From Pandoraea pneumonica (GTDB taxonomy: Bacteria > Pseudomonadota > Gammaproteobacteria > Burkholderiales > Burkholderiaceae): a stretch of DNA of 64,000 nt. Positions 1 to 64,000 of the stretch are shown here, piece after piece. The stretch spans positions 248,001 through 312,000 of the forward strand of contig NZ_CABPSK010000001.1 of assembly GCF_902459645.1 (NCBI RefSeq), given 5' to 3'. The notes under the pieces are model-generated. The model made no database searches, was not told the origin of the DNA, and saw only the letters and a program-made list of their open reading frames with translations. A program made the translations under genes and the position numbers. The stretch's first letter is position 1, and each line of letters begins with the position of its first letter.

Positions 1-1
1 G

Positions 2-178
2 AACGGACGCGCATTCATGATGCACGTCTTCCGCGCTGCTGGCCCCGGCCCTTGGATCGAGGCCGAACTCGCAAAGGCACAGAAGGCGAATCCGAACGAG
101 TACGAGCGCGCATTTGCGTTCTTCCACGGTGTCTCGGCCACGAAGCTTGAGGAACTGCGCAAACGCGGCGCTGCATGA
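2..178 (+). CDS. C-terminal end of an unidentified phage early/middle gene (partial)
   Basis: The window opens inside this reading frame; 58 codons remain before TGA at 176-178. The fragment is rich in aromatic residues (GRAFMMHVFR, YERAFAFFHG) and ends in a charged helix (KLEELRKRG). It overlaps the next gene by ATGA, so it belongs to the same operon as the RusA gene. In phages of this layout such a position often holds a replication or recombination gene, but I cannot assign a family from this fragment. Confidence 0.6.
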   Translation, partial: NGRAFMMHVFRAAGPGPWIEAELAKAQKANPNEYERAFAFFHGVSATKLEELRKRGAA

Positions 179-357
179 CACAGGCCAAATGCTGGCGGCG
201 CTTCGATGAAGCGGCAAGGGCGGCGCTAGCAGGGCGTGGCAACGACGCGAGAGCCTATTTCGCAGGTGTGAGGCGGCGCTGTGGTGACGAAGTGGCCGCT
301 AGGCAAGAAAAGGAACTGAGGGCGTACATCGCCCACCTACGTGGAGAGCGGAAGTGA
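175..357 (+). CDS. Small phage protein of unknown function
   Basis: This 60-residue basic protein contains many Ala and Arg residues and is predicted helical throughout. Its start overlaps the upstream stop as ATGA, and its own stop overlaps the GTG start of the RusA gene, so it is translationally coupled inside the early operon. Small helical proteins just before rusA are common in Burkholderia-type prophages; the function is unknown to me. Confidence 0.6.
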   Translation: MTQAKCWRRFDEAARAALAGRGNDARAYFAGVRRRCGDEVAARQEKELRAYIAHLRGERK

Positions 358-788
358 GGCAGGTCGAGTTTGTCGTCAACGGTAAGCCTGAGCCGAAAGG
401 GCGCGCGCGCTTCGCGCGAATCCAGGGCCATGTGCGCACTTACACGCCAGCGAAGACTGCGGCATACGAGCGAGCGGTTGCAGCCGCTGCGTCTGACGCC
501 ATGGCGCAACAGCCAATCTTCGTCGGTCCAGTGATGTTGCAAATCGGCATTCATCTGCCGATCCCGGAGAGTTGGTCGAAGAAGCGACGAGGGCGCGCGG
601 CGACCGGCGAAATCGCGGCCACGAAAAAGCCCGACGCGGACAACGTGTTGAAGGCGATCAAGGACGGATTGAACGGCGTCGTTTATGTCGACGACAACCA
701 GGTTATCGATTTACGGGTGCACAAGCGCTACAGCGACAAGCCGTGCGTGACAGTCCTTGCCATCGAGACGGAACTGGAGCGGGCATGA
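354..788 (+). CDS. rusA: RusA-family Holliday junction resolvase
   Basis: RusA proteins are homodimeric nucleases that cut four-way DNA junctions, needed in phage recombination and for clearing branched DNA before packaging. The 144-residue protein has the family layout: an N-terminal strand with VNGKPEPKGRAR, then a KPDADNVLKAIKDGLNG helix whose aspartates are the metal-binding residues, then VYVDDNQV with a further acidic pair. Start is GTG at 354, overlapping the upstream stop; a later ATG would delete the first strand. Length matches the family (about 120-150). It sits in the early/middle operon just before the Q-like gene. Confidence 0.9.
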   Translation: MRQVEFVVNGKPEPKGRARFARIQGHVRTYTPAKTAAYERAVAAAASDAMAQQPIFVGPVMLQIGIHLPIPESWSKKRRGRAATGEIAATKKPDADNVLKAIKDGLNGVVYVDDNQVIDLRVHKRYSDKPCVTVLAIETELERA

Positions 789-1102
789 AGCACGACATCC
801 TTGAAAGCATGGATCTGGGTGTTTGGTATGCCTATGAGACTTTGGTGGCGCTCAGCGGTTTCTCGTTCTCGGGCGTCACGCGTGCCTGCTTGGAGCTCAT
901 CGAAGACGGCGTGCTTGAGGGCGAGATTTTCAACCACAAGAAGCGAGTACGTCTGGCAATGAGCCGACCGAAGTCGCTGCCCCGTAGATATGGATGTGTT
1001 CCAACCGTAGCCACGTCGCGGTTTGTGCCGCAGTGGTCGCCATTGAAGTCATACGACTCATACACGCACGGACTCAAAGCGCTCTGCGAGGTGACGCGTT
1101 GA
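785..1102 (+). CDS. Phage protein with possible winged-helix segment
   Basis: The ATG at 785 overlaps the RusA stop (ATGA), so I start here rather than at an upstream in-frame codon. The 105-residue product has a stretch from about residue 20 to 58 (GFSFSGVTRACLELIEDG followed by a basic beta hairpin) that resembles a winged-helix DNA-binding fold. The C-terminal part is Arg/Pro rich. It does not match a family I can name. It is translationally coupled to the downstream HNH gene through a TTGA overlap. Confidence 0.55.
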   Translation: MKHDILESMDLGVWYAYETLVALSGFSFSGVTRACLELIEDGVLEGEIFNHKKRVRLAMSRPKSLPRRYGCVPTVATSRFVPQWSPLKSYDSYTHGLKALCEVTR

Positions 1103-1497
1103 GCCTGACGAGAAAGAAGCAGCTGCGTTCTACAACCCCGCTCAAGCGCTCGTCTTTCAAGTCGAAGGCCCGCAAGCGGGCAAAGAAAACCGAGCGTGAG
1201 TACATGGGGTTCGTCGCGGGCCTGTGTTGCATTGTCTGCCGCAACCTCGGGTTTGGAGACAGTCCGGCCGAAGTCCACCATGTGCGATTCCTGGCCGGAG
1301 GCGGGCAGCGATCAGCTCATACGGACACGATTCCACTGTGCCCCATGCACCATCGCGAAGGAGGATACGGCGTAGCGTTTCACGCTGGTCCCGCCGAGTT
1401 TCAGCGGCGATACGGCACAGAGGCTGAGTTGCTTGCGCAGACGCGGATCGAAACAGCACACCGAATCTTCGCAAGTGTCGCACCGGAGGTGGCCTGA
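1099..1497 (+). CDS. HNH nuclease of the Ref/DUF968-like type
   Basis: This 132-residue protein begins with a basic tail (KRSSFKSKARKRAKK) and contains a Cys pair (CCIVC), then VHHVRFLAGG, then PLCPMHHREGG. This is the zinc-supported HNH arrangement seen in the phage P1 Ref (recombination enhancement) superfamily and relatives encoded beside rusA. In P1, Ref is a RecA-dependent nuclease; the same role here is inference. I place the start at TTG 1099, overlapping the previous stop, because an upstream in-frame ATG lies deep inside the preceding gene. Confidence 0.75.
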   Translation: MSLTRKKQLRSTTPLKRSSFKSKARKRAKKTEREYMGFVAGLCCIVCRNLGFGDSPAEVHHVRFLAGGGQRSAHTDTIPLCPMHHREGGYGVAFHAGPAEFQRRYGTEAELLAQTRIETAHRIFASVAPEVA

Positions 1498-1679
1498 TGG
1501 CAGTTCTACCCGCGCACTTCTATCAGGATCCGGCAAAAGTCATTGAAATTGAGGAGAGCACAACATGCAAGGGCTGCTTACACAAGCTGACGCTATGGGG
1601 ATTGGAGTATTGCGCCAAGGAGCAGACCAAGCCGGGTGCCAGGAACATGCGCCGCTGCAAACTGTACGAGGAAAAGTGA
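1497..1679 (+). CDS. Small cysteine-containing phage protein
   Basis: Sixty residues with four cysteines, two in a CKGC knuckle at about residues 24-27, and two further on (YCAKE, RRCK). The spacing suggests a small zinc-binding fold, but no family is recognised. Start and stop overlap both neighbours (TGATG and ATGA style), so it is part of the same operon between the HNH gene and the Q-like gene. Confidence 0.6.
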   Translation: MAVLPAHFYQDPAKVIEIEESTTCKGCLHKLTLWGLEYCAKEQTKPGARNMRRCKLYEEK

Positions 1680-2038
1680 TGACCACGAAACGCGACCTCA
1701 ACGCACTTTGCGAGGACTGGGCGGCCTGGCACCGCACGCGGCGAATCTTCGTGCCACCGATGCCGAGTGGGGTGCTCGCTGGCATGCAGCCCCGTAAGGT
1801 TGGCCCTGAGCCGGACGCTATCTGCTCGTCGATGCTCAGCTTCTTCAACCTCGCAGTGCTATCACTACCCGAGAGCCCGGAGAAGGAAGCACTGTACCTG
1901 TTCTACATCCACCGCGTTTCTCATATCAAGCGCGTAGCCTCCGCGTTGGGGATCTCGCGCGATGCGTTTTATAAGCGCGTCGAAAGCGGTCGCTCGCAAG
2001 CGTATCGAGCATATTGCCGAATGGCCGAAAGCGCATAG
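1679..2038 (+). CDS. Phage late-gene regulator, antiterminator Q-like
   Basis: The 119-residue product ends with a clear helix-turn-helix: IKRVASALGISRDAFYKRVE at about residues 81-100, followed by a basic tail. Its place as last gene of the early/middle operon, immediately before a strong terminator and the start of the late region, is that of lambda Q. Q proteins bind DNA at the late promoter and let RNA polymerase read through terminators. The several terminators inside the late operon (8650, 11624, 17536, 18196, 22833) fit this. An alternative is a sigma-like late activator. The start ATG overlaps the previous stop. Confidence 0.65.
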   Translation: MTTKRDLNALCEDWAAWHRTRRIFVPPMPSGVLAGMQPRKVGPEPDAICSSMLSFFNLAVLSLPESPEKEALYLFYIHRVSHIKRVASALGISRDAFYKRVESGRSQAYRAYCRMAESA

Positions 2039-2117
2039 CGCCACGCTATACATCTTCGGGCTATACAAATTCGGTAGAAAACGTATGATTTCGGAAAGGC
2101 TGAATCAGTGCATCCAA

Positions 2118-2150
2118 AGCCCGCAAAGTGAAAGCTTTGCGGGCTTTTTC
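2118..2150 (+). terminator. Rho-independent terminator after the Q-like gene
   Basis: An 11-bp perfect stem (AGCCCGCAAAG at 2118-2128 with CTTTGCGGGCT at 2135-2145), 6-nt loop, then TTTTCGTTT. It lies 80 bp downstream of the Q-like gene and could be the tR'-type terminator through which the late transcript must pass. Confidence 0.85.
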
Positions 2151-2152
2151 GT

Positions 2153-2392
2153 TTATCCGCGCGCTTTCAGCATGGCGTCCGCGAAGCGATAGTAGAACTC
2201 AGCGCGCTTGAGTAGGGCATCGTCAGGCGCGTCGCTTCTCCAGGAATCGTCATTTGCGGAGTTGGCCGCGTCCCCAGCCATCAACTGTGCGGCGAAATAA
2301 TCGCGAAGCGTCATTCCTTTGTTGGTTGGCACATGGCGATTGCCATGGACTTCGCACTCAGGAATAGGAAAAGCGTACGAATTTACGGACAT
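2153..2392 (-). CDS. Conserved phage hypothetical protein
   Basis: A 79-residue acidic protein on the opposite strand to the rest of the phage. It contains GMTLRDYFAAQ near residue 27, a motif frequently seen in small prophage proteins, and a C-terminal amphipathic helix (LLKRAEFYYRFADAML). A good ribosome site (CTAAGGAGA) lies about 7 nt before the ATG. Being expressed against the late operon, it may be a lysogenic or early gene. Function unknown. Confidence 0.65.
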   Translation of the reverse strand: MSVNSYAFPIPECEVHGNRHVPTNKGMTLRDYFAAQLMAGDAANSANDDSWRSDAPDDALLKRAEFYYRFADAMLKARG

Positions 2393-2540
2393 TGTGTTGA
2401 TCTCCTTAGTATTTCCGGGATAGGCCGGAAACCTATTCTAACCGCGTGTGAATCTACGGCTTATCTCGCAAATCTTTGATCTTGTCCTCGCCTCGTGGCG
2501 TTTGCCCGCGCCGCAATCGCGGTAGCGGGTCCATTCTTTC

Positions 2541-2927
2541 ATGGCACGTCTAAAGACACTAGGTTCGCGTTTGCCTGCGCTGAAAAGCCGTGTGGCCGTA
2601 GCTGAGCCGATGTCATGGAGAGTCGGGAAGAATGGGAGCACGGCTCGTGGCTATGACTACCAGTGGCAAAGGCTACGCGCGAAGCACCTTGCAGCACATC
2701 CGCATTGCGTGTTTTGCCTTCGTGATCTTGGGATGCTAGGCATGCTGCCTACCGAGGTTGTGCTCGCATGCGCGTCTCGTTGCGTCGCGGAGCCGTTAGG
2801 CAATATCGGCGATCACATCGTGCCTCACCGTGGCAATGACCTGCTCAGGCTCGACCCGACCAACATCCAGACGCTTTGCAAACTGCATCACGATAGTGAA
2901 AAGCAGCGCGCCGAGCGCTCCCAATAG
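2541..2927 (+). CDS. HNH endonuclease of the packaging module
   Basis: This 128-residue protein has STARGYDYQWQRLRAKHLA, a CVFC knuckle, GDHIVPHRG, LDPTNIQTLCKLHH: the standard HNH fold of phage nucleases encoded just before terminase. In HK97-like phages this HNH protein cooperates with large terminase to make the specific cos cut. All key residues (the DH pair, Asn and final His) are visible. It is preceded by a 149-bp gap that could hold the late promoter and followed by about 110 bp of probable cos DNA. Confidence 0.85.
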   Translation: MARLKTLGSRLPALKSRVAVAEPMSWRVGKNGSTARGYDYQWQRLRAKHLAAHPHCVFCLRDLGMLGMLPTEVVLACASRCVAEPLGNIGDHIVPHRGNDLLRLDPTNIQTLCKLHHDSEKQRAERSQ

Positions 2928-3038
2928 GGAGGGGGCGTCAAAAGTCTGAGCGTCCGCGGTGCCTAGACCGACCGTTCCCGCACGCGCAGAAAAAATCGCC
3001 GTTTAAACACTTCTCGGAAATCAAACAGGGAAATTCAA
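2928..3038 (+). other. Probable cos region (phage DNA end site)
   Basis: This 111-bp non-coding stretch lies between the HNH nuclease and small terminase genes, the usual cos position in phages with this gene order. It starts with a G-rich run (GGGAGGGGGCGTC) and holds two C-rich segments and a CGCACGCGCAG direct motif. Cos identity is inferred from position; the exact nick sites cannot be read from sequence alone. A ribosome site (CAGGGAAA) precedes the next ATG. Confidence 0.4.
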
Positions 3039-3515
3039 ATGGCTGGTAAACCCAGTGGGCGCGGGGGTTCGCGACCGGGTGCCGGTCGTAAACCTAAGCC
3101 GCAAACCGACGAAATCAAACCTGCAAAGAATCAAACAGCAGGTGGTCGCGGCGGCGCCCGACCCGGAGCCGGTCGGAAGCCGAAGACCGACGCTCAACCG
3201 AAACCGGTCGCGCCGAGACGGACCGCAAAGAAGGAAGAGCTGGAGCCGCAGGCACACGGCGGCGCACTGAAGCGCACGAAGGCGACACCGGTCCGGCTCG
3301 ACGATCGGGACATGCTGACGTTGATTCAAGACATCGCGCTTGGTCGCGTCGACGCAACGATGATTCAGGTCCGCGCCGCGACGGCGGCGCTACCGTTCCT
3401 CTATGCCAAGAAGGGAGAGGGCGGAAAAAAGGACGATCAAGCCAATCGGGCGCAGAAGGCGGCCAGCAAATTCGGTGCACTGGCACCGCCGCTGAAATTG
3501 GTCAACAGGAAATAG
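3039..3515 (+). CDS. terS: Terminase small subunit
   Basis: Small terminase recognises cos/pac DNA and feeds it to the large subunit. The 158-residue protein has a very basic N-terminal half with two copies of GGxRPGAGRKPK (about residues 10-20 and 36-46) joined by a Lys/Pro linker. The C-terminal half (from about residue 80) has helices with ATPVRLDDRDMLTLIQDIALG and MIQVRAATAALPFLYAKKGE, the usual oligomerisation part of this family. It ends 3 bp before large terminase. Assignment rests on both position and the C-terminal pattern. Confidence 0.8.
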   Translation: MAGKPSGRGGSRPGAGRKPKPQTDEIKPAKNQTAGGRGGARPGAGRKPKTDAQPKPVAPRRTAKKEELEPQAHGGALKRTKATPVRLDDRDMLTLIQDIALGRVDATMIQVRAATAALPFLYAKKGEGGKKDDQANRAQKAASKFGALAPPLKLVNRK

Positions 3516-3518
3516 CAC

Positions 3519-5234
3519 ATGGAATGGTCGACAGCGTGTCTCGATTGGGCCGAACGGCTCAAGGCGGGGCAGTCGATCATTCCGCCGCCGATCTTTCCCG
3601 AGCAAGCCGAGCAAGCGCTTGGCGTGTTCAAAGAATTGAAGATTGTCGATGCGCCTGGCAGCCCGACGTTTGGTGAATCGTCGGCGCAGTGGGTGTTTGA
3701 CCTGGTCGCCTCGATCTTCGGCGCGTATGACGCCGACAGCGGTCGGCGGCTGATCACTGAGTGGTTCGTCTGCCTGCCGAAGAAGAACTCGAAGTCGACG
3801 TTGGCGGCCGGGATCATGATGACGGCCATGATTCTAAACTGGCGGATGTCCGCCGAATTTGCGATTCTGGCCCCGACGATCGAGGTCGCGAACAACAGCT
3901 TTGCGCCCAGCCGGGACATGGTCAAGCATGAGGAAGAGCTTGATGACCTGTTCCAGGTCCAGGCGCACGTTAAGACCATCACCCATCGAACCATGGGTGC
4001 CACGCTCAAGGTGGTCGCAGCCGATTCGAATACGGTCGGCGGCAAGAAGAGCGTAGGCACCTTGGTTGATGAGGTGTGGCTATTCGGCAAGCAGCCGAAC
4101 GCCGAGAACATGCTGCGCGAAGCGATTGGCGGCTTGGCCTCGCGCCCGGAAGGGTTTGTGATCTACCTGACGACGCAATCGGACGACCCGCCAGCCGGCG
4201 TGTTCGCGCAGAAACTGCGTTACGCGCGTGACGTGCGCGATGGGAAAATCCACGATCCGTGTTTCGTGCCCGTGATCTACGAACACCCGCCCGAGATGGT
4301 GAGGCGAAAGGAACACCTGCTCGCTGAAAACCTTGGGATGGTCAATCCGAACCTGGGTTACTCGGTCGACGAAGCGTTCTTGCTCCGCGAGTTTCGTAAG
4401 GCGCAAGAAGGCGGCGAGGAGTCCTTCCGGGGTTTCCTAGCCAAGCATGCAAACGTCGAAATCGGTCTCGCGCTTCGAAGCGATCGGTGGGCAGGCGCCG
4501 AATTTTGGGAGGCGGCGGCGCTGGCGCCGCACGTATCCCTTGACGAGTTGATCTCCCGTTGTGAGGTTATCGACGTCGGAATCGACGGTGGTGGCCTTGA
4601 CGACTTGCTCGGCGGCGCAGCCGTCGGTCGCGAGCGTGGTACGCGGAATTGGCTCGCGTGGACTCACGCATGGGCGCATCCATCGGTTTTCGAGCGGCGC
4701 AAGGAAATCGCTGATCGCTTGCGTGACTTCGAACGCGACGGTGATCTGACCATCGTTGAGCAGATTGGCGATGATGTCGCTGACGTCGCAGAGATCGTAT
4801 CCACCATCTATAAAGCTGGGTTGCTCGATATGGTTGGTGCGGACCCGGCCGGCATCGGCGGTGTGCTGGATGCACTTGCTGAGGCAGGTATCCCTGAAGA
4901 AAAGGTAATCGGCATTTCCCAAGGCTGGAAGCTGTCTGGCGCGATCAAAACGGCAGAACGGCGTATCGCGGCTGCCAGCGGTCGCCGAGTGCCCGATGGA
5001 GCGCAGACGTCCGACGGCATGCTAATGCACGGCGGTCAGCGCTTGATGGCCTGGTGCGTGGGCAATGCCCGGGTCGTGCCAGTGGGGAACGCGGTAAACA
5101 TAACAAAGCAGGTCAGCGGGACGGGGAAGATCGACCCGCTGATGGCTCTCTTCAACGCGGTATCACTCATGGCGCTCAATCCACCGGCTCAAGGGCCGTC
5201 TGTGTATGAGTCGCGTGGTATCCGGTTCCTCTGA
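3519..5234 (+). CDS. terL: Terminase large subunit (packaging ATPase/nuclease)
   Basis: A 571-residue Terminase_1-type motor. The ATPase has a Walker A-like PKKNSKST at about residues 87-94, a Walker B GTLVDEVW at about 180-187 and a coupling motif YLTTQSDDPP shortly after. The RNase H-like nuclease half begins with VIDVGIDGGGLDD near residue 350 and has a second acidic site GADPAGIGG near 448. The protein pumps phage DNA into the prohead and cuts at cos. Length and motifs are complete, with no sign of decay. Confidence 0.95.
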   Translation: MEWSTACLDWAERLKAGQSIIPPPIFPEQAEQALGVFKELKIVDAPGSPTFGESSAQWVFDLVASIFGAYDADSGRRLITEWFVCLPKKNSKSTLAAGIMMTAMILNWRMSAEFAILAPTIEVANNSFAPSRDMVKHEEELDDLFQVQAHVKTITHRTMGATLKVVAADSNTVGGKKSVGTLVDEVWLFGKQPNAENMLREAIGGLASRPEGFVIYLTTQSDDPPAGVFAQKLRYARDVRDGKIHDPCFVPVIYEHPPEMVRRKEHLLAENLGMVNPNLGYSVDEAFLLREFRKAQEGGEESFRGFLAKHANVEIGLALRSDRWAGAEFWEAAALAPHVSLDELISRCEVIDVGIDGGGLDDLLGGAAVGRERGTRNWLAWTHAWAHPSVFERRKEIADRLRDFERDGDLTIVEQIGDDVADVAEIVSTIYKAGLLDMVGADPAGIGGVLDALAEAGIPEEKVIGISQGWKLSGAIKTAERRIAAASGRRVPDGAQTSDGMLMHGGQRLMAWCVGNARVVPVGNAVNITKQVSGTGKIDPLMALFNAVSLMALNPPAQGPSVYESRGIRFL

Positions 5235-5241
5235 GGTGTGA

Positions 5242-6528
5242 ATGGGTTTCTTCGAACGTTTCCGTCGCGATAGTGCGCCGGAGGCCCAGTCACGTCGCCA
5301 GGAACCGACTATCAAATCCGCACTGCCTACTGGCGATGCCGTGTTCACGGGGCTTGATGATCCTCGCCTGCTCGAATACATCCGCCGAGGTGAGTTGAAC
5401 GGTGGCGTCGCTGCGCGAGAGGCGCATGCGCTCAGGAACACGGCGGTGCTTCGTTGCTGCACGCTGATTTCGCAGTCGATCGGCATGTTGCCGCTCAACC
5501 TGATCGCCAGCAACGACACCAAGCAGGTCCAGAAAGGCAACCCAGCGCACCGGCTACTTAAGTACCGCCCGAATAGCTGGCAGACGCCCCTGGAGTTCAA
5601 GAGTCTGCTGCAACTTCGCGCGATGCTCGACGGCCAGTCGTTCGCCCGCGTCATCTGGTCGGGAGACCGGCCCGTCATGTTGATCCCGATGGATCGTGGG
5701 TCGATCAAACCGCGCCTGGCCGACACGTGGCAGATGGTCTACGACTACACCTCGCCGGGTGGAAACCAGATCACGCTGCCTGCGCGTGAGGTGTTCCACC
5801 TGCGCGATCTGTCATTGGATGGGGTGAACGGCCTGTCGCGACCAAAGCTTTCGCGCGAAGCGCTTGAACTTGCAGAGCAGGCGGAGCGTGCCGCGTCGCG
5901 CACGTTCCGCACCGGTGTCATGGCCGGCGGCGTAATCGAGGTTCCGAAAGAGCTTTCCGACACCGCGTACAAGCGGATGAAGGAGTCTCTGAACGAAGAC
6001 TACAGCGGGTCGGAGAATGCCGGCCGATGGATGCTCGCTGAAGAAGGCGCTCAGGCGAAGCAATTCACCTCGACAGCCGTGTCGGCGCAGCAGATCGAGA
6101 CGCGCAATCACCAGATCGAAGAAGTGGCCCGCACCTACGGCGTGCCGCGCCCGCTTCTGATGATGGACGACACGAGCTGGGGCAGCGGTATCGAGCAGCT
6201 CGCGATTTTCTTCATTCAGTACACACTCGCGCCGTGGTTCGTCGCGTGGGAGCAGGCCGCCGCGCGGCTGTTTATCCCCGATGCGCTGCTCGACGCGATC
6301 CAGTTCAAGTTCAACGAAGGCGCGCTGCTGCGCGGCACGCTCAACGACCAGGCGACGTTCTTTTCGAAGGCGCTGGGCGCCGGCGGCCAATCGCCGTGGA
6401 TGTCGCAAAACGAGGTGCGTGAGATATCCGACCTGCCGAAGTCGAACGACCCGCAGGCTGACCAGCTTCGCAATCCGATGACACAGCAACCCAAGGTGAG
6501 CGGCAATGAGCCTCCTCAAACTGCCTGA
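5242..6528 (+). CDS. Portal protein (HK97 family)
   Basis: The 428-residue product forms the dodecameric DNA channel at the capsid vertex. It shows HK97-portal features: LRNTAVLRCCTLISQSIGMLPL near residue 60, HRLLKYRPNSWQTPLEFKSLL, and RTYGVPRPLLM late in the protein. Length matches the family (about 400-430). It begins 7 bp after large terminase and its 3' end overlaps the protease gene by 23 bp, indicating coupled translation of head genes. Confidence 0.92.
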   Translation: MGFFERFRRDSAPEAQSRRQEPTIKSALPTGDAVFTGLDDPRLLEYIRRGELNGGVAAREAHALRNTAVLRCCTLISQSIGMLPLNLIASNDTKQVQKGNPAHRLLKYRPNSWQTPLEFKSLLQLRAMLDGQSFARVIWSGDRPVMLIPMDRGSIKPRLADTWQMVYDYTSPGGNQITLPAREVFHLRDLSLDGVNGLSRPKLSREALELAEQAERAASRTFRTGVMAGGVIEVPKELSDTAYKRMKESLNEDYSGSENAGRWMLAEEGAQAKQFTSTAVSAQQIETRNHQIEEVARTYGVPRPLLMMDDTSWGSGIEQLAIFFIQYTLAPWFVAWEQAAARLFIPDALLDAIQFKFNEGALLRGTLNDQATFFSKALGAGGQSPWMSQNEVREISDLPKSNDPQADQLRNPMTQQPKVSGNEPPQTA

Positions 6529-7345
6529 AATCCGAGCCGATCACCGGCTCAACAGCGCGCAATACGACGTGCGGCCCGATGCGCTGGAGCGTTGGGAGCC
6601 GGGCGTGCACGCTGCGGCCGGCGACGACTCTGCGTCGATCTCGATCTACGACTCGATCGGCGACAACTGGGAAGGCACCGGCATCACGGCGAAGCGCATC
6701 AGTGCAGCGCTGCGAAACATCGGTGCGCGCGACCTCACGGTCAACGTGAATTCGCCTGGCGGTGACTTCTTCGAAGGCGTTGCGATTTACAACCTGCTGC
6801 GCGAGCACAAGGCCAAGGTCACGGTGAACGTGATGGGCATTGCCGCGTCGGCGGCTTCAGTGATTGCGATGGCGGGCGACGAGATCCTGATGGGTGATGG
6901 CGCCTTCCTGATGATCCACAACGCATGGACGGTTGCAATCGGCAACCGGCACGACATCGCGCAGGCCGCCGAGGTACTGGCGCCGTTCGACGCAGCCATG
7001 GCGAAGGTTTATGCGCAGCGCGCGGGCATCTCGCAGGACGAAGCTGCCACGTTGATGGACAAGGAAACGTGGATCGGCGCGCAACAGGCCGTCGACGATG
7101 GCTTTGCAACTGGCCTGCTCGATAGTGCGAAGGTCGCCAAAGACACGAACGCGAGTGGCCGCAAGGCGCTTGCACTCATTGAGGCGTCGATGGCGCGCGC
7201 TGGTTATTCGCGCGGCGCTCGTCGTGACGCCATCAAAACCCTTTTCGACGGCACGCCGGGCGCTGCCGCTGGAACCGCCATGCCGGGCGCTGGCGAAGAC
7301 GTTGCAGCCTCTCTGCAAAACCTCATCAACGCTCTTCAAGGATAA
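6506..7345 (+). CDS. Head maturation protease, ClpP-like
   Basis: A 279-residue serine protease that processes the prohead. The ClpP fold is recognisable from VNSPGGDFFEGVAIYNLL, then GIAASAASVIAMAGDE holding the nucleophilic Ser near residue 113-116, then FLMIHNAWT with the catalytic His near residue 138. The C-terminal part (about 200-279) is a loosely conserved tail that may act as a scaffold. It follows portal with a 23-bp overlap and precedes the capsid gene by 4 bp, as in HK97. Confidence 0.92.
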   Translation: MSLLKLPEIRADHRLNSAQYDVRPDALERWEPGVHAAAGDDSASISIYDSIGDNWEGTGITAKRISAALRNIGARDLTVNVNSPGGDFFEGVAIYNLLREHKAKVTVNVMGIAASAASVIAMAGDEILMGDGAFLMIHNAWTVAIGNRHDIAQAAEVLAPFDAAMAKVYAQRAGISQDEAATLMDKETWIGAQQAVDDGFATGLLDSAKVAKDTNASGRKALALIEASMARAGYSRGARRDAIKTLFDGTPGAAAGTAMPGAGEDVAASLQNLINALQG

Positions 7346-7349
7346 GTCC

Positions 7350-8624
7350 ATGAGCAAGCAACGAATGATTTCCGCCCTCACGGCGGCCCTGGCCGGAACC
7401 TTCGCACCCGTGCCGCGCGGCATCATGTCTGTGCGCGCTGACACCGAAGTTAAAGCACTCGTCGAAGGCGTCAACCGCGCGTTCGAGGCATTCAAGGCCG
7501 AGCACACGAAGCAACTCGATGCCATGAAGGCTGGGCTGCCGGCATCGGACATTACCGCCAAGGTCGATAAGATCGGTGCGGATCTGGATTCGTTCCAGAA
7601 GGCGCTGGACGAACACAGCGTGAAGATGGCCGCGCTTGAAATGGGTGGCGCCGGCGGCAGTGCGAAGCTGCGCGATGCGGAATACACGGACGCCTTCAAG
7701 GCGCACGTGAAGAAGGGTGACGTTAGCGCGGCGCTGAATAAGGGCGCCGACGCTGAAGGCGGCTACCTGACGCCGATCGAGTGGGATCGCACCATCACCG
7801 ACAAACTTGTTCTGATCTCGCCCATGCGCCAACTCGCGCAGGTGCAGTCGGTCTCGAAGGCGGGGTTCTCGAAGCTGTTCAACATGGGGGGTACCGGTAG
7901 CGGCTGGGTTGGTGAGACGGCGGCACGCCCGCAAACGAATACGGCCACTTTCAAGCCGCTGACGTTCACGTCCGGTGAGATCTACGCCAACCCCGCCGCA
8001 ACGCAGCAGATTCTCGACGATAGCGAGATCGATCTAGAAACGTGGCTGGCGAACGAGGTGCAGACCCAGTTCGCGAAGCAGGAAGGGCTCGCCTTCCTCT
8101 CGGGGGACGGCACGAATAAGCCGACGGGCATCCTGACGTATGTTGCTGGCGGAGCGAATGCCGCCGTGCACCCGTTCGGCGCGATCAGCGTCGTGAACAG
8201 TGGCGGCGCAGCGTCCATCACGTCGGATGGCTTGATCGACCTGATTTACGACCTGCCGAGCGCCTTCACCGGTAACGCACGTTTCACGATGAACCGAAAC
8301 ACGCAACGTCTGGTTCGAAAGCTCAAAGACGGTCAGGGCAATTACCTGTGGCAGCCGTCGTTCGTCGCGGGGCAGCCGGCCACTCTTGCGGGCTATCCGG
8401 TGAGCGAAGTGCCCGATATGCCAGACGTTGCCGCGAACTCGACGCCGATCCTCTTCGGTGATTTCAAGCAGACGTATCTCATCGTCGATCGCATCGGCGT
8501 GCGTGTGCTGCGCGACCCGTACACGAACAAGCCTTACGTGCTGTTTTACACGACGAAGCGCGTCGGCGGCGGCCTGCTGAATCCCGAACCGATGCGAGCG
8601 CTTAAAGTCGCCGCTTCGGCTTAA
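7350..8624 (+). CDS. Major capsid protein, HK97 gp5 family
   Basis: A 424-residue capsid subunit. Residues about 30-95 form a charged coiled-coil typical of the delta (scaffolding) domain removed by the protease; the mature part likely begins before the ADAEGGYLTP motif, a strong HK97-family signature. Later motifs include AFLSGDGTNKPTGIL and PDMPDVAANSTPILFGDF. I choose ATG 7350, 4 bp after the protease stop, over a longer upstream frame inside the protease gene. A terminator with a UUCG loop follows. Confidence 0.93.
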   Translation: MSKQRMISALTAALAGTFAPVPRGIMSVRADTEVKALVEGVNRAFEAFKAEHTKQLDAMKAGLPASDITAKVDKIGADLDSFQKALDEHSVKMAALEMGGAGGSAKLRDAEYTDAFKAHVKKGDVSAALNKGADAEGGYLTPIEWDRTITDKLVLISPMRQLAQVQSVSKAGFSKLFNMGGTGSGWVGETAARPQTNTATFKPLTFTSGEIYANPAATQQILDDSEIDLETWLANEVQTQFAKQEGLAFLSGDGTNKPTGILTYVAGGANAAVHPFGAISVVNSGGAASITSDGLIDLIYDLPSAFTGNARFTMNRNTQRLVRKLKDGQGNYLWQPSFVAGQPATLAGYPVSEVPDMPDVAANSTPILFGDFKQTYLIVDRIGVRVLRDPYTNKPYVLFYTTKRVGGGLLNPEPMRALKVAASA

Positions 8625-8649
8625 TCGCGAGCAGCATGCAGGAGATCGG

Positions 8650-8680
8650 GGGCTCCTTCGGGAGCCCTTCTCATTTTGCG
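8650..8680 (+). terminator. Terminator with UUCG tetraloop after the capsid gene
   Basis: GGGCTCC (8650-8656), TTCG loop, GGAGCCC (8661-8667), then a T-rich tract. Placed right after the capsid gene, it probably lets capsid mRNA exceed that of the connector and tail genes unless the polymerase is antiterminated. Confidence 0.75.
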
Positions 8681-8688
8681 AGGAAGAC

Positions 8689-8946
8689 ATGGCAAAGCTG
8701 ATCAAGGCGTTTCTGGGGGTGCTGGACGGCGACATTTATCCGACCACGTTCGAAGCTGGCGACGAATGCCCGCCGGAACTGGAAGCTGGCGCGCGGGAGC
8801 TTGGAGCGCTCGGCGACGAGTCGCTGGCGCCCGAGGAAATGACTGCCGCACAAATCAAGGCAGCGCTGGATGCCAAGGGTGTCGAGTACAAGGCAAGCGC
8901 GAGCAAGGCGGAATTGCTCGAACTGCTGAACGGGGCCGGAGAGTAA
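8689..8946 (+). CDS. Small head-region protein with HeH/LEM-like C-terminus
   Basis: The 85-residue acidic protein ends with TAAQIKAALDAKGVEYKASA then SKAELLELLNG, which matches the HeH/LEM-like helix-extended-helix found in many phage proteins located after the capsid gene. The N-terminal 45 residues are strand-rich and unknown. It may bind DNA or the capsid vertex; neither is shown by sequence. The start ATG is preceded by GAGGAAG. Confidence 0.7.
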   Translation: MAKLIKAFLGVLDGDIYPTTFEAGDECPPELEAGARELGALGDESLAPEEMTAAQIKAALDAKGVEYKASASKAELLELLNGAGE

Positions 8947-8949
8947 AAG

Positions 8950-9291
8950 GTGCCGTTGGTTTCCATCGAACTTGCGACGAAGTTCGTTAAACAGGACCTC
9001 GGTGCTGATGACGACGTCGTGCAAATGGCGCTCGACGGCGCTACACAGTCCGCTATCGACTATCTGAATCGTCAAGTCTTCGAGACCGACGCCGCGTTGC
9101 AGGCCGCCGTTACGGCCGGTACGGCCGGTGAGAACCCGATGGTGGTGAATGCAGCGATTAAGGCGGCCATCCTGAAGACGACCGCTGAGTTGTACATGAA
9201 CCGTGAGGATTCGAGCATTGGGACCGTCGCTGAACTGCCGTTCAACGCGAAATCGCTCTTGCGGCCTCACCGAATCATTCCGGGGGTGTGA
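8950..9291 (+). CDS. Head-tail connector, HK97 gp6-like
   Basis: The 113-residue product starts at GTG 8950 with VSIELATKFVKQDLGADDDVV, typical of gp6-type adaptor proteins, with AIKAAILKTTAELYMNRED as the second conserved helix. These proteins form a ring under the portal. The 3' end runs through the start of the next gene (TGATG). Confidence 0.85.
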   Translation: MPLVSIELATKFVKQDLGADDDVVQMALDGATQSAIDYLNRQVFETDAALQAAVTAGTAGENPMVVNAAIKAAILKTTAELYMNREDSSIGTVAELPFNAKSLLRPHRIIPGV

Positions 9292-9650
9292 TGCGCTCCG
9301 GAACTCTCACTCGGCAAGTGCGGATCGAACGTCGGGGCGCCGGGAAGGATGATTTCGGCCAACCGTCCGACGGCTGGGTGCCGATCGGGCCGGTGCTTTG
9401 GTGCAACGTCCGTGTGTCGTCAGGCTCAGAAGCCATCAAATCTGATATGCCGGTCGGCGCGGCGGCCGTGAGCATTCGCGTGCGTTACCGCACCGACATC
9501 GACAACGGAATGCGTGCGGTCCTGATCAAGTACGTCGCCGGTCAGCCGGTGGACGACGAGATTTTCAACATCGAGAAGCCGTTGCCCGACTACGCCGGCC
9601 GGGAGTACACGGACCTCGTTTGCGTCTCCGGTCAAGGCGATGGCGGTTGA
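9291..9650 (+). CDS. Head closure protein, SPP1 gp16 / phage_H_T_join family
   Basis: This protein of about 119 residues begins MRSGTLTRQVRIERRGAG and continues DDFGQPSDGW with a later VRYRTDID: the beta-barrel head-tail joining (stopper) family. It seals the connector and contacts the tail. ATG 9291 overlaps the previous stop; a GTG one codon earlier is an alternative. It ends 11 bp inside the next gene. Confidence 0.85.
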   Translation: MRSGTLTRQVRIERRGAGKDDFGQPSDGWVPIGPVLWCNVRVSSGSEAIKSDMPVGAAAVSIRVRYRTDIDNGMRAVLIKYVAGQPVDDEIFNIEKPLPDYAGREYTDLVCVSGQGDGG

Positions 9651-10140
9651 TTGGAAGACGAGCGGTTTCAGCGAGTCTGCCGCGGCGCTCTTGAAGCTCG
9701 CCGACGATCTGGCCGAGTCCGCGCTACGGTCTGCGGCTGTCGCTGGCGGGACGATTCTACGTGACGAAGCCGCACTTCGCGCCCCGCAAGGCGAAACCGG
9801 AAACCTCGGTCGCGCGCTCTACCTTAAGTTCATCGAAGAGCGCTCGACAGAGACGAGCAAGATGTATTACGTCAGCATCCGGGGCGGGAAGAAGGGTGAC
9901 GGCCGAAACGACGTCGCCTTCTACGGCCCGATGGTTGAGTTCGGACACTGGTATGTGCCACCGAAACCGAAGGGCGTGAGGTGGAAGTCTCACCGAGCCA
10001 ACTCGGTAGGTAAGCATTGGGTCGCCGCACGGCCGTTCATCCGACCGGCTTGGGAAGCGCGCAAGACCGATGCCGTTGATGCTATGCGCAACAGGCTCAA
10101 AGAGAAGTTGATGGAAATTCACGAGGCGCGCGGCAAATGA
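9640..10140 (+). CDS. Tail completion protein, HK97 gp10 family
   Basis: At 166 residues the length is normal for HK97 gp10. Recognisable parts are AGGTILRDEAALRAPQGETGNL near residue 35, the VEFGHWY signature around residue 105 and the ARPFIRPAWE motif before a C-terminal helix. These proteins sit at the head-tail interface. The start overlaps the upstream gene and the stop overlaps the next start as ATGA. Confidence 0.88.
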   Translation: MAVDWKTSGFSESAAALLKLADDLAESALRSAAVAGGTILRDEAALRAPQGETGNLGRALYLKFIEERSTETSKMYYVSIRGGKKGDGRNDVAFYGPMVEFGHWYVPPKPKGVRWKSHRANSVGKHWVAARPFIRPAWEARKTDAVDAMRNRLKEKLMEIHEARGK

Positions 10141-10484
10141 TCGAGCCACTCATCACGGGCGCGCTGGCCGGGGTTGCTGGTGGTCGGATATTCAACGCCA
10201 CAGCGCCAGCCAACACGGCACGCCCATTTGCAGTTTTTCAAAAAGTTGGCGGGCAGGACGCGAGCTCACTAGAAGGTCTTGCCGAGCGCATGAACGCGCG
10301 CGTGCAGTTCGTTGTGTGGGCGGAGACCGCGAAGGAAGCGGCGACGGTCATGCGGCAGGTGATGACGACCGTCTGCGACGACGAACTGAAGGGTGTGTCC
10401 ATTGGCGCACCCGTGGGGTTGCATGAGTCCGATACCAACTGGTACGGCGAGCGCCTCGATATTTCTTTTTGGTTCACCCCTTGA
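10137..10484 (+). CDS. Tail terminator/completion protein, DUF3168 (gp17-like)
   Basis: The 115-residue protein has the DUF3168 pattern: ARPFAVFQKVGGQDASSLEG, then RVQFVVWAETAKEAATVM, and a final LDISFWF strand. Family members cap the end of the tail tube. It lies exactly between gp10-like and tail tube genes as expected. Confidence 0.85.
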   Translation: MIEPLITGALAGVAGGRIFNATAPANTARPFAVFQKVGGQDASSLEGLAERMNARVQFVVWAETAKEAATVMRQVMTTVCDDELKGVSIGAPVGLHESDTNWYGERLDISFWFTP

Positions 10485-10502
10485 TACATCAGGAGAACAG
10501 CT

Positions 10503-10925
10503 ATGCCATCCCCGGCAATCTCGGCTCAGGGCAGCAAGCTCGAAATCGCGCCTCTGGGCGCCACGCCGACGTACACGCGCATCAAAGGCTTCAAGTCGTT
10601 CACTGGCTTTGACGGCCAGTCGTCGGAAATCGACACGACCGACTTGGACAGCACGTCGAAGGAATACCTGCTCGGCCTGCGTGACAACGGCAATTTCAAC
10701 TTCGATCTGAACATCAACCGCACGGATCCCGGCCAAATTGTGCTCGAAGCTGCGCGGGCCAGCAGTGCAATGCATCTGTTCAAGCTCACGCTGCCGGACG
10801 GTCAAGTTGCGACGTGGAATGGCCTGGTAAAGAGCACGCCGCTTCAAGGCGGTGTCGACGCGGTGCTCACCGGTACGGTCAACACGCGTATCAGCGGTGA
10901 CGTGACGTGGACGGAGGCTCCGTGA
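10503..10925 (+). CDS. Major tail tube protein
   Basis: The 140-residue subunit contains FTGFDGQSSEIDTTDLDSTSKEYLLGLRD, described here only in part: the SSEIDTTDLDS segment at about residues 40-50 is the hallmark of lambda-type tail tube proteins, followed by the TLPDGQVATWNGLV strand pair. It polymerises as stacked rings around the tape measure. A ribosome site (AGGAGA) precedes ATG 10503. Unlike lambda gpV there is no extra Ig-like domain. Confidence 0.9.
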   Translation: MPSPAISAQGSKLEIAPLGATPTYTRIKGFKSFTGFDGQSSEIDTTDLDSTSKEYLLGLRDNGNFNFDLNINRTDPGQIVLEAARASSAMHLFKLTLPDGQVATWNGLVKSTPLQGGVDAVLTGTVNTRISGDVTWTEAP

Positions 10926-11320
10926 ACGTACTTTCAAAAGAGCAGATTCTGACGGCGGACGACCGCAAGACCAAGGACGTATCGGTGCCCCAGTGGGGCG
11001 GTGCCGTTCGACTTGCGGTTATGTCTGGCGCTGAGCGCGACGCATTTCACTCTTCGCGTGAGCGCGGCACGGGCAGTCTCGGGGAGTTCGAAGCGAACCT
11101 CCTCGCGGCGACGATCGTTGGTCTCGACGGCAAGCAGGTTTTCACGGTGGAAGACGTCGAAGCGCTGCGCGACAAGAAAAAAGACATTCTCGACATGCTC
11201 GCCAATGAGGCCGCGCTATTGAATGGCATCGGTCGGGCCGCTCAGGAGAGCGCGGAAAAAAACTCCGTAGCCGCCCCGAGCGGCGATTCTGGTTCCGCCT
11301 CGCCCTCCACCTCGGAATGA
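10922..11320 (+). CDS. Tail assembly chaperone, lambda G equivalent
   Basis: The 132-residue protein starts at GTG 10922, overlapping the tail tube stop. It has MSGAERDAF near residue 33 and VEDVEALRDKKKDILDML near residue 82, typical of G-type chaperones that coat the tape measure during tail assembly. The 3' end carries the slippery heptamer at 11257-11263 and the downstream -1 frame is open, so this gene also yields a longer GT protein. The unshifted C-terminus is a low-complexity Ala/Ser tail, as expected for the short form. Confidence 0.85.
   Translation: MNVLSKEQILTADDRKTKDVSVPQWGGAVRLAVMSGAERDAFHSSRERGTGSLGEFEANLLAATIVGLDGKQVFTVEDVEALRDKKKDILDMLANEAALLNGIGRAAQESAEKNSVAAPSGDSGSASPSTSE
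11257..11263 (+). promoter_or_regulatory. Programmed -1 frameshift site A_AAA_AAC
   Basis: In the G frame the codons are GAA AAA AAC, giving the ideal X_XXY_YYZ heptamer A_AAA_AAC. After a -1 slip the frame reads 18 codons (LRSRPERRFWFRLALHLG) straight into the ATG at 11317 and on to 11622 without a stop. The resulting GT protein would have about 233 residues. Confidence 0.85.
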
Positions 11321-11622
11321 GCGTTCGGCAGGCTCAGCGGGAGATTGATTCCGCTGAGTTTGCCGAGTGGTTGGCGTACGCCAGCATCGAGAATTTCGGC
11401 AGCCCTGTTGAGGATCTGCGGACCGGTGCGGTGGTGTCAATGCTGGCGAACATAAATCGGGATCGAAAACAGCGGCCCGAGCCTTACGGCCTTCTCGACT
11501 TCTTGCCGTGGACTGAGTCACCAGACACGTCACCAGACGAGCCGGTTCAGCTTGCCGATCCAAAGGCGCAATCGGACCTCATCCGCGCCGCGATTTTCGG
11601 TATCTCGCCCAAATCCCATTAA
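11317..11622 (+). CDS. T region of tail chaperone GT (made by -1 frameshift)
   Basis: On its own this frame would give 101 residues from ATG 11317, but the bases before the ATG also code for FWFRLALHLG, and the whole LALHLGMSVRQAQREIDSAE stretch resembles the lambda T domain (EFAEWLAY follows). I therefore read it as the T extension of GT, joined to G at 11263. GT binds the tape measure and recruits tube subunits and is absent from the finished tail. The stop is followed at once by a terminator. Confidence 0.85.
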   Translation: MSVRQAQREIDSAEFAEWLAYASIENFGSPVEDLRTGAVVSMLANINRDRKQRPEPYGLLDFLPWTESPDTSPDEPVQLADPKAQSDLIRAAIFGISPKSH

Positions 11623-11623
11623 C

Positions 11624-11645
11624 GCCCGCTGTACGCGGGCTTTTT
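11624..11645 (+). terminator. Terminator between GT and tape measure
   Basis: GCCCGC (11624-11629), loop TGTAC, GCGGGC (11635-11640) and five Ts. It starts 2 bp after the GT stop and would limit read-through into the tape measure gene. Confidence 0.75.
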
Positions 11646-11658
11646 CAATGACATCGCA

Positions 11659-14538
11659 ATGAGTGACCTGATCGGAAAGGCCGTAATCGCCGTCGAGGCG
11701 AATACCACGGGCCTTAAGGCTGGCATGGCCGAAGGCGCTCAGTCGGTAAAGCAGCTTGAGGCCACGGCCACGGCGTCCGGCGCAAAGACGAGCGCGGCGT
11801 TTAAGGGCATGTCGGACGCGGCAACGTCAGGGGCTAGGGCTAGCGAATCGTCGATTCGCAGCTTCATGGCGTCGCTCGAACGCCAGTCCGTGACCGTCTC
11901 GCAAGGCAAGGCTGCATGGATGGAGATGCGCGCGGCCCAGCTCGGTGTCGCGGATTCGGCGGCGCCAATGATCGCGGCCATGAAGAAGGCCGAGAACGGG
12001 GCGCATGAAATGAATTTCGCGTCGGCCGCGGCGCGAAAAGAAATGATGGTGCTGGCACACGAAGCCTCTACTGGTGCCTGGAAGAACTTCGGTGGATCGC
12101 TTCTCGTACTCGGTGAGCGCACGGATGCGTTGGGAGCCATTATGTCCGCGACCGGCGTCACGGTCGGGCTCGTCGGCGCTTTCATCGGCGCATTTGCGCT
12201 TGCGGCGTATCAGGGAAAGAACGAGGCGGAGGCATTTGCAAAGTCTCTGCAACTGACCGGAAATGCCGCAGGTGTGACTCGCGACGCCTTCAACGCGATG
12301 ACGCTAGGTATCGCGCAGGGCACCAAGTCCGGGATCGGCGCGGCGCATGACGCTCTCCAAGAGCTGATCTACACCGGCAAGTTCACCGGACAGAGCTTGC
12401 AGACGCTGGGGGAGGACGTCGTCAAGCTGTCCGACCTGACCGGCGCGAAGCTCGAAGATATTGTGGCCGATTACGCCAAGATGCCCGATGGCGTTGCGAA
12501 GTGGGCTGCCGAGCACAATCGCAGTATGCACTTCATGGATACGGCGACGTATGAGTACGTCCGATCCCTTGAAGAGGCGGGCAAGGTGTCCGACGCGGTT
12601 CGCGTCGTCTCCGAAGCACTCCATCGGCAACTTGTAACGGATGCCACCGACAAGCTCGGCACCGCAGCAAAAGCGTGGCGGGATTTTCGTCTCGAGATTT
12701 CAAAGACCTGGGCGCAGCTGAAGCAGGGTTTCAGCACCGGCCCCACGAACACCGACAAGATCGATACCCTTCTCAACGAGCGGCGCGATCTTGAGTCGAT
12801 GGCAAAGCGTTCGGGTGGCGGTGGCGAGATGGCGCGAGAGCGCATCGCCAGCATCGACAAGCAAATCGCTTCGCTCCAATCGCTCAACATCGAAGAACAG
12901 CGCCTTGCCGAAGGCAATGCACGCCGCGCGCGCGAGGCTCAGGCAGGCATTGCCGCGACTGACGCCTTGCACAAGCAGCGGCTGCAATACGACAAGGGCT
13001 ACGCGCGCCAGAACGCTCTCGATCAGTTTGACCGTCATATTTCTGACCTTCGGACGGCGAACCCGAACAGCCCCGAGCTTGATCCTAAAGCGCTTGCTGC
13101 GACCCGGAAGGGGATCATCGAGCAATACACGGACAAGAAAGGCGAATCGGACGCGCAGAACGCGCTAAACGCACGCCTCGAAGCCTTGCAGCAGCAGTAC
13201 AAGGCCGAAGAGGATTCGCTGAAGTCGAATCTCACGCACATCAAGAGTCTTCGAGAGCAGGGACTGGTGTCGTTGCAGGACCAATTGCAACTGGAACACG
13301 ACGCTCGGCAGCAGTCGCTGACGAAGCAGTTGGGCATTGTTCAGCAGCAGGAAGAGCTGGCGAAGGGCAAGAAGCAACTCGCGGCATACCAAAAGTACGC
13401 GGGCGAAGAGACTCAGATTCGGCAAAAGCTCGCCGAGAACGACCGTAAGTTTGCGGACGATTCCGCTGCCCTTCAGCAGAAGCAAGCCCGGGACCTTCAG
13501 GCTTACGTGACGTCGCTCGACAAGTCCCTGCAAACGCGGCGCGACGCGATCACGCAAAGCGTCGATTCGATCGGCATGGGCGATACGGCTCGCGACCAGT
13601 TCTCGCGACTTACCGCTGCGGCTAAGGAATACGACCAGAAGCTATCGGACCTGACGCGCTCGCGTATCGAGAATCGCATCGACCCGAGTCAGTACGACGC
13701 GGAGTTGAAGGCTTTACAAGACTTCTACGATAAACGAGTGGCGATGGAGTATGACGCCACCGACCGTATTCGCGCCGCACAAGGGAACTGGCTCAACGGT
13801 GCCCGGCGCGCTTGGGAGAACTTCAACGACAAGGCGCTCAACGTCGCGGACCAGGTCGGCACTAGCTTTTCGAATGTCTACGAAGGGTTGACGGACGCCG
13901 CTGCCAAGTGGGCCACTGGCACCAAGATGCGCATCGCGGATATCGGTTCGGCGTTCGCGCAAGAGCTGATAAAAATGTCGATTCGCGCGGCGGCATCACC
14001 AGTATTTGGCGCGTTGACTGGCTACTTGGGCAGCATGTTTGGCGGTGGGTATTCGTCGAGCAGTGTCAACGCAGGGCTGGCTGGATCGTATAGCGGTTCG
14101 TTCTCGTCGGGCTTAGGTGGTACCGGCATGTTCACGATGCCCAGTGCGAAGGGCAACGTGTTTGCAAGCGGCTCCGTCGTGCACGCCTTTGCCAAGGGCG
14201 GCACATTCACCAATCAGGTAGTCAATCAACCCACCCTCGCACCCATGGCCCTCTTCGGCGAAGCCGGGGAGGAAGCAATCATGCCGCTCAAGCGCGGGGC
14301 TGATGGCTCATTGGGGGTTCGTGCGTCGATCGACGTGGGAAGCGGCACACAGGTGCAGAACTACACGAACGTGGATCTGAACGTGCAGGCAACCGGTGGT
14401 GGTCCAGGGGGCTTTGACAGTACGGACGCGCGAGATCTGAAGCGAGCAGTCCAGGGTTGGATCGATGAGCGCATGGACAAGAAGATGCGGGGGCAGGGTG
14501 GTTATGCGTCGCAGATGAAATACGGGCGGCTGGCATGA
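11659..14538 (+). CDS. Tail tape measure protein
   Basis: A 959-residue protein that fixes tail length and enters the cell envelope on infection. The N-terminal 60 residues (VIAVEANTTGLKAGMAEGAQ) match phage tape measure N-termini. A hydrophobic section about residues 160-190 (ATGVTVGLVGAFIGAFALAA) could span a membrane. Residues about 370-640 are long coiled coils rich in Gln and Lys. The region about 660-800 (RDQFSRLTAAAKEYDQKL, then AQGNWLNGARRAWENFND) is the lambda H-type C-terminal domain, followed by Gly/Ser-rich sequence and GEAGEEAIMPLKRG. The length predicts a tail of roughly 140 nm by the usual 0.15 nm per residue rule. Confidence 0.93.
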   Translation: MSDLIGKAVIAVEANTTGLKAGMAEGAQSVKQLEATATASGAKTSAAFKGMSDAATSGARASESSIRSFMASLERQSVTVSQGKAAWMEMRAAQLGVADSAAPMIAAMKKAENGAHEMNFASAAARKEMMVLAHEASTGAWKNFGGSLLVLGERTDALGAIMSATGVTVGLVGAFIGAFALAAYQGKNEAEAFAKSLQLTGNAAGVTRDAFNAMTLGIAQGTKSGIGAAHDALQELIYTGKFTGQSLQTLGEDVVKLSDLTGAKLEDIVADYAKMPDGVAKWAAEHNRSMHFMDTATYEYVRSLEEAGKVSDAVRVVSEALHRQLVTDATDKLGTAAKAWRDFRLEISKTWAQLKQGFSTGPTNTDKIDTLLNERRDLESMAKRSGGGGEMARERIASIDKQIASLQSLNIEEQRLAEGNARRAREAQAGIAATDALHKQRLQYDKGYARQNALDQFDRHISDLRTANPNSPELDPKALAATRKGIIEQYTDKKGESDAQNALNARLEALQQQYKAEEDSLKSNLTHIKSLREQGLVSLQDQLQLEHDARQQSLTKQLGIVQQQEELAKGKKQLAAYQKYAGEETQIRQKLAENDRKFADDSAALQQKQARDLQAYVTSLDKSLQTRRDAITQSVDSIGMGDTARDQFSRLTAAAKEYDQKLSDLTRSRIENRIDPSQYDAELKALQDFYDKRVAMEYDATDRIRAAQGNWLNGARRAWENFNDKALNVADQVGTSFSNVYEGLTDAAAKWATGTKMRIADIGSAFAQELIKMSIRAAASPVFGALTGYLGSMFGGGYSSSSVNAGLAGSYSGSFSSGLGGTGMFTMPSAKGNVFASGSVVHAFAKGGTFTNQVVNQPTLAPMALFGEAGEEAIMPLKRGADGSLGVRASIDVGSGTQVQNYTNVDLNVQATGGGPGGFDSTDARDLKRAVQGWIDERMDKKMRGQGGYASQMKYGRLA

Positions 14539-14870
14539 CCGATACGTTCATCTGGTCCCCTCGCACGAATTCGTCCGGCGATACCACCTTTTCAGTGCTC
14601 AAAGCTAAGTTTGGTGACGGCTATGAGCAGCGGGCCAATAACGGGCTGAACAATAGAGCGTCAAGCTACCAACTAACTTTCGTCGGGACGGAGTCGAAGA
14701 TTTCGGCGATTCTGGCTTTCCTCGACGCCCACGCAGGCAGCAAGTCGTTTTTCTGGAAGCCCCCCTTACGGGAGCAGGCGCTTTTCGTCTGCGAGAAGTA
14801 CTCCGGGCCAGTGAAGGACGGGGACATTTATACGATCTCGGCGACGTTCGACCAGACGTTCGCGCCGTGA
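14535..14870 (+). CDS. Minor tail protein, lambda gpM family
   Basis: The 111-residue product starts with FIWSPR, then FSVLKAKFGDGYEQRANNGLNN, and ends AFLDAHAGSKSFFWKPP and ISATFDQTF: the phage minor tail protein M pattern. It forms the hexameric distal tail collar between tube and tip. It overlaps the tape measure stop by 4 bp. Confidence 0.9.
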   Translation: MTDTFIWSPRTNSSGDTTFSVLKAKFGDGYEQRANNGLNNRASSYQLTFVGTESKISAILAFLDAHAGSKSFFWKPPLREQALFVCEKYSGPVKDGDIYTISATFDQTFAP

Positions 14871-14913
14871 TCTAGGCCGTCCCGTTTCTTCATATCGACG
14901 AAAAAAACCGAAA

Positions 14914-15732
14914 ATGAACCTCCAGCAAATCAATCTCGGCTCCACTCCTACGGGGGGAGACGGCGATACCGTTCGTTCTGCGTTCGCAAAGACTAATCAG
15001 AACTCGACGGACATATCCGAGAAGTTCACTGCCGTCGATACCGCCGTCGCGGGCAAGATGCCCGCGAATCCTGGTGGCGGCGTCGATAAAGTCGTGATGG
15101 GTAGCGGAGCTCTCGACAACGCGATCAACCCTCGCTGGCAGATCAAATCATCCAGTGGCCCGATGCTGGAGTTTCATATTCCCGGGTCGACAGCCCTGGG
15201 TAACTTTATGGATCCTGCTGGCAATCTGTATTGGGCCAGAACCGACGGCGGAGGGAGCGCCAGTGGTGCGGCACGAATGTACCTTACGCCCACAGGATCG
15301 CTTTCGATCCTGGGTACATTGAGTCAAGGCTCGGACTATCGGCTGAAGACGGACGTGATCGAGTTGGATCCTGACGACGTCCTTGAGCGGGTCATGCGCT
15401 TCAGAGGCGTCGAATACACGTCCATTTTTGACCCGGACGGTGGGCGCTTGCCTGGTGGGTTAGCTCATGAAGTGAGTGAGGCATTTCCGCTGCTCGTGCA
15501 GGGAACCAAGGACGCAGTAGAGGCCGCTCCAGACATCGATGGCAAGCCCGTGGCTCGGTATCAGCGAATGAACTACGTCGGACTAGTCGTTTACACGACT
15601 GTCGGCTTGCAGGCCACGGTTCGGCGTCTTGAGGCGGCGGAAAAAACGATTGGAAGCCTGGTCGGGCGAATTGAGGCACTTGAGCGGATGATGCCGAGTG
15701 AAGGCCAAGCGGGTCATGAGACCGGCGAATGA
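14914..15732 (+). CDS. Tail fibre/appendage protein with S74 self-cleaving chaperone domain
   Basis: The 272-residue protein has a short N-terminal anchor (about 1-60), a middle shaft, and a C-terminal intramolecular chaperone domain starting at SDYRLKTDVIELD near residue 144. The Ser and Lys of SDYRLK are the catalytic dyad by which S74 (endosialidase-type) domains cut themselves off after trimer folding. The end has GLVVYTTVGLQATVRRLEA and a trimeric coiled coil. In lambda nothing lies between M and L, so this is an insertion carrying a receptor-binding or decoration protein. ATG 14914 lacks a strong ribosome site. The stop overlaps the next start. Confidence 0.85.
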   Translation: MNLQQINLGSTPTGGDGDTVRSAFAKTNQNSTDISEKFTAVDTAVAGKMPANPGGGVDKVVMGSGALDNAINPRWQIKSSSGPMLEFHIPGSTALGNFMDPAGNLYWARTDGGGSASGAARMYLTPTGSLSILGTLSQGSDYRLKTDVIELDPDDVLERVMRFRGVEYTSIFDPDGGRLPGGLAHEVSEAFPLLVQGTKDAVEAAPDIDGKPVARYQRMNYVGLVVYTTVGLQATVRRLEAAEKTIGSLVGRIEALERMMPSEGQAGHETGE

Positions 15733-16433
15733 GCATTTATTCCGATATTCAGACGCTTGAGCCTGGTGCGCTGATCGAGATGTTTGAATTGGACGCGACA
15801 GCCCAGTCAGGCGACGTTCTGCGATTCCACGGATACATGCAGGCTGGTTCAATCTGGTGGCAGGGAAACGAGTACTTACCTTGGCCGATTGAGGTCGAGG
15901 GTTTCGCTCGCAGCGGCGATAGCCAACAGCCGACACCGACTTTGTCAGTAGGCAACGTGGACGGCTCAATCACCGCTTTGTGCCTGTATCTGGACGACAT
16001 GGTCGGTGCGAAGGTTTCGCGCCTGCGGACATTGGGCCAGTACCTCGACGCCCGCAATTTCCCTGAGGGCAATCCGACGGCGGACCCCGACGAGCAGTTC
16101 CCGCCCGAGCTTTGGTACATCAACCAGAAGACGGAAGAGACAAACGAGGCAGTGACCTTCGAACTGGCAAGCGCGCTCGATTTCAACGGCGAGCAGTTGC
16201 CGCGCCGCCAGATCATCGCCAATGTTTGTATCTGGCTGACGATCGGTGGCTATCGCGGGCCCCACTGCGGCTACACCGGCACGGCCTATTTCGACAAGGA
16301 CGACAACCCCGTGGCCGATCCAACGCGCGATCGGTGCGGCGGCCGCGTTTCGTCGTGCAAATGTCGCTTCGGCGAGAACAACGAGTTGCCCTACGGCGGC
16401 TTCCCGGCGGCCGACCTGGTCCGTACGAGCTGA
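15729..16433 (+). CDS. Minor tail protein, lambda gpL family (probable Fe-S)
   Basis: The 234-residue protein shows gpL features: YSDIQTLEPGALIEMFELD at the start, a middle VGNVDGSITAL, and a C-terminal cysteine region with ANVCIW, PHCGYTG, DRCGGRVSSCKCRFG. Lambda-type L proteins bind a [4Fe-4S] cluster with four cysteines of this region; cluster binding here is inferred. It joins the tail tip below M. Start overlaps the S74 gene and the stop overlaps K. Confidence 0.9.
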   Translation: MSIYSDIQTLEPGALIEMFELDATAQSGDVLRFHGYMQAGSIWWQGNEYLPWPIEVEGFARSGDSQQPTPTLSVGNVDGSITALCLYLDDMVGAKVSRLRTLGQYLDARNFPEGNPTADPDEQFPPELWYINQKTEETNEAVTFELASALDFNGEQLPRRQIIANVCIWLTIGGYRGPHCGYTGTAYFDKDDNPVADPTRDRCGGRVSSCKCRFGENNELPYGGFPAADLVRTS

Positions 16434-17146
16434 TGAAAGAACTAACGCTTAAGGCTATCCGCGAACACGCGGAAGCGGAGTATCCCCGTGAAGCCTGCGG
16501 CCTCATCGTAGTTCGAAGGGGGCGCGAGCGGTACATGCGTTGCCGGAATCTCGCGCAGGGAACTGAACATTTCGTCATGTCACCGGAGGATTACGCGGCG
16601 GCCGAAGACGTGGGGGACGTGGTTGCCGTAGTGCACTCACATCCCGACGCACCGGCAACGCCGAGCGAAGCCGATCTGGTGAGTTGCGAGGCGACTGGCC
16701 TGCCGTGGCACATTCTTTCGTGGCCGGCGGATGACTTCCGCACGATGGAGCCAAGCGGGTTTCAAGCCCCGCTAGTTGGGCGATCATTCGCACACGGGGT
16801 ACTCGACTGCTGGTCACTAGTTCGTGATTTTTACGCCCGCGAATTGAAAATTGAGTTACCGGATTTCGAGCGGCGCGACGATTGGTGGGCACAGGGCGAA
16901 AACCTCTACATGGAGGGGTACCCGAAAGCCGGTTTCGTCCATCTGAATCAGGACGAGCCTGCGAAAGAGGGCGACGTGATCCTGATGCAGCGTCGCTCAA
17001 CTGTGCCCAATCACGCGGCCGTCTATCTTGGCGACGGCCTGATGCTGCATCATATGCACGGGCGCCTGTCGACCCGTGAAGTGTACGGTGGCTACTGGCG
17101 CGAGATCACACGTTGCGTTCTAAGGCACAAGGACCTGTTCGGGTAA
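16433..17146 (+). CDS. Tail tip protein K: JAMM plus NlpC/P60 domains
   Basis: A 237-residue lambda gpK-type protein. The N-terminal JAMM/MPN domain has Glu20 (PREACG) and the H68-S-H70-P motif followed by PSEAD, a complete metal site. The C-terminal NlpC/P60 domain has HGVLDCWSLVRDFY with its catalytic Cys near residue 125 and NHAAVYLGDG with the His. It probably trims a tail protein and cuts peptidoglycan during tail assembly or entry. I start at ATG 16433, overlapping the L stop; a much longer upstream frame is only a shadow of L. Confidence 0.92.
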   Translation: MKELTLKAIREHAEAEYPREACGLIVVRRGRERYMRCRNLAQGTEHFVMSPEDYAAAEDVGDVVAVVHSHPDAPATPSEADLVSCEATGLPWHILSWPADDFRTMEPSGFQAPLVGRSFAHGVLDCWSLVRDFYARELKIELPDFERRDDWWAQGENLYMEGYPKAGFVHLNQDEPAKEGDVILMQRRSTVPNHAAVYLGDGLMLHHMHGRLSTREVYGGYWREITRCVLRHKDLFG

Positions 17147-17177
17147 TATTCGGCTTTTGACCAGTTAGGGAGCCGAA

Positions 17178-17516
17178 ATGCGTGTGGCTATGTCTATCGG
17201 CGCGCTGTCTGTTTTGGTATTCGGCGGATGCACGAGCATTCAGGACGTCAAGCAGAGAGCGCCGGATTTCACGGCGGCATCCAGTAAGAAGCCGGCGAAC
17301 GTAGGCGGTTGCGTCGCGTCACAGTGGCGCTCAAATGATGTCGACTTCCGGTATTCACCACTTGGAGATGGTGTTGAGATCGCGGTCGGGGACCCCGGCT
17401 ACTATTACGCCGTTTTTGAGGCAACCCCGGACTCAAATGGATCGAAGGTGTCTTTCTTCAGCCGCTCCTGGTTTGGCAATGAAAAGATGCTAAGAGGCGT
17501 GAAGGCGTGTGTGTAA
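17178..17516 (+). CDS. Prophage lipoprotein, likely moron inserted between K and I
   Basis: The 112-residue product begins with a lipoprotein signal: MRVAMSIGALSVLVFGGC, with the lipid-bearing Cys at residue 18. The rest is a small globular domain with a Cys near residue 45 and one near the C-terminus that could pair. It has its own ribosome site (AGGGAGCC) and is followed by a strong terminator. Position in the tail operon plus lipidation suggests a cell-surface role such as blocking superinfection, as shown for some phage lipoproteins; that is inference. I do not recognise a family. Confidence 0.75.
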   Translation: MRVAMSIGALSVLVFGGCTSIQDVKQRAPDFTAASSKKPANVGGCVASQWRSNDVDFRYSPLGDGVEIAVGDPGYYYAVFEATPDSNGSKVSFFSRSWFGNEKMLRGVKACV

Positions 17517-17535
17517 GGGCCATTTTTTGATGACT

Positions 17536-17560
17536 AACCCCGCTTAGGCGGGGTTTTTTT
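17536..17560 (+). terminator. Terminator between the lipoprotein gene and I
   Basis: AACCCCGC (17536-17543), TTAG loop, GCGGGGTT (17548-17555) and a run of seven Ts. The ATG of the next gene follows the last T directly, so the stem also lies over its ribosome-binding region. Confidence 0.85.
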
Positions 17561-18169
17561 ATGTCTGCCGCTATGAATGAACGCTTAAGGACGATCCGCC
17601 TTTATGGAAGCTTAGGAGCGCGATTTGGACGAGTGCATAGGTTTGTCGTATCAAACGCGGCCGAGGCGATCCGAGCGATGTGTGTGCAGTTCAAGGGCTT
17701 TGAGAAGGAGCTGATCGACAGCCGTCGGAACGGTGTGGCGTACGCGCTGTTCATTGGCAAGCGGAATATCAGTCAAAGCGAATTGTCCTTTCCTCCAGGT
17801 AAAGACGACATTCGCATTGCGCCGGTGCTGCGAGGTTCGAAGCGTGGGGGTTTGCTCCAGGTAGTGCTTGGGGCGGCGCTCATTGCCGCGTCTTTCATCC
17901 CCGGTTTGAACGCAGTCGCATGGTCTGGTGCATCTACTTTTCTTGGGATGACAGGAGCTTCCTTAGCACTTGGGGGCGTCGTCCAACTCTTATCGCCTCA
18001 ACAATCTGGCTTGTCGGCGAAGGACAGTCCGGACAACGGCGCAAGCTACAACTTCAACGGACCAGTGAACACCCAGGCGCAGGGCAATCCTGTTCCTACG
18101 GGCCACGGTCGAATGATCATCGGTGGCCCAGTCATTTCTGCGGGAATCTACGCCGAAGACCAAATGTAA
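17561..18169 (+). CDS. Tail assembly protein I
   Basis: The 202-residue protein has an N-terminal ubiquitin-like part (IRLYGSLGARFGRVHRF), then two hydrophobic helices around residues 97-145 (LLQVVLGAALIAASFIPG and GMTGASLALGGVVQLL) and a C-terminal YNFNGPVNTQAQGNPVP with GRMIIGGPVISAGIYAED. This is the lambda gpI pattern; the protein helps J join the tail tip. The start at 17561 immediately follows a terminator and has no clear ribosome site; ATG 17573 is an alternative. Confidence 0.88.
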   Translation: MSAAMNERLRTIRLYGSLGARFGRVHRFVVSNAAEAIRAMCVQFKGFEKELIDSRRNGVAYALFIGKRNISQSELSFPPGKDDIRIAPVLRGSKRGGLLQVVLGAALIAASFIPGLNAVAWSGASTFLGMTGASLALGGVVQLLSPQQSGLSAKDSPDNGASYNFNGPVNTQAQGNPVPTGHGRMIIGGPVISAGIYAEDQM

Positions 18170-18195
18170 TTGCCGAATCAACAGCAGTACCCAAT

Positions 18196-18218
18196 AACCC
18201 CGCCTTGTGCGGGGTTTT
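18196..18218 (+). terminator. Terminator between I and J
   Basis: AACCCCGC (18196-18203), loop CTTGT, GCGGGGTT (18209-18216), TT. The stem is nearly identical to the one at 17536, and again lies immediately before a tail gene start. Confidence 0.7.
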
Positions 18219-18233
18219 GCATTTGTGGAGCCC

Positions 18234-21200
18234 ATGAAACACATCATCGGTTACGGCGGCGGAGGCAAAAGTGGCGGAGAAAATCGCTCTCCCGTGGAGA
18301 GCCCCGACAGTCTCCACAACATCTCGTACGCAAGAATTCTGATTGCGCTCGGAGAAGGGGAGTTCGGTGGCTTAGTAAATGGCATGCAAAGTGTATTCAT
18401 CGACGGCACGCCAATTCTCAATCCGGATGGGTCATCTAACTTCCAAAACGTCACCGTCGATTTCCGCCCGGGAACACAGGATCAACCGTACATCGAAGGT
18501 TTCCCTGAGGTCGAGAACGAGACGTCTGTTGGAGCCGCTCTTACCTCGGCAATACCGTGGGCTCGCAGCTTTACCAATTTGCAGCTTTCTGCGGTACGGG
18601 TCACGCTCGCGGTGCCTGCCCTTTCCCAGGCAAACACTAGCAACGGCGATATCACCGGCTATCGAATCGAGTATGTGGTGGAGCTTTCGACGGACGGCGG
18701 CTCGTTTGAGCCGATCGCCGCAACGGCTTTCGATGGAAAGACCACTTCGAAATATCAGCGTAATCATCGAATCAACTTGCCCCACGCGGTTTCCGGGTGG
18801 GTAATTCGAGTTCGGCGCATCACTCCAAATGCGAACAGCAGCACGGTTAACGATACGACCACCGTTGAGAGCTTCACCGAGATTATCGATGCAAAGCTTA
18901 GGTACCCGACCACAGCGCTTTTGGGGGTTCAGGTTGACGCCCGTCAGTTCAATCGAATTCCGACGATATCGGCTGATATGCGGATGCGACTCGCGCGAGT
19001 CCCATCAAATTATGACCCCCAGACGCGCACGTATGCTGGAACGTGGGACGGCTCATTTAAGTCGGCATGGACAGATAACCCTGCATGGGTTTTCTACGAC
19101 TATGTCTTAAACGAACGCTTTGGCCTCGGGCATCGCGTTACGCCCGCACAGGTCGACAAATGGTCGTTGTACCTGATTGCCCAGTACTGCGACGAACTTG
19201 TCGATGACGGAAAGGGTGGGCAAGAGCCTCGATTTACCTGCAATAGCTACGTTCAGTCGCGCACCGATGCCTACAAAATTTTGCAGGATATCGCGTCGGT
19301 CTTTCGGGGTATGGCGTACTGGTCTAATGGCAACGTGATTGCCGTGGCCGACATGCCTAGCGATCCTGTCTACAGTTTCACGAATGCGAATGTAATCGAC
19401 GGGACGTTTAAGTATGCGGGTAGCAGTTGGAAGGCTCGCAAGACGGTTGCCCTCGTCTCGTGGAATGATCCTGCCGACTTCTATAAGGCAAAGGTCGAGT
19501 ACGTTGAGGATCAGGACGGCATTGCCCGTTATGGGATTCAGCAAACCGAAACTACGGCGTTTGGCTGCACGAGTCAGGGGCAGGCGCAGCGCGTGGGGCA
19601 CTGGACCCTGCTGACTAGCCGTATTGAAACGGAAACGATTTCGTTTTCGGTCGGCTTGGAAGAGGCGATGGTATCGCCGGGCAGCGTGATCAGCGTTGCT
19701 GATGCCTCCCGTGCTGGGCGCCGTATAGGTGGTCGTGTCGCGTCGGCGATTGGGGTGACGGTGGTGCTCGACAAAGCGGATCAGATCACCCATGGTGATT
19801 CGCTGACGGTAATTCTTCCCAGCGGTACGCGGCAGACACGCACAGTGCAGTCTGTCAGCGGGAACGCGGTAACGGTTTCTGCTAATTGGACGGAGGCTGT
19901 TCGCGCTGAGTCGGTATGGACTGTTGAGAGCGCCAACCTCAAATCGCAGCTTTTCCGCGTGCTCAGCATTTCGCAAGGTGATGGTCTTACTTGGTCGATT
20001 ACTGCGCTTCAGCACAACCCCGATAAGTACGACGCGATCGACAGTGGCACGCGCTTGCAGCAGCGACCAATCAGCGTCATCCCACCGTCAGTGCAAGCCC
20101 CGCCATCTGGCGTAATGTGGGATTCCTATTCGGTCATCTCGCAAGGATTCGCGACGACCACAGGCGTCATTAAGTGGACAACAGCTGACAAGGCAGTCGC
20201 CTACGACGTTGAATGGCGGCGCGATAACAGCGAGTGGGTGAAGGCTGGGCGCACCGGATCACAAAGCATTGAAATTCCGGGGTTGTTTGCGGGCACGTAT
20301 GTTTCCCGCGTCACGGCCATTAGCGCCCTCGATACGCCGTCGATCCCAGCTTACTCGGTGGCCACGGAGCTCTCCGGAAAGACGACTCCTCCACCTACCG
20401 TCACCAGGTTTGTCACAACTGGCATCGTCTTTGGTATTCGCCAAGATTGGGGATTTCCTACGGGAGCGCTTGATGTCGAGCGCACCGAGGTTTGGTGTAG
20501 TCAGACAAGCGACCGAGCTGATGCGATCAAGTTGGCGGATTTTGCATATCCACAGAACACCAACACGATCATGGGAATGGCCGCCGGAGTGCGGCTATTT
20601 TTTTGGGCGCGTCTCGTCGACAAGAGCGGGAATATCGGTGAGTTTTATCCGACTGGCGCCGGTGTTCAAGGGCAGTCGAGTGATGATGCTGGTGAGATCC
20701 TCGACTACCTTGCCGGCAAGATCGGTTCCACACAGCTTGCGCAGGATTTGGCCAGCCGCATCGACCTTATCGATGCACCGCCGGGCGTAGCGGGATCGGT
20801 CAATCAACGGGTTCTCGAAGAGGCTGAAGCACGGCAGGCCGCGGTGAGCAGTGAGCAGTCGGCGCGGCAAGAAGCGGATGCGTCGCTAGGGCAGCGGATT
20901 GACACCGTCACTGCGGGTGTGGGTGGCAACGCTGCGGCTATTCAGCAAGAGGCAACGGCACGAGCCAACGGCGATACTGCGCTCGGCCAACGCATCGATA
21001 CCGTTGTGGCGGGCGTGGCTGGCAACACCGCGGCCGTTACAGCAGAGGCAACAGCGCGCGCCGACGCTGATTCCGCGATGGCAACCCGCATCGATGGGGT
21101 GTACGCGCAACTGAATCCACCGATGGCCGGATCGACCGGAGATTACGCTGGTGCGACGACTGCTTTTGCGGGCGTGTGGTCTGAGCAGTCGGCGCGAGCG

Positions 21201-21734
21201 ACGGCGGACATGGCGCTTGGAATTCGCGTCGACAACGTGCAGGCGACGCTCGACACCACGTCTGCACAGGTTCAAACAACGGCTCAGGCGCTCGTCGCGC
21301 TCGACGGCAAGGTCTCGGCTTCGTTCCAAATGAAAGTTGGCGTGACGGCGGGGGGACTTTATTACGGCGCTGGCATCGGTATCGGTGTAAGTAACGACAA
21401 CGGCCCCATTCAAAGCCAGATCCTCTTCACAGCCGATCGCTTCGGATTCATCAATCTGATCAACGGAACGGTGAGTACCCCGTTCGTGATCGAGAACGGC
21501 CAGACGTTCATTAGCCAGGCGATTATTGGCACCGGTCGGATCACCAACGCCATGATTGGCGACTACATCCAGTCAAACAACTACCAAGAGGGGGTGTCAG
21601 GGTGGCGGTTAGATAAGGGCGGCAGCCTGTATATGAATGGCGTCAATGGCGGTGGCCGGGTGGTGCTCTCGCCGAATGGCCTGTACGTGTACGACGAGAA
21701 CGGCGTCCTACGTGTGAAGTTGGGGAAACTCTGA
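18234..21734 (+). CDS. Central tail tip / host specificity protein J
   Basis: A 1166-residue lambda gpJ-type protein, the main receptor-binding hub of the tail tip. The N-terminus has GGGGKSGGENRSPVESPDSL and ISYARILIALGEGEFGGLV, both J signatures; the middle holds TAQVDKWSL-like tail hub domains and fibronectin-like repeats about residues 640-740. Near residues 860-960 are three imperfect coiled-coil repeats of the type EEAxARxxAxxxLGQRIDTV, followed by the family's C-terminal receptor-binding end. I start at ATG 18234 since the GTG 27 bp upstream sits in the terminator. Confidence 0.92.
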   Translation: MKHIIGYGGGGKSGGENRSPVESPDSLHNISYARILIALGEGEFGGLVNGMQSVFIDGTPILNPDGSSNFQNVTVDFRPGTQDQPYIEGFPEVENETSVGAALTSAIPWARSFTNLQLSAVRVTLAVPALSQANTSNGDITGYRIEYVVELSTDGGSFEPIAATAFDGKTTSKYQRNHRINLPHAVSGWVIRVRRITPNANSSTVNDTTTVESFTEIIDAKLRYPTTALLGVQVDARQFNRIPTISADMRMRLARVPSNYDPQTRTYAGTWDGSFKSAWTDNPAWVFYDYVLNERFGLGHRVTPAQVDKWSLYLIAQYCDELVDDGKGGQEPRFTCNSYVQSRTDAYKILQDIASVFRGMAYWSNGNVIAVADMPSDPVYSFTNANVIDGTFKYAGSSWKARKTVALVSWNDPADFYKAKVEYVEDQDGIARYGIQQTETTAFGCTSQGQAQRVGHWTLLTSRIETETISFSVGLEEAMVSPGSVISVADASRAGRRIGGRVASAIGVTVVLDKADQITHGDSLTVILPSGTRQTRTVQSVSGNAVTVSANWTEAVRAESVWTVESANLKSQLFRVLSISQGDGLTWSITALQHNPDKYDAIDSGTRLQQRPISVIPPSVQAPPSGVMWDSYSVISQGFATTTGVIKWTTADKAVAYDVEWRRDNSEWVKAGRTGSQSIEIPGLFAGTYVSRVTAISALDTPSIPAYSVATELSGKTTPPPTVTRFVTTGIVFGIRQDWGFPTGALDVERTEVWCSQTSDRADAIKLADFAYPQNTNTIMGMAAGVRLFFWARLVDKSGNIGEFYPTGAGVQGQSSDDAGEILDYLAGKIGSTQLAQDLASRIDLIDAPPGVAGSVNQRVLEEAEARQAAVSSEQSARQEADASLGQRIDTVTAGVGGNAAAIQQEATARANGDTALGQRIDTVVAGVAGNTAAVTAEATARADADSAMATRIDGVYAQLNPPMAGSTGDYAGATTAFAGVWSEQSARATADMALGIRVDNVQATLDTTSAQVQTTAQALVALDGKVSASFQMKVGVTAGGLYYGAGIGIGVSNDNGPIQSQILFTADRFGFINLINGTVSTPFVIENGQTFISQAIIGTGRITNAMIGDYIQSNNYQEGVSGWRLDKGGSLYMNGVNGGGRVVLSPNGLYVYDENGVLRVKLGKL

Positions 21735-22051
21735 TGTTGGCGGGACTGGAGTTGGCTGGGCTGGAACTGAATGGCCCGAACGGCGAACCGGTGTTGCGGC
21801 TTTCTTCGCGGGTAGGTCGAGTCCTCGGATCGGTATACGTTAATGGAACCTCGGGAAGCCTTCAACATGACGCGCTAGCCTCGGGTGAAGCGTTCGCTTC
21901 GTTTCACCTACAGCAGCTCTTCTACGACGTCAGATCATTTCGCCGATTTCCGCGCATCTCGATCTCGGGCAAAACGCTCTCGTGGTACTACCCGGAGCCG
22001 CAGGGAAATCAGGTCACGATGGCTGGCTACATTACTTATGGGGTTCGCTAG
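21734..22051 (+). CDS. Phage tail-tip associated protein, unknown
   Basis: The 105-residue product begins LAGLELAGLELNGPNGEPVL, an imperfect repeat of LAGLEL, and is strand-rich after that with SGKTLSWYYPEPQGNQVTM at the end. It overlaps the J stop by 1 bp (TGATG) and its own stop overlaps the next start, so it is co-translated with J and probably belongs to the tail tip. I cannot name a family. Confidence 0.65.
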   Translation: MLAGLELAGLELNGPNGEPVLRLSSRVGRVLGSVYVNGTSGSLQHDALASGEAFASFHLQQLFYDVRSFRRFPRISISGKTLSWYYPEPQGNQVTMAGYITYGVR

Positions 22052-22827
22052 TGGAATACGGATTTGTCGCTGAGAACGATGGCGGCATATTGCAGATCGA
22101 CGGCACGTATGCGAACTACTCGCTGGCATTGAAGGGGGCGGTAACGCTCTCAGAGCAGTCTTTGTTTCTAGGCGGCTCCGGCGCGGGAAATGTTTACGGC
22201 ACATGTTACGTTGCCGACGTGAGCTACACAGCGCCCGACCCCCTGTTTGTAATGGAGAACACGAGCGGAATTCCTGTTGTAGTCATCTCGACGGCCAGCG
22301 TCGGCCCGAACATGTGGCAAACACGACTGATGGCCTTGGCAGCCGTTTCGGTAACGTACTACGTGTTCTCTTCAAACGTGGTAGTTGCGGGTTCCGGGTG
22401 GGGCATGATTGTCTATGACGGTGTTGGGCAACCGGGTGGCACCGGCCGCCCAGTAGCCAGTTCGAACATGAAGTACCCGCTGATTCGCCAGGTGGTAGCA
22501 GGCAACGTGATCGGAGCAGGGCCGGATTACGGCCAGTACAACTATGCGGCAGCGACGAGCTTCTCGGCGACGTTCTCGCCTGGTGGTGGCCGCATCGGGG
22601 TTGGGGCGATTCGTACGCCTTCGACGCAATTCAACGGTAGCGTGCTCTCGGGGGCATGGCGAGGAAACATCGGCTTTGGTGGATGGATGACCGGCAACGG
22701 TGTGGCGACGTTCTCCACCTTCAATTGGCGTTTCGGGCCGAGTTCACCAAACCCTCCAAATTTCCAATATGACTACCAGTCTGCGCTCGACTACGGGGGC
22801 ATTCTGATCGACGTGAGCAATCTGTGA
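22051..22827 (+). CDS. Putative tail tip/fibre accessory protein
   Basis: A 258-residue Gly-, Ser- and Tyr-rich protein with repeated beta strands (GILQIDGTYANYSL, MENTSGIPVVVIS, FSATFSPGGGRIG) and few charged residues, similar in composition to phage fibre tips. GTG 22051 overlaps the previous stop (TAGTG); upstream in-frame codons would lie in the neighbour. Placed last in the tail block before a terminator, it may bind the receptor or decorate J. Function is inferred from context only. Confidence 0.65.
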   Translation: MEYGFVAENDGGILQIDGTYANYSLALKGAVTLSEQSLFLGGSGAGNVYGTCYVADVSYTAPDPLFVMENTSGIPVVVISTASVGPNMWQTRLMALAAVSVTYYVFSSNVVVAGSGWGMIVYDGVGQPGGTGRPVASSNMKYPLIRQVVAGNVIGAGPDYGQYNYAAATSFSATFSPGGGRIGVGAIRTPSTQFNGSVLSGAWRGNIGFGGWMTGNGVATFSTFNWRFGPSSPNPPNFQYDYQSALDYGGILIDVSNL

Positions 22828-22832
22828 TCGCC

Positions 22833-22854
22833 AGCCACCTTCGGGTGGCTTTTT
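22833..22854 (+). terminator. Terminator with UUCG loop at end of tail genes
   Basis: AGCCACC (22833-22839), TTCG, GGTGGCT (22844-22850), then Ts. It separates tail and lysis genes. Confidence 0.8.
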
Positions 22855-22896
22855 CATTTCCGGGGCAGGGCGCGGGGGCGCCCAAAGGACAAATCA

Positions 22897-23238
22897 ATGG
22901 CAGAACCCACATCGAGCGCAGCAGCGGCCGCTTTGGCTGTGGTGGTGAAGGTGCTACCGGGGGCCGTGGGCTCGCTGATTGCACTTCGGTTCATCGGTGA
23001 AGGGCTGACACGAAAGCAAAAGGCGATGTCGTTCGCGGCCGGCGCGGCGATGTCGTACTACATCAGCCCATTGGTGGTGGTGTATTTCGCGATCACGGAT
23101 GCCGGCGCGCAGCAAGCGCTTGGCTTTCTGTTGGGGTTGTTCGGCCTCGCGGTAGCGAAAGAAGTGTTCAAGGAAATCAACGATGCCGACTTTATCGGGG
23201 CTCTCAAGCGGCGATTTTTCGGAGGGCTGGAGAAATGA
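22897..23238 (+). CDS. Putative holin (first of two membrane proteins)
   Basis: The 113-residue protein has an Ala-rich start and three hydrophobic segments at about residues 14-32, 45-62 and 70-90, followed by a charged tail (FKEINDADF, KRRFF). Small size, three spans, charged C-terminus and position before the endolysin fit a holin, which opens the inner membrane at a set time. It overlaps the next gene by ATGA. Confidence 0.7.
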   Translation: MAEPTSSAAAAALAVVVKVLPGAVGSLIALRFIGEGLTRKQKAMSFAAGAAMSYYISPLVVVYFAITDAGAQQALGFLLGLFGLAVAKEVFKEINDADFIGALKRRFFGGLEK

Positions 23239-23522
23239 TCACGCTTTTGGTTTGTTTGTTTATCGCGGCAAACATCATCGTTCTCGCCGCCAGTATTTGG
23301 ATCTCACTCAGTGACGCTCTTCCGACAGGCTTTTGGGGCACGTTTGGCTTTGCCATGATCGGCCTTTCCGCGGCCATCAATCTTTCCAAGCCCATCTGGA
23401 TGCGCGAAGCGATCGATGGCCCCGAAATCTTGATGCTGGTGGGCATGGCTGTGGTTGGTATTTGGATGATGGTTCGCAAGGTCTACTGGCATAACAAGGG
23501 AGGGCGGGATGACACGTATTGA
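23235..23522 (+). CDS. Small membrane protein of the lysis cassette (holin or antiholin)
   Basis: The 95-residue product has three predicted membrane spans: about 2-24, 32-50 and 65-82, with a basic, polar C-terminus (RKVYWHNKGG). It overlaps both neighbours. Two adjacent holin-like genes often work as holin and antiholin in prophages of Burkholderiales; which does what cannot be told from sequence. Confidence 0.65.
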   Translation: MITLLVCLFIAANIIVLAASIWISLSDALPTGFWGTFGFAMIGLSAAINLSKPIWMREAIDGPEILMLVGMAVVGIWMMVRKVYWHNKGGRDDTY

Positions 23523-23985
23523 CCCAACAACGGCAGGCGGCCAAAACGTCTGCGCTTTCCTCGACATGCTCGCATGGTCGGAATTCACCTCGCGCATCGC
23601 AGGCTCGGATGATGGGTACAACGTTTTGGTCGGCGGCGGATTATTCCCGAGCTACGCCGACCACCCGCGAAAATCAGTGTGGATCAAACGCTTCAATGTC
23701 TGGTCGACGGCCGCGGGCCGGTACCAACTGCTCTCGCGGTACTTCGACGTGTACAAGAAGCAGCTGGGGTTGCCCGACTTCTCGCCGATCAGCCAGGACA
23801 AGATTGCTATTCAACAGATCCGCGAGCGTGGCGCGCTGCCGGACATCAAAGCCGGACAGATCGAAGTGGCGATATCCAAGTGCCGAAACATCTGGGCGAG
23901 TCTGCCTGGTGCTGGATATGGTCAGGTCGAACACGCGATCGAGCCGCTGATTCAGCAGTACGTGAAAGCTGGAGGTGCCCTGTGA
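23509..23985 (+). CDS. Endolysin, lambda R-type lytic transglycosylase
   Basis: The 158-residue enzyme has the same length as lambda R and closely follows it: FLDMLAWSE with catalytic Glu25, then GYNVLVGGGLF, YADHPRKS, TAAGRYQLLSRY, QIRERGALPDIKAG and NIWASLPGAGYGQ. It cleaves the glycan strand between MurNAc and GlcNAc, forming an anhydro end. There is no signal sequence, so it depends on the upstream holin for export. Confidence 0.95.
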   Translation: MTRIDPTTAGGQNVCAFLDMLAWSEFTSRIAGSDDGYNVLVGGGLFPSYADHPRKSVWIKRFNVWSTAAGRYQLLSRYFDVYKKQLGLPDFSPISQDKIAIQQIRERGALPDIKAGQIEVAISKCRNIWASLPGAGYGQVEHAIEPLIQQYVKAGGAL

Positions 23986-24353
23986 GTTGGATCGACCCGC
24001 GTCTGTGGGGGGCTTTTATTCTAGCGATCGCGCTTGCGTGCAGTGCTGGCTATCTCAAAGGACGGTCGACCGGGATTGACGACCAGAGGGCTGAGCAGGC
24101 CAAAGAGGTGCAAGCGTGGCAAGAGAATGCCGAGGCTGCCTTCGGCATGTACCTCGAAGCCAAGGACAAGAAAGAAGTCCAGTACCGAACCATTACGAAG
24201 ACTGTGGAGGCCGCCAAGAATGCGACGCCTGATATTGTTGATTGCCGCACTGGTGACGACTGGATGCGCCTCTACCGTGACAACGCGGCCATTGCCAATG
24301 GCACAGCCATGCCCGCCGGTGCTCGAACAGCCGTCGGGTCCGACGCTCGCTGA
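23982..24353 (+). CDS. Rz: Rz-type inner-membrane spanin
   Basis: This 123-residue protein starts at GTG 23982, overlapping the endolysin stop. One N-terminal transmembrane segment (about 9-25, LWGAFILAIALACSAGYL) is followed by a charged coiled-coil periplasmic domain. i-spanins of this type pair with the outer-membrane Rz1 lipoprotein to fuse inner and outer membranes at the end of lysis. The Rz1 gene is nested in the +1 frame within its second half. Confidence 0.88.
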   Translation: MSWIDPRLWGAFILAIALACSAGYLKGRSTGIDDQRAEQAKEVQAWQENAEAAFGMYLEAKDKKEVQYRTITKTVEAAKNATPDIVDCRTGDDWMRLYRDNAAIANGTAMPAGARTAVGSDAR

Positions 24354-24447
24354 CCTTCGGCAATTTGCGCTCGATCTTCAGCGCCAAGGGGGAGAGTGTC
24401 GAGATCGTCAGCAGGCGCTACTTCGATCGGTGACGAAGCGGGATTGA
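24220..24447 (+). CDS. Rz1: Rz1-type spanin lipoprotein, nested in Rz
   Basis: A 75-residue protein begun at ATG 24220 inside Rz, in another frame. MRRLILLIAALVTTGCAS is a lipoprotein signal with Cys16; the mature part is Pro-rich (RPLPMAQPCPP) and then forms a helix ending in basic residues. It extends 94 bp past the Rz stop. The embedded layout and Pro-rich lipoprotein are the standard signs of Rz1. Confidence 0.88.
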   Translation: MRRLILLIAALVTTGCASTVTTRPLPMAQPCPPVLEQPSGPTLADLRQFALDLQRQGGECRDRQQALLRSVTKRD

Positions 24448-24662
24448 TTTGATTGCGAGAGGGGCGTGCGATAACTGCATAATGAGTAAAACAGAGTTAT
24501 CACATATGCAGCTATTCGTCGGCATCACCTAGTGTCGGCGATGTAGTGAGAAAAGAGCAGACCATCGACACCGGGGCCTTGTTGGATGACAATTTGGCTT
24601 ATAGAGTCAGACACCAGTTCATCTGGCCGACTGTTCTAATTTCAACTACGTCCTTGCGGGGT

Positions 24663-25295
24663 ATGGTGATGCGGCAGGAACTCGTTGATCTAATCCAACG
24701 GATTGCAGTGCGTGAGCCGTTGGTCAACTCGGACGATTCAATCTCTTGGCACGCTCTTCGCGAAGCGGAAAAACTCGACGACGAATCGCTAGTTGTAGAG
24801 ATCGATGCATATCTGGCTCAGAAGCCTAGAAAGGAACAGCGCTCTGCTGCCTACTTCATTATCGGCAAGATCGGAAAGAACTGTTCAAGTGAAAAGTGTG
24901 CATCTCTCCTCATTGAATATTCATCCAAAGAGCATGATAAGTACGCACTGGCGGGCATACTTGACCGACTCGCTGATATTCCGAAGCCTGAAAGCGTCGA
25001 CGTAACGCCACTGTTTCAGCACCTCAATGATGCTCGTTGGCTCGTAAGGCGTTCTGCAATAGGCTCGCTAGCGGGCTGTCACAGGGCCGAGGTGGAAGAT
25101 AGGTTGCTTGATATTCTGGCGACCACATTAGATCCCTATGATGCAGCCTGTTGCCACTCCACTCTCAACAAAATTGGCACGCGTAAGTCTATCCCTTCGC
25201 TTGAGAAAAACCTAAAGTCCAGAAAACGTGACGTGAAGCTTTCGGCTCGTTACGCGATAGCGGCTATTGAGGCGCGTGAGGCCGGTCGGTCCTAA
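24663..25295 (+). CDS. HEAT-repeat protein, prophage accessory gene
   Basis: The product (about 210 residues from ATG 24663; the frame is open from GTG 24546) consists of helical repeats about 30 residues apart: LNDARWLVRRSAIGSLAGC, LLDILATTLDPYDAACCHS, and SRKRDVKLSARYAIAAIEA. These are HEAT/PBS-lyase type repeats, used as a protein-binding scaffold. It follows Rz1 by 215 bp, has lower GC than the tail genes, and ends convergently with the SRAP gene. A role as a lysogenic-conversion or defence gene is possible but unsupported. Confidence 0.65.
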   Translation: MVMRQELVDLIQRIAVREPLVNSDDSISWHALREAEKLDDESLVVEIDAYLAQKPRKEQRSAAYFIIGKIGKNCSSEKCASLLIEYSSKEHDKYALAGILDRLADIPKPESVDVTPLFQHLNDARWLVRRSAIGSLAGCHRAEVEDRLLDILATTLDPYDAACCHSTLNKIGTRKSIPSLEKNLKSRKRDVKLSARYAIAAIEAREAGRS

Positions 25296-25383
25296 GTGCT
25301 GGCCTCTATGGTCGTCGATCGAAACCTGCCGCATTCGCTCACCAGGCGCGCACAAAGTTGCTTTTGCGCTCACACGTGAGCGG

Positions 25384-26124
25384 TTATCGCTTTCCCTTCG
25401 GCTTTTCCCACCACTCGTCAGCGTTGTACCCATGTACGCGCTCGCCCATCTTCGGTGCCCGCAGCAGTAGGGCGGGGCCGTCCATATCCGGGTTCATCGC
25501 ATGCTGCGTGACCCGCGACCATTCGAACGCATTCCCCATCATTGTCCGGCTGGCGAGCGTGGTTCGCTCGTGCGGCGTTAGCCCCGGGTCCATCCAGAAC
25601 CGCGCAAGTGAGCCGGGCATCGTGACCGGTACCCGCGGCGCAAGCTCTGCCAGTTTGCCGGGGGCTGGTGCGACGAGCACTGAAAAGCCGTCGACGGCAG
25701 ACCAGTGAACCGGCGCACCCAGTGCGAGCAGGAACACTGGCTCGCCATCGCGCGGCCGGACGTGCCATGCTTCCCTTTCTGTCCCTCTGTTGCGAACGAT
25801 CGTCCAGCCGCAAGCGCACACCAGATACCGATGGTGCAGCCACGCCTCGCTGAAATACGGCTTGTCCATGGCCGTCTCGACCTGGGCGAACGGCTGCGGG
25901 CCATATCGCTTACCTATGTCATTGTCGGGCGCAAAACCCCAGCGGGCGCCGTTGATACTCAGGCCGCTTTCTGGCCGCCGCATAGCCAAAGCACACAGTT
26001 CACCGGGAACATGGTTGTAGCTGGCCGTCGTATCGCCCTGAAAGCGCCGGTCTACCTCATCAACCTCACCGAGTGCGCGAGCGTAATCCACGCGGCCTCG
26101 CGCGCGGATGATGCGGATGTCCAT
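25384..26124 (-). CDS. SRAP-like protein lacking the catalytic residues
   Basis: At 246 residues the protein follows the SRAP (YedK/HMCES) order: YNHVPGE, ARWGFAP, PYFSEAWLHHRYLVCACGW, FSVLVAPAP and RVPVTM. But it starts MDIRIIRAR instead of MC, so the Cys2 that bonds to abasic DNA is missing; the NAR-x-ET motif reads FAQVETA, the catalytic Glu after GF/GW is absent (ACGWTIVRN), and the active His is absent (LAPRVPVTM). It is therefore likely a DNA-binding or regulatory relative. A consensus LexA box lies 49 bp upstream, so induction by DNA damage is expected. Confidence 0.75.
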   Translation of the reverse strand: MDIRIIRARGRVDYARALGEVDEVDRRFQGDTTASYNHVPGELCALAMRRPESGLSINGARWGFAPDNDIGKRYGPQPFAQVETAMDKPYFSEAWLHHRYLVCACGWTIVRNRGTEREAWHVRPRDGEPVFLLALGAPVHWSAVDGFSVLVAPAPGKLAELAPRVPVTMPGSLARFWMDPGLTPHERTTLASRTMMGNAFEWSRVTQHAMNPDMDGPALLLRAPKMGERVHGYNADEWWEKPKGKR

Positions 26125-26172
26125 GGCGATCTCCCCTGTAGTGCACTTTCGGGGAGGTAAACTATCACAAAA

Positions 26173-26192
26173 TACTGTACAAAAACACAGTA
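26173..26192. promoter_or_regulatory. LexA (SOS) box, full 20-bp consensus match
   Basis: TACTGT-N8-ACAGTA with ACAAAAAC as the spacer. All twelve defined consensus bases match the E. coli-type LexA box. It lies between the divergent SRAP-like gene (start 26124) and the P63C gene (start 26297), in an AT-rich promoter region, and may control both. Confidence 0.85.
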
Positions 26193-26296
26193 AAAAATGA
26201 TTGTATAAAGATTATTGCAAGCATAAAGAGAAATTCTTCTTGCAAATTTTGATCTCGCTGCAAATAATGCAAGCACTTTCTAACAAGGAGCTTGCG

Positions 26297-27322
26297 GTGA
26301 CGAGCGAATCGAAGAATGCGCCGAAGAACAATGGCAAAAGCGCCGGCGGCAACGCCCGCGCGAAGGCGTTGACCAGTTCTCAGCGAACGGAAATTGCAAA
26401 GAAAGCCGCAGCAGCACGACACAAGGCACCTGCGTCGCCCGTTGCTACGCATAAGGGCATGCTGAAGATTGGTGAAACGGAGATTCCGTGTTTCGTGCTG
26501 GATGACGGCCGTCGCGTAATTTCCGGCCGGGGCCTTACCGCTGCAATTGGCATGAAGGGACGTGGCCAAGGTGTTGGCCGAATTCGGGCAATGAAGGCCG
26601 TAAACTCCTACGAAAACAATGGTTTACTCCTGGCCATCTCTGAGCCAATCAAATTCACTGGTGGGAGTCCCCGAGTAGGGGAAACCAGTGACGGATTCGA
26701 AGCAGCGGTTCTTCAGGATCTTTGCGAGGCATTGCTCCAAAGTCGCGACCTTGGTCTCTTGGTCACCGAACATGAAAAGCGCTATGCGCAGTTTGCGGAT
26801 ACGCTGATTCGGGCCTTTGCGCGAGTGGGTATCGTTGCCCTTGTCGATGAGGCGACGGGCTATCAGTCCGAACGCCCCCAAGATGCGCTTCAGGCGTATC
26901 TCGAAAAGCTCATCCAAAAGGACCTTGCAGTGTGGGTCAAGAAATTTCCGGACGAGTTCTACGAGAACATTTACAAACTTCGCGGTTGGGTTTGGCCGGG
27001 CATGCAAACAAATCGATACAGCGTTGTGGCGAAGTACACAACTGACTTGATTTATGACCGCATGGCGAATGGCTTGACAAAGGCACTGATTGAGAAGAGC
27101 CCAATGAACGATTCGGGTACGAGAACAAACAAACTTCACCAATGGCTGAGTCCGCAGGTTGGTGATCCTATGCTTGCAGCTCATATGCAGTCAGTTCTCA
27201 CAATTCAGCGATTGTCTATCGCGAATGGTTGGGGGTGGAACAAGTTCCTGAAGATGATGGATCAGGTAATGCCCAAGAAGGGGCAAACGCTTGAAATCCC
27301 TTTGGACGTTGATGCCAACTGA
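26297..27322 (+). CDS. P63C-domain phage protein
   Basis: From GTG 26297 (ribosome site AAGGAG, 6 nt upstream) the product has 341 residues. The first 65 are a basic, Ala/Lys-rich tail (AKKAAAARHKAP). The middle has IPCFVLDDGRRVISGRGLTAAIG, as in phage antirepressor-like N-domains. From about residue 195 the P63C domain is clear: IVALVDEATGYQSERPQDALQ, WVKKFPDEFYENIYKLRGW. P63C proteins occur in phages and plasmids; their biochemical role is unproven. Flanked by two SRAP genes and beside a LexA box, it may act in prophage induction. Confidence 0.8.
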   Translation: MTSESKNAPKNNGKSAGGNARAKALTSSQRTEIAKKAAAARHKAPASPVATHKGMLKIGETEIPCFVLDDGRRVISGRGLTAAIGMKGRGQGVGRIRAMKAVNSYENNGLLLAISEPIKFTGGSPRVGETSDGFEAAVLQDLCEALLQSRDLGLLVTEHEKRYAQFADTLIRAFARVGIVALVDEATGYQSERPQDALQAYLEKLIQKDLAVWVKKFPDEFYENIYKLRGWVWPGMQTNRYSVVAKYTTDLIYDRMANGLTKALIEKSPMNDSGTRTNKLHQWLSPQVGDPMLAAHMQSVLTIQRLSIANGWGWNKFLKMMDQVMPKKGQTLEIPLDVDAN

Positions 27323-27360
27323 CACGGCGAAGTAGACACTCCAGGCGTCGGAGCGAACAT

Positions 27361-27990
27361 ATGTGCACGAACTACCGCGTACCTGATAGGCAGCTGTTCA
27401 GTGATATGTACGGTGTCACTGCTCCTGGGGGTGAATGGCGCGACGAGGTCTACAAGGACTATTTCGCACCGATTATTCGCAGGGACGGTGAGGGGCGGCG
27501 CTCGGACTTGGCGTCGTTCGGCATGGTGCCGCGCGAGAAGATCCCGCAGGGCGTGAAGGTGTTCGACACGATGAATGCTCGTGCCGAGACGGTAGGGGAG
27601 AAGCGGAGCTTTAGCGGCGCCTGGAAAAAGCAGCAGCTTTGTCTGATCCCGGCGCAGGTTTTCTATGAGCCGGATTACGAGACGGGTAAGGCGGTACGCT
27701 GGGCCATTGGCATGGCAAGCGGCGAGCCCTTCGCGATAGCTGGTATTTGGCGAGAGTGGGAAGGCGACGGCGGTCCCAGGCTTTCATTCACGATGCTCAC
27801 GCTCAACGCGGATCATCACCCGTTGATGAAGCGATTTCACAAGCCGGGGAGCGAGAAGCGTTCGGTCGTGATCGTTCTGCCCGACGAGTACGATGACTGG
27901 CTAGGCTCACGAAGCACAGACGAGGCAAGATCGTTCATTGTGTTGCCGGGGTCGGAGTCGCTCTTCTGTGCACCCGCGCCGAAAGCGTAG
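27361..27990 (+). CDS. SOS response-associated peptidase (SRAP/YedK family), complete active site
   Basis: The 209-residue protein begins MCTNYR with the catalytic Cys2, which becomes the N-terminal residue and forms a thiazolidine bond with abasic sites in single-stranded DNA. Other family residues are present: DTMNARAETV (Asn and Glu), IPAQVFYEP (catalytic Glu) and HPLMKRFHKPG (His). It shields abasic sites during replication. It lies 38 bp after the P63C gene on the same strand and is likely co-transcribed from the same SOS-controlled promoter. Confidence 0.9.
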   Translation: MCTNYRVPDRQLFSDMYGVTAPGGEWRDEVYKDYFAPIIRRDGEGRRSDLASFGMVPREKIPQGVKVFDTMNARAETVGEKRSFSGAWKKQQLCLIPAQVFYEPDYETGKAVRWAIGMASGEPFAIAGIWREWEGDGGPRLSFTMLTLNADHHPLMKRFHKPGSEKRSVVIVLPDEYDDWLGSRSTDEARSFIVLPGSESLFCAPAPKA

Positions 27991-28049
27991 GATTGCTTGC
28001 CAGATTTGACACAAACGTGTCACGGCAAACCCTGAAAGCTTTATGTGGC

Positions 28050-28080
28050 TGGTCCCCCCGACAGGAATCGAACCTGTGAT
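28050..28080 (-). pseudogene. tRNA 3'-end-like fragment, probable right attachment remnant
   Basis: On the minus strand this reads a T-arm (ACAGG-TTCGATT-CCTGT) then CGGGGGGACCA, i.e. a tRNA 3' terminus including CCA. No matching anticodon or D arm lies upstream, so only the 3' end is present. Tailed phages and islands commonly integrate at tRNA 3' ends, so I place the right edge of the prophage here. The left copy is outside the window, so this is unverified. Confidence 0.5.
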
Positions 28081-28155
28081 CAACGTGTCCACAGTCTGCT
28101 TTCGACCCAATGCGGCCCTTTACATTTCCCAGGAGCAGACGTTCAGTTGGTCGGA

Positions 28156-28491
28156 TCAAATGACTCGAGGAACGCCCGGTACCCTAGATGATCTCGTTTC
28201 TCCTTCGATCAATCGGTCGAGCATCAGTTCGAATTCGTTCGCCAAATGAAGCTGACCTCGCACGACTTGCATATATTCCGCCCGGCTCCTTATAGCCGCG
28301 ATGGCTGACCGAATTGTGCGCAGAATTTGCTTTGACAAGCAATGTTCGTGCTGAAGTCTTTCAGCTTTCCGCCACAGATGATCTATCAGAGCGCCAAACG
28401 CAGCTTGATCGAAGGTATCGGCTTTGAGAAGCCTATCGACAGAGCGGCCGACGAGTTCGTCGAGGGTGGTATCAAAGTCATTCTCGGACAT
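28156..28491 (-). CDS. Hypothetical helical protein
   Basis: A 111-residue mostly helical protein from ATG 28491 (MSENDFDTTLDELVGRSVDR). It has several Leu-rich amphipathic segments (FGALIDHLWRKAERL, SAIAAIRSRAEYM, NEFELMLDRLIEG) and no membrane span. A start 6 codons earlier is possible. No family recognised. It lies on an unexplained stretch between tRNA fragments, suggesting island origin. Confidence 0.5.
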   Translation of the reverse strand: MSENDFDTTLDELVGRSVDRLLKADTFDQAAFGALIDHLWRKAERLQHEHCLSKQILRTIRSAIAAIRSRAEYMQVVRGQLHLANEFELMLDRLIEGETRSSRVPGVPRVI

Positions 28492-28856
28492 TGGCTTCCT
28501 TCGTATCATCGACGGCGAATTGTGAGCGATCCCATGTGTCCCGTCGAGTGACTCATTATGGCCGACTTCAGCCTTTCAAAAAAATCCCTTCGAACTGCAT
28601 CAAAAATGGAGTAGGCGTGCCGGGGGCCAGAATCCTATAACCAATTAGATCAATAAGATATCTTCAATCGGTGCACGCTTGGTGCACCGATGCGAGAATT
28701 TTCACCGAGGGAAATTGGTCTTCTCGGATGACCGATTCCGACCCTGAAAAGACCTTCACCTTTCTCGTTAGCAGTCAGTCGCAAAGATCAATTCGCGTGC
28801 TCACTCGGCAGACGCGCGGAGGGGGGGCTTGAACCGACGATAAAGCCTGAAACTCG
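28492..28856. other. Intergenic stretch without a convincing gene; contains an inverted repeat
   Basis: No open frame with coding character is visible. The stretch is AT-richer than its surroundings, contains AAGATATCTT and the inverted repeat TCGGTGCAC-GCTTG-GTGCACCGA at 28668-28690. It is the upstream region of the gene starting at 28491. Confidence 0.5.
28668..28690. repeat. Perfect 9-bp inverted repeat, candidate operator
   Basis: TCGGTGCAC and GTGCACCGA separated by GCTTG. There is no T-run, so a protein-binding site is more likely than a terminator. It lies 177 bp upstream of the gene starting at 28491. Confidence 0.5.
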
Positions 28857-29267
28857 TCAATAATTCGCCCAAGCCTCTGAGCCGTTGAACGCATACTCTT
28901 CTTGTTCGCACATCGCATCTAGAATTGACGGCCATTCGATACGGGGATGGTAGATGTATCGCGGCAAAACGAAGTATCTGGAATGTCTCACGTCGATAAT
29001 CGTCGTCAGCCTTTCGAATTTCTTTCTCATCCAACTGAAGGCAATTAAGTTCGAACATTCTGACATTGCGAACATGCTGCCCCATGCATAGCCGGGAAAC
29101 CGGCGCCCGGCTATGGCAGCGACGTGGTATGAATCTCCGTGCGGAAGCTCACCGTCATATCGCAGCGTGATCTCATAGCTGCGATCAGGCGGAATCAGCA
29201 CGTAATCGCCCATGCCTGCCCAGTGGCAAAGGCTATCCACCGTAAATTGGACCTTGCAAGGTTCCAT
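28857..29267 (-). CDS. Hypothetical protein
   Basis: From ATG 29267 the product has 136 residues. It begins MEPCKVQFTVDSLCHWAGMGDYVLIPPDRSY in family-like style with alternating strands, and ends in an acidic tail (ILDAMCEQEEYAFNGSE). Aromatic residues are abundant (YHPRIEWPS, SRYFVLPRY). The frame is open to 29483, but the extra N-terminus lacks coding character, so I use the internal ATG. No known domain recognised. Confidence 0.5.
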   Translation of the reverse strand: MEPCKVQFTVDSLCHWAGMGDYVLIPPDRSYEITLRYDGELPHGDSYHVAAIAGRRFPGYAWGSMFAMSECSNLIAFSWMRKKFERLTTIIDVRHSRYFVLPRYIYHPRIEWPSILDAMCEQEEYAFNGSEAWANY

Positions 29268-29661
29268 CAGTCTGCTTTCCGTCGCGAATAAAGCTTGCTC
29301 ACTCGATTGTCTGCGATTCGTGCAGGTATGTCGAATGGCCGAGAGTGGCCGACAGCCGCCATTACGTACAGAACCGGCACACAAACTGACCGAATGCCAG
29401 CATTGTGCCAGCGTATCGCCTGGAAGCCGCATCGAATAAGGATTGTGCTGGGGTTCGAGTCTCGCCTCAAGATACGTCACCAAAACATTGGAGCACTCGA
29501 TCGATGGACACGGCGCGGTCTATTGTGATGTTGCCCGATACCGCTTCCATGCGCGCGGAGCCACAGCCGAAGCCCGCTACCTGACCTGCGCGCTGCCATT
29601 GGATATTAGGCAATCGCCTAATATTCCGCTGTACGAATCAACAGATTGACCCAAACGAAAA

Positions 29662-29690
29662 AACCCGCACAGCCAATGACTGTGCGGGTT
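29662..29690 (-). terminator. Terminator downstream of the tRNA-Pro remnant
   Basis: An 11-bp stem AACCCGCACAG / CTGTGCGGGTT with a 7-nt loop, and a T-run on the minus strand (A-run at 29657-29663). It directly follows the tRNA-Pro-like 3' end read leftwards, as expected for the terminator of a tRNA gene. Confidence 0.8.
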
Positions 29691-29696
29691 CAATTC

Positions 29697-29757
<61 letters not shown>

Positions 29758-29805
29758 GAGTTGTACTGTCGGATGCGGTACACGCCCGAACCAGGTCTTT
29801 GTTAC

Positions 29806-32487
29806 TTACCACGTCCAGCGCAGACCGAGCGTGGCGGAAACCGACTGCTGGCGCGTTGCGTCAAGCTGGGTCAGGTAGGCGAGCGTTGCATATACGCTCG
29901 CTGCTTTGTTGAAGCGACCGGCGACGCCGACGCCAAACTGGGCGGCGGTGCTATTGGAGTTGGTCACCACCGGGGTATTACCTCCAAACAGAACCCGACC
30001 ATCGTTTCCGAAGGTGTGGATGAGATTGAATAGCAGGTAAGGGCGGAGCAGCCCGCGCGCACCGTCGTAGTTCGCTTCCAGCCTCGCGCCGATACGCGCA
30101 ATCAAACTGTTGACGTTGTTGAACGCTACGCTGGAAATTCCATCATTGAAATCGTCAATGCTCTGTCTTTGCCAGATGATCTGTGCCTGTGGTTCGAGCG
30201 CCAACGTCTCCGACAGGTGAATCGGCCACCCCGTCTCCAGCGACGCGGCCAGGCCCTTGCCGTTGACGTTCCGATTGAGGCCACTTAGTGGCTTTGCTTG
30301 GTACTGCATCGAAGATGCGAGGACTACGGCATCCGTGTACGCCCCCCCTGGCATGGTGTGGGTCCAATAGAGGCCGGCACTGTACATATCCAACGCCAAG
30401 GAGCCTGCGTGAGTATCTGGCATGCCGAGCGCGAGACCTTGAACGTCACCCGACGCGCGTGTCCACCCACCGAGAATCCCCACGTGGTCGCCATGACCTG
30501 ACTCGCTGCGACCTGCAAAGACGTCGTGCCCGATTTGAATGCCGCCAATGTTGCCGTCGAACTGAGGTGTGACATCACCTTTCGTACGCAACTGCTCGGT
30601 CTGTCCCCACACCCGAGCCCAGCCATCGGTCAGCCAGCCACGCTCGTCAAGCAATCCCTGCTGACCCTGCCGTTCGTGGAATGTGGCCATTTGGGCAAAA
30701 CCGGCGGTTCTGCCTAGCTCCGGCATCATCGAGTAGACGGGCACCTCGATCCGATAGATGGGCAGTGGATCTTCGCCCGGCTCCAAGGTGGCGGTCGGCG
30801 GTGTGCCGATGCCAGGCGTGGGCGTAAGAATTTCGACCTCCGGCTCTCCGGTGACTGGATCTGTAACGGTCACCTCAACGGGGGCAGCAACCGTCGAGCG
30901 GAGATACCAACTGTTCGTGCTGTCGGCCGTCGTTCCACCCTTATACAAGTAATAGGTATAGGCGCCGGCACTCACCGACGAGCCGAGCGCGAAGGCTGAC
31001 GCGGTCGACGTTGCGCCGCCGACGGCCTGCACCACCGGAATTCCGTTGCCCGTGGTCAAGTTACCGAGCCCGCCAAGATTATTGACGGCAACCGATGTGT
31101 TGCCGTTGATCGTGCCTCCGCTCACGGTTAGAGGGGCAACACGCGAACTGTCGTTGCCAAGCACAGAGTCAATTTTCAAGGTGCCGTTCTGCCCGGTGTA
31201 GTTGCCGACAATGGTCAGCGTGCCATTGCCGCTGCCGTCCCCCGGATGAACGATGCCCTGGTTCGTGACGTTGCCCGTGAGCGTCCCAGTCCCGGTAAGG
31301 GTTGCGCCAGAAGCCACCGTTGTCGTCGCGCCGCCAAGCGTGCCCGTGAGGTTGAACGTCCCGGTCTGCAACTGGGCGTTGTTGAAGTTGCCGCTACCAC
31401 TCCATGTCCAATTGTCACCTTGAGCGAGCAGGGTGCCAAAATTCACGAATGGGTTGCTGGCGGTGCCTGTACCTTGCAGGATTAGGGTACTCACGGCGCT
31501 GGTGCCCCCGTCGGCCGTACCGATGATTTGCGACCCGGTTTGCAGCGTGAGGGTGTTCGATCGTGCGGCGGGGTTCATCGCGATGGCTGTTCCGGCGTTG
31601 CTCTGGATCAGGCCGGCATTTGTGATGGAGATGAAGCCGTTGACTGACCTAATACCGGTACCTTGCTGGCTGATGATCTGACCTCCGGCCTGATTGACAA
31701 CGGTCCCGGTAAAGCTTTGCGCCGTGTTCACTACCACTGCGTCACTGTTGACACCTTGTGCTTCGACGTAGCCGCTATTGGTGAACGTGATGTTATTGCC
31801 CTGCATGTATACGGTGAACGAGCGGCCCGATGCAGTGCCCCCCGTGGTAATAAGCGATCCGGTGTTGGTAATCGTGCTTTGACCACCGGTGGCGCTTATC
31901 GCACGACTGCTAGATCCGGATGCGCTGATTGTTCCTGTGTTCACGAACGTAGTGAACTGACCGAGGGCAGTAGCCTGCCCCCAGGAGGCCGTCATTCCGT
32001 AAGAGTTGGGGCCGGAAAGTGAAATGGTGCCATTGTTCGTAAGCGAGCCATTATTGCCATTCAGGGCCATGGCGTCGTTGTTAGCACCGCTCGTCGTGAT
32101 GGTGCCGGTCGACGTGTTGATGAGTGTGTTTCTGTCGTTCTGGCCGAGGAGCGCTGCTCCGCGACCTGTCGAGGACGATCCGGAAAGGCTGACACTGCCG
32201 GAATTGGAGATGGTGCTGGAAGTGTCGACTGAAATGATCGCGAGGTTCGGCGTGCCGCGTACCAAGGATACGGTGCTCCCGGGTGTCACATTCACCGTAA
32301 CGTTGGTACTTCCGCTTTGTGCTAGGACCGTGCCACCGGTTCCCGTGCACGTGACCGTCGTGTTGCTTGCCGGATTTGTGTTGTCACATGCCGCGTGGGC
32401 AGTGCCAAAGGCACACAGGGAGAGTGCAATAAATATCGATCTTAGGGGATCAGAGAACGGACTGCTTAGGCGTTTCGCAGCATTCAT
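29806..32487 (-). CDS. Type V autotransporter with beta-helix passenger
   Basis: An 893-residue secreted protein. A signal peptide (SIFIALSLCAFGTAHA, cleaved after about residue 32) precedes a Ser/Thr/Gly/Asn-rich passenger of short repeats (STGTITTSGANNDAM, NTGTISASGSSSRAI, NAGLIQSNAGTAI) that predict a beta-helix to about residue 480. A Pro-rich link (TPTPGIGTPPTATLEPGEDPL) leads to the autotransporter barrel, about residues 630-893, ending in LGLRWTW with the aromatic last residue needed for outer-membrane insertion. Related proteins act in adhesion or biofilm. No protease or lipase motif is seen. Confidence 0.9.
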   Translation of the reverse strand: MNAAKRLSSPFSDPLRSIFIALSLCAFGTAHAACDNTNPASNTTVTCTGTGGTVLAQSGSTNVTVNVTPGSTVSLVRGTPNLAIISVDTSSTISNSGSVSLSGSSSTGRGAALLGQNDRNTLINTSTGTITTSGANNDAMALNGNNGSLTNNGTISLSGPNSYGMTASWGQATALGQFTTFVNTGTISASGSSSRAISATGGQSTITNTGSLITTGGTASGRSFTVYMQGNNITFTNSGYVEAQGVNSDAVVVNTAQSFTGTVVNQAGGQIISQQGTGIRSVNGFISITNAGLIQSNAGTAIAMNPAARSNTLTLQTGSQIIGTADGGTSAVSTLILQGTGTASNPFVNFGTLLAQGDNWTWSGSGNFNNAQLQTGTFNLTGTLGGATTTVASGATLTGTGTLTGNVTNQGIVHPGDGSGNGTLTIVGNYTGQNGTLKIDSVLGNDSSRVAPLTVSGGTINGNTSVAVNNLGGLGNLTTGNGIPVVQAVGGATSTASAFALGSSVSAGAYTYYLYKGGTTADSTNSWYLRSTVAAPVEVTVTDPVTGEPEVEILTPTPGIGTPPTATLEPGEDPLPIYRIEVPVYSMMPELGRTAGFAQMATFHERQGQQGLLDERGWLTDGWARVWGQTEQLRTKGDVTPQFDGNIGGIQIGHDVFAGRSESGHGDHVGILGGWTRASGDVQGLALGMPDTHAGSLALDMYSAGLYWTHTMPGGAYTDAVVLASSMQYQAKPLSGLNRNVNGKGLAASLETGWPIHLSETLALEPQAQIIWQRQSIDDFNDGISSVAFNNVNSLIARIGARLEANYDGARGLLRPYLLFNLIHTFGNDGRVLFGGNTPVVTNSNSTAAQFGVGVAGRFNKAASVYATLAYLTQLDATRQQSVSATLGLRWTW

Positions 32488-32771
32488 TGAAGCGCTCCCA
32501 GGACGACGTTTCTAGACACAGAAAAAATCCCCGTGGGTAGAACTTAAGCGGTTGGCGTACCAATTTCAATTGCCCGATTGAGCTGTTGTGTCCTTGTAAC
32601 AGATGTCTTGATGATCAAACGAATCGGGTGGACGAGAATCGACCCACATGGAAGTGCAGTCGGAGCGTGTGGGTTCGCCGTTCAACCGGAGTGCGGTACA
32701 TCGTAGTGCCAGCTTTTTGCCAGCATGCTGGCTGAGAGGGCCGAGTTACAAGGAATTTGCTGGGGTTCGAG
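32488..32771. other. Autotransporter upstream region and degenerate tRNA-like DNA
   Basis: No gene is visible. The left part is the promoter and leader region of the leftward autotransporter gene. Near 32,706-32,771 the sequence has tRNA-like scraps (GGCTGAGAGGGCC, then GGGGTTCGAGTCCCC at the start of the attachment repeat) but no complete tRNA can be folded. Confidence 0.5.
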
Positions 32772-32845
32772 TCCCCTTCCTCGCACCAACTCCCCGTTTT
32801 GGCATCGGTTTTGTAGGTTCTACTTCTTCCCTGAAATTCGCGCGA
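32772..32845. repeat. Left attachment repeat (attL), 74 bp
   Basis: Identical over 74 bp with 51652-51725. Its start, together with bases before it, reads as a tRNA T-arm and acceptor end (GGGGTTCGAGTCCCC, TTCCTCGCACCA). The remainder is AT-richer DNA of unknown role (GGCATCGGTTTTGTAGG). Confidence 0.9.
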
Positions 32846-32977
32846 AAGACCGTCTGGTAAGGCCCGGCGGGGGCTTTGCGTGAATTCCGATTGTCTTCCC
32901 CATCACCCAAAATCTCACCTGTTCACACCTAAAATCGGGGTGGCCTCCCCAATTTTTACCCGAGATTTCCCCACGAA

Positions 32978-33982
32978 ATGGCATCCATTCAGAAGGTGGT
33001 GAAGGGCTGGCGCGCCCAGTTGATGGTCAACGGCGAGCGCGACAGCAGGACGTTTGATACAAAGGCAGCCGCGCAGGCGTGGTGTGCGCAGCGGGAGACG
33101 GAAATGCGGTCTATTGCTAGCGGGAGTGGCAGTAAGACGCTAACAGTAGGTGACGTTCTCAAAGAGTACGAGCTGAAGGTGAGTCCCACGAAACGCGGGG
33201 CTAGATGGGAGAAGCTTCGATTGCCGCTGATTGGCAGCAAAGTGGTCAATGGACGGAAGTTCGCTGATATCAGGCTGGCGGAGCTTCGGCCTAGCCATGT
33301 GGCGGCTTGGCGAGATGTTCGGATGCGTGAGGTATCGGGATCGTCGACTTCACGCGAAATGTCGCTGATGTCGCACGCATTTCAGGTGGCTCGGAAGGAG
33401 TGGGGCTGGTTGGTGACAGACCCGATGACCGAAGTGAAGCGACCACCGGAGCCTCCCGGGCGGGAGCGGTTGATTTCCACGGAAGAGATCGAAACGCTGC
33501 TGGCGAGCATGGGATACGAGGAGGGACTGCCGGTCGAAAAGCCGATGCAGCGAGTCGCCGTTGCATTTCTCTTTGCGATAGAAACCGCCATGCGCTCGAG
33601 CGAGATATTGACGCTCACTGTGCAGTCAGTGAATTACAAAGGCAAGTTTGCGCGGCTTCCGATGACGAAGAACGGGACGGCCCGGAGCGTACCGTTGTCG
33701 TCGAGGGCTATCGATCTGCTGAGGATGCTGCCGAGCGTACCAAAGGGTGAACCGTTGTTTGCTCTATCGACGTCTAGCCGCGACGCACTGTTCCGGAAGG
33801 CGAGGGATCGTGCCGAGATCCCGGACGTGACGTTCCACGACACGCGCCACGAAGCCATCACCCGCCTAGCGAAGAAGTTGCAGCCTCTGGACCTCGCCAG
33901 AATGACGGGCCATAGGAACATCTCAGAACTAATGACTTACTACAACGCTACCGCAACAGAGATCGCAGGGCGACTCGGCTAA
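32978..33982 (+). CDS. int: Tyrosine-type site-specific integrase
   Basis: A 334-residue phage-type recombinase. The N-terminal arm-binding part starts MASIQKVVKGWRAQLMVNGERD, followed by a SAM-like core-binding domain (about 60-160). The catalytic domain has Arg in ETAMRSSEILTL (about residue 205), HDTRHEA (H-x-x-R, about 286-289), MTGHRN and the nucleophile Tyr in LMTYYNAT near the C-terminus. It catalyses recombination between attP and the tRNA-end attB, now visible as the 74-bp repeats. It reads inward from the left repeat. Confidence 0.95.
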   Translation: MASIQKVVKGWRAQLMVNGERDSRTFDTKAAAQAWCAQRETEMRSIASGSGSKTLTVGDVLKEYELKVSPTKRGARWEKLRLPLIGSKVVNGRKFADIRLAELRPSHVAAWRDVRMREVSGSSTSREMSLMSHAFQVARKEWGWLVTDPMTEVKRPPEPPGRERLISTEEIETLLASMGYEEGLPVEKPMQRVAVAFLFAIETAMRSSEILTLTVQSVNYKGKFARLPMTKNGTARSVPLSSRAIDLLRMLPSVPKGEPLFALSTSSRDALFRKARDRAEIPDVTFHDTRHEAITRLAKKLQPLDLARMTGHRNISELMTYYNATATEIAGRLG

Positions 33983-34225
33983 CGCGCGAGGCCCGTCGGT
34001 TGGTTGCCGCGCGGTCTCGAGGCAGGGCGTTCGCATGGGAAGAATCTGTATTTTTTGTATCCGCAAAAAACGAGATCGGCCACTTGGAAATGTCGGTACA
34101 ATTACCACCGGAAACATTGCTACCCGACATCCATGGGGGTATCGCAGTGACAAAATTGACGTGCGCGATCAAATCTTCACCTGTGCGGTGGTGTTCGACC
34201 TGGCGGATCAGCATCGTTTGGTAGC

Positions 34226-34483
34226 GTGATTTTTTTGCGATTTACGGAGGATGCCATTTTGGAAGACTCGGATGGTCGAGAGTCCTTGGGCATGGTTGGC
34301 GACATAATCGAGAATCTTCGGATTAGACCGCGCGGACGCCCCAAGGCTAGTTCCCCGAAAGAGCAGATCAATATTCGGCTTTCGCCTGAAGTTCTCGCTT
34401 ACTTTCGAGAATCAGGTGCTGGATGGCAGACACGAATAGATTTGGCGCTCAAGCAGTTTGTAGAAAGAAATAAACGAGCCTGA
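34226..34483 (+). CDS. BrnA-like antitoxin/DNA-binding protein without a visible toxin
   Basis: The C-terminal half contains RPRGRPKASSPKEQINIRLS followed by PEVLAYFRESGAGWQTRIDL, which matches the BrnA antitoxin family (ribbon-helix-helix type DNA binding). BrnA normally neutralises the RNase BrnT encoded upstream. The 243 bp before this gene do not encode a BrnT. The GTG start at 34226 is uncertain; ATG at 34292 would still keep the domain. It lies just before the methyltransferase gene and could regulate it. Confidence 0.65.
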   Translation: MIFLRFTEDAILEDSDGRESLGMVGDIIENLRIRPRGRPKASSPKEQINIRLSPEVLAYFRESGAGWQTRIDLALKQFVERNKRA

Positions 34484-34534
34484 CGGCAACCGATGGTCAG
34501 TTGTAGTTCCTTGGATTTTTGTTTGCTCAGAATT

Positions 34535-35665
34535 ATGCCCACTTATTACGAGTTCTTTGCTGGTGGCGGGATGGCTCGTGCAGGCCTAGGCGATGACTGG
34601 ACCTGTCTATTTGCCAACGATTTTTCCGAGCAGAAGGCAAGGTCATACAAGGCTAATTGGGGTGGTGAACACCTTGTTGTCGAAGATATTAATAAGCTGA
34701 CCGCGGATCAGTTGCCGGGTCAGGCCAATTTGGCATGGGCCTCTTTTCCTTGCCAAGATTTGTCGTTGGCGGGGAATGGTGCTGGTTTGAACGGCGATCG
34801 CTCGGGGACGTTCTGGGGCTTTTGGAATCTCATTCAAGAGTTGAATTGGCAGGGAAGAAAGCCGTCGGCCATTGTTCTCGAAAACGTTTATGGCGTTCTA
34901 ACATCGCATGATGGCAAGGATTTTGACGCAATCGCGAGATCCATCGCGGCTGAAGGCTATATCTTCGGCGCAATGGTTGTTGACGCAGTTCAGTTTGTTC
35001 CTCAATCGCGGCCGCGCGTATTTATCGTTTGCGTCGACGAGCGACTCACTGTACCTAATGAAGTCGTGTCCAAGCGTGCGCTGCCAAGCTGGTGTCCAGA
35101 GAAGCTGATTGGTGCCTACAACGCTTTGCCAAAGAAGGTTAGAAGTAAATGGCGTTGGTGGAAGATGGCCGAGCCGACGTCAGTATTGAAGACTTTAGAC
35201 GAAATAATCGATTCAGAACCGTCAGGGGTGAAATGGCATAGTCGTGAGGAGACCGACAAGATCCTCGGCATGATGGCACCGACGAATCTTCAGAAGGTCC
35301 TGACGGCACAACAGGCCGGTCGAATTCACGTTGGGACGATTTACAAGCGCACGCGCGGAGGTGTTCAACGTGCCGAAGTCCGGTTCGACGGGATTGCAGG
35401 TTGTCTCCGAACTCCCAGTGGTGGATCGAGTCGCCAGACAATTATGATCGTTGACGGTCCGCTCGTCCGCACTCGCTTGATTAGTGCTCGTGAAGCGGCA
35501 CGGTTAATGGGGCTGCCGGAAGAGTATGTGTTGCCTACTAAGTACAACGAAGCGTACCATCTGATTGGTGATGGGGTGGTTGTGCCGGTGGTAGCGCACA
35601 TTAGCGAAAATGTCCTGCTTCCAATCATGAGTGCGCAGCCACAGGTCCAACTGAACGTTGCCTAG
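34535..35665 (+). CDS. DNA (cytosine-5) methyltransferase
   Basis: The 376-residue enzyme begins with motif I (YEFFAGGGMARAGL), has the catalytic ASFPCQDLSLAGNG (Cys of PCQ, near residue 75), VLENVYGVL (motif VI, ENV), RVFIVCV (motif VIII) and the C-terminal AARLMGLPEEY with GDGVVVPVV (motifs IX-X). The variable region between about residues 190 and 290 would set the target sequence. It transfers methyl from SAM to C5 of cytosine. The next gene, 8 bp on, encodes a GIY-YIG protein, so it may be the modification half of a type II system. Confidence 0.92.
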   Translation: MPTYYEFFAGGGMARAGLGDDWTCLFANDFSEQKARSYKANWGGEHLVVEDINKLTADQLPGQANLAWASFPCQDLSLAGNGAGLNGDRSGTFWGFWNLIQELNWQGRKPSAIVLENVYGVLTSHDGKDFDAIARSIAAEGYIFGAMVVDAVQFVPQSRPRVFIVCVDERLTVPNEVVSKRALPSWCPEKLIGAYNALPKKVRSKWRWWKMAEPTSVLKTLDEIIDSEPSGVKWHSREETDKILGMMAPTNLQKVLTAQQAGRIHVGTIYKRTRGGVQRAEVRFDGIAGCLRTPSGGSSRQTIMIVDGPLVRTRLISAREAARLMGLPEEYVLPTKYNEAYHLIGDGVVVPVVAHISENVLLPIMSAQPQVQLNVA

Positions 35666-35673
35666 GGGCGTGA

Positions 35674-36405
35674 ATGCCAGATTTGCCAGAACAATTAGAA
35701 ATACTCGACCAACTTCCGATTCCTAACGATGCTACCTCTGATCTCCCGTTCGAAACGAGTGAGCTTCGGCGGCTGCTCGATTATTTTCTAACTCGCTCTG
35801 TTGTCAATCCGCTAACCGGGGCGGAAACGAAGATCGGAAACTTCCAGTGGGGTGTCTATTCTTTCTACGATTACGACGGTGAGCCGATCTACGTTGGTCA
35901 AACGAAAGAATCACTACGTGTGCGTATCCGTCGTCATTTGACGAATCAGCGTACGGACGCTGTCGCAATGAATGTTCTTGACCCGTTTGAAGTGCACAAA
36001 ATTGTTGTGTACCCTCTGCCAGCGTTGGAAGGGAAGGCCGCTTCAGACAGCAACGCGAAGCGATATCTTGATGCGCTGGAGCACATGATCTACTCTCGCG
36101 CAATTGAGGCATCGAGGTTCGGTGCAATTCTCAACGAGAAGGAACCTCCGCAACCGACAGTGGACGTCGAAATCCCCTCGTCTTACGAAGGCGTTATTGT
36201 TTCCGATGAGGTGAAGAAGATTCGCGAACATCCAGATGTTCGCGTGGCACGCAGGACACAGACAATTTCTAGACTGGCTCAAGTGATTAGCGAGCGGAAG
36301 GTGCAAAAGGGACTTAGGCGAGTATTGCTCGTGCAGGCGCAGCGACTGGAGTGGCTTGCCCGCCGAAGGCTTGAAAGTGCGACCGATGTTGGTGGCGAGG
36401 ATTGA
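35674..36405 (+). CDS. GIY-YIG-domain protein, candidate restriction endonuclease
   Basis: The 243-residue protein carries a complete-looking GIY-YIG core at about residues 54-160: WGVYSFYDYDGEPIYVGQT (GVY and YVG forms of the two motifs), Arg in RVRIRRHL, the metal-binding Glu in LDALEHMIY, and Asn in AILNEKE. Flanking helices include a long charged C-terminus. Its place 8 bp after a C5-methyltransferase gene suggests the restriction partner, as in Eco29kI-type systems. No second domain for target recognition can be named. Confidence 0.75.
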   Translation: MPDLPEQLEILDQLPIPNDATSDLPFETSELRRLLDYFLTRSVVNPLTGAETKIGNFQWGVYSFYDYDGEPIYVGQTKESLRVRIRRHLTNQRTDAVAMNVLDPFEVHKIVVYPLPALEGKAASDSNAKRYLDALEHMIYSRAIEASRFGAILNEKEPPQPTVDVEIPSSYEGVIVSDEVKKIREHPDVRVARRTQTISRLAQVISERKVQKGLRRVLLVQAQRLEWLARRRLESATDVGGED

Positions 36406-36415
36406 TTGTAAAGGG

Positions 36416-36434
36416 AGCCCCGCAAAGCGGGGCT
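36416..36434. terminator. Bidirectional terminator between convergent genes
   Basis: AGCCCCGC (36416-36423), AAA loop, GCGGGGCT (36427-36434). It sits between the rightward GIY-YIG gene and the leftward excisionase-like gene. Confidence 0.7.
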
Positions 36435-36456
36435 TCGTCGCATTTCGTATCGTTGA

Positions 36457-36864
36457 TCACTTGTCGGGAGTGAGAATCGGAGGCACCTTTTTGTTAGCAT
36501 CCCTTGCCTGCGCGCGGCGGATGTTTTGATGAGACTCTGTCCAACGAATGACCTCGATTGCTTTCCAAAGGGGTTGCCCCGTTGCATTGCGTTGGGGGCG
36601 GCTCTCATCTGCTTTTGCTTTCGATCTAGTGGATGGTAGCCGGATTGGGGCAGGAAAATCAGAAAGCGTAACGACTCGTTCAAGAACCACTGCCGGTGAG
36701 CGTTGCAAGTAAGTTCCGATTGCCTTAGCGTTCCACAGCTGGATCGAAAGCGGCAACGGGGCTGCGATACGCTCTGCAATTGCCTTCGCTAGCTGATCCA
36801 CGAGGTACAGTGCTTGCGCATCGGCGTCGTTCGGCGTTGAATCTAAATCTACTTTGTTCCCCAT
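36457..36864 (-). CDS. Excisionase/AlpA-like winged-helix protein of the inovirus module
   Basis: The 135-residue product has a MerR/AlpA-type helix-turn-helix in LWNAKAIGTYLQRSPAVV followed by LSDFPAPIRLP and a later PLWKAIEVIRWTE, the pattern in which small phage regulators recognise their recombination or promoter sites. N- and C-terminal tails are charged. It starts 1 bp after the replication initiator stop, so the two are coupled. It may help excision by the integrase or control replication. Confidence 0.65.
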   Translation of the reverse strand: MGNKVDLDSTPNDADAQALYLVDQLAKAIAERIAAPLPLSIQLWNAKAIGTYLQRSPAVVLERVVTLSDFPAPIRLPSTRSKAKADESRPQRNATGQPLWKAIEVIRWTESHQNIRRAQARDANKKVPPILTPDK

Positions 36865-36865
36865 T

Positions 36866-37645
36866 TCAATTCTCCCTAGTTGCCAACCAAAGGCACCCTA
36901 GCTCCTGATTCCAGAACACTTGGCAGTAGTCCAATGTTGCGCCAGCAAGCTTGGCCGACTCGAATGCGATCACGATCGCATCTAGCGGATCGTCGTTGAG
37001 AAGGTGCGTAATGGAGTAGAGCTCGGGGATTTCGACGCCACGGCTCGTCCAGTAGCGCTTCTCGTTGATGGCGTGCTCCGCGAAGTCTTTGGTGATGTAC
37101 TTGCTCAGGTAGGAGGCGAGTTTGTGGCGTAGACCCTTCTGCTTGAACGGGTTGCTTACTCGCACATAGCCGTTGTTGTTGCCAATGATCGAAATCCAGA
37201 TCGAGCGCAACGTTCTGTAGTTCTGTCGGCCCTTGACCGCGATGTGCAGATGCCATGCCCCGCGTTTCTGGCGCTCTGCAACTGCGACGTACTGAAACTC
37301 CATCACCTTCCCGAGCCGACGGCGCAGGGCGTCGAAATGACGCCTCAGTCGGTCTTTGTCTTGCATGTTCTCTCGGTAGGTCAGCGTGATCATCCGATCC
37401 GCCCCGATGGCCTTACAACGCAATCTGACTTGTTGTTTGGCCCGTTTGGCCGCCACCAATTGGTTATCTTCCGAGTTTTCCGATTCGCCACGTTTGGCTC
37501 GCGGCATCAGATGAAGGCCCTGAGCGCCCATGTAGCGGTCGAATCGGGTCGCTGTGACCTCCACTTGACCATCCCCGAAGTTGCGACCTCTGATGACCCA
37601 CTCACGGCGGAAGGGTGAATAGCCCTCTAAACTCTGTTCCTGCAT
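36866..37645 (-). CDS. Rolling-circle replication initiator (HUH endonuclease)
   Basis: The product (259 residues from ATG 37645, preceded by GGAGGTGGCT) has motif 1 MITLTYREN, the HUH motif GAWHLHIAV and a motif 3 tyrosine in KLASYLSKYITKDFAE. These residues nick one strand of the double-stranded replicative form and stay linked through Tyr. Length and layout match replication proteins of Gram-negative filamentous phages and their satellites. A structured non-coding stretch upstream (37646-37865) may contain the origin. Confidence 0.9.
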   Translation of the reverse strand: MQEQSLEGYSPFRREWVIRGRNFGDGQVEVTATRFDRYMGAQGLHLMPRAKRGESENSEDNQLVAAKRAKQQVRLRCKAIGADRMITLTYRENMQDKDRLRRHFDALRRRLGKVMEFQYVAVAERQKRGAWHLHIAVKGRQNYRTLRSIWISIIGNNNGYVRVSNPFKQKGLRHKLASYLSKYITKDFAEHAINEKRYWTSRGVEIPELYSITHLLNDDPLDAIVIAFESAKLAGATLDYCQVFWNQELGCLWLATREN

Positions 37646-37684
37646 AGCCACCTCCGGTTATGTATGAGAGCGTAGTCCTTGCCT

Positions 37685-37713
37685 CGACGGGTAACCCCGT
37701 CGGGGCTTTTTTT
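37685..37713 (+). terminator. Hairpin with T-run upstream of the replication gene
   Basis: CGACGGG (37685-37691), TAAC loop, CCCGTCG (37696-37702), then GGGCTTTTTTT on the plus strand. As a terminator it would block rightward transcription. In the single-stranded phage genome it may also be part of the origin or complementary-strand start. Confidence 0.5.
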
Positions 37714-37811
37714 CTACCGTCGATCAAAGTGTTCCTGTCCTGGCAAAGCGGGGGGCGGTTTGGTACCTGTTTCCTTGATCGCGTACGTTAAGTGTTATTG
37801 ATATAAATATA

Positions 37812-37860
37812 GGGGCGCGCTTCGCGCGCCCCGCCGTCCTCGGCCCTCCGGGCGGCGGGG
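37812..37860. other. Two overlapping GC-rich hairpins after the secretin gene
   Basis: GGGGCGCGC / GCGCGCCCC (37812-37820 and 37824-37832, TTC loop) and CCCCGCCG / CGGCGGGG (37829-37836 and 37853-37860). They share bases 37829-37832, so only one can form at a time. On the minus strand the first ends with an AT-rich tract, so it may terminate the assembly operon. A packaging hairpin or origin is another possibility. Confidence 0.5.
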
Positions 37861-37865
37861 CGTGC

Positions 37866-39488
37866 TCATCGCGCTTCCTCCAAAACGTCTACACCCCAGG
37901 CACTTGCACGCGGCAGCGCGGCACCACGGCCCGACTGTTCGGCAGTGAGTGCAGGTGCGCGGGCCGCCACGCCTTCGATCACCGTTGGCGGTGAGACCCG
38001 CTGCTCGGTCGGCGGGGTGGCCTTGTCGGCCGGAACCCGCAGTGGCACTGGCTTGCTGTTGCGCTTCAAGCAGGTATCTGGCGCGCCGACACTCCCGACG
38101 CTAGACGCCCCTACGCGCTCAACCTGGAGCACCAGAAGAATTTCGGTACTCGACGCGGTATCGGAGTGCGCATCTAGAAAGCGAGGCAGGAACGAGATGC
38201 CAGCGGTGTTGTCGGTCGACTTGTTGGTCGTCAGCCCACCCAATAGGATCACCTCCCCGTTCTGGAGGGTGATTTCGGTACTCACTTCGCGCGTATTGAG
38301 CGTTGGGGACGCGTTGACACCTGTTGTGGTCTTCACGAAATCGCTGATCTGCTGTGAGACGTGCAGATCGATTACCGATTCCTTAACCATCGGCCGCAGC
38401 TCGAAAATGACGCCTGAAGAGTGATACTCGACGGACTGGACCGGCTCGCCACCTCCCCGTGGATAGGAGACTGATTTCAGCACGGGGACCTTCTGCCCGA
38501 CGGTAAGCCGTCCGCGGGCGCCTGATCGAATCCGCAGATTAGGGCTGTTGATCACGTGAAAGCGGGCGTCTTTCGACAGGGCCGAGAAAATCGTGTCGAC
38601 GTTGCTAGTTTTGATGCGCAGCGTGTTCCCGACCACATCGCCAGCAATCGAGACGCTTAGTCCGAGACCTTTCGACAGTAGATCAAGCGCCAACTGGAAG
38701 GCCGATCCGCGCTCGTTGCTGCGTGAGACCTCGTACGCCGTGGCGCGTACCGACACTTCACCTATCGGCGTATCCACCTGAGGCAACAGTTCACACAAAG
38801 CGATGATTTCCTCGCGAGTGCCTTGGAACAACAGCGTATCGCCTTGGGCGTCGATCAGTGCCGCTGCGGATCCCTCGGGTGCATTCTCCTTGGCCCTGTT
38901 GGCTGCGGGCATCGATACTGCCCGGTTCACGGTGAAATGCCCTTGGAAGAGTGGACGGACTAGGCCTGCGAGATATGCGGTATCGCGGAAGAGAGGGCGG
39001 TAAACGATCGTCTCTTTGGTCGAGTTGGATGCCAACCCATTCGGATCTAGCTTGAACACGAAATCCACTCCTCGGCGGCGCTCGATGCCGAACCCGAGTG
39101 ATTCGAGGAGCGTAGTCAGGAATGCTCGAAGATCGCCGGGTTTGCCCTCGTAACGTAGCGACACCAGACGATCATCTTGAAGAACGTCTGGGGCAATGAC
39201 ATAAGGCGTTTTGATCGCTTCACCATAAAGCAAGGACACGAGCTGCGCGACATTGACGAACTGGAAATCGAACTTGCCAGGCTGGAAGGGCAATGCGTTG
39301 GTTCGTGTGGATGACTGGTTTTTTTGCCGCGACGAAGTTGGGGGGCTAGGAATATCACGGGACTCGGGCGGGCCGTCGTCGTGCAGTGCCGGTCCAACGT
39401 AATCGATGGGGGCAGGGACGATGTAGGGCTCGTTTGCAAATGCTAACGACGAGAGCAGCAGGGTTGCGGTGGGCATGAGCAGCTTCAT
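37866..39488 (-). CDS. Filamentous-phage secretin (pIV type)
   Basis: A 540-residue outer-membrane channel. A signal peptide (MKLLMPTATLLLSSLAFA) precedes an N1/STN-like domain (FQFVNVAQLVSLLYGEAI) and the secretin domain from about residue 300: RSGARGRLTVGQKVPVLKSV, a VSTEITLQNGEVILLGGLTT motif, and a final LLVLQVERV. After it comes a Pro/Thr-rich tail of about 70 residues. It lets virions leave through the outer membrane without lysis. The start at 39488 overlaps the Zot stop. Confidence 0.92.
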   Translation of the reverse strand: MKLLMPTATLLLSSLAFANEPYIVPAPIDYVGPALHDDGPPESRDIPSPPTSSRQKNQSSTRTNALPFQPGKFDFQFVNVAQLVSLLYGEAIKTPYVIAPDVLQDDRLVSLRYEGKPGDLRAFLTTLLESLGFGIERRRGVDFVFKLDPNGLASNSTKETIVYRPLFRDTAYLAGLVRPLFQGHFTVNRAVSMPAANRAKENAPEGSAAALIDAQGDTLLFQGTREEIIALCELLPQVDTPIGEVSVRATAYEVSRSNERGSAFQLALDLLSKGLGLSVSIAGDVVGNTLRIKTSNVDTIFSALSKDARFHVINSPNLRIRSGARGRLTVGQKVPVLKSVSYPRGGGEPVQSVEYHSSGVIFELRPMVKESVIDLHVSQQISDFVKTTTGVNASPTLNTREVSTEITLQNGEVILLGGLTTNKSTDNTAGISFLPRFLDAHSDTASSTEILLVLQVERVGASSVGSVGAPDTCLKRNSKPVPLRVPADKATPPTEQRVSPPTVIEGVAARAPALTAEQSGRGAALPRASAWGVDVLEEAR

Positions 39489-40546
39489 TTCCAGCCCCCA
39501 TTTTTCCCGGACGTAGGCTTCTGGCCTGACCAAGTTGTGACGCGCTGCCCGTCTATCTCACCGATGCTCGCAATCCCATTGTTGCGGAAAGCAGATGGTG
39601 ATTCGACTCGTAATCGACCCGCTGAATCGCTGACCACGACATAGCGTTTTCCGTCGATCAAATACTGCCCGGCGACTCGCCAATCTGAGCTAAATGCTTG
39701 TCGAGGTGACTGAGCAGCGGTAGCGTGCTCGGGCTTCTTCGTTGACGACCCTGGACGAGTCGCTACCGTCGGGGGCGATTTCTTCGGCGTATGGGGATGG
39801 AAGTACCGCCATAGGAAGGTGCCGACTGTAATCCAACAAACAATGAAACCTGCTGCTGTGAGCCAAAGCTTCGGGCTCTTCAACAGGTTTTGCCGAGTGT
39901 CGATGGCCCGCTCATGCCCCTTCTGCCCGGCGTAAGACTGGTACAGCGGGAAGACGGCTTTGTCGTACGTGGTCGTTGACGTCCCGAGGCGTGCGGATTT
40001 GATGGTCTTGCCGCCGCCAAACATCTCGATCCGATACCGATTGCGTAGCCCTAGCTCCTTGAGCTTCTTGGTGACGAACGTCACTTCGATGACGGAGCGC
40101 AGCTGCCGATGTAGATCCGTAATCGACTGGATCATCAACACAACGTCGCAGGCCAAGCCGCTTTCAGCATGTACGTAGTGACGGTGCATTCGAAAGAAAC
40201 GCATGTGTTCCGGTTTGATCTTGTGAGACGTCGACCAGAATTCCCATGCCTCATCGATTGCCACCAGATCGCCTGCCTTCACCACTGAGTCGACGTCTGG
40301 TCGAGTTTCGTCGGGGAAGAAGTGCTCAGCGAGCACGTCGGCGTTCGCGACCGGGAGTATGGCTCCAAGTGCGTCCCGATCGGCGTTTCTGATGCTGACG
40401 CAGTAGTCATGAATGGCATCAGGAGAGATGCCGTCGATATTGGTCACCACACGCCGTCCTGCGAGAACGGCGGGCACGATGACGTTGCTCACAACCTCGT
40501 AGCTTTTACCCGAGCCCATTAGCCCTGTGTACGCGTTGATGGCCAT
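39485..40546 (-). CDS. zot: Zot-family assembly ATPase (pI)
   Basis: The 353-residue protein has Walker A GLMGSGKS (residues 8-15), Walker B VAIDEAWEFW (about 94-103), one transmembrane segment (about 228-248, WLTAAGFIVCWITVGTFLW) and a periplasmic C-terminal domain. The ATPase in the cytoplasm drives the phage out while the periplasmic part docks with the secretin. The order pVI, Zot, secretin fits the family. Confidence 0.95.
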   Translation of the reverse strand: MAINAYTGLMGSGKSYEVVSNVIVPAVLAGRRVVTNIDGISPDAIHDYCVSIRNADRDALGAILPVANADVLAEHFFPDETRPDVDSVVKAGDLVAIDEAWEFWSTSHKIKPEHMRFFRMHRHYVHAESGLACDVVLMIQSITDLHRQLRSVIEVTFVTKKLKELGLRNRYRIEMFGGGKTIKSARLGTSTTTYDKAVFPLYQSYAGQKGHERAIDTRQNLLKSPKLWLTAAGFIVCWITVGTFLWRYFHPHTPKKSPPTVATRPGSSTKKPEHATAAQSPRQAFSSDWRVAGQYLIDGKRYVVVSDSAGRLRVESPSAFRNNGIASIGEIDGQRVTTWSGQKPTSGKNGGWK

Positions 40547-40549
40547 GAA

Positions 40550-40849
40550 TTACCCGATTACCGGCAAGCGGCGAATAATGAATCGAGTCGCGATAGCGCT
40601 GAGGATCATCGGCATTCCTTCAGACACGGCAAACAGTTCTAGCCAGAACCAGACACCGTCAGGGATCTTGGCGAATGCGTCGTCAAGCGATTTGGCTTCG
40701 GGGAAAAGGCGTGCCGACAACAGAAACTCGACGAATTCGGTGGTGATGAACCAGAGCGCGAAGAACGTTCCGAACTTCACCAATAGCGAGCGCAGCACAA
40801 AGCCGAGTGCGACGTTCAGTACGCTCGTTAGGATGGAAAAGAGCGGCAT
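40550..40849 (-). CDS. Minor coat protein, pVI-like (DUF2523 type)
   Basis: The 99-residue product is hydrophobic with three probable membrane spans (about 5-20, 24-44 and 68-90) and sits between the pIII-like gene and zot, as DUF2523 proteins do. pVI caps the trailing end of the virion with pIII. It is 3 bp from the Zot start and 7 bp from its upstream neighbour. Confidence 0.8.
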   Translation of the reverse strand: MPLFSILTSVLNVALGFVLRSLLVKFGTFFALWFITTEFVEFLLSARLFPEAKSLDDAFAKIPDGVWFWLELFAVSEGMPMILSAIATRFIIRRLPVIG

Positions 40850-40856
40850 GATGACC

Positions 40857-42425
40857 TCAAGCAGAGAGAATGATCAGAGTCGCGAGCGCAGCAAATGCGG
40901 CGAGCATGGCAAGGCGAAGTTCCGGGCCAATGGCGTTCGCGATGTCGCAATAAGCTTCGACGGCAATCACGCTGCCAAAGACTTGCAGTTGTGCGCGCGG
41001 ACACGCCCCGCCATGAGACGGTGCAGACCATTTCTTGAAGTCATCTAACAGGCCCAAAACGGGCTCAAGAATCATCTTGGCTGTGGGTGCTGACTCCAGC
41101 ACGGGTGCCGCTACATCGGGTGCCGCACCCAGATCCACTTCAGCTTTTACCGTGTTACCGATGTCGACGATTGGTCGGTTGACGACGTTGACGTCTTGGA
41201 CCTCGCTTGGATCCAGCTTTGGCTGGGCGATTGGATCCGTCTCCGCATCCGGCTTCTTGTTAGGTCTTATCGATGATGAAATAGGGACGGCTTTTTGTTC
41301 GGGAAGCGTGGCAGGTTCCATCACATCGCCGATTTGCGGCGTTGACTTTGGATTCTCTCGAATCCACGGCATCACCTCTGGCGCCGTGACTGGCTCAGTT
41401 ACGGAGTAGGGGAGCCCTTGGTAATCGACAGATGATGCGGCCCGCTGCCACACTTGATCGACTATCTCGGCAAGCGTTTCGGCACTGAGGGGAATGGTTG
41501 AGGCTTCGTCGGCAATTTCGAAAATGGCGCTATCGAGGTTGGGATGCGAGGAAAACGTAGTGGTCCGTCGAGTTCGCTCAAATGCTTCGCGAGTGAGAAC
41601 GTATTTGGATTCCAGAGGGACGGTTATCCAACTATAGGGAGTGCAACTTGGAGAGCCGGGACAGTTCATGTAATCGTGCCCCCAGTACCGGACGCCGAAC
41701 TCTTTGAATTCGCCATCAGGACCGAACATCTCAACAATTGTTGGATTTGGGTCCGAGCCATCGTTGTTTCGCAACAGCACGCCAACGAGTTGCACAAACG
41801 CATGCATGGATGTTGCGACCACTTCGTAGCCGTGCCACCAGTTCTGCTGGCTCATTCCGGATGAGACGGAAGGTGGACTCGGCAGCGAGGAGCAAATGTA
41901 CTCCCTATCCCCTACCGGGCAGTTGGGTAACTGGTAGGCGAGATACCCCCGCTCAAGTAGATCGTCGAGCCACTCATCCTCACCGGGAGTCAGGTTCACG
42001 TGAAAATTCTCAGACAACACGGGAGGAGGGCCTTGGGGACGGCTCGTTGATATCGTTAGCGTTCCGGCTTCGGTTGCCGTAATCGAGACCTCGGTGTCTC
42101 CCAAACGAGCTAGTAGCGCATTACCCGCCCCAAAGATGCCCAAACCGGCCAATATGGTCAGCCAGACGGGCGCACCCATGAGCGATAGTCCAAACCCGGC
42201 TCCGGTGGAAACGACGTTGAGTGCGGTGCTGTTCGATGAAATGGTCTCCAAGGTCGCAGCGATTCTCGGATCGTTAGCAGCAAAGCCTCTCTCCCTGGCA
42301 ACACGCGTTATAAGTCCAGCGATGGCGCGATTCATTGCTAGCTTTGCGACGGGAAGTGCTTGTGGCATTGCGGGCTGCTGTGCGAGCAATGCGAGGAGAA
42401 GCGCAGTCATGACCGATCGTTTCAT
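40857..42425 (-). CDS. Adsorption protein, pIII/TspB-like
   Basis: The 522-residue protein has a signal peptide (MKRSVMTALLLALLAQQPAMPQA), a large N-terminal body, a Pro-rich middle (about 330-420) and a C-terminal anchor (LRLAMLAAFAALATLIILS) behind a Cys-containing section (CPRAQLQVFGSVIAVEAYC). This arrangement is that of pIII and the TspB-type virulence protein family. It binds the host receptor at the virion tip. I use ATG 42425, 2 bp after the small gene stop; the longer frame lacks coding character. Confidence 0.85.
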   Translation of the reverse strand: MKRSVMTALLLALLAQQPAMPQALPVAKLAMNRAIAGLITRVARERGFAANDPRIAATLETISSNSTALNVVSTGAGFGLSLMGAPVWLTILAGLGIFGAGNALLARLGDTEVSITATEAGTLTISTSRPQGPPPVLSENFHVNLTPGEDEWLDDLLERGYLAYQLPNCPVGDREYICSSLPSPPSVSSGMSQQNWWHGYEVVATSMHAFVQLVGVLLRNNDGSDPNPTIVEMFGPDGEFKEFGVRYWGHDYMNCPGSPSCTPYSWITVPLESKYVLTREAFERTRRTTTFSSHPNLDSAIFEIADEASTIPLSAETLAEIVDQVWQRAASSVDYQGLPYSVTEPVTAPEVMPWIRENPKSTPQIGDVMEPATLPEQKAVPISSSIRPNKKPDAETDPIAQPKLDPSEVQDVNVVNRPIVDIGNTVKAEVDLGAAPDVAAPVLESAPTAKMILEPVLGLLDDFKKWSAPSHGGACPRAQLQVFGSVIAVEAYCDIANAIGPELRLAMLAAFAALATLIILSA

Positions 42426-42427
42426 CG

Positions 42428-42514
42428 TTATCCTCGGAAGCCTTGAATTACCGCCCAGGCGCAAACCATTCCCCACACGAAGAAGGTCAAATTCCAGAGA
42501 TCTTGGATTGGCAT
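42428..42514 (-). CDS. 28-residue minor coat candidate (pVII/pIX-like)
   Basis: ATG 42514 to TAA gives MPIQDLWNLTFFVWGMVCAW plus VIQGFRG after one Ala: a single hydrophobic helix with an acidic start and basic end. A strong ribosome site (GGGGAG) precedes it, and it ends 2 bp before the pIII-like start. Inovirus pVII and pIX are 30-residue single-span proteins encoded between coat and pIII, so this is a good match in size and place. Confidence 0.7.
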   Translation of the reverse strand: MPIQDLWNLTFFVWGMVCAWAVIQGFRG

Positions 42515-42604
42515 GTCGGCTCCCCTGGAGATGGCTAAGCGCTTGTTGGTGACCACGAGCCGAGCGCACAAAGCATGGGTTCGTGCGCTCGGCAAAACGG
42601 GGGA

Positions 42605-42838
42605 TTAACCTCCCTTCAGGACGGAAAGCACGATCTTGGCCCCGCGTAATGTGGCGTACACGGTCGCTAACGTGATGCCGATGGCAAGAATCGCCCCGAT
42701 GGTGGAATCCAAGCTGACACTCTTCGCCATCTCCGTCACGTCACTCTCTGCACGCGCAAGGAACGGCGCAGTGCCCAGTGCGACACCGCACGCAGCGTGT
42801 TTTCCCGCGCAGAAGATTCGTTGCAGGGTTACTTTCAT
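42605..42838 (-). CDS. Major coat protein (pVIII)
   Basis: The 77-residue precursor has a signal peptide ending in FLARA (cleavage after residue 30), leaving a mature 47-residue helix: acidic start ESDVTEMAKS, hydrophobic span IGAILAIGITLATVYA, basic end RGAKIVLSVLKGG. Thousands of copies wrap the ssDNA, with the basic end facing it. ATG 42838 is chosen because upstream in-frame sequence has no signal-peptide logic. Ribosome site GGAGGAAA. Confidence 0.92.
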   Translation of the reverse strand: MKVTLQRIFCAGKHAACGVALGTAPFLARAESDVTEMAKSVSLDSTIGAILAIGITLATVYATLRGAKIVLSVLKGG

Positions 42839-42885
42839 GGGTATTTCCTCCAGTTGATACGCCGGGGAGCGCCCGACACGCTTGG

Positions 42886-43194
42886 TCAACCACGGCGGAT
42901 GAAGCCGACGATTGCGCCAACCTGGGCACTCACGAACCAGAGTCCGATCACGGTTGCGAATGCCAATGTCCAGAAACCCGCCATCTGTGGGATGTCGAGC
43001 TGTGGGGATGTCATTGACGTCTGAGAGGGGGGAATGCTCACCACGGCAAACTGCTGATCGCCTTCGGGCGGGCACAGTTGGGTGTCAATCGCCGTGGTGG
43101 GAGTGCTCAAGTTCGTTGGCTGGCAAATGAGGATGCGGTGGGGTAGGGCGCTCACCGTGAAACCCCATACCGAATGCTGTGCAGAAGCTGCCAT
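42886..43194 (-). CDS. Small membrane protein of the inovirus operon
   Basis: The 102-residue product has a polar, Pro/Thr-rich N-terminal part and a single C-terminal transmembrane segment (FWTLAFATVIGLWFVSAQVG) followed by FIRRG. It may be another minor coat or assembly protein. ATG 43194 overlaps the upstream gene by 43 bp; an internal ATG at MTSPQLDIPQ or MAGFW would remove the overlap. Confidence 0.65.
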   Translation of the reverse strand: MAASAQHSVWGFTVSALPHRILICQPTNLSTPTTAIDTQLCPPEGDQQFAVVSIPPSQTSMTSPQLDIPQMAGFWTLAFATVIGLWFVSAQVGAIVGFIRRG

Positions 43195-43421
43195 GCAAAT
43201 CTCGAACTCGATGGCTGCGGGACGTCTTGAGCATCACAAATCAGGTCGAGAACGCCGGCCAGCGCTTCTACTGTTTCGTAAAGCAACGGGGCCGATTCGA
43301 TGGTGCGGGAGAAGCGCGCAACGTCGTCCGAGAACAGGCCCCGTACCTGCGCAATGCAAACACATGTCTCGCCGGGAACGATGAACGTGTGCTCGATGAC
43401 TCCAGAGGGCGGCGCGGTCAT
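43152..43421 (-). CDS. Hypothetical inovirus protein
   Basis: From ATG 43421 the product has 89 residues, with VIEHTFIVPGETCVCIAQVR and a helix SAPLLYETVEALAGVLDLIC. A GTG ten codons earlier is an alternative start. No family is recognised. It lies between the ssDNA-binding protein and the small membrane protein genes on the same strand and overlaps the latter. Confidence 0.55.
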   Translation of the reverse strand: MTAPPSGVIEHTFIVPGETCVCIAQVRGLFSDDVARFSRTIESAPLLYETVEALAGVLDLICDAQDVPQPSSSRFAWQLLHSIRYGVSR

Positions 43422-43681
43422 GCTGTCACCGTTGACATAGTCAGTCCGCACGGCAGGAGTTCATCTACCTGTAAATGTGAGGCCGGGGTAGCGCTGGAAC
43501 TGGTGCGTGATTGAACTCGGGCGGGACAGAAGTCACCGAGTAGCAGAGAAGATCTTTGGTGAAGCATCGCAACCCCCAGTTACTCCAAGGCGAGTGAGCC
43601 AGACGGAGTGAAAAAGTGGCGGGGGGCCGGATTTGACGACAGAGCGTCGCCCGTAGATAAGCGACGAGACGTTGGGGATGA

Positions 43682-43990
43682 TTACTTAGCGGGCTTGGTA
43701 GGGTCGCCCGCTCGGGCGCTGGGTGCGTAGGGTTGCAACGCTACAATGCGAGGGACAAGCTGGCCGTCAATCGACTGCGCAAAGGCGAACTCCGCGAGGT
43801 AGTCGCCTGGCTCGGTGTCTTTGAGCGCTTCAGGAAGCGTGACCGTGCCGACAACGGTCTTCACGCCTTCGCTCGTCGTTTGCGTGAGTGCGCATTGTGC
43901 GGTGCGCATGTCGTAGGGACGGCCGGTCTTCATGGAAATGCCTTGGCGTTGAAGGATGTCGAGAATTCTGAGCTTTGGTGTGGCGATCAT
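43682..43990 (-). CDS. Single-stranded DNA-binding protein, pV-like
   Basis: The 102-residue protein has MIATPKLRILDI, SMKTGRPYDMRTAQCALT, VGTVTLPEALKDTEPGDYLAEF and LVPRIVALQPY: the OB-fold pattern of filamentous phage helix-destabilising proteins. It covers newly made phage ssDNA and keeps it from becoming double-stranded before assembly. It is the first gene of the leftward operon, transcribed away from the repressor-like gene, with a double operator between them. Confidence 0.8.
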   Translation of the reverse strand: MIATPKLRILDILQRQGISMKTGRPYDMRTAQCALTQTTSEGVKTVVGTVTLPEALKDTEPGDYLAEFAFAQSIDGQLVPRIVALQPYAPSARAGDPTKPAK

Positions 43991-44040
43991 GGGTTGTCCC
44001 GTTGTGAGAGAACGGAAGCCGGTGAATCCAAGCTACCGAC

Positions 44041-44072
44041 GCCTAAGGAATAGGCATGCCTAAATTGTAGGC
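44041..44072. promoter_or_regulatory. Tandem operator: two copies of GCCTA-N5-TAGGC
   Basis: The sites are 44041-44055 (spacer AGGAA) and 44058-44072 (spacer AATTG), separated by AT; together they also create the palindrome TAGGCATGCCTA. They lie in the 117-bp gap between the divergent pV-like and repressor-like genes, exactly where a phage switch operator is expected. Confidence 0.75.
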
Positions 44073-44107
44073 CTGCATGTCGAGAATGAATTTGGGGACT
44101 TTCCGAA

Positions 44108-44386
44108 ATGCGCGAACGTGTCTGCGAACTCATTGAGCATGTCGCTGACGCGGATCGATGCTGGCGGGAAATGGAGGAGTTCACGGGCATCCCGTCCAAG
44201 CGATGGCAGAACGTCTCACGCGGTCTGCAACGCCCGACCTCTGAAATGATCGAAGCGATTGGCCGCGTATGGCCTCAGTTTGCGTACTGGTTGGTGACGG
44301 GACGCACAGATGAGGCAAGCGGCCACATCTCACCCACCCTGGAGCGCAGGGCTCGGGACTTAAACAAAATCCGGAAGGCTGGGTAG
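44108..44386 (+). CDS. Repressor-like HTH regulator of the inovirus module
   Basis: A 92-residue protein with a helix-turn-helix in the first 50 residues (MEEFTGIPSKRWQNVSRGLQ then RPTSEMIEAIGRVWPQFAYW). It resembles small DNA-binding proteins found next to inovirus replication and ssDNA-binding genes. Divergent orientation to the pV-like gene and the double operator between them suggest it controls lysogeny. It probably binds 44041-44072. Confidence 0.7.
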   Translation: MRERVCELIEHVADADRCWREMEEFTGIPSKRWQNVSRGLQRPTSEMIEAIGRVWPQFAYWLVTGRTDEASGHISPTLERRARDLNKIRKAG

Positions 44387-44408
44387 TCGCCGCCAAGGCA
44401 AATGCGCG

Positions 44409-44639
44409 TTGGTGGCAGCGGCGTTAGGTCGCGATAGCGTTTGTTGTTTCTGCTCGATCCCGCCGTTTGGCTTCGAAAGGGCGGGCAGCGCCTACTACGT
44501 AGATGTTGACGTTGAGTCAGACGCGTACGTTCTATGCGGTGGTTTCGCGAAGAGCGAGGCGATCAACATACGAACGACTCTCAGCAAAAAATTTTTCAAA
44601 AAGGCGGAAGTGGCATCGGGGGGCCAGTCAGGGCAGTGA
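44409..44639 (+). CDS. Possible small protein of unknown function
   Basis: An open frame of about 76 codons begins with TTG 44409 or GTG 44412, 22 bp after the regulator. The product has CCFCSIPPFGFE, a strand-rich middle (YYVDVDVESDAYVLC) and a basic C-terminus. No strong ribosome site or family match is visible, so it may not be real. Confidence 0.35.
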   Translation: MVAAALGRDSVCCFCSIPPFGFERAGSAYYVDVDVESDAYVLCGGFAKSEAINIRTTLSKKFFKKAEVASGGQSGQ

Positions 44640-44642
44640 TGT

Positions 44643-44888
44643 TTACGCGACCAGTGCGTCTGGTTGGATCAGATAATTTAGATCTTCATCGAGGCGTCGG
44701 CACAAGTGATGTACCTCGCTCGAAATGTCGGTCATTTGATCGAAGTACGCCTCGTTGAACTGCTCGGGGATCGATGTTGAACGTTGGTTCGCACCAATCA
44801 TAGAAAGCGCGACCAATCTTTCTGACAGCTCGCTCAGTCTATCGAGCGTGTCTCTTGAGGGAATGGACAGGGAGCAATGTGAAGTCAT
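44643..44888 (-). CDS. Small helical protein, unknown
   Basis: From ATG 44888 (ribosome site GAGGAAC) the 81-residue product is acidic and almost wholly helical, with heptad-like Leu spacing in TLDRLSELSERLVALSM and HHLCRRLDEDLNYLIQ. It could form a coiled coil. It ends 3 bp from the end of the preceding plus-strand frame. Family unknown. Confidence 0.5.
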   Translation of the reverse strand: MTSHCSLSIPSRDTLDRLSELSERLVALSMIGANQRSTSIPEQFNEAYFDQMTDISSEVHHLCRRLDEDLNYLIQPDALVA

Positions 44889-45382
44889 GCGAAGTTCCTC
44901 GTGCTTTACCAGGTTAATCCCGCCGCGGATTGCAGATGAGGGTGGGCGGGCATAGGACCGGGTTAGCAGACCGTAATGGATATGGTTTAACGGCACACCC
45001 GAAGGTGTCCCAATCCAAGCCCACCCATTGATGGATGCACGAAGGACGCCGCACACAAAGACCGCAGTGAAGTGCGGCCGTGTGCCCATAAATCCATTTT
45101 CAGGCTGCTAAACCTGATCACGCTTGGGGCGTGAAGATGGAAGTCTATGAGCATCCAAAGCGTGCGGCAAGGTCGTGCGTCAACAACTCTACTGTAAGGC
45201 TTTGAATTCGGAAGTTTCACACAAATATCTTGGGAAATTCCTATGTTTCGAAGGCTGGGTGCCAACTGTACTGGGCTTTTTGCCGGGAGGTATATAAGTA
45301 ATTTGCCAAGACGCGCGTCGTGGCGAATATTTTCGCCGCGACGCTAAACTGACAAAAAATATTTTAATTTACGTGCGCGACA
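44889..45382. other. Non-coding stretch with a strong hairpin
   Basis: No convincing gene is present. AT content rises towards the right. A 13-bp stem-loop (GCGTCGTGGCGAA / TTCGCCGCGACGC, 45315-45344, one G-T pair) lies 39 bp beyond the Z1 gene stop and may end the leftward Z1 transcript. Confidence 0.55.
45315..45344 (-). terminator. Hairpin downstream of the Z1 gene
   Basis: A 13-bp stem with a TATT loop. There is no T-run on the far side, so it is not a classical intrinsic terminator; mRNA 3'-end protection is the likely role. Confidence 0.45.
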
Positions 45383-47518
45383 TTATTCGGCCGTTTTGCC
45401 AGCGAAGACGCACGGTTCAACGTTCCCCGGGGCAACTAAAATCGGCCACCAAAATTTTTGTCCCATCCACCCTAATTCCTTGCTCCCTTCTTGTTGGAGC
45501 AGAATTAGTGCAGGTTGGCTTCTCGATTTTTCGGAGGCCAATTCGCGTAGTTTGGTCCCGAGTATGGAGCGGCCAGACTTATCGCCCGATTTTTCACGAT
45601 CTAGTCTTCTACCGGTTTCGGCAAGTATCAGGAGGTCTTCTGTATTTGAGTTTCTAGCGGTCAAGTAGTACTCAATAAGACTGTGCATAGCATCCCAGTC
45701 AAACTGGATGTCACCGAACTTCATGGTATCTGCGGTGATGTCAATGATTTTTTGCGCCCGATGCTTGTCGATTGGATGAAAAGTGTCGGTATCACGCCAA
45801 GAGGAATCAATGAGTTTGTCAAGTTCGTCTTGAGAGGATTTCATGCCTTTCCCGGTGGCCGTTTGGAAGCCTGTCGGAAGCAAAAGGCCGTTTGGCTTTA
45901 TGGTGACAACGTTACTTAGAACTATTTTGTTGGGGGCGCATGGTCGGACTCGTCGTTCTCTGTCTGCTTGGATGAAAACAATCCCCTTGTCATGAGCGCC
46001 AGTTTCAAAGGCTTCCCGTAATGCGTTCTCGAATCCGTTGATCGTTGATAGCCGATCATAGACGTCGTTAGAAGTATAAAATCTCGTTACCGCAATGTCG
46101 GGGCGGGCTCGATTGCCATACATCCGAGAGTGCTGTAGCACCGTGTCAGCTTGCATGGTCTTTGGATTTCTCCCGTAGTAGAAAGAAATAAGATTCGGAA
46201 TTGTAATCCCGCGATCTAGAATATTACCGCCGACATAGATGTTAAATGGTGTTCTAAGTTTCAACTCCGCTTTATCGTCAAGAAGCGCCATGACATCTTT
46301 GTCAGAGTTGACCGTTTCACGCACGACATCGTCACTCTGAAGTGCATCGATAAACATATTGAACGCCGCTTCGCGGTCGGGCATTCTCCCCTTGTCTGCG
46401 TGAACCGACGAGGACAAATCTTCATACGCTGCATCGAAGAGTGGGCGTAGGTTCGTCGGCGATGATTCCGCCGAAGAGAGAATTGCTTCAAATATCCAGT
46501 CAATAACCTGATCCTGCCAAGCGTGAGCGGCCTTTTGAGTATCATTGTGGATAATCATCGCGTACTTCCGCTTTTTTTCCCCCGCCTGCTGCTGCTGCCA
46601 GCGACGAACGCAAACGGCTAATACAAAAGTTATGATTGCCCGTCGAAGTCCGGTGGTATTGGGACTAACCAATGCCGAAGTGGCGCGAATCTTTCTTTGA
46701 TCTGGTTTTCGGAGTGCGTCCAATTCTTGTACTTGAACTCGTACTATTAAATAGTACCGAGGATCATTTTTGTCGTATCCACCGAAGTAGTCATCTCCAC
46801 CAACGTATCCTCCGTGAATGGGGAGTAGTTCAGTGAATGCCGGCTTTTTCGGCTTGAATACATAGCCTGTTGAGGCCGTATCTTCGTAGTCTTCGGGCTG
46901 TAGATATAGTGAGTAGGGGGTGGCGGTCACTTGCAGAAATGCCACCTTAGTCATCATCTCACGCAACTGATCTATCTGTTCGGCTATTGTTCCTTGCTCC
47001 ACATCATCTTGCCCTTTCTTCCGCACAAATCTTACGCTCGCTAGATCGGCCTCGTCGTCAATTAACAGAACGCGTCGTTCTTTCAAGGTGGAGTGACTGT
47101 CTATAAAATCTATCAGCCTCGACAGATTTTGCGCCTGCTTTTTTGCAACTATAACTATTTTTCGGCTGAGTTCACTTCGCGTTAGCTTTCCAGGCAGTTT
47201 CATGATGTCCAGAACAATTAATTCATCCTCCTCGATGAATTCAGTCAGGTCGTGACTAAGCCTGGCGACGGTCTGTGCCGAGAGCGTCTTTGTGCCTTTT
47301 GTTAATACTATTGCAATATCAAAATTTCTATCAAATGCTCTCGCAATGGCTCCAACAAAACCTCTGGTTTTTCCTGATTGAATCTTCCCTAACAGCATTC
47401 CAGGCCGATCGCTTGTGGTCGATGCCTCCTCAAGTTGATTGACAACGCGCTCAATGCATGCTGCCAATTCGTCGTCATCGCCTCTTTGATTTCGAAGTCT
47501 TGCATAGAATGAGTTCAT
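45383..47518 (-). CDS. Z1-domain helicase-like ATPase, candidate defence protein
   Basis: The 711-residue protein has an SF2-like P-loop GKIQSGKTRGFVGAIARAF (about residues 44-62), IVLTKGTKTLSAQT, a Walker B VLLIDDEADLAS (about 150-161) and VTATPYSLYLQ. The Z1 domain follows with YVGGNILDRGITIPNLISFY and ADTVLQHSRMYGNR at about residues 425-470. Z1 proteins (Iyer, Abhiman and Aravind) are helicase-like members of bacterial restriction-like loci with MORC or REase-fold partners. Here the partner on the same strand is a UvrD-type helicase 198 bp upstream. AT-rich compared with the phage and chromosome. Confidence 0.85.
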   Translation of the reverse strand: MNSFYARLRNQRGDDDELAACIERVVNQLEEASTTSDRPGMLLGKIQSGKTRGFVGAIARAFDRNFDIAIVLTKGTKTLSAQTVARLSHDLTEFIEEDELIVLDIMKLPGKLTRSELSRKIVIVAKKQAQNLSRLIDFIDSHSTLKERRVLLIDDEADLASVRFVRKKGQDDVEQGTIAEQIDQLREMMTKVAFLQVTATPYSLYLQPEDYEDTASTGYVFKPKKPAFTELLPIHGGYVGGDDYFGGYDKNDPRYYLIVRVQVQELDALRKPDQRKIRATSALVSPNTTGLRRAIITFVLAVCVRRWQQQQAGEKKRKYAMIIHNDTQKAAHAWQDQVIDWIFEAILSSAESSPTNLRPLFDAAYEDLSSSVHADKGRMPDREAAFNMFIDALQSDDVVRETVNSDKDVMALLDDKAELKLRTPFNIYVGGNILDRGITIPNLISFYYGRNPKTMQADTVLQHSRMYGNRARPDIAVTRFYTSNDVYDRLSTINGFENALREAFETGAHDKGIVFIQADRERRVRPCAPNKIVLSNVVTIKPNGLLLPTGFQTATGKGMKSSQDELDKLIDSSWRDTDTFHPIDKHRAQKIIDITADTMKFGDIQFDWDAMHSLIEYYLTARNSNTEDLLILAETGRRLDREKSGDKSGRSILGTKLRELASEKSRSQPALILLQQEGSKELGWMGQKFWWPILVAPGNVEPCVFAGKTAE

Positions 47519-47716
47519 TTTAATCTCGGTAGTACCTTGTGTGGATATTGCTGTCTACTTTTTGTGCGGAAAAACTAGGATTTCTGGGTGCGTAAGTTTA
47601 TTAAATTTTTAATTGGTTTTTTGCTTATTTTGTTTCGTGTTGGTGAAGGTGATATTTATAAATTTTATTTGTGAATAATTCCGGGGATTGCTGTTCATGT
47701 CTGTAAATGATGAAAG
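47519..47716. other. AT-rich spacer between the UvrD-like and Z1 genes
   Basis: About 200 bp with long A/T runs and no gene. It could contain a separate promoter for the Z1 gene. I see no clear terminator for the UvrD-like gene in it. Confidence 0.5.
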
Positions 47717-50700
47717 TTACGTGGCATCGTATGCGTTCGGCTTAATTTCAAATTGCCGCTCAAAAAATTTTGCGATTTGACCTGCTGCTCCCTGACCGCC
47801 GAGGATCATCGCGTGACTGGCTTGAACCTCGGCGAAGGTGACGCTGTCCGTTCCTGCTGCTTCATATGGAACAGAAGTTTTAGAAATACTTACGCGACGC
47901 CCGCATTCATCTAGGCCAGCTTTTGTCAGAACCATCGCATTAGGATTGGTGCGCAATTGACGAATATGATTTCGTTTAAGCCATTCTGAGAGCTCGTGTC
48001 GTGGGATTAGGAATCCGAGTATCGAATATGCCATCGGCCTACCTACCTCAAGCAGATCTATTCCGTTGACGTTCTGAGCTACAAGAAGCGAAGCAAGTGT
48101 GTGCGCACTGAGCTCCCGTTGCGAGAATTTAAGTACTTCACTATGTCGATGGAGTCTCAACTGACCAACGGGTATTGCCTCATTGCCGTGCGCGTTACCG
48201 AAATCGAGTACGCGAGGCGCTCGAGCAACTTCGATTACTGCTCGCGAGGAACTAACGTGGCTGTTGTCTCCCGTGTTGTTCTGGATCAAGGACGCAAGTC
48301 GTGTATTGAGTTCGGCCCAGGCGGCATTTCCCATAATCCCGTTGCGAGTAATGGGGTTTTCCATTGCGAGATAAAAGGTTTGAAATTCCCGCCACTCTGT
48401 CTGCTTTCGGCGGCCGCTTGCGGACCGCGCCTCCGTTCTAACTTGTCCTGTCACGTGTTGGAGGATCTCGTCTTGAACGATTTGACTCAACCCAACAGCT
48501 TCTCGCATGCGCAGAAAATCGCGACCGTTAACCGTCCAACTGTCAATGTTGCCAGTCTGGCGTAAGGTAGCCGGGGGCCAGAGGATGCCGGCAAGGTCAG
48601 CGGGATGCGCCACGTGCTCTTCCCAGGTGGCGACGTTGAAGAGTTCAACCGCGGCGTCCACAAATCGAGAGGCACTGCCGTGGAAACTGACCACTAGCTC
48701 TGTCTTTGCACGCGTTAATGCCACATATAGTTTGAAGAGTTCACGAAACGACTCGTGTTCAGGCAAATCAGGGTGTGGGATCACTTGTCGACTGCAGTTC
48801 AGCACAATCATCAGATCAAATTCGAAGCCCTTCGTTTGCTCAAGGTCTGATAGGAAGAGTGACTTTGCCGATAGGTCTGTGTCGCCGGAGAGAGCAGGCA
48901 GACCTAAATTAGCCGCAAGGTGCTCCACTGCAGCGTGTGAGTAGCCACACAGTGCAATGCAGACCTTGTGATGGGGAGCGCTCCTAATATTCTCTAACGC
49001 ATAGGAGTAAGCCATTGCGAGTTCATCAAAGACTGATGTGGCTCGCAAAAGTAGCGGCTTTGCGGATGTAAAGTTCGCGTACTCTGGTTGGAGGATTTCG
49101 AAGTCGACCGTCCCGCGGGGTATCGAATTGAAGGTGCGAGTTAGGACCTCGTACGCTGCCGCAAGAATTTGTCGACTATTCCGGTAGTTTTGATTTAACC
49201 GAATCCATCGCGCGGGTGGAACATCGATTTCCGCGTCCTTTAGGTTGAGATGTTTCGTGTGAACGGTTTGGGCAGCATCTCCACACAGGAAAAGATCGTT
49301 TGTCCCTGGTCGGGTTAGGCGCCGAATAATTCGTAATTCAAGGGTCCCAAGGTCTTGGACTTCGTCGACCAAAACGTGGTCGAACTCGTGTGAAAGGGTG
49401 TTAACGTGCGAGTACAGCGCGGTGACTATTCCTACATCGTCAATTGCACCAACTGCCGCCATTTTTCGTTCCGATCCCGCGAGTCCAGATAGCACCATTT
49501 CGCGATATCGTCGCTCCAGCGCCACAACCCGGCCGTCTCGTTGCATGTCGAGGTAGGTGGCTCGCTCTTCCGGTGCAAACGCGCTGCGTACATAGTCCAA
49601 TTCCTGCCTCAAATAGTCTTGAGGTAAGACGTTGCGCGCGAGCAATGTTCGAATTACATCGAACAGGACTTCCGCATCGTGATTGTTTGCCTGGCAGTGA
49701 AAATACTCATCCCAGATATCGTCAATATGCTCCGCGGCGGCAAAGGCGTTGCGTTGCACAATACGTTTGCCGTAATAGTCGAGTTTGGCTGGTTCAAGTG
49801 CGATGAGCTTCTCTCGACACAACTCGAATACTGACCTCACCGTAAGGTTCTCGGGGCGTAGGGAACCACTTTCAGCATTAACTAGCTCACTGATTAGCTT
49901 CGCAAGCGCTTCGTTTAGTGTTAGAACGAGGACTTTTTTATCCGGTGCGCTGCGCGCCAACCGTAACGCACGATGAATGACAACGCATGTCTTTCCGGAG
50001 CCCGACACTCCGGCCAGACGAGTCGCTCCAACGTAGTCGTTGTCAATAAATTCTCGCTGTTGCGGATGAAGATAGAGCATCCATTGCTTGAAATCCGCCG
50101 TCTTGATGAAATGTTCGAATAGGATTGGATCAATATCCTGGACACGCACGGTCATCTCGCTTGACGCAATTCGACTGGCATCGTCTGCGGTCAAAGTACC
50201 GACCGGTTTCACTTGGTCGGTATAGAGGTCGACGCGAGACTTAGCCCCTTGCAGATCGCTGGACCGTAGCTTCAGCAGCACATCAAGGACTGTGTAAGCT
50301 AGCTCTGAGTCCGAGATGCCTTCCACAATCTCCTGTACCAAGTCTTCTGAAGTGTGTGACATAACATCACTGATTCGAGATTTTGTACTCGGATCCACAT
50401 CTTGGAGAAGACGCTCCAAATATCGATCGGGCAACTGTTCGATGACTGGTCCGGTGCTCATCCAATCTACTTCGGATTGAATCAGGCCATCTTTTCCTTC
50501 AGCTCGATTCGATACGTAAACAGGTGTAATTTCGAGCCGAGTTCCTTGCTCTCTTGCGACAAAGTCCAGGCCCTTGTTGACGTTTAGCCAGCGGTCCACA
50601 GCGTCATGATCACCTGCAAATAGAAAAATGCAGACGTTGCTGCTGTAGGCGGTCACTAGCCGAGAAAAACCGGGAAGGTCAAACTTTCGGCAAAATGCGA

Positions 50701-50899
50701 TGCGATTTTCACCGTTGTTGGTTAGGGGAAGCCCAGTGAAAACACCTTCGAAAGTGGTTTCTCCGGCGTTGGCTTTCCCCCAAGCCTGATAAGCTTTCTC
50801 TGCGGCCTTTTGATAGAGTCCCCCTTTGCGGAACAAAGTGCCCAGTGAGTCTGGAAACTCGGGACCTTGGATAAACTCGATCTTATTTTTCGCTTTCAT
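47717..50899 (-). CDS. UvrD/Rep-type helicase with extra N- and C-terminal regions, candidate defence protein
   Basis: A 1060-residue protein from ATG 50899. Residues about 1-110 (RIAFCRKFDLPGFSRLVTAY, CIFLFAGDHDAVDRWLNVNKG) have the alternation of a RelE/ParE-like fold. The SF1 helicase has Walker A GVSGSGKT (about 297-304), DHVLVDEVQDLGTLEL (motif II), FLCGDAAQTVH (III), IRLNQNYRNSRQ (IV), TKGFEFDLMIVL (V) and LYVALTRAKTELVVS (VI), all intact. The C-terminal 300 residues are unassigned. It probably translocates on ssDNA and works with the Z1 protein. It carries no nuclease motif that I can see. Confidence 0.85.
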   Translation of the reverse strand: MKAKNKIEFIQGPEFPDSLGTLFRKGGLYQKAAEKAYQAWGKANAGETTFEGVFTGLPLTNNGENRIAFCRKFDLPGFSRLVTAYSSNVCIFLFAGDHDAVDRWLNVNKGLDFVAREQGTRLEITPVYVSNRAEGKDGLIQSEVDWMSTGPVIEQLPDRYLERLLQDVDPSTKSRISDVMSHTSEDLVQEIVEGISDSELAYTVLDVLLKLRSSDLQGAKSRVDLYTDQVKPVGTLTADDASRIASSEMTVRVQDIDPILFEHFIKTADFKQWMLYLHPQQREFIDNDYVGATRLAGVSGSGKTCVVIHRALRLARSAPDKKVLVLTLNEALAKLISELVNAESGSLRPENLTVRSVFELCREKLIALEPAKLDYYGKRIVQRNAFAAAEHIDDIWDEYFHCQANNHDAEVLFDVIRTLLARNVLPQDYLRQELDYVRSAFAPEERATYLDMQRDGRVVALERRYREMVLSGLAGSERKMAAVGAIDDVGIVTALYSHVNTLSHEFDHVLVDEVQDLGTLELRIIRRLTRPGTNDLFLCGDAAQTVHTKHLNLKDAEIDVPPARWIRLNQNYRNSRQILAAAYEVLTRTFNSIPRGTVDFEILQPEYANFTSAKPLLLRATSVFDELAMAYSYALENIRSAPHHKVCIALCGYSHAAVEHLAANLGLPALSGDTDLSAKSLFLSDLEQTKGFEFDLMIVLNCSRQVIPHPDLPEHESFRELFKLYVALTRAKTELVVSFHGSASRFVDAAVELFNVATWEEHVAHPADLAGILWPPATLRQTGNIDSWTVNGRDFLRMREAVGLSQIVQDEILQHVTGQVRTEARSASGRRKQTEWREFQTFYLAMENPITRNGIMGNAAWAELNTRLASLIQNNTGDNSHVSSSRAVIEVARAPRVLDFGNAHGNEAIPVGQLRLHRHSEVLKFSQRELSAHTLASLLVAQNVNGIDLLEVGRPMAYSILGFLIPRHELSEWLKRNHIRQLRTNPNAMVLTKAGLDECGRRVSISKTSVPYEAAGTDSVTFAEVQASHAMILGGQGAAGQIAKFFERQFEIKPNAYDAT

Positions 50900-51535
50900 C
50901 AACTTGAGAACCCCGTTTCTCGTAGATCTAGCCTTCGGAAGGTAAATTTATTTTTTGTTCCGCTATTTTCCCAAAATTCGAGGTTTACGCAACCTATGTT
51001 AACGTAGCACTACAAACATATTTTTGACCGCCCATTATGATTTTCCGCCACTGGATGAGTGCATATATCCGTGTTTTCAAGATTTTAGGTGGGGGGCGGG
51101 AGTTCGTTGAGGGAAATTGGGCGACCTGCGAGCAGATATTGGTGAACTCTTGTCAAATTTTGTATGGAACATATTCGCATACATGTGTCTTCACTGAGTC
51201 CGCCGGGAATCAAGCTCGAGAATCTGAACTCTTCTCACCTGTCTTTCATCTTGATCCTTCAATTTCGCCGCTATATGGAAAAATACAGCATCTAAATCTC
51301 TGGGAGGTTCAGGCAAAAAATTGAAGCATGCATCGGATGCAAATATTGGGAAATATGGGGACTCGCCTGACGCGTTTTGTCGGTGGGGTTGGAGCCTCTG
51401 AAGCTAATGCATCTCTCATATCGGTGATAGAGGGAGTTGGTTGATAGTTTTCTTAGCCTCAGAAGTACGGCCGTTGTTTGCGCCCGAATCATGCCTATTT
51501 TATTTGTGGGGTGTCGTGGGCAATACGGCTAACGA
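50900..51535. other. Long intergenic stretch, upstream region of the UvrD-like gene
   Basis: No gene I trust. A frame at 51037-51324 on the plus strand lacks codon bias and a ribosome site. The left part is AT-rich and likely contains the promoter for the helicase-Z1 genes. Confidence 0.5.
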
Positions 51536-51578
51536 GTGCGGGGGTTCGAGTGCCCCGAGAGGACTCGAGCCCCCGCAC
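51536..51578. repeat. 16-bp inverted repeat near the right end of the element
   Basis: GTGCGGGGGTTCGAGT (51536-51551) and ACTCGAGCCCCCGCAC (51563-51578) with an 11-nt loop, one T-G mismatch. The arm resembles a tRNA T-arm (GGTTCGAG) and lies 74 bp inside the right attachment repeat; it may be an integrase arm site or a tRNA scrap. Confidence 0.6.
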
Positions 51579-51651
51579 GCTGCGGTCCACTACCCGTCCC
51601 CATCCTGTCCCCAAGACCCAGCAACTATATTGATTCCAAACGAATCACGTT

Positions 51652-51725
51652 TCCCCTTCCTCGCACCAACTCCCCGTTTTGGCATCGGTTTTGTAGGTTC
51701 TACTTCTTCCCTGAAATTCGCGCGA
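51652..51725. repeat. Right attachment repeat (attR), 74 bp
   Basis: Identical over 74 bp to 32772-32845. Sequence just outside (GGCTTGCC...) differs from that outside the left copy, as expected for a true att core. Confidence 0.9.
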
Positions 51726-51988
51726 GGCTTGCCTGGGTCTACCCAAGCGGAGCCGCTGTCAAACGCGTCGTCGCGAGCCCAAACTCACCTCAATCACGGA
51801 CTACACAGTCGTTTGAAACAAAACCACTCTCCGACGGTGTTCAGTGGTGTTATAAATTCGGCCCTTGAATAACTAGAAATAGAATCTCCAGTGTTTCGCA
51901 CAAGGTCTTTTCGATTGTTTTCGCTTCAAATGAAGCGCTCGTGCGGGCGCTCTCCTTACCTGTCGTTGCCACTCGTGGAGGGGGCTGT

Positions 51989-53164
51989 ATGCGAAGCTTT
52001 ACGCGTTGCGTTTCCGCATTCGTTGTAGGCGTTACAGCGTGGTCTAGCGGTATTGCACAGTCCACCGATCCTCTCGCTGCCAATGCGACACCGAGTGCAG
52101 CAGAACTCACGTTTTCTCAAATGCGCTCGGTGAGTTCACCATGCATCGCTACGCGTGTTGCTTGGTCGCCAGACAGCCAGCATTTTGCCGTGCTGGGCAG
52201 CCAGCGAAATGTCTGCCTTCACGAACAGCGTGGTGCACGATTAATCCGCGAGATGCCATTACCTTGGGGGACGTTCCAAGGCGGTCTGGCCTTTTCCTCC
52301 GAAGGCGACCGTCTGTACGTGGGTGATGATCAGGTTCACGAATTTCGAGTTGTCGACGGCCAAGAACTCAAAGCATTTGGTGGCATAGCCATAGGGAGCG
52401 ACAAGTTCGTACCTATCAAGCAATTAGCGCTCAGCCCTGACGGAAAAGCGCTGGTTGTCGACTATTTACCGCTGGCCAATTCGCAGATCCGCACTCCGGA
52501 ACACTTGCTGATCTACGACGCAGCAACCGGAGCATCTCAGCGGGAGATCGACCTCAAGGGCGCAGGAATCTCGACCGCCGTAGTGTTTTCTCCCGACGGA
52601 AAGAGTCTGTACTTCGCCGGAAGCGATCAACTTCTCGATAGTCATGGTGTCAGGCAGGTCGGTGCCCTGGCGACGAGGACGCTTCTCCGGAAGGTGACCT
52701 TAATAACGGATCAGCAGCAGGACGTCGCACGCGACATACATGTGATGCGGCCGACAGCTTTGGCGACGAGTGCGTCAGATCGCTTTGCATTTACGGGTAC
52801 CAACACCGGCGCGATAAGCGATGACCTGGATACAAGCTCGGGAAAATGGGTGCACACCGTCAATGCCGACCCGATCCGCATGTTTTCACTTTCGGACGGA
52901 AGCGTCCAGCAAACGTTCTCGCCGGTGACTGGACGGGTGGCATCATTGCTGCCAAGTGCGAGCGGCAACACGCTGGTGTCCTGTCAGGCTGATATGGCGT
53001 CGTCCCGAACCATTACTGTTTGGGACATTAAGCGCGGCATGCCCCGTTACTCGATCGAAACGCCTGGTAGCAATCGCGGGCCGACGATGTGTGCTCTGAG
53101 TCCGGATGAAAAGCATCTGCTGTACGCCGTCGGAAAGGACATTCGCATCATCGATTTCCAGTGA
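51989..53164 (+). CDS. Secreted beta-propeller (WD40-like) protein
   Basis: The 391-residue product has a signal peptide (CVSAFVVGVTAWSSGIAQS, cleaved near residue 25). The mature protein contains propeller-type repeats: VAWSPDSQHFAVLGS, LAFSSEGDRLYVGDD, LALSPDGKALVVDYL, VVFSPDGKSLYFAGS and CALSPDEKHLLYAVG, each about 45-60 residues apart. It is probably a periplasmic scaffold; no enzyme motif is seen. ATG 51989 with GTGGAGGGGG upstream is preferred over an upstream in-frame codon. It is the first gene right of the integrated element and its end overlaps the opposite-strand NmrA gene by 17 bp. Confidence 0.75.
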   Translation: MRSFTRCVSAFVVGVTAWSSGIAQSTDPLAANATPSAAELTFSQMRSVSSPCIATRVAWSPDSQHFAVLGSQRNVCLHEQRGARLIREMPLPWGTFQGGLAFSSEGDRLYVGDDQVHEFRVVDGQELKAFGGIAIGSDKFVPIKQLALSPDGKALVVDYLPLANSQIRTPEHLLIYDAATGASQREIDLKGAGISTAVVFSPDGKSLYFAGSDQLLDSHGVRQVGALATRTLLRKVTLITDQQQDVARDIHVMRPTALATSASDRFAFTGTNTGAISDDLDTSSGKWVHTVNADPIRMFSLSDGSVQQTFSPVTGRVASLLPSASGNTLVSCQADMASSRTITVWDIKRGMPRYSIETPGSNRGPTMCALSPDEKHLLYAVGKDIRIIDFQ

Positions 53165-54119
53165 CGGTGGATTTCCGGGTAACGCTAATTCGCGCATTCC
53201 ACTCACTCAGCCACGTCTTCAGATCGATGACGGTCATTCCCAGTTTGCTGTTAAGCGTCTGATCTTTCGGCCACGCAACGCCATCTTTGCGCGCGAACGC
53301 GAGGCGGTATTTGCGCATCACGTCGTTGGGTTGCTCGGCAACATCGGCCCTCAGTTGCGGCACGCTCAAGCGTTCGCGCTTGAATGACCGACCCAACACA
53401 ACCTCCAACGTATCGGCCAATTCGCTATACGTGAACGTGTCGCCAGCGACGTGAACAATCTTGTCCTCAAATTCACGCCGGTTCGCCGCGACAAAGGCAT
53501 TCAGGCGACCAATGTCTTCCGGAGTGGTGACCGTCAATTCGTAATCCCATTCGCCAAGCGCGCGCACGACGCCGCGTTCTAGGTCCACGAGACCAAACGC
53601 AGGCAGAACCACAAAGCTTGTGAACATTCCCGTCGACACGATCGTCCAACGAACACTATCCTGACCACGCAACATATCGCGCACGTCGAGTTGTTCATCC
53701 CAGACATCCTGACCGCTGCCGCGACCTACAACGTCGTAATCCACACCGAACTGCCACGGGATGTAATGCGCGACGCCCGCGGCCAAAACAGCAGCAGTGA
53801 TCTTCCGTTGAGTGCCAAGGCCACCGACAAATCCAGTGCAGCAGATAATCTGGTCGAATCCGGAGAAGATGGCGGCCAAGTCTTCTTCGCTGTCGACAGC
53901 GAGATCGGCTTCGACAATGGAAATCTGAAGCGCCCCCAGCATGGCAACGGTGTCGGCTCTGTGGGACGATGTCGCGCCAGCATCCGGTCGCAACAATACC
54001 GAAACGGCACCCACCTGTCCCGCGTCGCGAAATTTGGCAAGTTCTCGCAGCACGCACGCGCCGAGTTCTCCCGCGCCTAGCACGAGGATGGAATCGGACG
54101 GCGAATTTTGAATGGTCAT
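53148..54119 (-). CDS. NmrA-family / aromatic alcohol reductase-like NAD(P)-binding protein
   Basis: A 323-residue Rossmann protein: ILVLGAGELGACVLREL at residues about 11-27 is the dinucleotide-binding loop, followed by SVLLRPD, then IICCTGFVGGLGTQRKI and an isoflavone-reductase-like C-terminal half (YELTVTTPEDIGRLNAFVA). Such proteins are reductases or redox sensors; the substrate is unknown. It is divergent from an HxlR regulator 37 bp away. Confidence 0.8.
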   Translation of the reverse strand: MTIQNSPSDSILVLGAGELGACVLRELAKFRDAGQVGAVSVLLRPDAGATSSHRADTVAMLGALQISIVEADLAVDSEEDLAAIFSGFDQIICCTGFVGGLGTQRKITAAVLAAGVAHYIPWQFGVDYDVVGRGSGQDVWDEQLDVRDMLRGQDSVRWTIVSTGMFTSFVVLPAFGLVDLERGVVRALGEWDYELTVTTPEDIGRLNAFVAANRREFEDKIVHVAGDTFTYSELADTLEVVLGRSFKRERLSVPQLRADVAEQPNDVMRKYRLAFARKDGVAWPKDQTLNSKLGMTVIDLKTWLSEWNARISVTRKSTVTGNR

Positions 54120-54156
54120 TTGCAGCTCCTAGTGAGTTGCAAATCATAGGAGCGTT

Positions 54157-54603
54157 ATGGACCCGCGAGAAGAAGGCACACCGGTGATACTGCCGCCGTC
54201 GCCGTCGTTTGAAGAGATCGTGCGACAGTCGCAAGAGGCTTGCGACGCCTTGTCCGCGGATGACGACGGACTCAAGCGCGAAATACTCGCGCACGCGGGA
54301 AATCGTTGGTCGTTAGGTGTCGTGCATGCCTTGGGTGTCGGCGGCACGTTGCGGCATGCGGAACTCGCGCGCCAACTCGATGGCGTTACGCAACGCATGC
54401 TCACGCGAACACTGCGTCAGTTGGAGCGCGACGGTTTGATCGCCAGAAAGGACTATGGCGAAGTCCCGCCGCGCGTCGATTATCGATTGACTGAATTAGG
54501 CCGCGGTCTGTTGGTCGGCATGATGCCGCTGTGGCGTTGGGTTATCGACAATGCGGCCGATTTCCGCGACGCCCGGAAGCGCTACGACGACACATCGTCC
54601 TGA
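54157..54603 (+). CDS. HxlR-family transcriptional regulator
   Basis: The 148-residue protein has an N-terminal extension of about 45 residues and the HxlR winged helix: HAGNRWSLGVVHALGVGGTL, ELARQLDGVTQRMLTRTLRQ, LERDGLIARKDYGEVPPRVD, YRLTELGRGLL. HxlR regulators respond to aldehydes or redox stress. Divergence from the NmrA gene with only 37 bp between suggests it controls that gene and itself. Confidence 0.88.
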   Translation: MDPREEGTPVILPPSPSFEEIVRQSQEACDALSADDDGLKREILAHAGNRWSLGVVHALGVGGTLRHAELARQLDGVTQRMLTRTLRQLERDGLIARKDYGEVPPRVDYRLTELGRGLLVGMMPLWRWVIDNAADFRDARKRYDDTSS

Positions 54604-54622
54604 CTGGCTCGCACGCAACAAC

Positions 54623-55084
54623 CTACAGCGCCTTGCGATACACAACAAACCCCGACTTCGTCGCGACTTGATCGTAAAGTCGCATTGCGGTCTCGTTCGT
54701 CTCATGGGTTTGCCAATAAACCCGCTCAGCGCCCGCTTTCTTAGCTTCGGCATAAACCGCTTCAATCAACGCACGTCCCACGCCTTTGCCACGCGCTGCC
54801 TGAACGGTGAAGAGATCCTGCAAATAACAGATGGGGCCAGCCATCGTCGTGTGGCGGTGATACAAGAAATGCACTAGCCCGAGGATTTGGCCATCCAATT
54901 CCGCGACCATGGCGTGCATCGGCTCATACCCATCGAAGAAACGCTTCCAAGTGATCTCGGTAATTTCTTTCGGAAGCGCCGTCGCGCCAACACGCCCGTA
55001 AAACTCGTTGTATCCATTCCAAAGCGGCAACCACGCATTGAAATCCGATGGCGCCACATTGCGCACTACCAATGACTCGCTCAT
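54623..55084 (-). CDS. GNAT-family N-acetyltransferase
   Basis: The 153-residue enzyme has VVRNVAPSDFNAWLPLWNGYN at the start, ILGLVHFLYHRHT, a pyrophosphate-binding loop QDLFTVQAARGKGVGRALIE (about residues 85-104) and AERVYWQTHETNETAMRLYDQ. It would move an acetyl group from acetyl-CoA to an unknown amine. ATG 55084 is used; the extra upstream codons look non-coding. Confidence 0.88.
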   Translation of the reverse strand: MSESLVVRNVAPSDFNAWLPLWNGYNEFYGRVGATALPKEITEITWKRFFDGYEPMHAMVAELDGQILGLVHFLYHRHTTMAGPICYLQDLFTVQAARGKGVGRALIEAVYAEAKKAGAERVYWQTHETNETAMRLYDQVATKSGFVVYRKAL

Positions 55085-55163
55085 AAATCGCGCTCTCAGT
55101 TGAACAATTGACCAGTTGAACCGAGTGTAAAAGCGAAGCGCCACATCACCGAGAGCCAGCGCG

Positions 55164-55301
55164 TTAGGGATTCATAGCGCCATGAATACGCTGATAAGCC
55201 GGACTCGTCACCCACGTCGGCAACCGCTTTTCAACGGCGATCGCGATTTTCGTCGCCCTTGACTTGTCGCGGCCCCAATTGCAGAGTGGGTGACGCTGCA
55301 C
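55164..55301 (-). CDS. Possible 45-residue conserved small protein or gene remnant
   Basis: A GTG-started frame gives a basic peptide with CNWGRDKSRATKIAIAVEKR and ends WVTSPAYQRIHGAMNP. It has a coding-like mix of residues and lies between GNAT and hutG on the minus strand. No ribosome site is obvious. It may be the tail of a decayed gene. Confidence 0.3.
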   Translation of the reverse strand: MQRHPLCNWGRDKSRATKIAIAVEKRLPTWVTSPAYQRIHGAMNP

Positions 55302-55318
55302 CTACCCAAACCCACGCT

Positions 55319-56128
55319 ATGCAGACTCACGAACCGCCATTTCGATTCCGGCAGGGCACCCGGCCGCTTCTGATCTCGATACCGCATGCGGGAACGTACG
55401 TGCCTCCAGCGCTCGCGGCGCGCTTTACTGGTGCAGCGCAGCAAGTGCCCGACACCGATTGGCATCTTGAGCGTCTTTACGACTTTGCCGATGAACTTGG
55501 CGCGTCCGTGTTGGTAGCCACGCATTCGCGCTACGTCATCGATCTAAACCGCCCGCCTGATAACGCGAGTTTGTATCCCGGCCAAAGCGTGACCAGCCTT
55601 TGTCCGATCGATATATTCGACAACACGCCGATCTACGCCAAACCCGGCGATGAGCCAGACGAGGCCGAAATCGACGACCGGCGTAAAACGATCTGGGAAC
55701 CGTATCACCAGCAACTCGCGGCCGAACTGGCCCGCATTCGTGCGGTGCATGGCGTCGCCGGTCTCTGGGATGCGCATTCCATCTGCTCCGTCGTGCCGCG
55801 TTTCTTCGAAGGAACGCTCACCGATCTGAATCTCGGCACCGGCAAGGGTACTAGTTGCGCCGCAGCATTAGGCGAGCGCCTGCTCGCGGACGCCAAGTCA
55901 GCGTCCGGCTATACCAGTGTGCTCAACGGACGTTTTACCGGCGGCTATATCACGCGCCACTATGGCCAACCCGCCAACAACGTGCACGCCGTACAACTCG
56001 AAATGACGTGGTCGTGTTACATGGCGGAACACCCACCATACGAATACCTGCCGGAAACCGCAAAGGGCATTTCCCCGCATCTGCGCCGTATGTTGGAAAC
56101 CATGCTGAATTTTCTAGAAGGACATTAA
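55319..56128 (+). CDS. hutG: N-formylglutamate deformylase/amidohydrolase
   Basis: At 269 residues it matches HutG (FGase type). Key parts: LLISIPHAGTYVPPAL, PDTDWHLERLYDFADELGA, THSRYVIDLNRPPD, LWDAHSICS with the metal-binding DAHS, GYITRHYGQP and HAVQLEMTW. It hydrolyses N-formyl-L-glutamate to formate and glutamate, the last step of one histidine breakdown route. ATG 55319 follows the frame's best start. It is followed 68 bp later by the hutC gene; other hut genes are not in the window. Confidence 0.9.
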   Translation: MQTHEPPFRFRQGTRPLLISIPHAGTYVPPALAARFTGAAQQVPDTDWHLERLYDFADELGASVLVATHSRYVIDLNRPPDNASLYPGQSVTSLCPIDIFDNTPIYAKPGDEPDEAEIDDRRKTIWEPYHQQLAAELARIRAVHGVAGLWDAHSICSVVPRFFEGTLTDLNLGTGKGTSCAAALGERLLADAKSASGYTSVLNGRFTGGYITRHYGQPANNVHAVQLEMTWSCYMAEHPPYEYLPETAKGISPHLRRMLETMLNFLEGH

Positions 56129-56196
56129 GATCGGCGGGCGCAGAGGTGATATAGACATGCATTATCATGTGAGCACAATTCAAGCGGGCTCCATTC

Positions 56197-56967
56197 ATGT
56201 CTTCCCCGAAATCCAACGCCAGCGCCGTGCCGACCTCATTCTCTAGCGCTAAGCCATCTGCGCTTTATCAACAAGTCCGCGATTACATCGAAGGCAAGAT
56301 TGCTTCCAAAGAATGGGTGCCGGGTGACCGCGTTCCGTCTGAGCAGGAACTGGTCGAGCAATTCGGCATTTCGCGGATGACGGTAAATCGCGCGTTGCGC
56401 GAATTGGCGAAAGAAGGGCGCGTCGAGCGTGTCGCAGGCGTGGGTACTTTCGTTGCTGAACCCCGCCCGCAATCCACACTGCTTCATATCGCGAATATCG
56501 CCGAGGAGATTCGACGTCGCGGGCATCGCTATCAATGCCACGTTATCTCGGTGGAAAGTGTGCCCGCGACGCCTGAAATCGCGGGCGCTATGGGGCTGCC
56601 GACCGGTCAATTGGTAGCGCACTCCGTCTGCGTTCACTTAGAAAACGAAGTGCCGGTGCAATTGGAAGATCGCTACGTCAATCAATTCATGGCGCCGGAC
56701 TTCGTCAATCAAACGTTCACGGAGGAGACCCCGGCGGCGTTTCTGCTCAGAGCGGTCCCGGTCGACGAAATCGAGCACATCGTCGACGCAACGCTGCCCA
56801 CGAAGAAGCAAGCCTCGTTGCTGCAAATGGACCCGACGCAACCGTGTCTGGTGCTGTTCCGCAGAACCTGGACCAGGGGCTCAGTCGTGACGATGGTGCG
56901 CTGCTATCACCCGGCCAATCGCTACGTATTGGGCAGCCGATTCCCCGCAGACGGCGCGACACGGTAG
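56197..56967 (+). CDS. hutC: Histidine utilization repressor, GntR/UTRA family
   Basis: A 256-residue regulator. The GntR wHTH covers about residues 28-92 (ALYQQVRDYIEGKI, VPSEQELVEQFGISRMTVNR, ALRELAKEGRVERVAGVGTF). The UTRA ligand domain follows with a final LLQMDPTQPCLVLFRRTW and RFPADGATR. HutC binds urocanate and lifts repression of hut genes. It lies directly after hutG. Confidence 0.9.
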   Translation: MSSPKSNASAVPTSFSSAKPSALYQQVRDYIEGKIASKEWVPGDRVPSEQELVEQFGISRMTVNRALRELAKEGRVERVAGVGTFVAEPRPQSTLLHIANIAEEIRRRGHRYQCHVISVESVPATPEIAGAMGLPTGQLVAHSVCVHLENEVPVQLEDRYVNQFMAPDFVNQTFTEETPAAFLLRAVPVDEIEHIVDATLPTKKQASLLQMDPTQPCLVLFRRTWTRGSVVTMVRCYHPANRYVLGSRFPADGATR

Positions 56968-57010
56968 TCGAAGCGCCCCCCAGCCCTGACAAATCCCCCT
57001 CGACCTGCTA

Positions 57011-57038
57011 ATATACGTTTCGTAGCTATTTCGTATAT
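57011..57038. promoter_or_regulatory. Inverted repeat ATATACG-N14-CGTATAT upstream of the ParD-like gene
   Basis: The half-sites at 57011-57017 and 57032-57038 are perfect complements. The site lies 14 bp before the start of the ParD-like gene and overlaps a TATATA promoter-like element. Ribbon-helix-helix antitoxins usually repress their own promoter through such repeats. Confidence 0.5.
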
Positions 57039-57052
57039 AAGAGGTCCGCAAT

Positions 57053-57325
57053 ATGGGTATCGTCAAGATATCGGAGCAGATGCACGAGGCGTTGCGCAAC
57101 ACGAGTGGCGCCCTTAGTCGCTCGATCAATGCGCAAGCCGAGCATTGGCTGCGCGTCGGCATGCTCGCCGAGCTCAACCCGACCCTGAGTTATGGCGAGA
57201 TTTGCCGCCATCTCATCGAATCCGACGGCGCATCCGCGGCATCGGTGGCCCCCGCCACACTGCCAGCGACCGCCGTTTCTCCAACAACCGGTGCACCTGT
57301 CACCGCATTCAACAAGGTGGCGTAA
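57053..57325 (+). CDS. ParD-like (RHH) antitoxin-family protein
   Basis: The 90-residue protein begins MGIVKISEQMHEALRNTS then GALSRSINAQAEHWLRVGML, the ParD-like pattern with a ribbon-helix-helix. The C-terminal 35 residues are a flexible Ala/Thr/Pro-rich tail. No RelE/ParE toxin follows. Instead it overlaps the methionine aminopeptidase start by 1 bp (TAATG), so the two are coupled. Confidence 0.8.
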   Translation: MGIVKISEQMHEALRNTSGALSRSINAQAEHWLRVGMLAELNPTLSYGEICRHLIESDGASAASVAPATLPATAVSPTTGAPVTAFNKVA

Positions 57326-58155
57326 TGGTGCGCGAACACGTTGTTATCCGCTCGAAAGAAGAAGTCGCCCTCTCGCGTCACGCAGGCCAGTTGGCCGCCC
57401 AAGTGCTCGCCATGATCGGCGAACACGTCAAACCCGGCGTGACGACCGATGAACTCGATCGCATTTGCCACGACTTCATCGTCAATGAACTGAAGGCCGT
57501 GCCCGCCAACATCGGCTATCACGGCTATCCGAAGACGGTCTGCACGTCGGTCAATCACGTGGTTTGCCACGGCATTCCCGGCGACAAGCGACTGCATGAC
57601 GGCGATATCGTCAACATCGACGTGGCGCTCATCAAAGACGGCTGGTTCGGCGACACGAGCCGCATGTATTACGCAGGCAAGCCGGGCATTCTCGCCAAGC
57701 GTCTGGTCGACACCACCTACGAAGCCATGCTCGCCGGCATTCGTGCCGTGCGTCCGGGCGCGACGCTCGGCGACGTCGGCTATGCCATTCAGACGGTGGC
57801 ACATCGCGAAGGCTTCAGCATCGTGCGCGACTACTGCGGCCACGGCATCGGCACCACGTATCACGACGATCCGCAGGTGCTTCACTATGGCCGCCCCGCC
57901 ACGGGGCTCACGCTCAAGCCCGGCATGATCTTCACGATCGAGCCGATGGTGAACGCCGGTAAGTCCGACACCAAGCAATTGGGCGACGGCTGGACCGTGG
58001 TCACGCGCGACCGCTCGCTCTCCGCACAGTGGGAACACATGGTGGCCGTGACCGAGACCGGCTTCGAAGTGCTCACGCAATGGCCCGACGGGCTGGGCGA
58101 ATACGAACGCTTCGGCCCGCTGAGCAGCAGCCCGGCAACGGCCAACGCTGCCTGA
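57325..58155 (+). CDS. map: Type I methionine aminopeptidase
   Basis: The 276-residue enzyme removes N-terminal Met. Metal ligands are visible: VNIDVALIKDGWFGDTSRMY (two Asp), CGHGIGTTYHDDP (His), FTIEPMVNAG (Glu) and SAQWEHMVAVTETG (Glu). Motif CTSVNHVVCHGIPGDKRL holds the His at the active-site mouth. ATG 57325 overlaps the ParD-like stop. The genome probably has a second, essential map near rpsB, so this copy is likely a paralogue, which I infer from its isolated setting. Confidence 0.93.
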   Translation: MVREHVVIRSKEEVALSRHAGQLAAQVLAMIGEHVKPGVTTDELDRICHDFIVNELKAVPANIGYHGYPKTVCTSVNHVVCHGIPGDKRLHDGDIVNIDVALIKDGWFGDTSRMYYAGKPGILAKRLVDTTYEAMLAGIRAVRPGATLGDVGYAIQTVAHREGFSIVRDYCGHGIGTTYHDDPQVLHYGRPATGLTLKPGMIFTIEPMVNAGKSDTKQLGDGWTVVTRDRSLSAQWEHMVAVTETGFEVLTQWPDGLGEYERFGPLSSSPATANAA

Positions 58156-58198
58156 GCCACGCGACAAGCACCTCTCAGCACCCCTCAGTGCCCCTCAA

Positions 58199-58234
58199 AA
58201 CGCCCCCCATTCGGATGATGCGAATGGGGGCGTT
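58199..58234. terminator. Hairpin after map
   Basis: AACGCCCCCCATTCG pairs with CGAATGGGGGCGTT around a GATGATG loop, with one bulged C. No T-run follows on the plus side. Three imperfect 10-bp tandem copies (GCACCTCTCA, GCACCCCTCA, GTGCCCCTCA) lie just before it at 58168-58197. Confidence 0.55.
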
Positions 58235-58318
58235 CGCATGCTAGGATTTCTCGTCACGCAATATAGGACGGCGTGCTGACGCCGCCCGCGTGCGTACCGC
58301 GGACATCCCAGAGACATC

Positions 58319-58672
58319 ATGAAAGTGATAGCTGACGAAGGGAATCTCGTGGAAACGGCAGCCTTGGCGCGCCGTTTCGCCCACGATGAGTTTGCCCGGA
58401 CCATTGGCGTCGAAGTGCTTGCCGAGGGCGACATCGCCAACTTCCTGCTCGACCGCCTGGCGAGCATGCGCTTTACTCCCCATCTCACACCCGACCTCAC
58501 TCCCCATCACAAGCCCAATGGCGCGCTCATCGTGCAGCGCGTGCACGCGTGCGTCTATGCCATGCCGATGGTCGTGCAACAGGGCGATGCGCAAGTCATC
58601 GAAGTGCGCCTGGCCGTCGTGCCGCAAGTGCAGCACGGACTGGCCACGCAACTGGTGATTTCGAAGGACTGA
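58319..58672 (+). CDS. Hypothetical protein
   Basis: A 117-residue protein, acidic at the start (MKVIADEGNLVETAALARRF), with a helix GDIANFLLDRLASM, a His/Pro-rich loop (TPHLTPDLTPHHKP) and terminal strands IEVRLAVVPQVQHGLATQ. It resembles small conserved proteins of Burkholderiales of unknown role. The ATG has no strong ribosome site, but codon use looks coding. It converges on the membrane protein gene. Confidence 0.55.
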   Translation: MKVIADEGNLVETAALARRFAHDEFARTIGVEVLAEGDIANFLLDRLASMRFTPHLTPDLTPHHKPNGALIVQRVHACVYAMPMVVQQGDAQVIEVRLAVVPQVQHGLATQLVISKD

Positions 58673-58681
58673 CGCCGGTGC

Positions 58682-59506
58682 TCAAAGATCGTCCGGGGCG
58701 TCCTCGTAGGTGAGCAACTGATCGGCGTAACGCAAATACAGCCACGCATGCGAGGCCGATCCTACGGCGATGTAGAGCAACGTCACCACCGTGTGCAAGA
58801 GGAGGGCGCCAAGCACCGCCAACGTGACGGTTGGCCAGAGCGTCAGCACGAGGCCGAAGATGATCGTGACGATGACGCCGACCGCCATGAGCGGCAGCAA
58901 CGTCGTGAAAACCGTCCCCCACAACGACCAAAAGTGTCCGCGCGTGTCGTGCCACGCGGCGCCCCAGCGTTTGCTTCTCCCTACGGCGATTTGCGTATAT
59001 ATCAGCGATAACCGGACGATGATGAATGCCGCCGCGCAGCCAAGCAGTACGAAGAGCGTCAGGATGGTGGCGCGAGACCCGCCAAGATCGGCGAGCCGCA
59101 GCGCGAGCACGATGACGACCGTGACGATGAACATCGCCACGAATGCCCCGCCGAACACCTGGATCATGGCCCACCAATAACGCAGAAGATTGCGGTACCA
59201 AGGGGTTTGGCGTGCGGCATCCGGGCCGAGTACCGTGTGGCGGTACGTGTGAACCCCCAACACCGTGTAGGCCACCAGGTTCACCAGCGCGACACATAAC
59301 CCCACGCCCGCCAACGCCAGACGATGCTCCGGCGATTCACCGTTCTGCGCCATCACGAGCACCAGTTGCTTGATCGAGACGCTGACCGCATTCGAGACGA
59401 GCACAACGACGGCGACGGTCAGCGTCAACAACGGGCGACTGCGCAGCGCATTCCATCCGTCCCGCCATGCGCCCATGAAACACTGCTTGAACGTGATCGG
59501 TTCCAT
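58682..59506 (-). CDS. Six-span integral membrane protein
   Basis: From ATG 59506 the 274-residue product has membrane segments at about residues 27-50, 68-88, 118-140, 150-170, 198-220 and 224-248. The N-terminus (ITFKQCFMGAWRDGWNALRS) resembles YciC/DUF-type glycerophosphoryl membrane proteins. No transport motif is recognised. The upstream 230 bp hold no gene. Confidence 0.65.
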   Translation of the reverse strand: MEPITFKQCFMGAWRDGWNALRSRPLLTLTVAVVVLVSNAVSVSIKQLVLVMAQNGESPEHRLALAGVGLCVALVNLVAYTVLGVHTYRHTVLGPDAARQTPWYRNLLRYWWAMIQVFGGAFVAMFIVTVVIVLALRLADLGGSRATILTLFVLLGCAAAFIIVRLSLIYTQIAVGRSKRWGAAWHDTRGHFWSLWGTVFTTLLPLMAVGVIVTIIFGLVLTLWPTVTLAVLGALLLHTVVTLLYIAVGSASHAWLYLRYADQLLTYEDAPDDL

Positions 59507-59736
59507 GATTCCCCTGAGCGTGTGTCGCTTCGTGATCCGAAGCTGTGCGGCAATAACGCGTCCCGGAGCGGCTGAGGAGCGCGGGGTGGTCGGCCGCAAA
59601 TGCACCCTTGCACCCGTCACAACGCCGCCATTCTCACAGATCGGGGAATGACTGACAAATAGCGCACAGCAGGGGCAGGGCGTTTGGAGGGAAGCGTCGA
59701 CACGAGCGGCCGACGTGTTTCGGTCTGCGAAAAACA
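59507..59736. other. Intergenic stretch without a gene
   Basis: The stretch is the upstream region of the leftward membrane protein gene. No frame with good coding character and no RNA feature is visible except the terminator that follows. Confidence 0.5.
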
Positions 59737-59770
59737 AAATGCCGTCCAGATGGCCTCTGGACGGCATTTT
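59737..59770. terminator. Bidirectional terminator
   Basis: A 15-bp perfect stem AAAATGCCGTCCAGA / TCTGGACGGCATTTT around a short loop, A-run on one side and T-run on the other. It ends the leftward HPP-CBS gene. Confidence 0.9.
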
Positions 59771-59794
59771 TAATCGGATCAGGACGACGTCACA

Positions 59795-60919
59795 TCAGGA
59801 CGACATCACCTTACGCAGCACTTCTGCATGCGTAATCACACCGACGAGGCGCGCGGCCTCGTCGAGCACGGGCACCGTGCCGTGGCGCTGGGTTGCAAGC
59901 AGCGGGACGATTTCCGAGAGCGGCATGCTCGTCGTGGCTGACTTCATATCCGCCTGCATCATTTCGCGAATGGACGGACGTGGCCCGGCACTCAGGCCAG
60001 CACCGAAGCGCGGCCAACGTTGTCCGCGCGCACGACGCGCATGCAGATCGTGACGGGAAACCAACCCGATGACCCGAGCGTCGGCGTCGATCACAGGCAA
60101 TGCATCGAGACCATGCCGCTGCAACAAGCGCCATGCGGTCGGTGCGATGTCGTGCGCGTTGACGTGCGCGACCGGCGGGGTCATCACATCGCCCACGGTC
60201 AACTCGCGGGCGCGTCGGGCATAGGCTTCGCGTTGCGTATCGCGCAGCAGGTCGGCCAGATCGTCCGCCGAAATGGAGAGCAGTTCGCTATGGCGGGCGA
60301 GGGCTTTTTCGGCATCGGCCGTGGTGACTTGAACGCCAGCACCATCGGCAGGGCGGGCCGGTGCCGCTTGGGCGCGTGCCACATGCGGATACCGGTGACC
60401 GGTGATCGCGTGATACGCGATGGCCGCCGCCAGCAGCGCGACAGACTGCACCGCGATCGGCTCAAGCAGGAACCCGTAACCGAGCGAGTGCACCGCCGGA
60501 CCGCCGAGCACTGCCGTCAATGCGACAGCACCCGAAGGCGGGTGCACGCAGCGCAGCGTAAACATCAGCGCAATCGAGATACCGACCGCTGCCGCTGCCG
60601 CCACGACCGGCGACGGAATAAACATGGCGCACGTGACACCGACGAACGCCGAGATGAGATTGCCGCCGAGGATCGACCACGGTTGCGCGAGGGGACTGGC
60701 AGGAACGCCGAACAACAAGACTGCGGAGGCCCCCATCGGGGCGACCAGCCAAGGGATATAAGTCGCGGGGCCGAGCATCCAGAGCATCAAGCCACCAGTG
60801 AAGGCGATGCCGCACAGGGCACCCACCCCGGCGCGTAACCGCTCGCGCCATTGCACCGCCACCACGGCGGGCAGAAAACCGGTCAACCATTGCCTTACAT
60901 CACGTTGCGTCATTGCCAT
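59795..60919 (-). CDS. HPP-family membrane protein with C-terminal CBS pair
   Basis: The 374-residue protein starts at ATG 60919 (site GGAGGGGA). The N-terminal HPP domain has four or five spans with PWLVAPMGASAVLLFGVPASPLAQPW and the name-giving VHPPSGAVALTAVLGG at about residue 120. Two CBS domains follow (TVGDVMTPPVAHVNAHD, VIDADARVIGLVSRHDL, then REMMQADMKSATTSMP, VLDEAARLVGVITHAEVL). HPP proteins have been linked to nitrite transport in chloroplasts; here the CBS pair suggests nucleotide control. Substrate unknown. Confidence 0.88.
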   Translation of the reverse strand: MAMTQRDVRQWLTGFLPAVVAVQWRERLRAGVGALCGIAFTGGLMLWMLGPATYIPWLVAPMGASAVLLFGVPASPLAQPWSILGGNLISAFVGVTCAMFIPSPVVAAAAAVGISIALMFTLRCVHPPSGAVALTAVLGGPAVHSLGYGFLLEPIAVQSVALLAAAIAYHAITGHRYPHVARAQAAPARPADGAGVQVTTADAEKALARHSELLSISADDLADLLRDTQREAYARRARELTVGDVMTPPVAHVNAHDIAPTAWRLLQRHGLDALPVIDADARVIGLVSRHDLHARRARGQRWPRFGAGLSAGPRPSIREMMQADMKSATTSMPLSEIVPLLATQRHGTVPVLDEAARLVGVITHAEVLRKVMSS

Positions 60920-60975
60920 GTCGTCCCCTCCGCCGACCGCACCGAGATGGGGCAATCGATTGATATTTTGTGCAT

Positions 60976-60990
60976 GATATATCGTATATC
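60976..60990. promoter_or_regulatory. Small palindrome GATATA-TCG-TATATC upstream of the HPP-CBS gene
   Basis: A perfect 6-bp inverted repeat with 3-bp centre, 57 bp before the ATG. It may be an operator or a -10 element. Confidence 0.4.
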
Positions 60991-61124
60991 GATGGATTGG
61001 GAGAGCATGAGCGCGTGATTTTAGTGCTGCGACGCAGCGAAATCCCGGCATTGCCCCACATGCTGGCAATGCGACGCACCAAAAGGTGGAAAACGAGACG
61101 ATGTAGGGAGGATGTCAACAAAAA

Positions 61125-61153
61125 AGCGGCAGAGCTTTTGAGGCCCTGCCGCT
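61125..61153 (-). terminator. Terminator of the RcnB-like gene
   Basis: Read on the minus strand: AGCGGCAG, loop, CTGCCGCT, then TTTTTT (A-run at 61119-61125). It lies 47 bp past the RcnB-like stop. Confidence 0.85.
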
Positions 61154-61199
61154 GTTTGGCAAGTCAGCGGGAATTCGCTGTGTTCACTGGGGCGGGTGG

Positions 61200-61613
61200 C
61201 TAGCGTCCGCCGTTGACCACCATGTCTGCGATGACACCGCTGGCGATGGCCACGAGCAGGAAGTCACCGCCGACCCCAACCCATTGATAGCCGCGACGCG
61301 GCGGCGGCAGGTGGTAATCGCGATAGTTTTCGACGACGTACTGGCGATCGCGATACTGCTGCGGCATGCGGTCGCCCTTGCGCCAATCGGGATGCTGCCA
61401 GGTATCTTCGGCGGGGCCGCGTGGCGGCGGTCCGCCATGCTGCGGGCCGTGTCCCGGTGGTGGTCCGCCGTGTTGCGGGCCATGACCCGGCGGTGGGCCT
61501 CGGTGATCGTCCGGACGCCCTTGCGGCGGCGGGCCGCCCTGGGCGAGGGCGAGGGTGGATGACACCGCCAGACCGGCGGCGAGACACATCGACAACGTCT
61601 TGCGCATCTTCAT
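61200..61613 (-). CDS. RcnB-family periplasmic protein
   Basis: The 137-residue product has a signal peptide (LSMCLAAGLAVSSTLALA, cleaved near residue 25), a Pro/Gly/His-rich middle with two exact copies of GPPPGHGPQHG, and a C-terminal RcnB domain: QQYRDRQYVVENYRDYHLPP, RRGYQWVGVGGDFLLVAIAS. RcnB is a periplasmic protein needed for nickel/cobalt homeostasis in E. coli; His-rich repeats suit metal binding. ATG 61613 is the first of two close ATGs. Confidence 0.85.
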   Translation of the reverse strand: MKMRKTLSMCLAAGLAVSSTLALAQGGPPPQGRPDDHRGPPPGHGPQHGGPPPGHGPQHGGPPPRGPAEDTWQHPDWRKGDRMPQQYRDRQYVVENYRDYHLPPPRRGYQWVGVGGDFLLVAIASGVIADMVVNGGR

Positions 61614-62020
61614 TCTTGCACTCCTTTTCGTGAGATCGAGCGATCGCACGCGGGGGAAGCATTCGAGATGACTTGCCAGTAACGGCTGCCGGTCAGACGC
61701 ACCGCATACGCAATACGCGTGAGGGCAACCGTAGGGCCATCCTACCATCGCAGCATAAAAAAGAGCCCGGGCATGTCGGACGTCAATTGACATCGGACAG
61801 ACACCGGGCAAGCAGGGACGCAGGGAAGAAACTATTCGAAACGGGGTGCCGCTATACCCAACAGGGGAGCATCGAAACCGGCGGCGCGCATGGCGCGCAA
61901 TGGGAGGGGGCAACTCCACGCGCCGCTCGCCTTGGGGGACACGAGGGCGGCCGCCGGCCCGATGCTTTCGGTTGGCTACAGGGCTAAATCACTTCACTTG
62001 CATTTACGACTTTTCATCAC
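61614..62020. other. Intergenic region between the RcnB-like gene and the efflux operon
   Basis: No gene is seen. It includes the RcnB promoter region and a probable terminator of the leftward efflux operon at 61760-61812. Confidence 0.5.
61760..61812 (-). terminator. Probable terminator of the efflux operon
   Basis: Read leftwards, GCCCGG pairs with CCGGGC across an imperfect stem containing the palindrome GTCAATTGAC, followed by TCTTTTTT. It lies 210 bp after the outer membrane gene. Confidence 0.55.
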
Positions 62021-63571
62021 TTATCGAGCGGCGACGGTAGCGGGATTCACCACAGCCGCCACCGGCGCCGCTGCGTCAGGCGCAGGCTGTGCCGCTGGCA
62101 CGTCACCCCAGCCGCCACCCAGCGCGCGGATCAAGTTGACGGTCGACACGGCTTGCGCACCGGCCAACTGCACCGCGCTGCGCTGCGCCTGCAACACCGT
62201 GCGCTCCGCATCGATGACATCCAGATACGCAATCGAGCCTTCCTTATATTGCGTGCGCGAGAGTTGCGCGGCACGGTTCGACGCCTTCACGGCATCGTCC
62301 TGAGCGCGCGTCTGCTCGGCAAGCAATCGCAGGTTCGACAGGTTGTCTTCAACGTCACGGAACGCCACGAGCACTTGCTGGCGATAGTTCGCGACATCTT
62401 CTTCGTACTGCGCACGGGCACGCGACAGATTGCCGCTGCGCGCACCGCCGTCGAAGATCGGCAGCGAGAGCAAACCGCCCACGGCCGGGCCGAGCAAGAA
62501 CGTACGGCTCGACCAGTTGAACAAGTCGCCCAGCGTCGCCGCCTCAAACCCGCCCGAACCCGTCAACGACAGCGACGGGAAGAACGCGGCCTTCGCCACA
62601 CCGATACGCGCATTGGCGGCTGCCATCGCACGTTCCGCTGCCGCGATATCCGGGCGGCGCTCCAGCAGGGCCGAAGGCAAACCGGCCGGAATCCGCACGT
62701 TCACCGGCACCAACGGCGTCGGCGTGTACGAGAACTCTGCGGGCGTCTTACCCAGCAGAATCGCGAGGCTGTGTTCCGACGCAGCACGAAGGCGCGCCAC
62801 GGCTAGCGAATCCGACTGCGCCGTGGCCAACTCAGCCTTGGCGCGCGCCACGTCCAACTCGTCGATATCGCCTTCCGTGAAACGGCGCTGCACCAGCTTC
62901 AGCGCATCTTCACGAAGCTTCACGGTCTGCGTGTACAGCGCCTGTTCAGCGTCGAGCTCACGCAGGTTGAAGTAGTTCTGCGCCACGTCGGCTTGCAAGG
63001 CGAGCTGCACCGAGCGGTACAGCGCTTCGCTTTGCTCGGCGTCCGCGCGGGCGGCGGCCACGTTATCCGACACGCGGCCGAACAGATCCACTTCGTATCC
63101 CACGCTCGCCTGAGCACGCCACAGCGTGTACGGCGCGATGTTGTTGCCGTCCGGCTGCAACTGCGAGGCGGGAGAGATCTTCTGACGCGTCGGGCCGAAG
63201 CCTGCATCGAGCGTCGGGAAGAGGGCGGCGCGAGCCTGACGCTGCACGCCGCGCGCTTCCTTCACACGCGCCGCAGCAGCGGCCAGATTCTGGTTGGCAG
63301 CGAGCGCATCCTCTTCGAGCTTGTCGAGCGTCGCGTCGCCGAACACCTTCCACCATTCACCGCGCGCCACCGCTTCCGACGGCTGCGCGGTCTTCCACGT
63401 GCCCGCGTCGGCAGCCGACAGCGGGGCATCTTCCTTGAACGCCGTCGGCGTGCCTTTATCGGTCACCTTCGGCACTTCATACGTGGGGGCCATCGAGCAG
63501 CCCGCCACCACCAGCAGCGTGGCGAGCAAGCCCGAAACACCCAGACTGCGTTTAATCCATTGCGATTGCAT
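62021..63571 (-). CDS. RND efflux outer membrane lipoprotein, NodT/OprM family
   Basis: The 516-residue channel has a lipoprotein signal (GVSGLLATLLVVAGCSMAPT, Cys near residue 25), and two OEP repeats: helices AANQNLAAAAARVKEARGV and TEGDIDELDVARAKAELATA in the first, AERAMAAANARIGVAKAAFF and YKEGSIAYLDVIDAERTVL in the second, ending in an Ala/Pro-rich tail. It forms the trimeric exit duct of a tripartite pump. It lies 12 bp downstream of the RND permease gene. Confidence 0.93.
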   Translation of the reverse strand: MQSQWIKRSLGVSGLLATLLVVAGCSMAPTYEVPKVTDKGTPTAFKEDAPLSAADAGTWKTAQPSEAVARGEWWKVFGDATLDKLEEDALAANQNLAAAAARVKEARGVQRQARAALFPTLDAGFGPTRQKISPASQLQPDGNNIAPYTLWRAQASVGYEVDLFGRVSDNVAAARADAEQSEALYRSVQLALQADVAQNYFNLRELDAEQALYTQTVKLREDALKLVQRRFTEGDIDELDVARAKAELATAQSDSLAVARLRAASEHSLAILLGKTPAEFSYTPTPLVPVNVRIPAGLPSALLERRPDIAAAERAMAAANARIGVAKAAFFPSLSLTGSGGFEAATLGDLFNWSSRTFLLGPAVGGLLSLPIFDGGARSGNLSRARAQYEEDVANYRQQVLVAFRDVEDNLSNLRLLAEQTRAQDDAVKASNRAAQLSRTQYKEGSIAYLDVIDAERTVLQAQRSAVQLAGAQAVSTVNLIRALGGGWGDVPAAQPAPDAAAPVAAVVNPATVAAR

Positions 63572-63583
63572 GATTGGCATCCT

Positions 63584-64000
63584 TCAGACTTCGGCCTTGA
63601 CGTTGGTGGGCATGGTCGACGCGTGCGCACTATGCAGCGGCTTCTTGCCAGCCAGCGTACGCAGCAGCACGTAGAACACCGGCGTCAGCACCAGACCGAA
63701 CCCGGTCACGCCGATCATGCCGAAGAACACGGCCACACCCATGGCATGACGCATTTCCGAACCCGCGCCGGTCGACATCACCAGCGGCACCACACCCATG
63801 ATGAACGCGATAGACGTCATCAAAATCGGGCGCAGACGCAGGCGGCTGGCTTCAATTGCCGCAGCCACGGCCGAGCGGCCTTGCATTTCCAGTTCCCGCG
63901 CAAATTCCACGATCAGAATCGCGTTCTTCGCCGACAACCCCACCAGCACCATCAAACCGATCTGCGTGAAGATGTTGTTATCTCCGCCCGTCAGCCACAC
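63584..64000 (-). CDS. RND efflux permease, C-terminal end (partial)
   Basis: Only the last 138 codons lie in the window. GLMVLVGLSAKNAILIVEFA is the conserved TM10 region of hydrophobe/amphiphile RND pumps, followed by AAIEASRLRLRPILMTSIAF and GVVPLVMSTGAGSEMRHAMG, near identical in style to AcrB/MexB. It uses the proton gradient to expel drugs or solvents with the OprM-type partner. Confidence 0.95.
   Translation of the reverse strand: MWLTGGDNNIFTQIGLMVLVGLSAKNAILIVEFARELEMQGRSAVAAAIEASRLRLRPILMTSIAFIMGVVPLVMSTGAGSEMRHAMGVAVFFGMIGVTGFGLVLTPVFYVLLRTLAGKKPLHSAHASTMPTNVKAEV

What the first reader, a model, noticed from the sequence alone, without database searches (positions are those of the whole stretch)
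45383..50899. Two-gene UvrD-helicase plus Z1-ATPase locus, a candidate undescribed defence system
Two large, intact, AT-richer genes on the same strand at the right end of a mobile element: an SF1 helicase with all motifs and a Z1-domain ATPase. In the published Z1 loci that I know (Iyer, Abhiman and Aravind on MORC-type restriction systems) Z1 goes with a GHKL/MORC ATPase, a REase-fold protein and AIPR. A minimal pair with a UvrD-like helicase, and no visible nuclease motif in either gene, does not match that or Gabija, whose UvrD partner is an OLD-TOPRIM protein. The catalytic activity may reside in an unassigned end of the helicase.
Basis: partly seen in the sequence, partly recalled or inferred. 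Interest (0 to 1): 0.8.

Follow-up and report, generated by a model that had tools for sequence, protein, structure and literature searches.

The report
Split restriction system on filamentous prophage
The two genes are real but are not a self-contained pair: one looks like the motor of a DNA restriction system whose methylase and probable cutting enzyme lie at the other end of the same filamentous-phage element, and the other is a separate toxin-fused helicase whose relatives accompany different defence systems.

The parts
32772..32845 (.). left attachment repeat (74 bp; begins with 17 nt of a tRNA-Leu 3' end)
   Evidence: perfect direct repeat with 51652-51725; 27 nt around its start recur at the 3' end of an intact tRNA-Leu elsewhere in the genome
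32978..33982 (+). tyrosine integrase of the element
   Evidence: Pfam Phage_integrase 1e-21, PHROG integrase 1e-53; homologues of at least 86% identity stand next to a similar att repeat in 8 of 9 relatives
34226..34483 (+). BrnA-like (RHH) antitoxin or regulator just upstream of the methyltransferase
   Evidence: Pfam BrnA_antitoxin 2e-17; an RHH gene also precedes the methyltransferase in L058
34535..35665 (+). C5-cytosine DNA methyltransferase (ORF from 34493; likely ATG 34535)
35674..36405 (+). GIY-YIG nuclease, proposed restriction nuclease
   Evidence: Pfam GIY-YIG 1e-6; G60, Y62, Y73, G75, R84, R87, H88, E136, N154 invariant in an alignment of the window and four relatives; 58% identical to the one in L002
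36457..45089 (-). inovirus part: RCR initiator 36866-37651, secretin/pIV 37866-39533, Zot/pI-like assembly ATPase 39485-40546, minor head protein 40550-40849, 570-aa protein 40857-42569, virion protein 42605-43075; small ORFs at both ends unassigned or of unknown function
   Evidence: Pfam and PHROGs; same order of six of these ORFs in four genus relatives
45383..47518 (-). [not shown]
47717..50899 (-). ArmD-like helicase: RelE-type N-terminal domain (about aa 1-115), SF1 UvrD core (aa 279-750), C-terminus from about aa 866 without relatives found
51652..51725 (.). right attachment repeat (74 bp)

Best explanation
[not shown]
Confidence: 0.65

Rival explanations
1. [not shown]
Confidence: 0.08
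2. [not shown]
For: All four would lie in one cargo zone of the circular element and have similar GC3. RelE-UvrD proteins lie next to or within about 8 kb of known or candidate defence genes in 14 of 22 other loci: YprA/DruE-like 7 (adjacent), type III methylase 5 (up to about 7 kb away), BrxL 1 (adjacent), TmtA 1 (adjacent). Deletion of any ARMADA type II gene abolishes defence (PMC12458937, section 6).
Confidence: 0.22
3. [not shown]
Confidence: 0.27

Closest known systems
CglI / NgoAVII restriction-modification (PMC4267653)
   Different: nuclease is GIY-YIG, not PLD + B3; genes split over two ends of a prophage; an RHH gene and a UvrD in addition
ARMADA type II, ArmD (PMC12458937)
   Same: UvrD/GajB-like helicase with N-terminal RelE-like domain
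   Different: no ArmA, ArmB or ArmC seen in the element; C-terminus without known relatives
[not shown]
   Same: SF2 helicase with the C-terminal DThhQXuRhFG motif (here DTVLQHSRMYG), C5 methylase and, in relatives, Vsr
   Different: no GHKL ATPase, RE-fold protein or AIPR among the element ORFs scanned
GIY-YIG type II R-M such as Eco29kI (recalled, no call)
   Same: C5 methylase with a GIY-YIG nuclease
Gabija
   Same: UvrD-type helicase; PADLOC GajB 7e-18
   Different: no GajA seen; the RelE-type N-terminal domain is not part of GajB (recalled)

Membership tests
CglI/NgoAVII-type R-M | C5-cytosine methyltransferase | tested here: met
   [not shown]
[not shown]
CglI/NgoAVII-type R-M | R-protein with PLD nuclease and B3 domain | tested here: not met
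   no PLD or B3 family in the 15 ORFs wholly inside the element that were given to Pfam, whereas the gonococcal R gives both
CglI/NgoAVII-type R-M | ATP-dependent site-specific cleavage | not testable with these tools
   needs purified proteins
[not shown]
   none among the 15 element ORFs given to Pfam
MZA | MzaC equivalog | tested here: not met
   MzaC 88.7 bits against cut-off 1500
Gabija | GajA (ATPase-TOPRIM) next to GajB | tested here: not met
   no such family among the 15 element ORFs given to Pfam
ARMADA type II | ArmD: RelE-like domain + UvrD helicase | tested here: met
   helicase core by Pfam; RelE-type domain by alignment with 21 relatives, R81, H99, W105 invariant; at E up to 1, HigB-like in 6 and ParE_like in 2 of 22 members, all below Pfam's cut-off where shown, one member also matches CREG at 5e-4; the window row alone matches neither
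ARMADA type II | ArmA, ArmB, ArmC present | tested here: not met
   no other helicase or N6-methylase family among the element ORFs given to Pfam, and no ORF longer than the UvrD in the element
Inovirus prophage | pI/Zot-type assembly ATPase, secretin, RCR initiator, small virion proteins | tested here: met
GIY-YIG nuclease | GIY, YIG, Arg, Glu, Asn catalytic set | tested here: met
   fold prediction not run

The most novel reading that the evidence does not exclude
Probability: 0.25. Interest if true: 0.68.

Novelty: new variant of a known kind. Interest (0 to 1): 0.47.

Full report

9. Cargo of the phage lineage. Ten cargo proteins that I picked from relatives were given to PADLOC: HerA, SIR2 and AbiEii in an IMG/VR contig with a different integrase (L225); AbiEii in G014; a type II methylase, Vsr and two candidate PDC-M55 proteins in G015; a weak match in G012 and none in G024. 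Defence by a filamentous prophage has a precedent in the Pf KKP module (PMC11341870, passages including the abstract read).

Noticed in passing
L225, L247, L255, L257: Several relatives of the window's inovirus carry different defence-type cargo beside the core (HerA-SIR2, AbiEii, methylase-Vsr, PDC-M55 candidates), so the lineage looks like a defence shuttle.
   Followed up: partly
32758-32845 and own genome C1:170591: The att repeat starts with a partial tRNA-Leu 3' end while an intact tRNA-Leu lies about 110 kb upstream on the same contig; with the lambda-type prophage left of the element this suggests tandem integrations at one tRNA gene.
   Followed up: partly
34226-34483: BrnA-like antitoxin directly upstream of the methyltransferase, perhaps a controller gene of the R-M system; L058 has an RHH gene in the same place. 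I noticed no BrnT toxin gene beside it but did not search for one.
   Followed up: partly
L159:9924-10655, L160:9366-10496: Stand-alone relatives of the UvrD's RelE-type N-terminal domain (40% and 35% identity) without a helicase.
   Followed up: no
L258:7953-10259, L004:8049-10319: RelE-UvrD genes inside tailed-phage genomes, among structural or lysis genes; in L004 the depositors label a neighbour SduA.
   Followed up: no
47717-48307: The last about 195 residues of the UvrD protein have no relative in the searches made.
   Followed up: partly
window genome: The genus is probably Pandoraea: 32 genomes of mostly 5-6 Mb plus one complete 1.2-Mb member, which would fit the endosymbiont Pandoraea novymonadis; this rests on recall and genome sizes only.
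   Followed up: no
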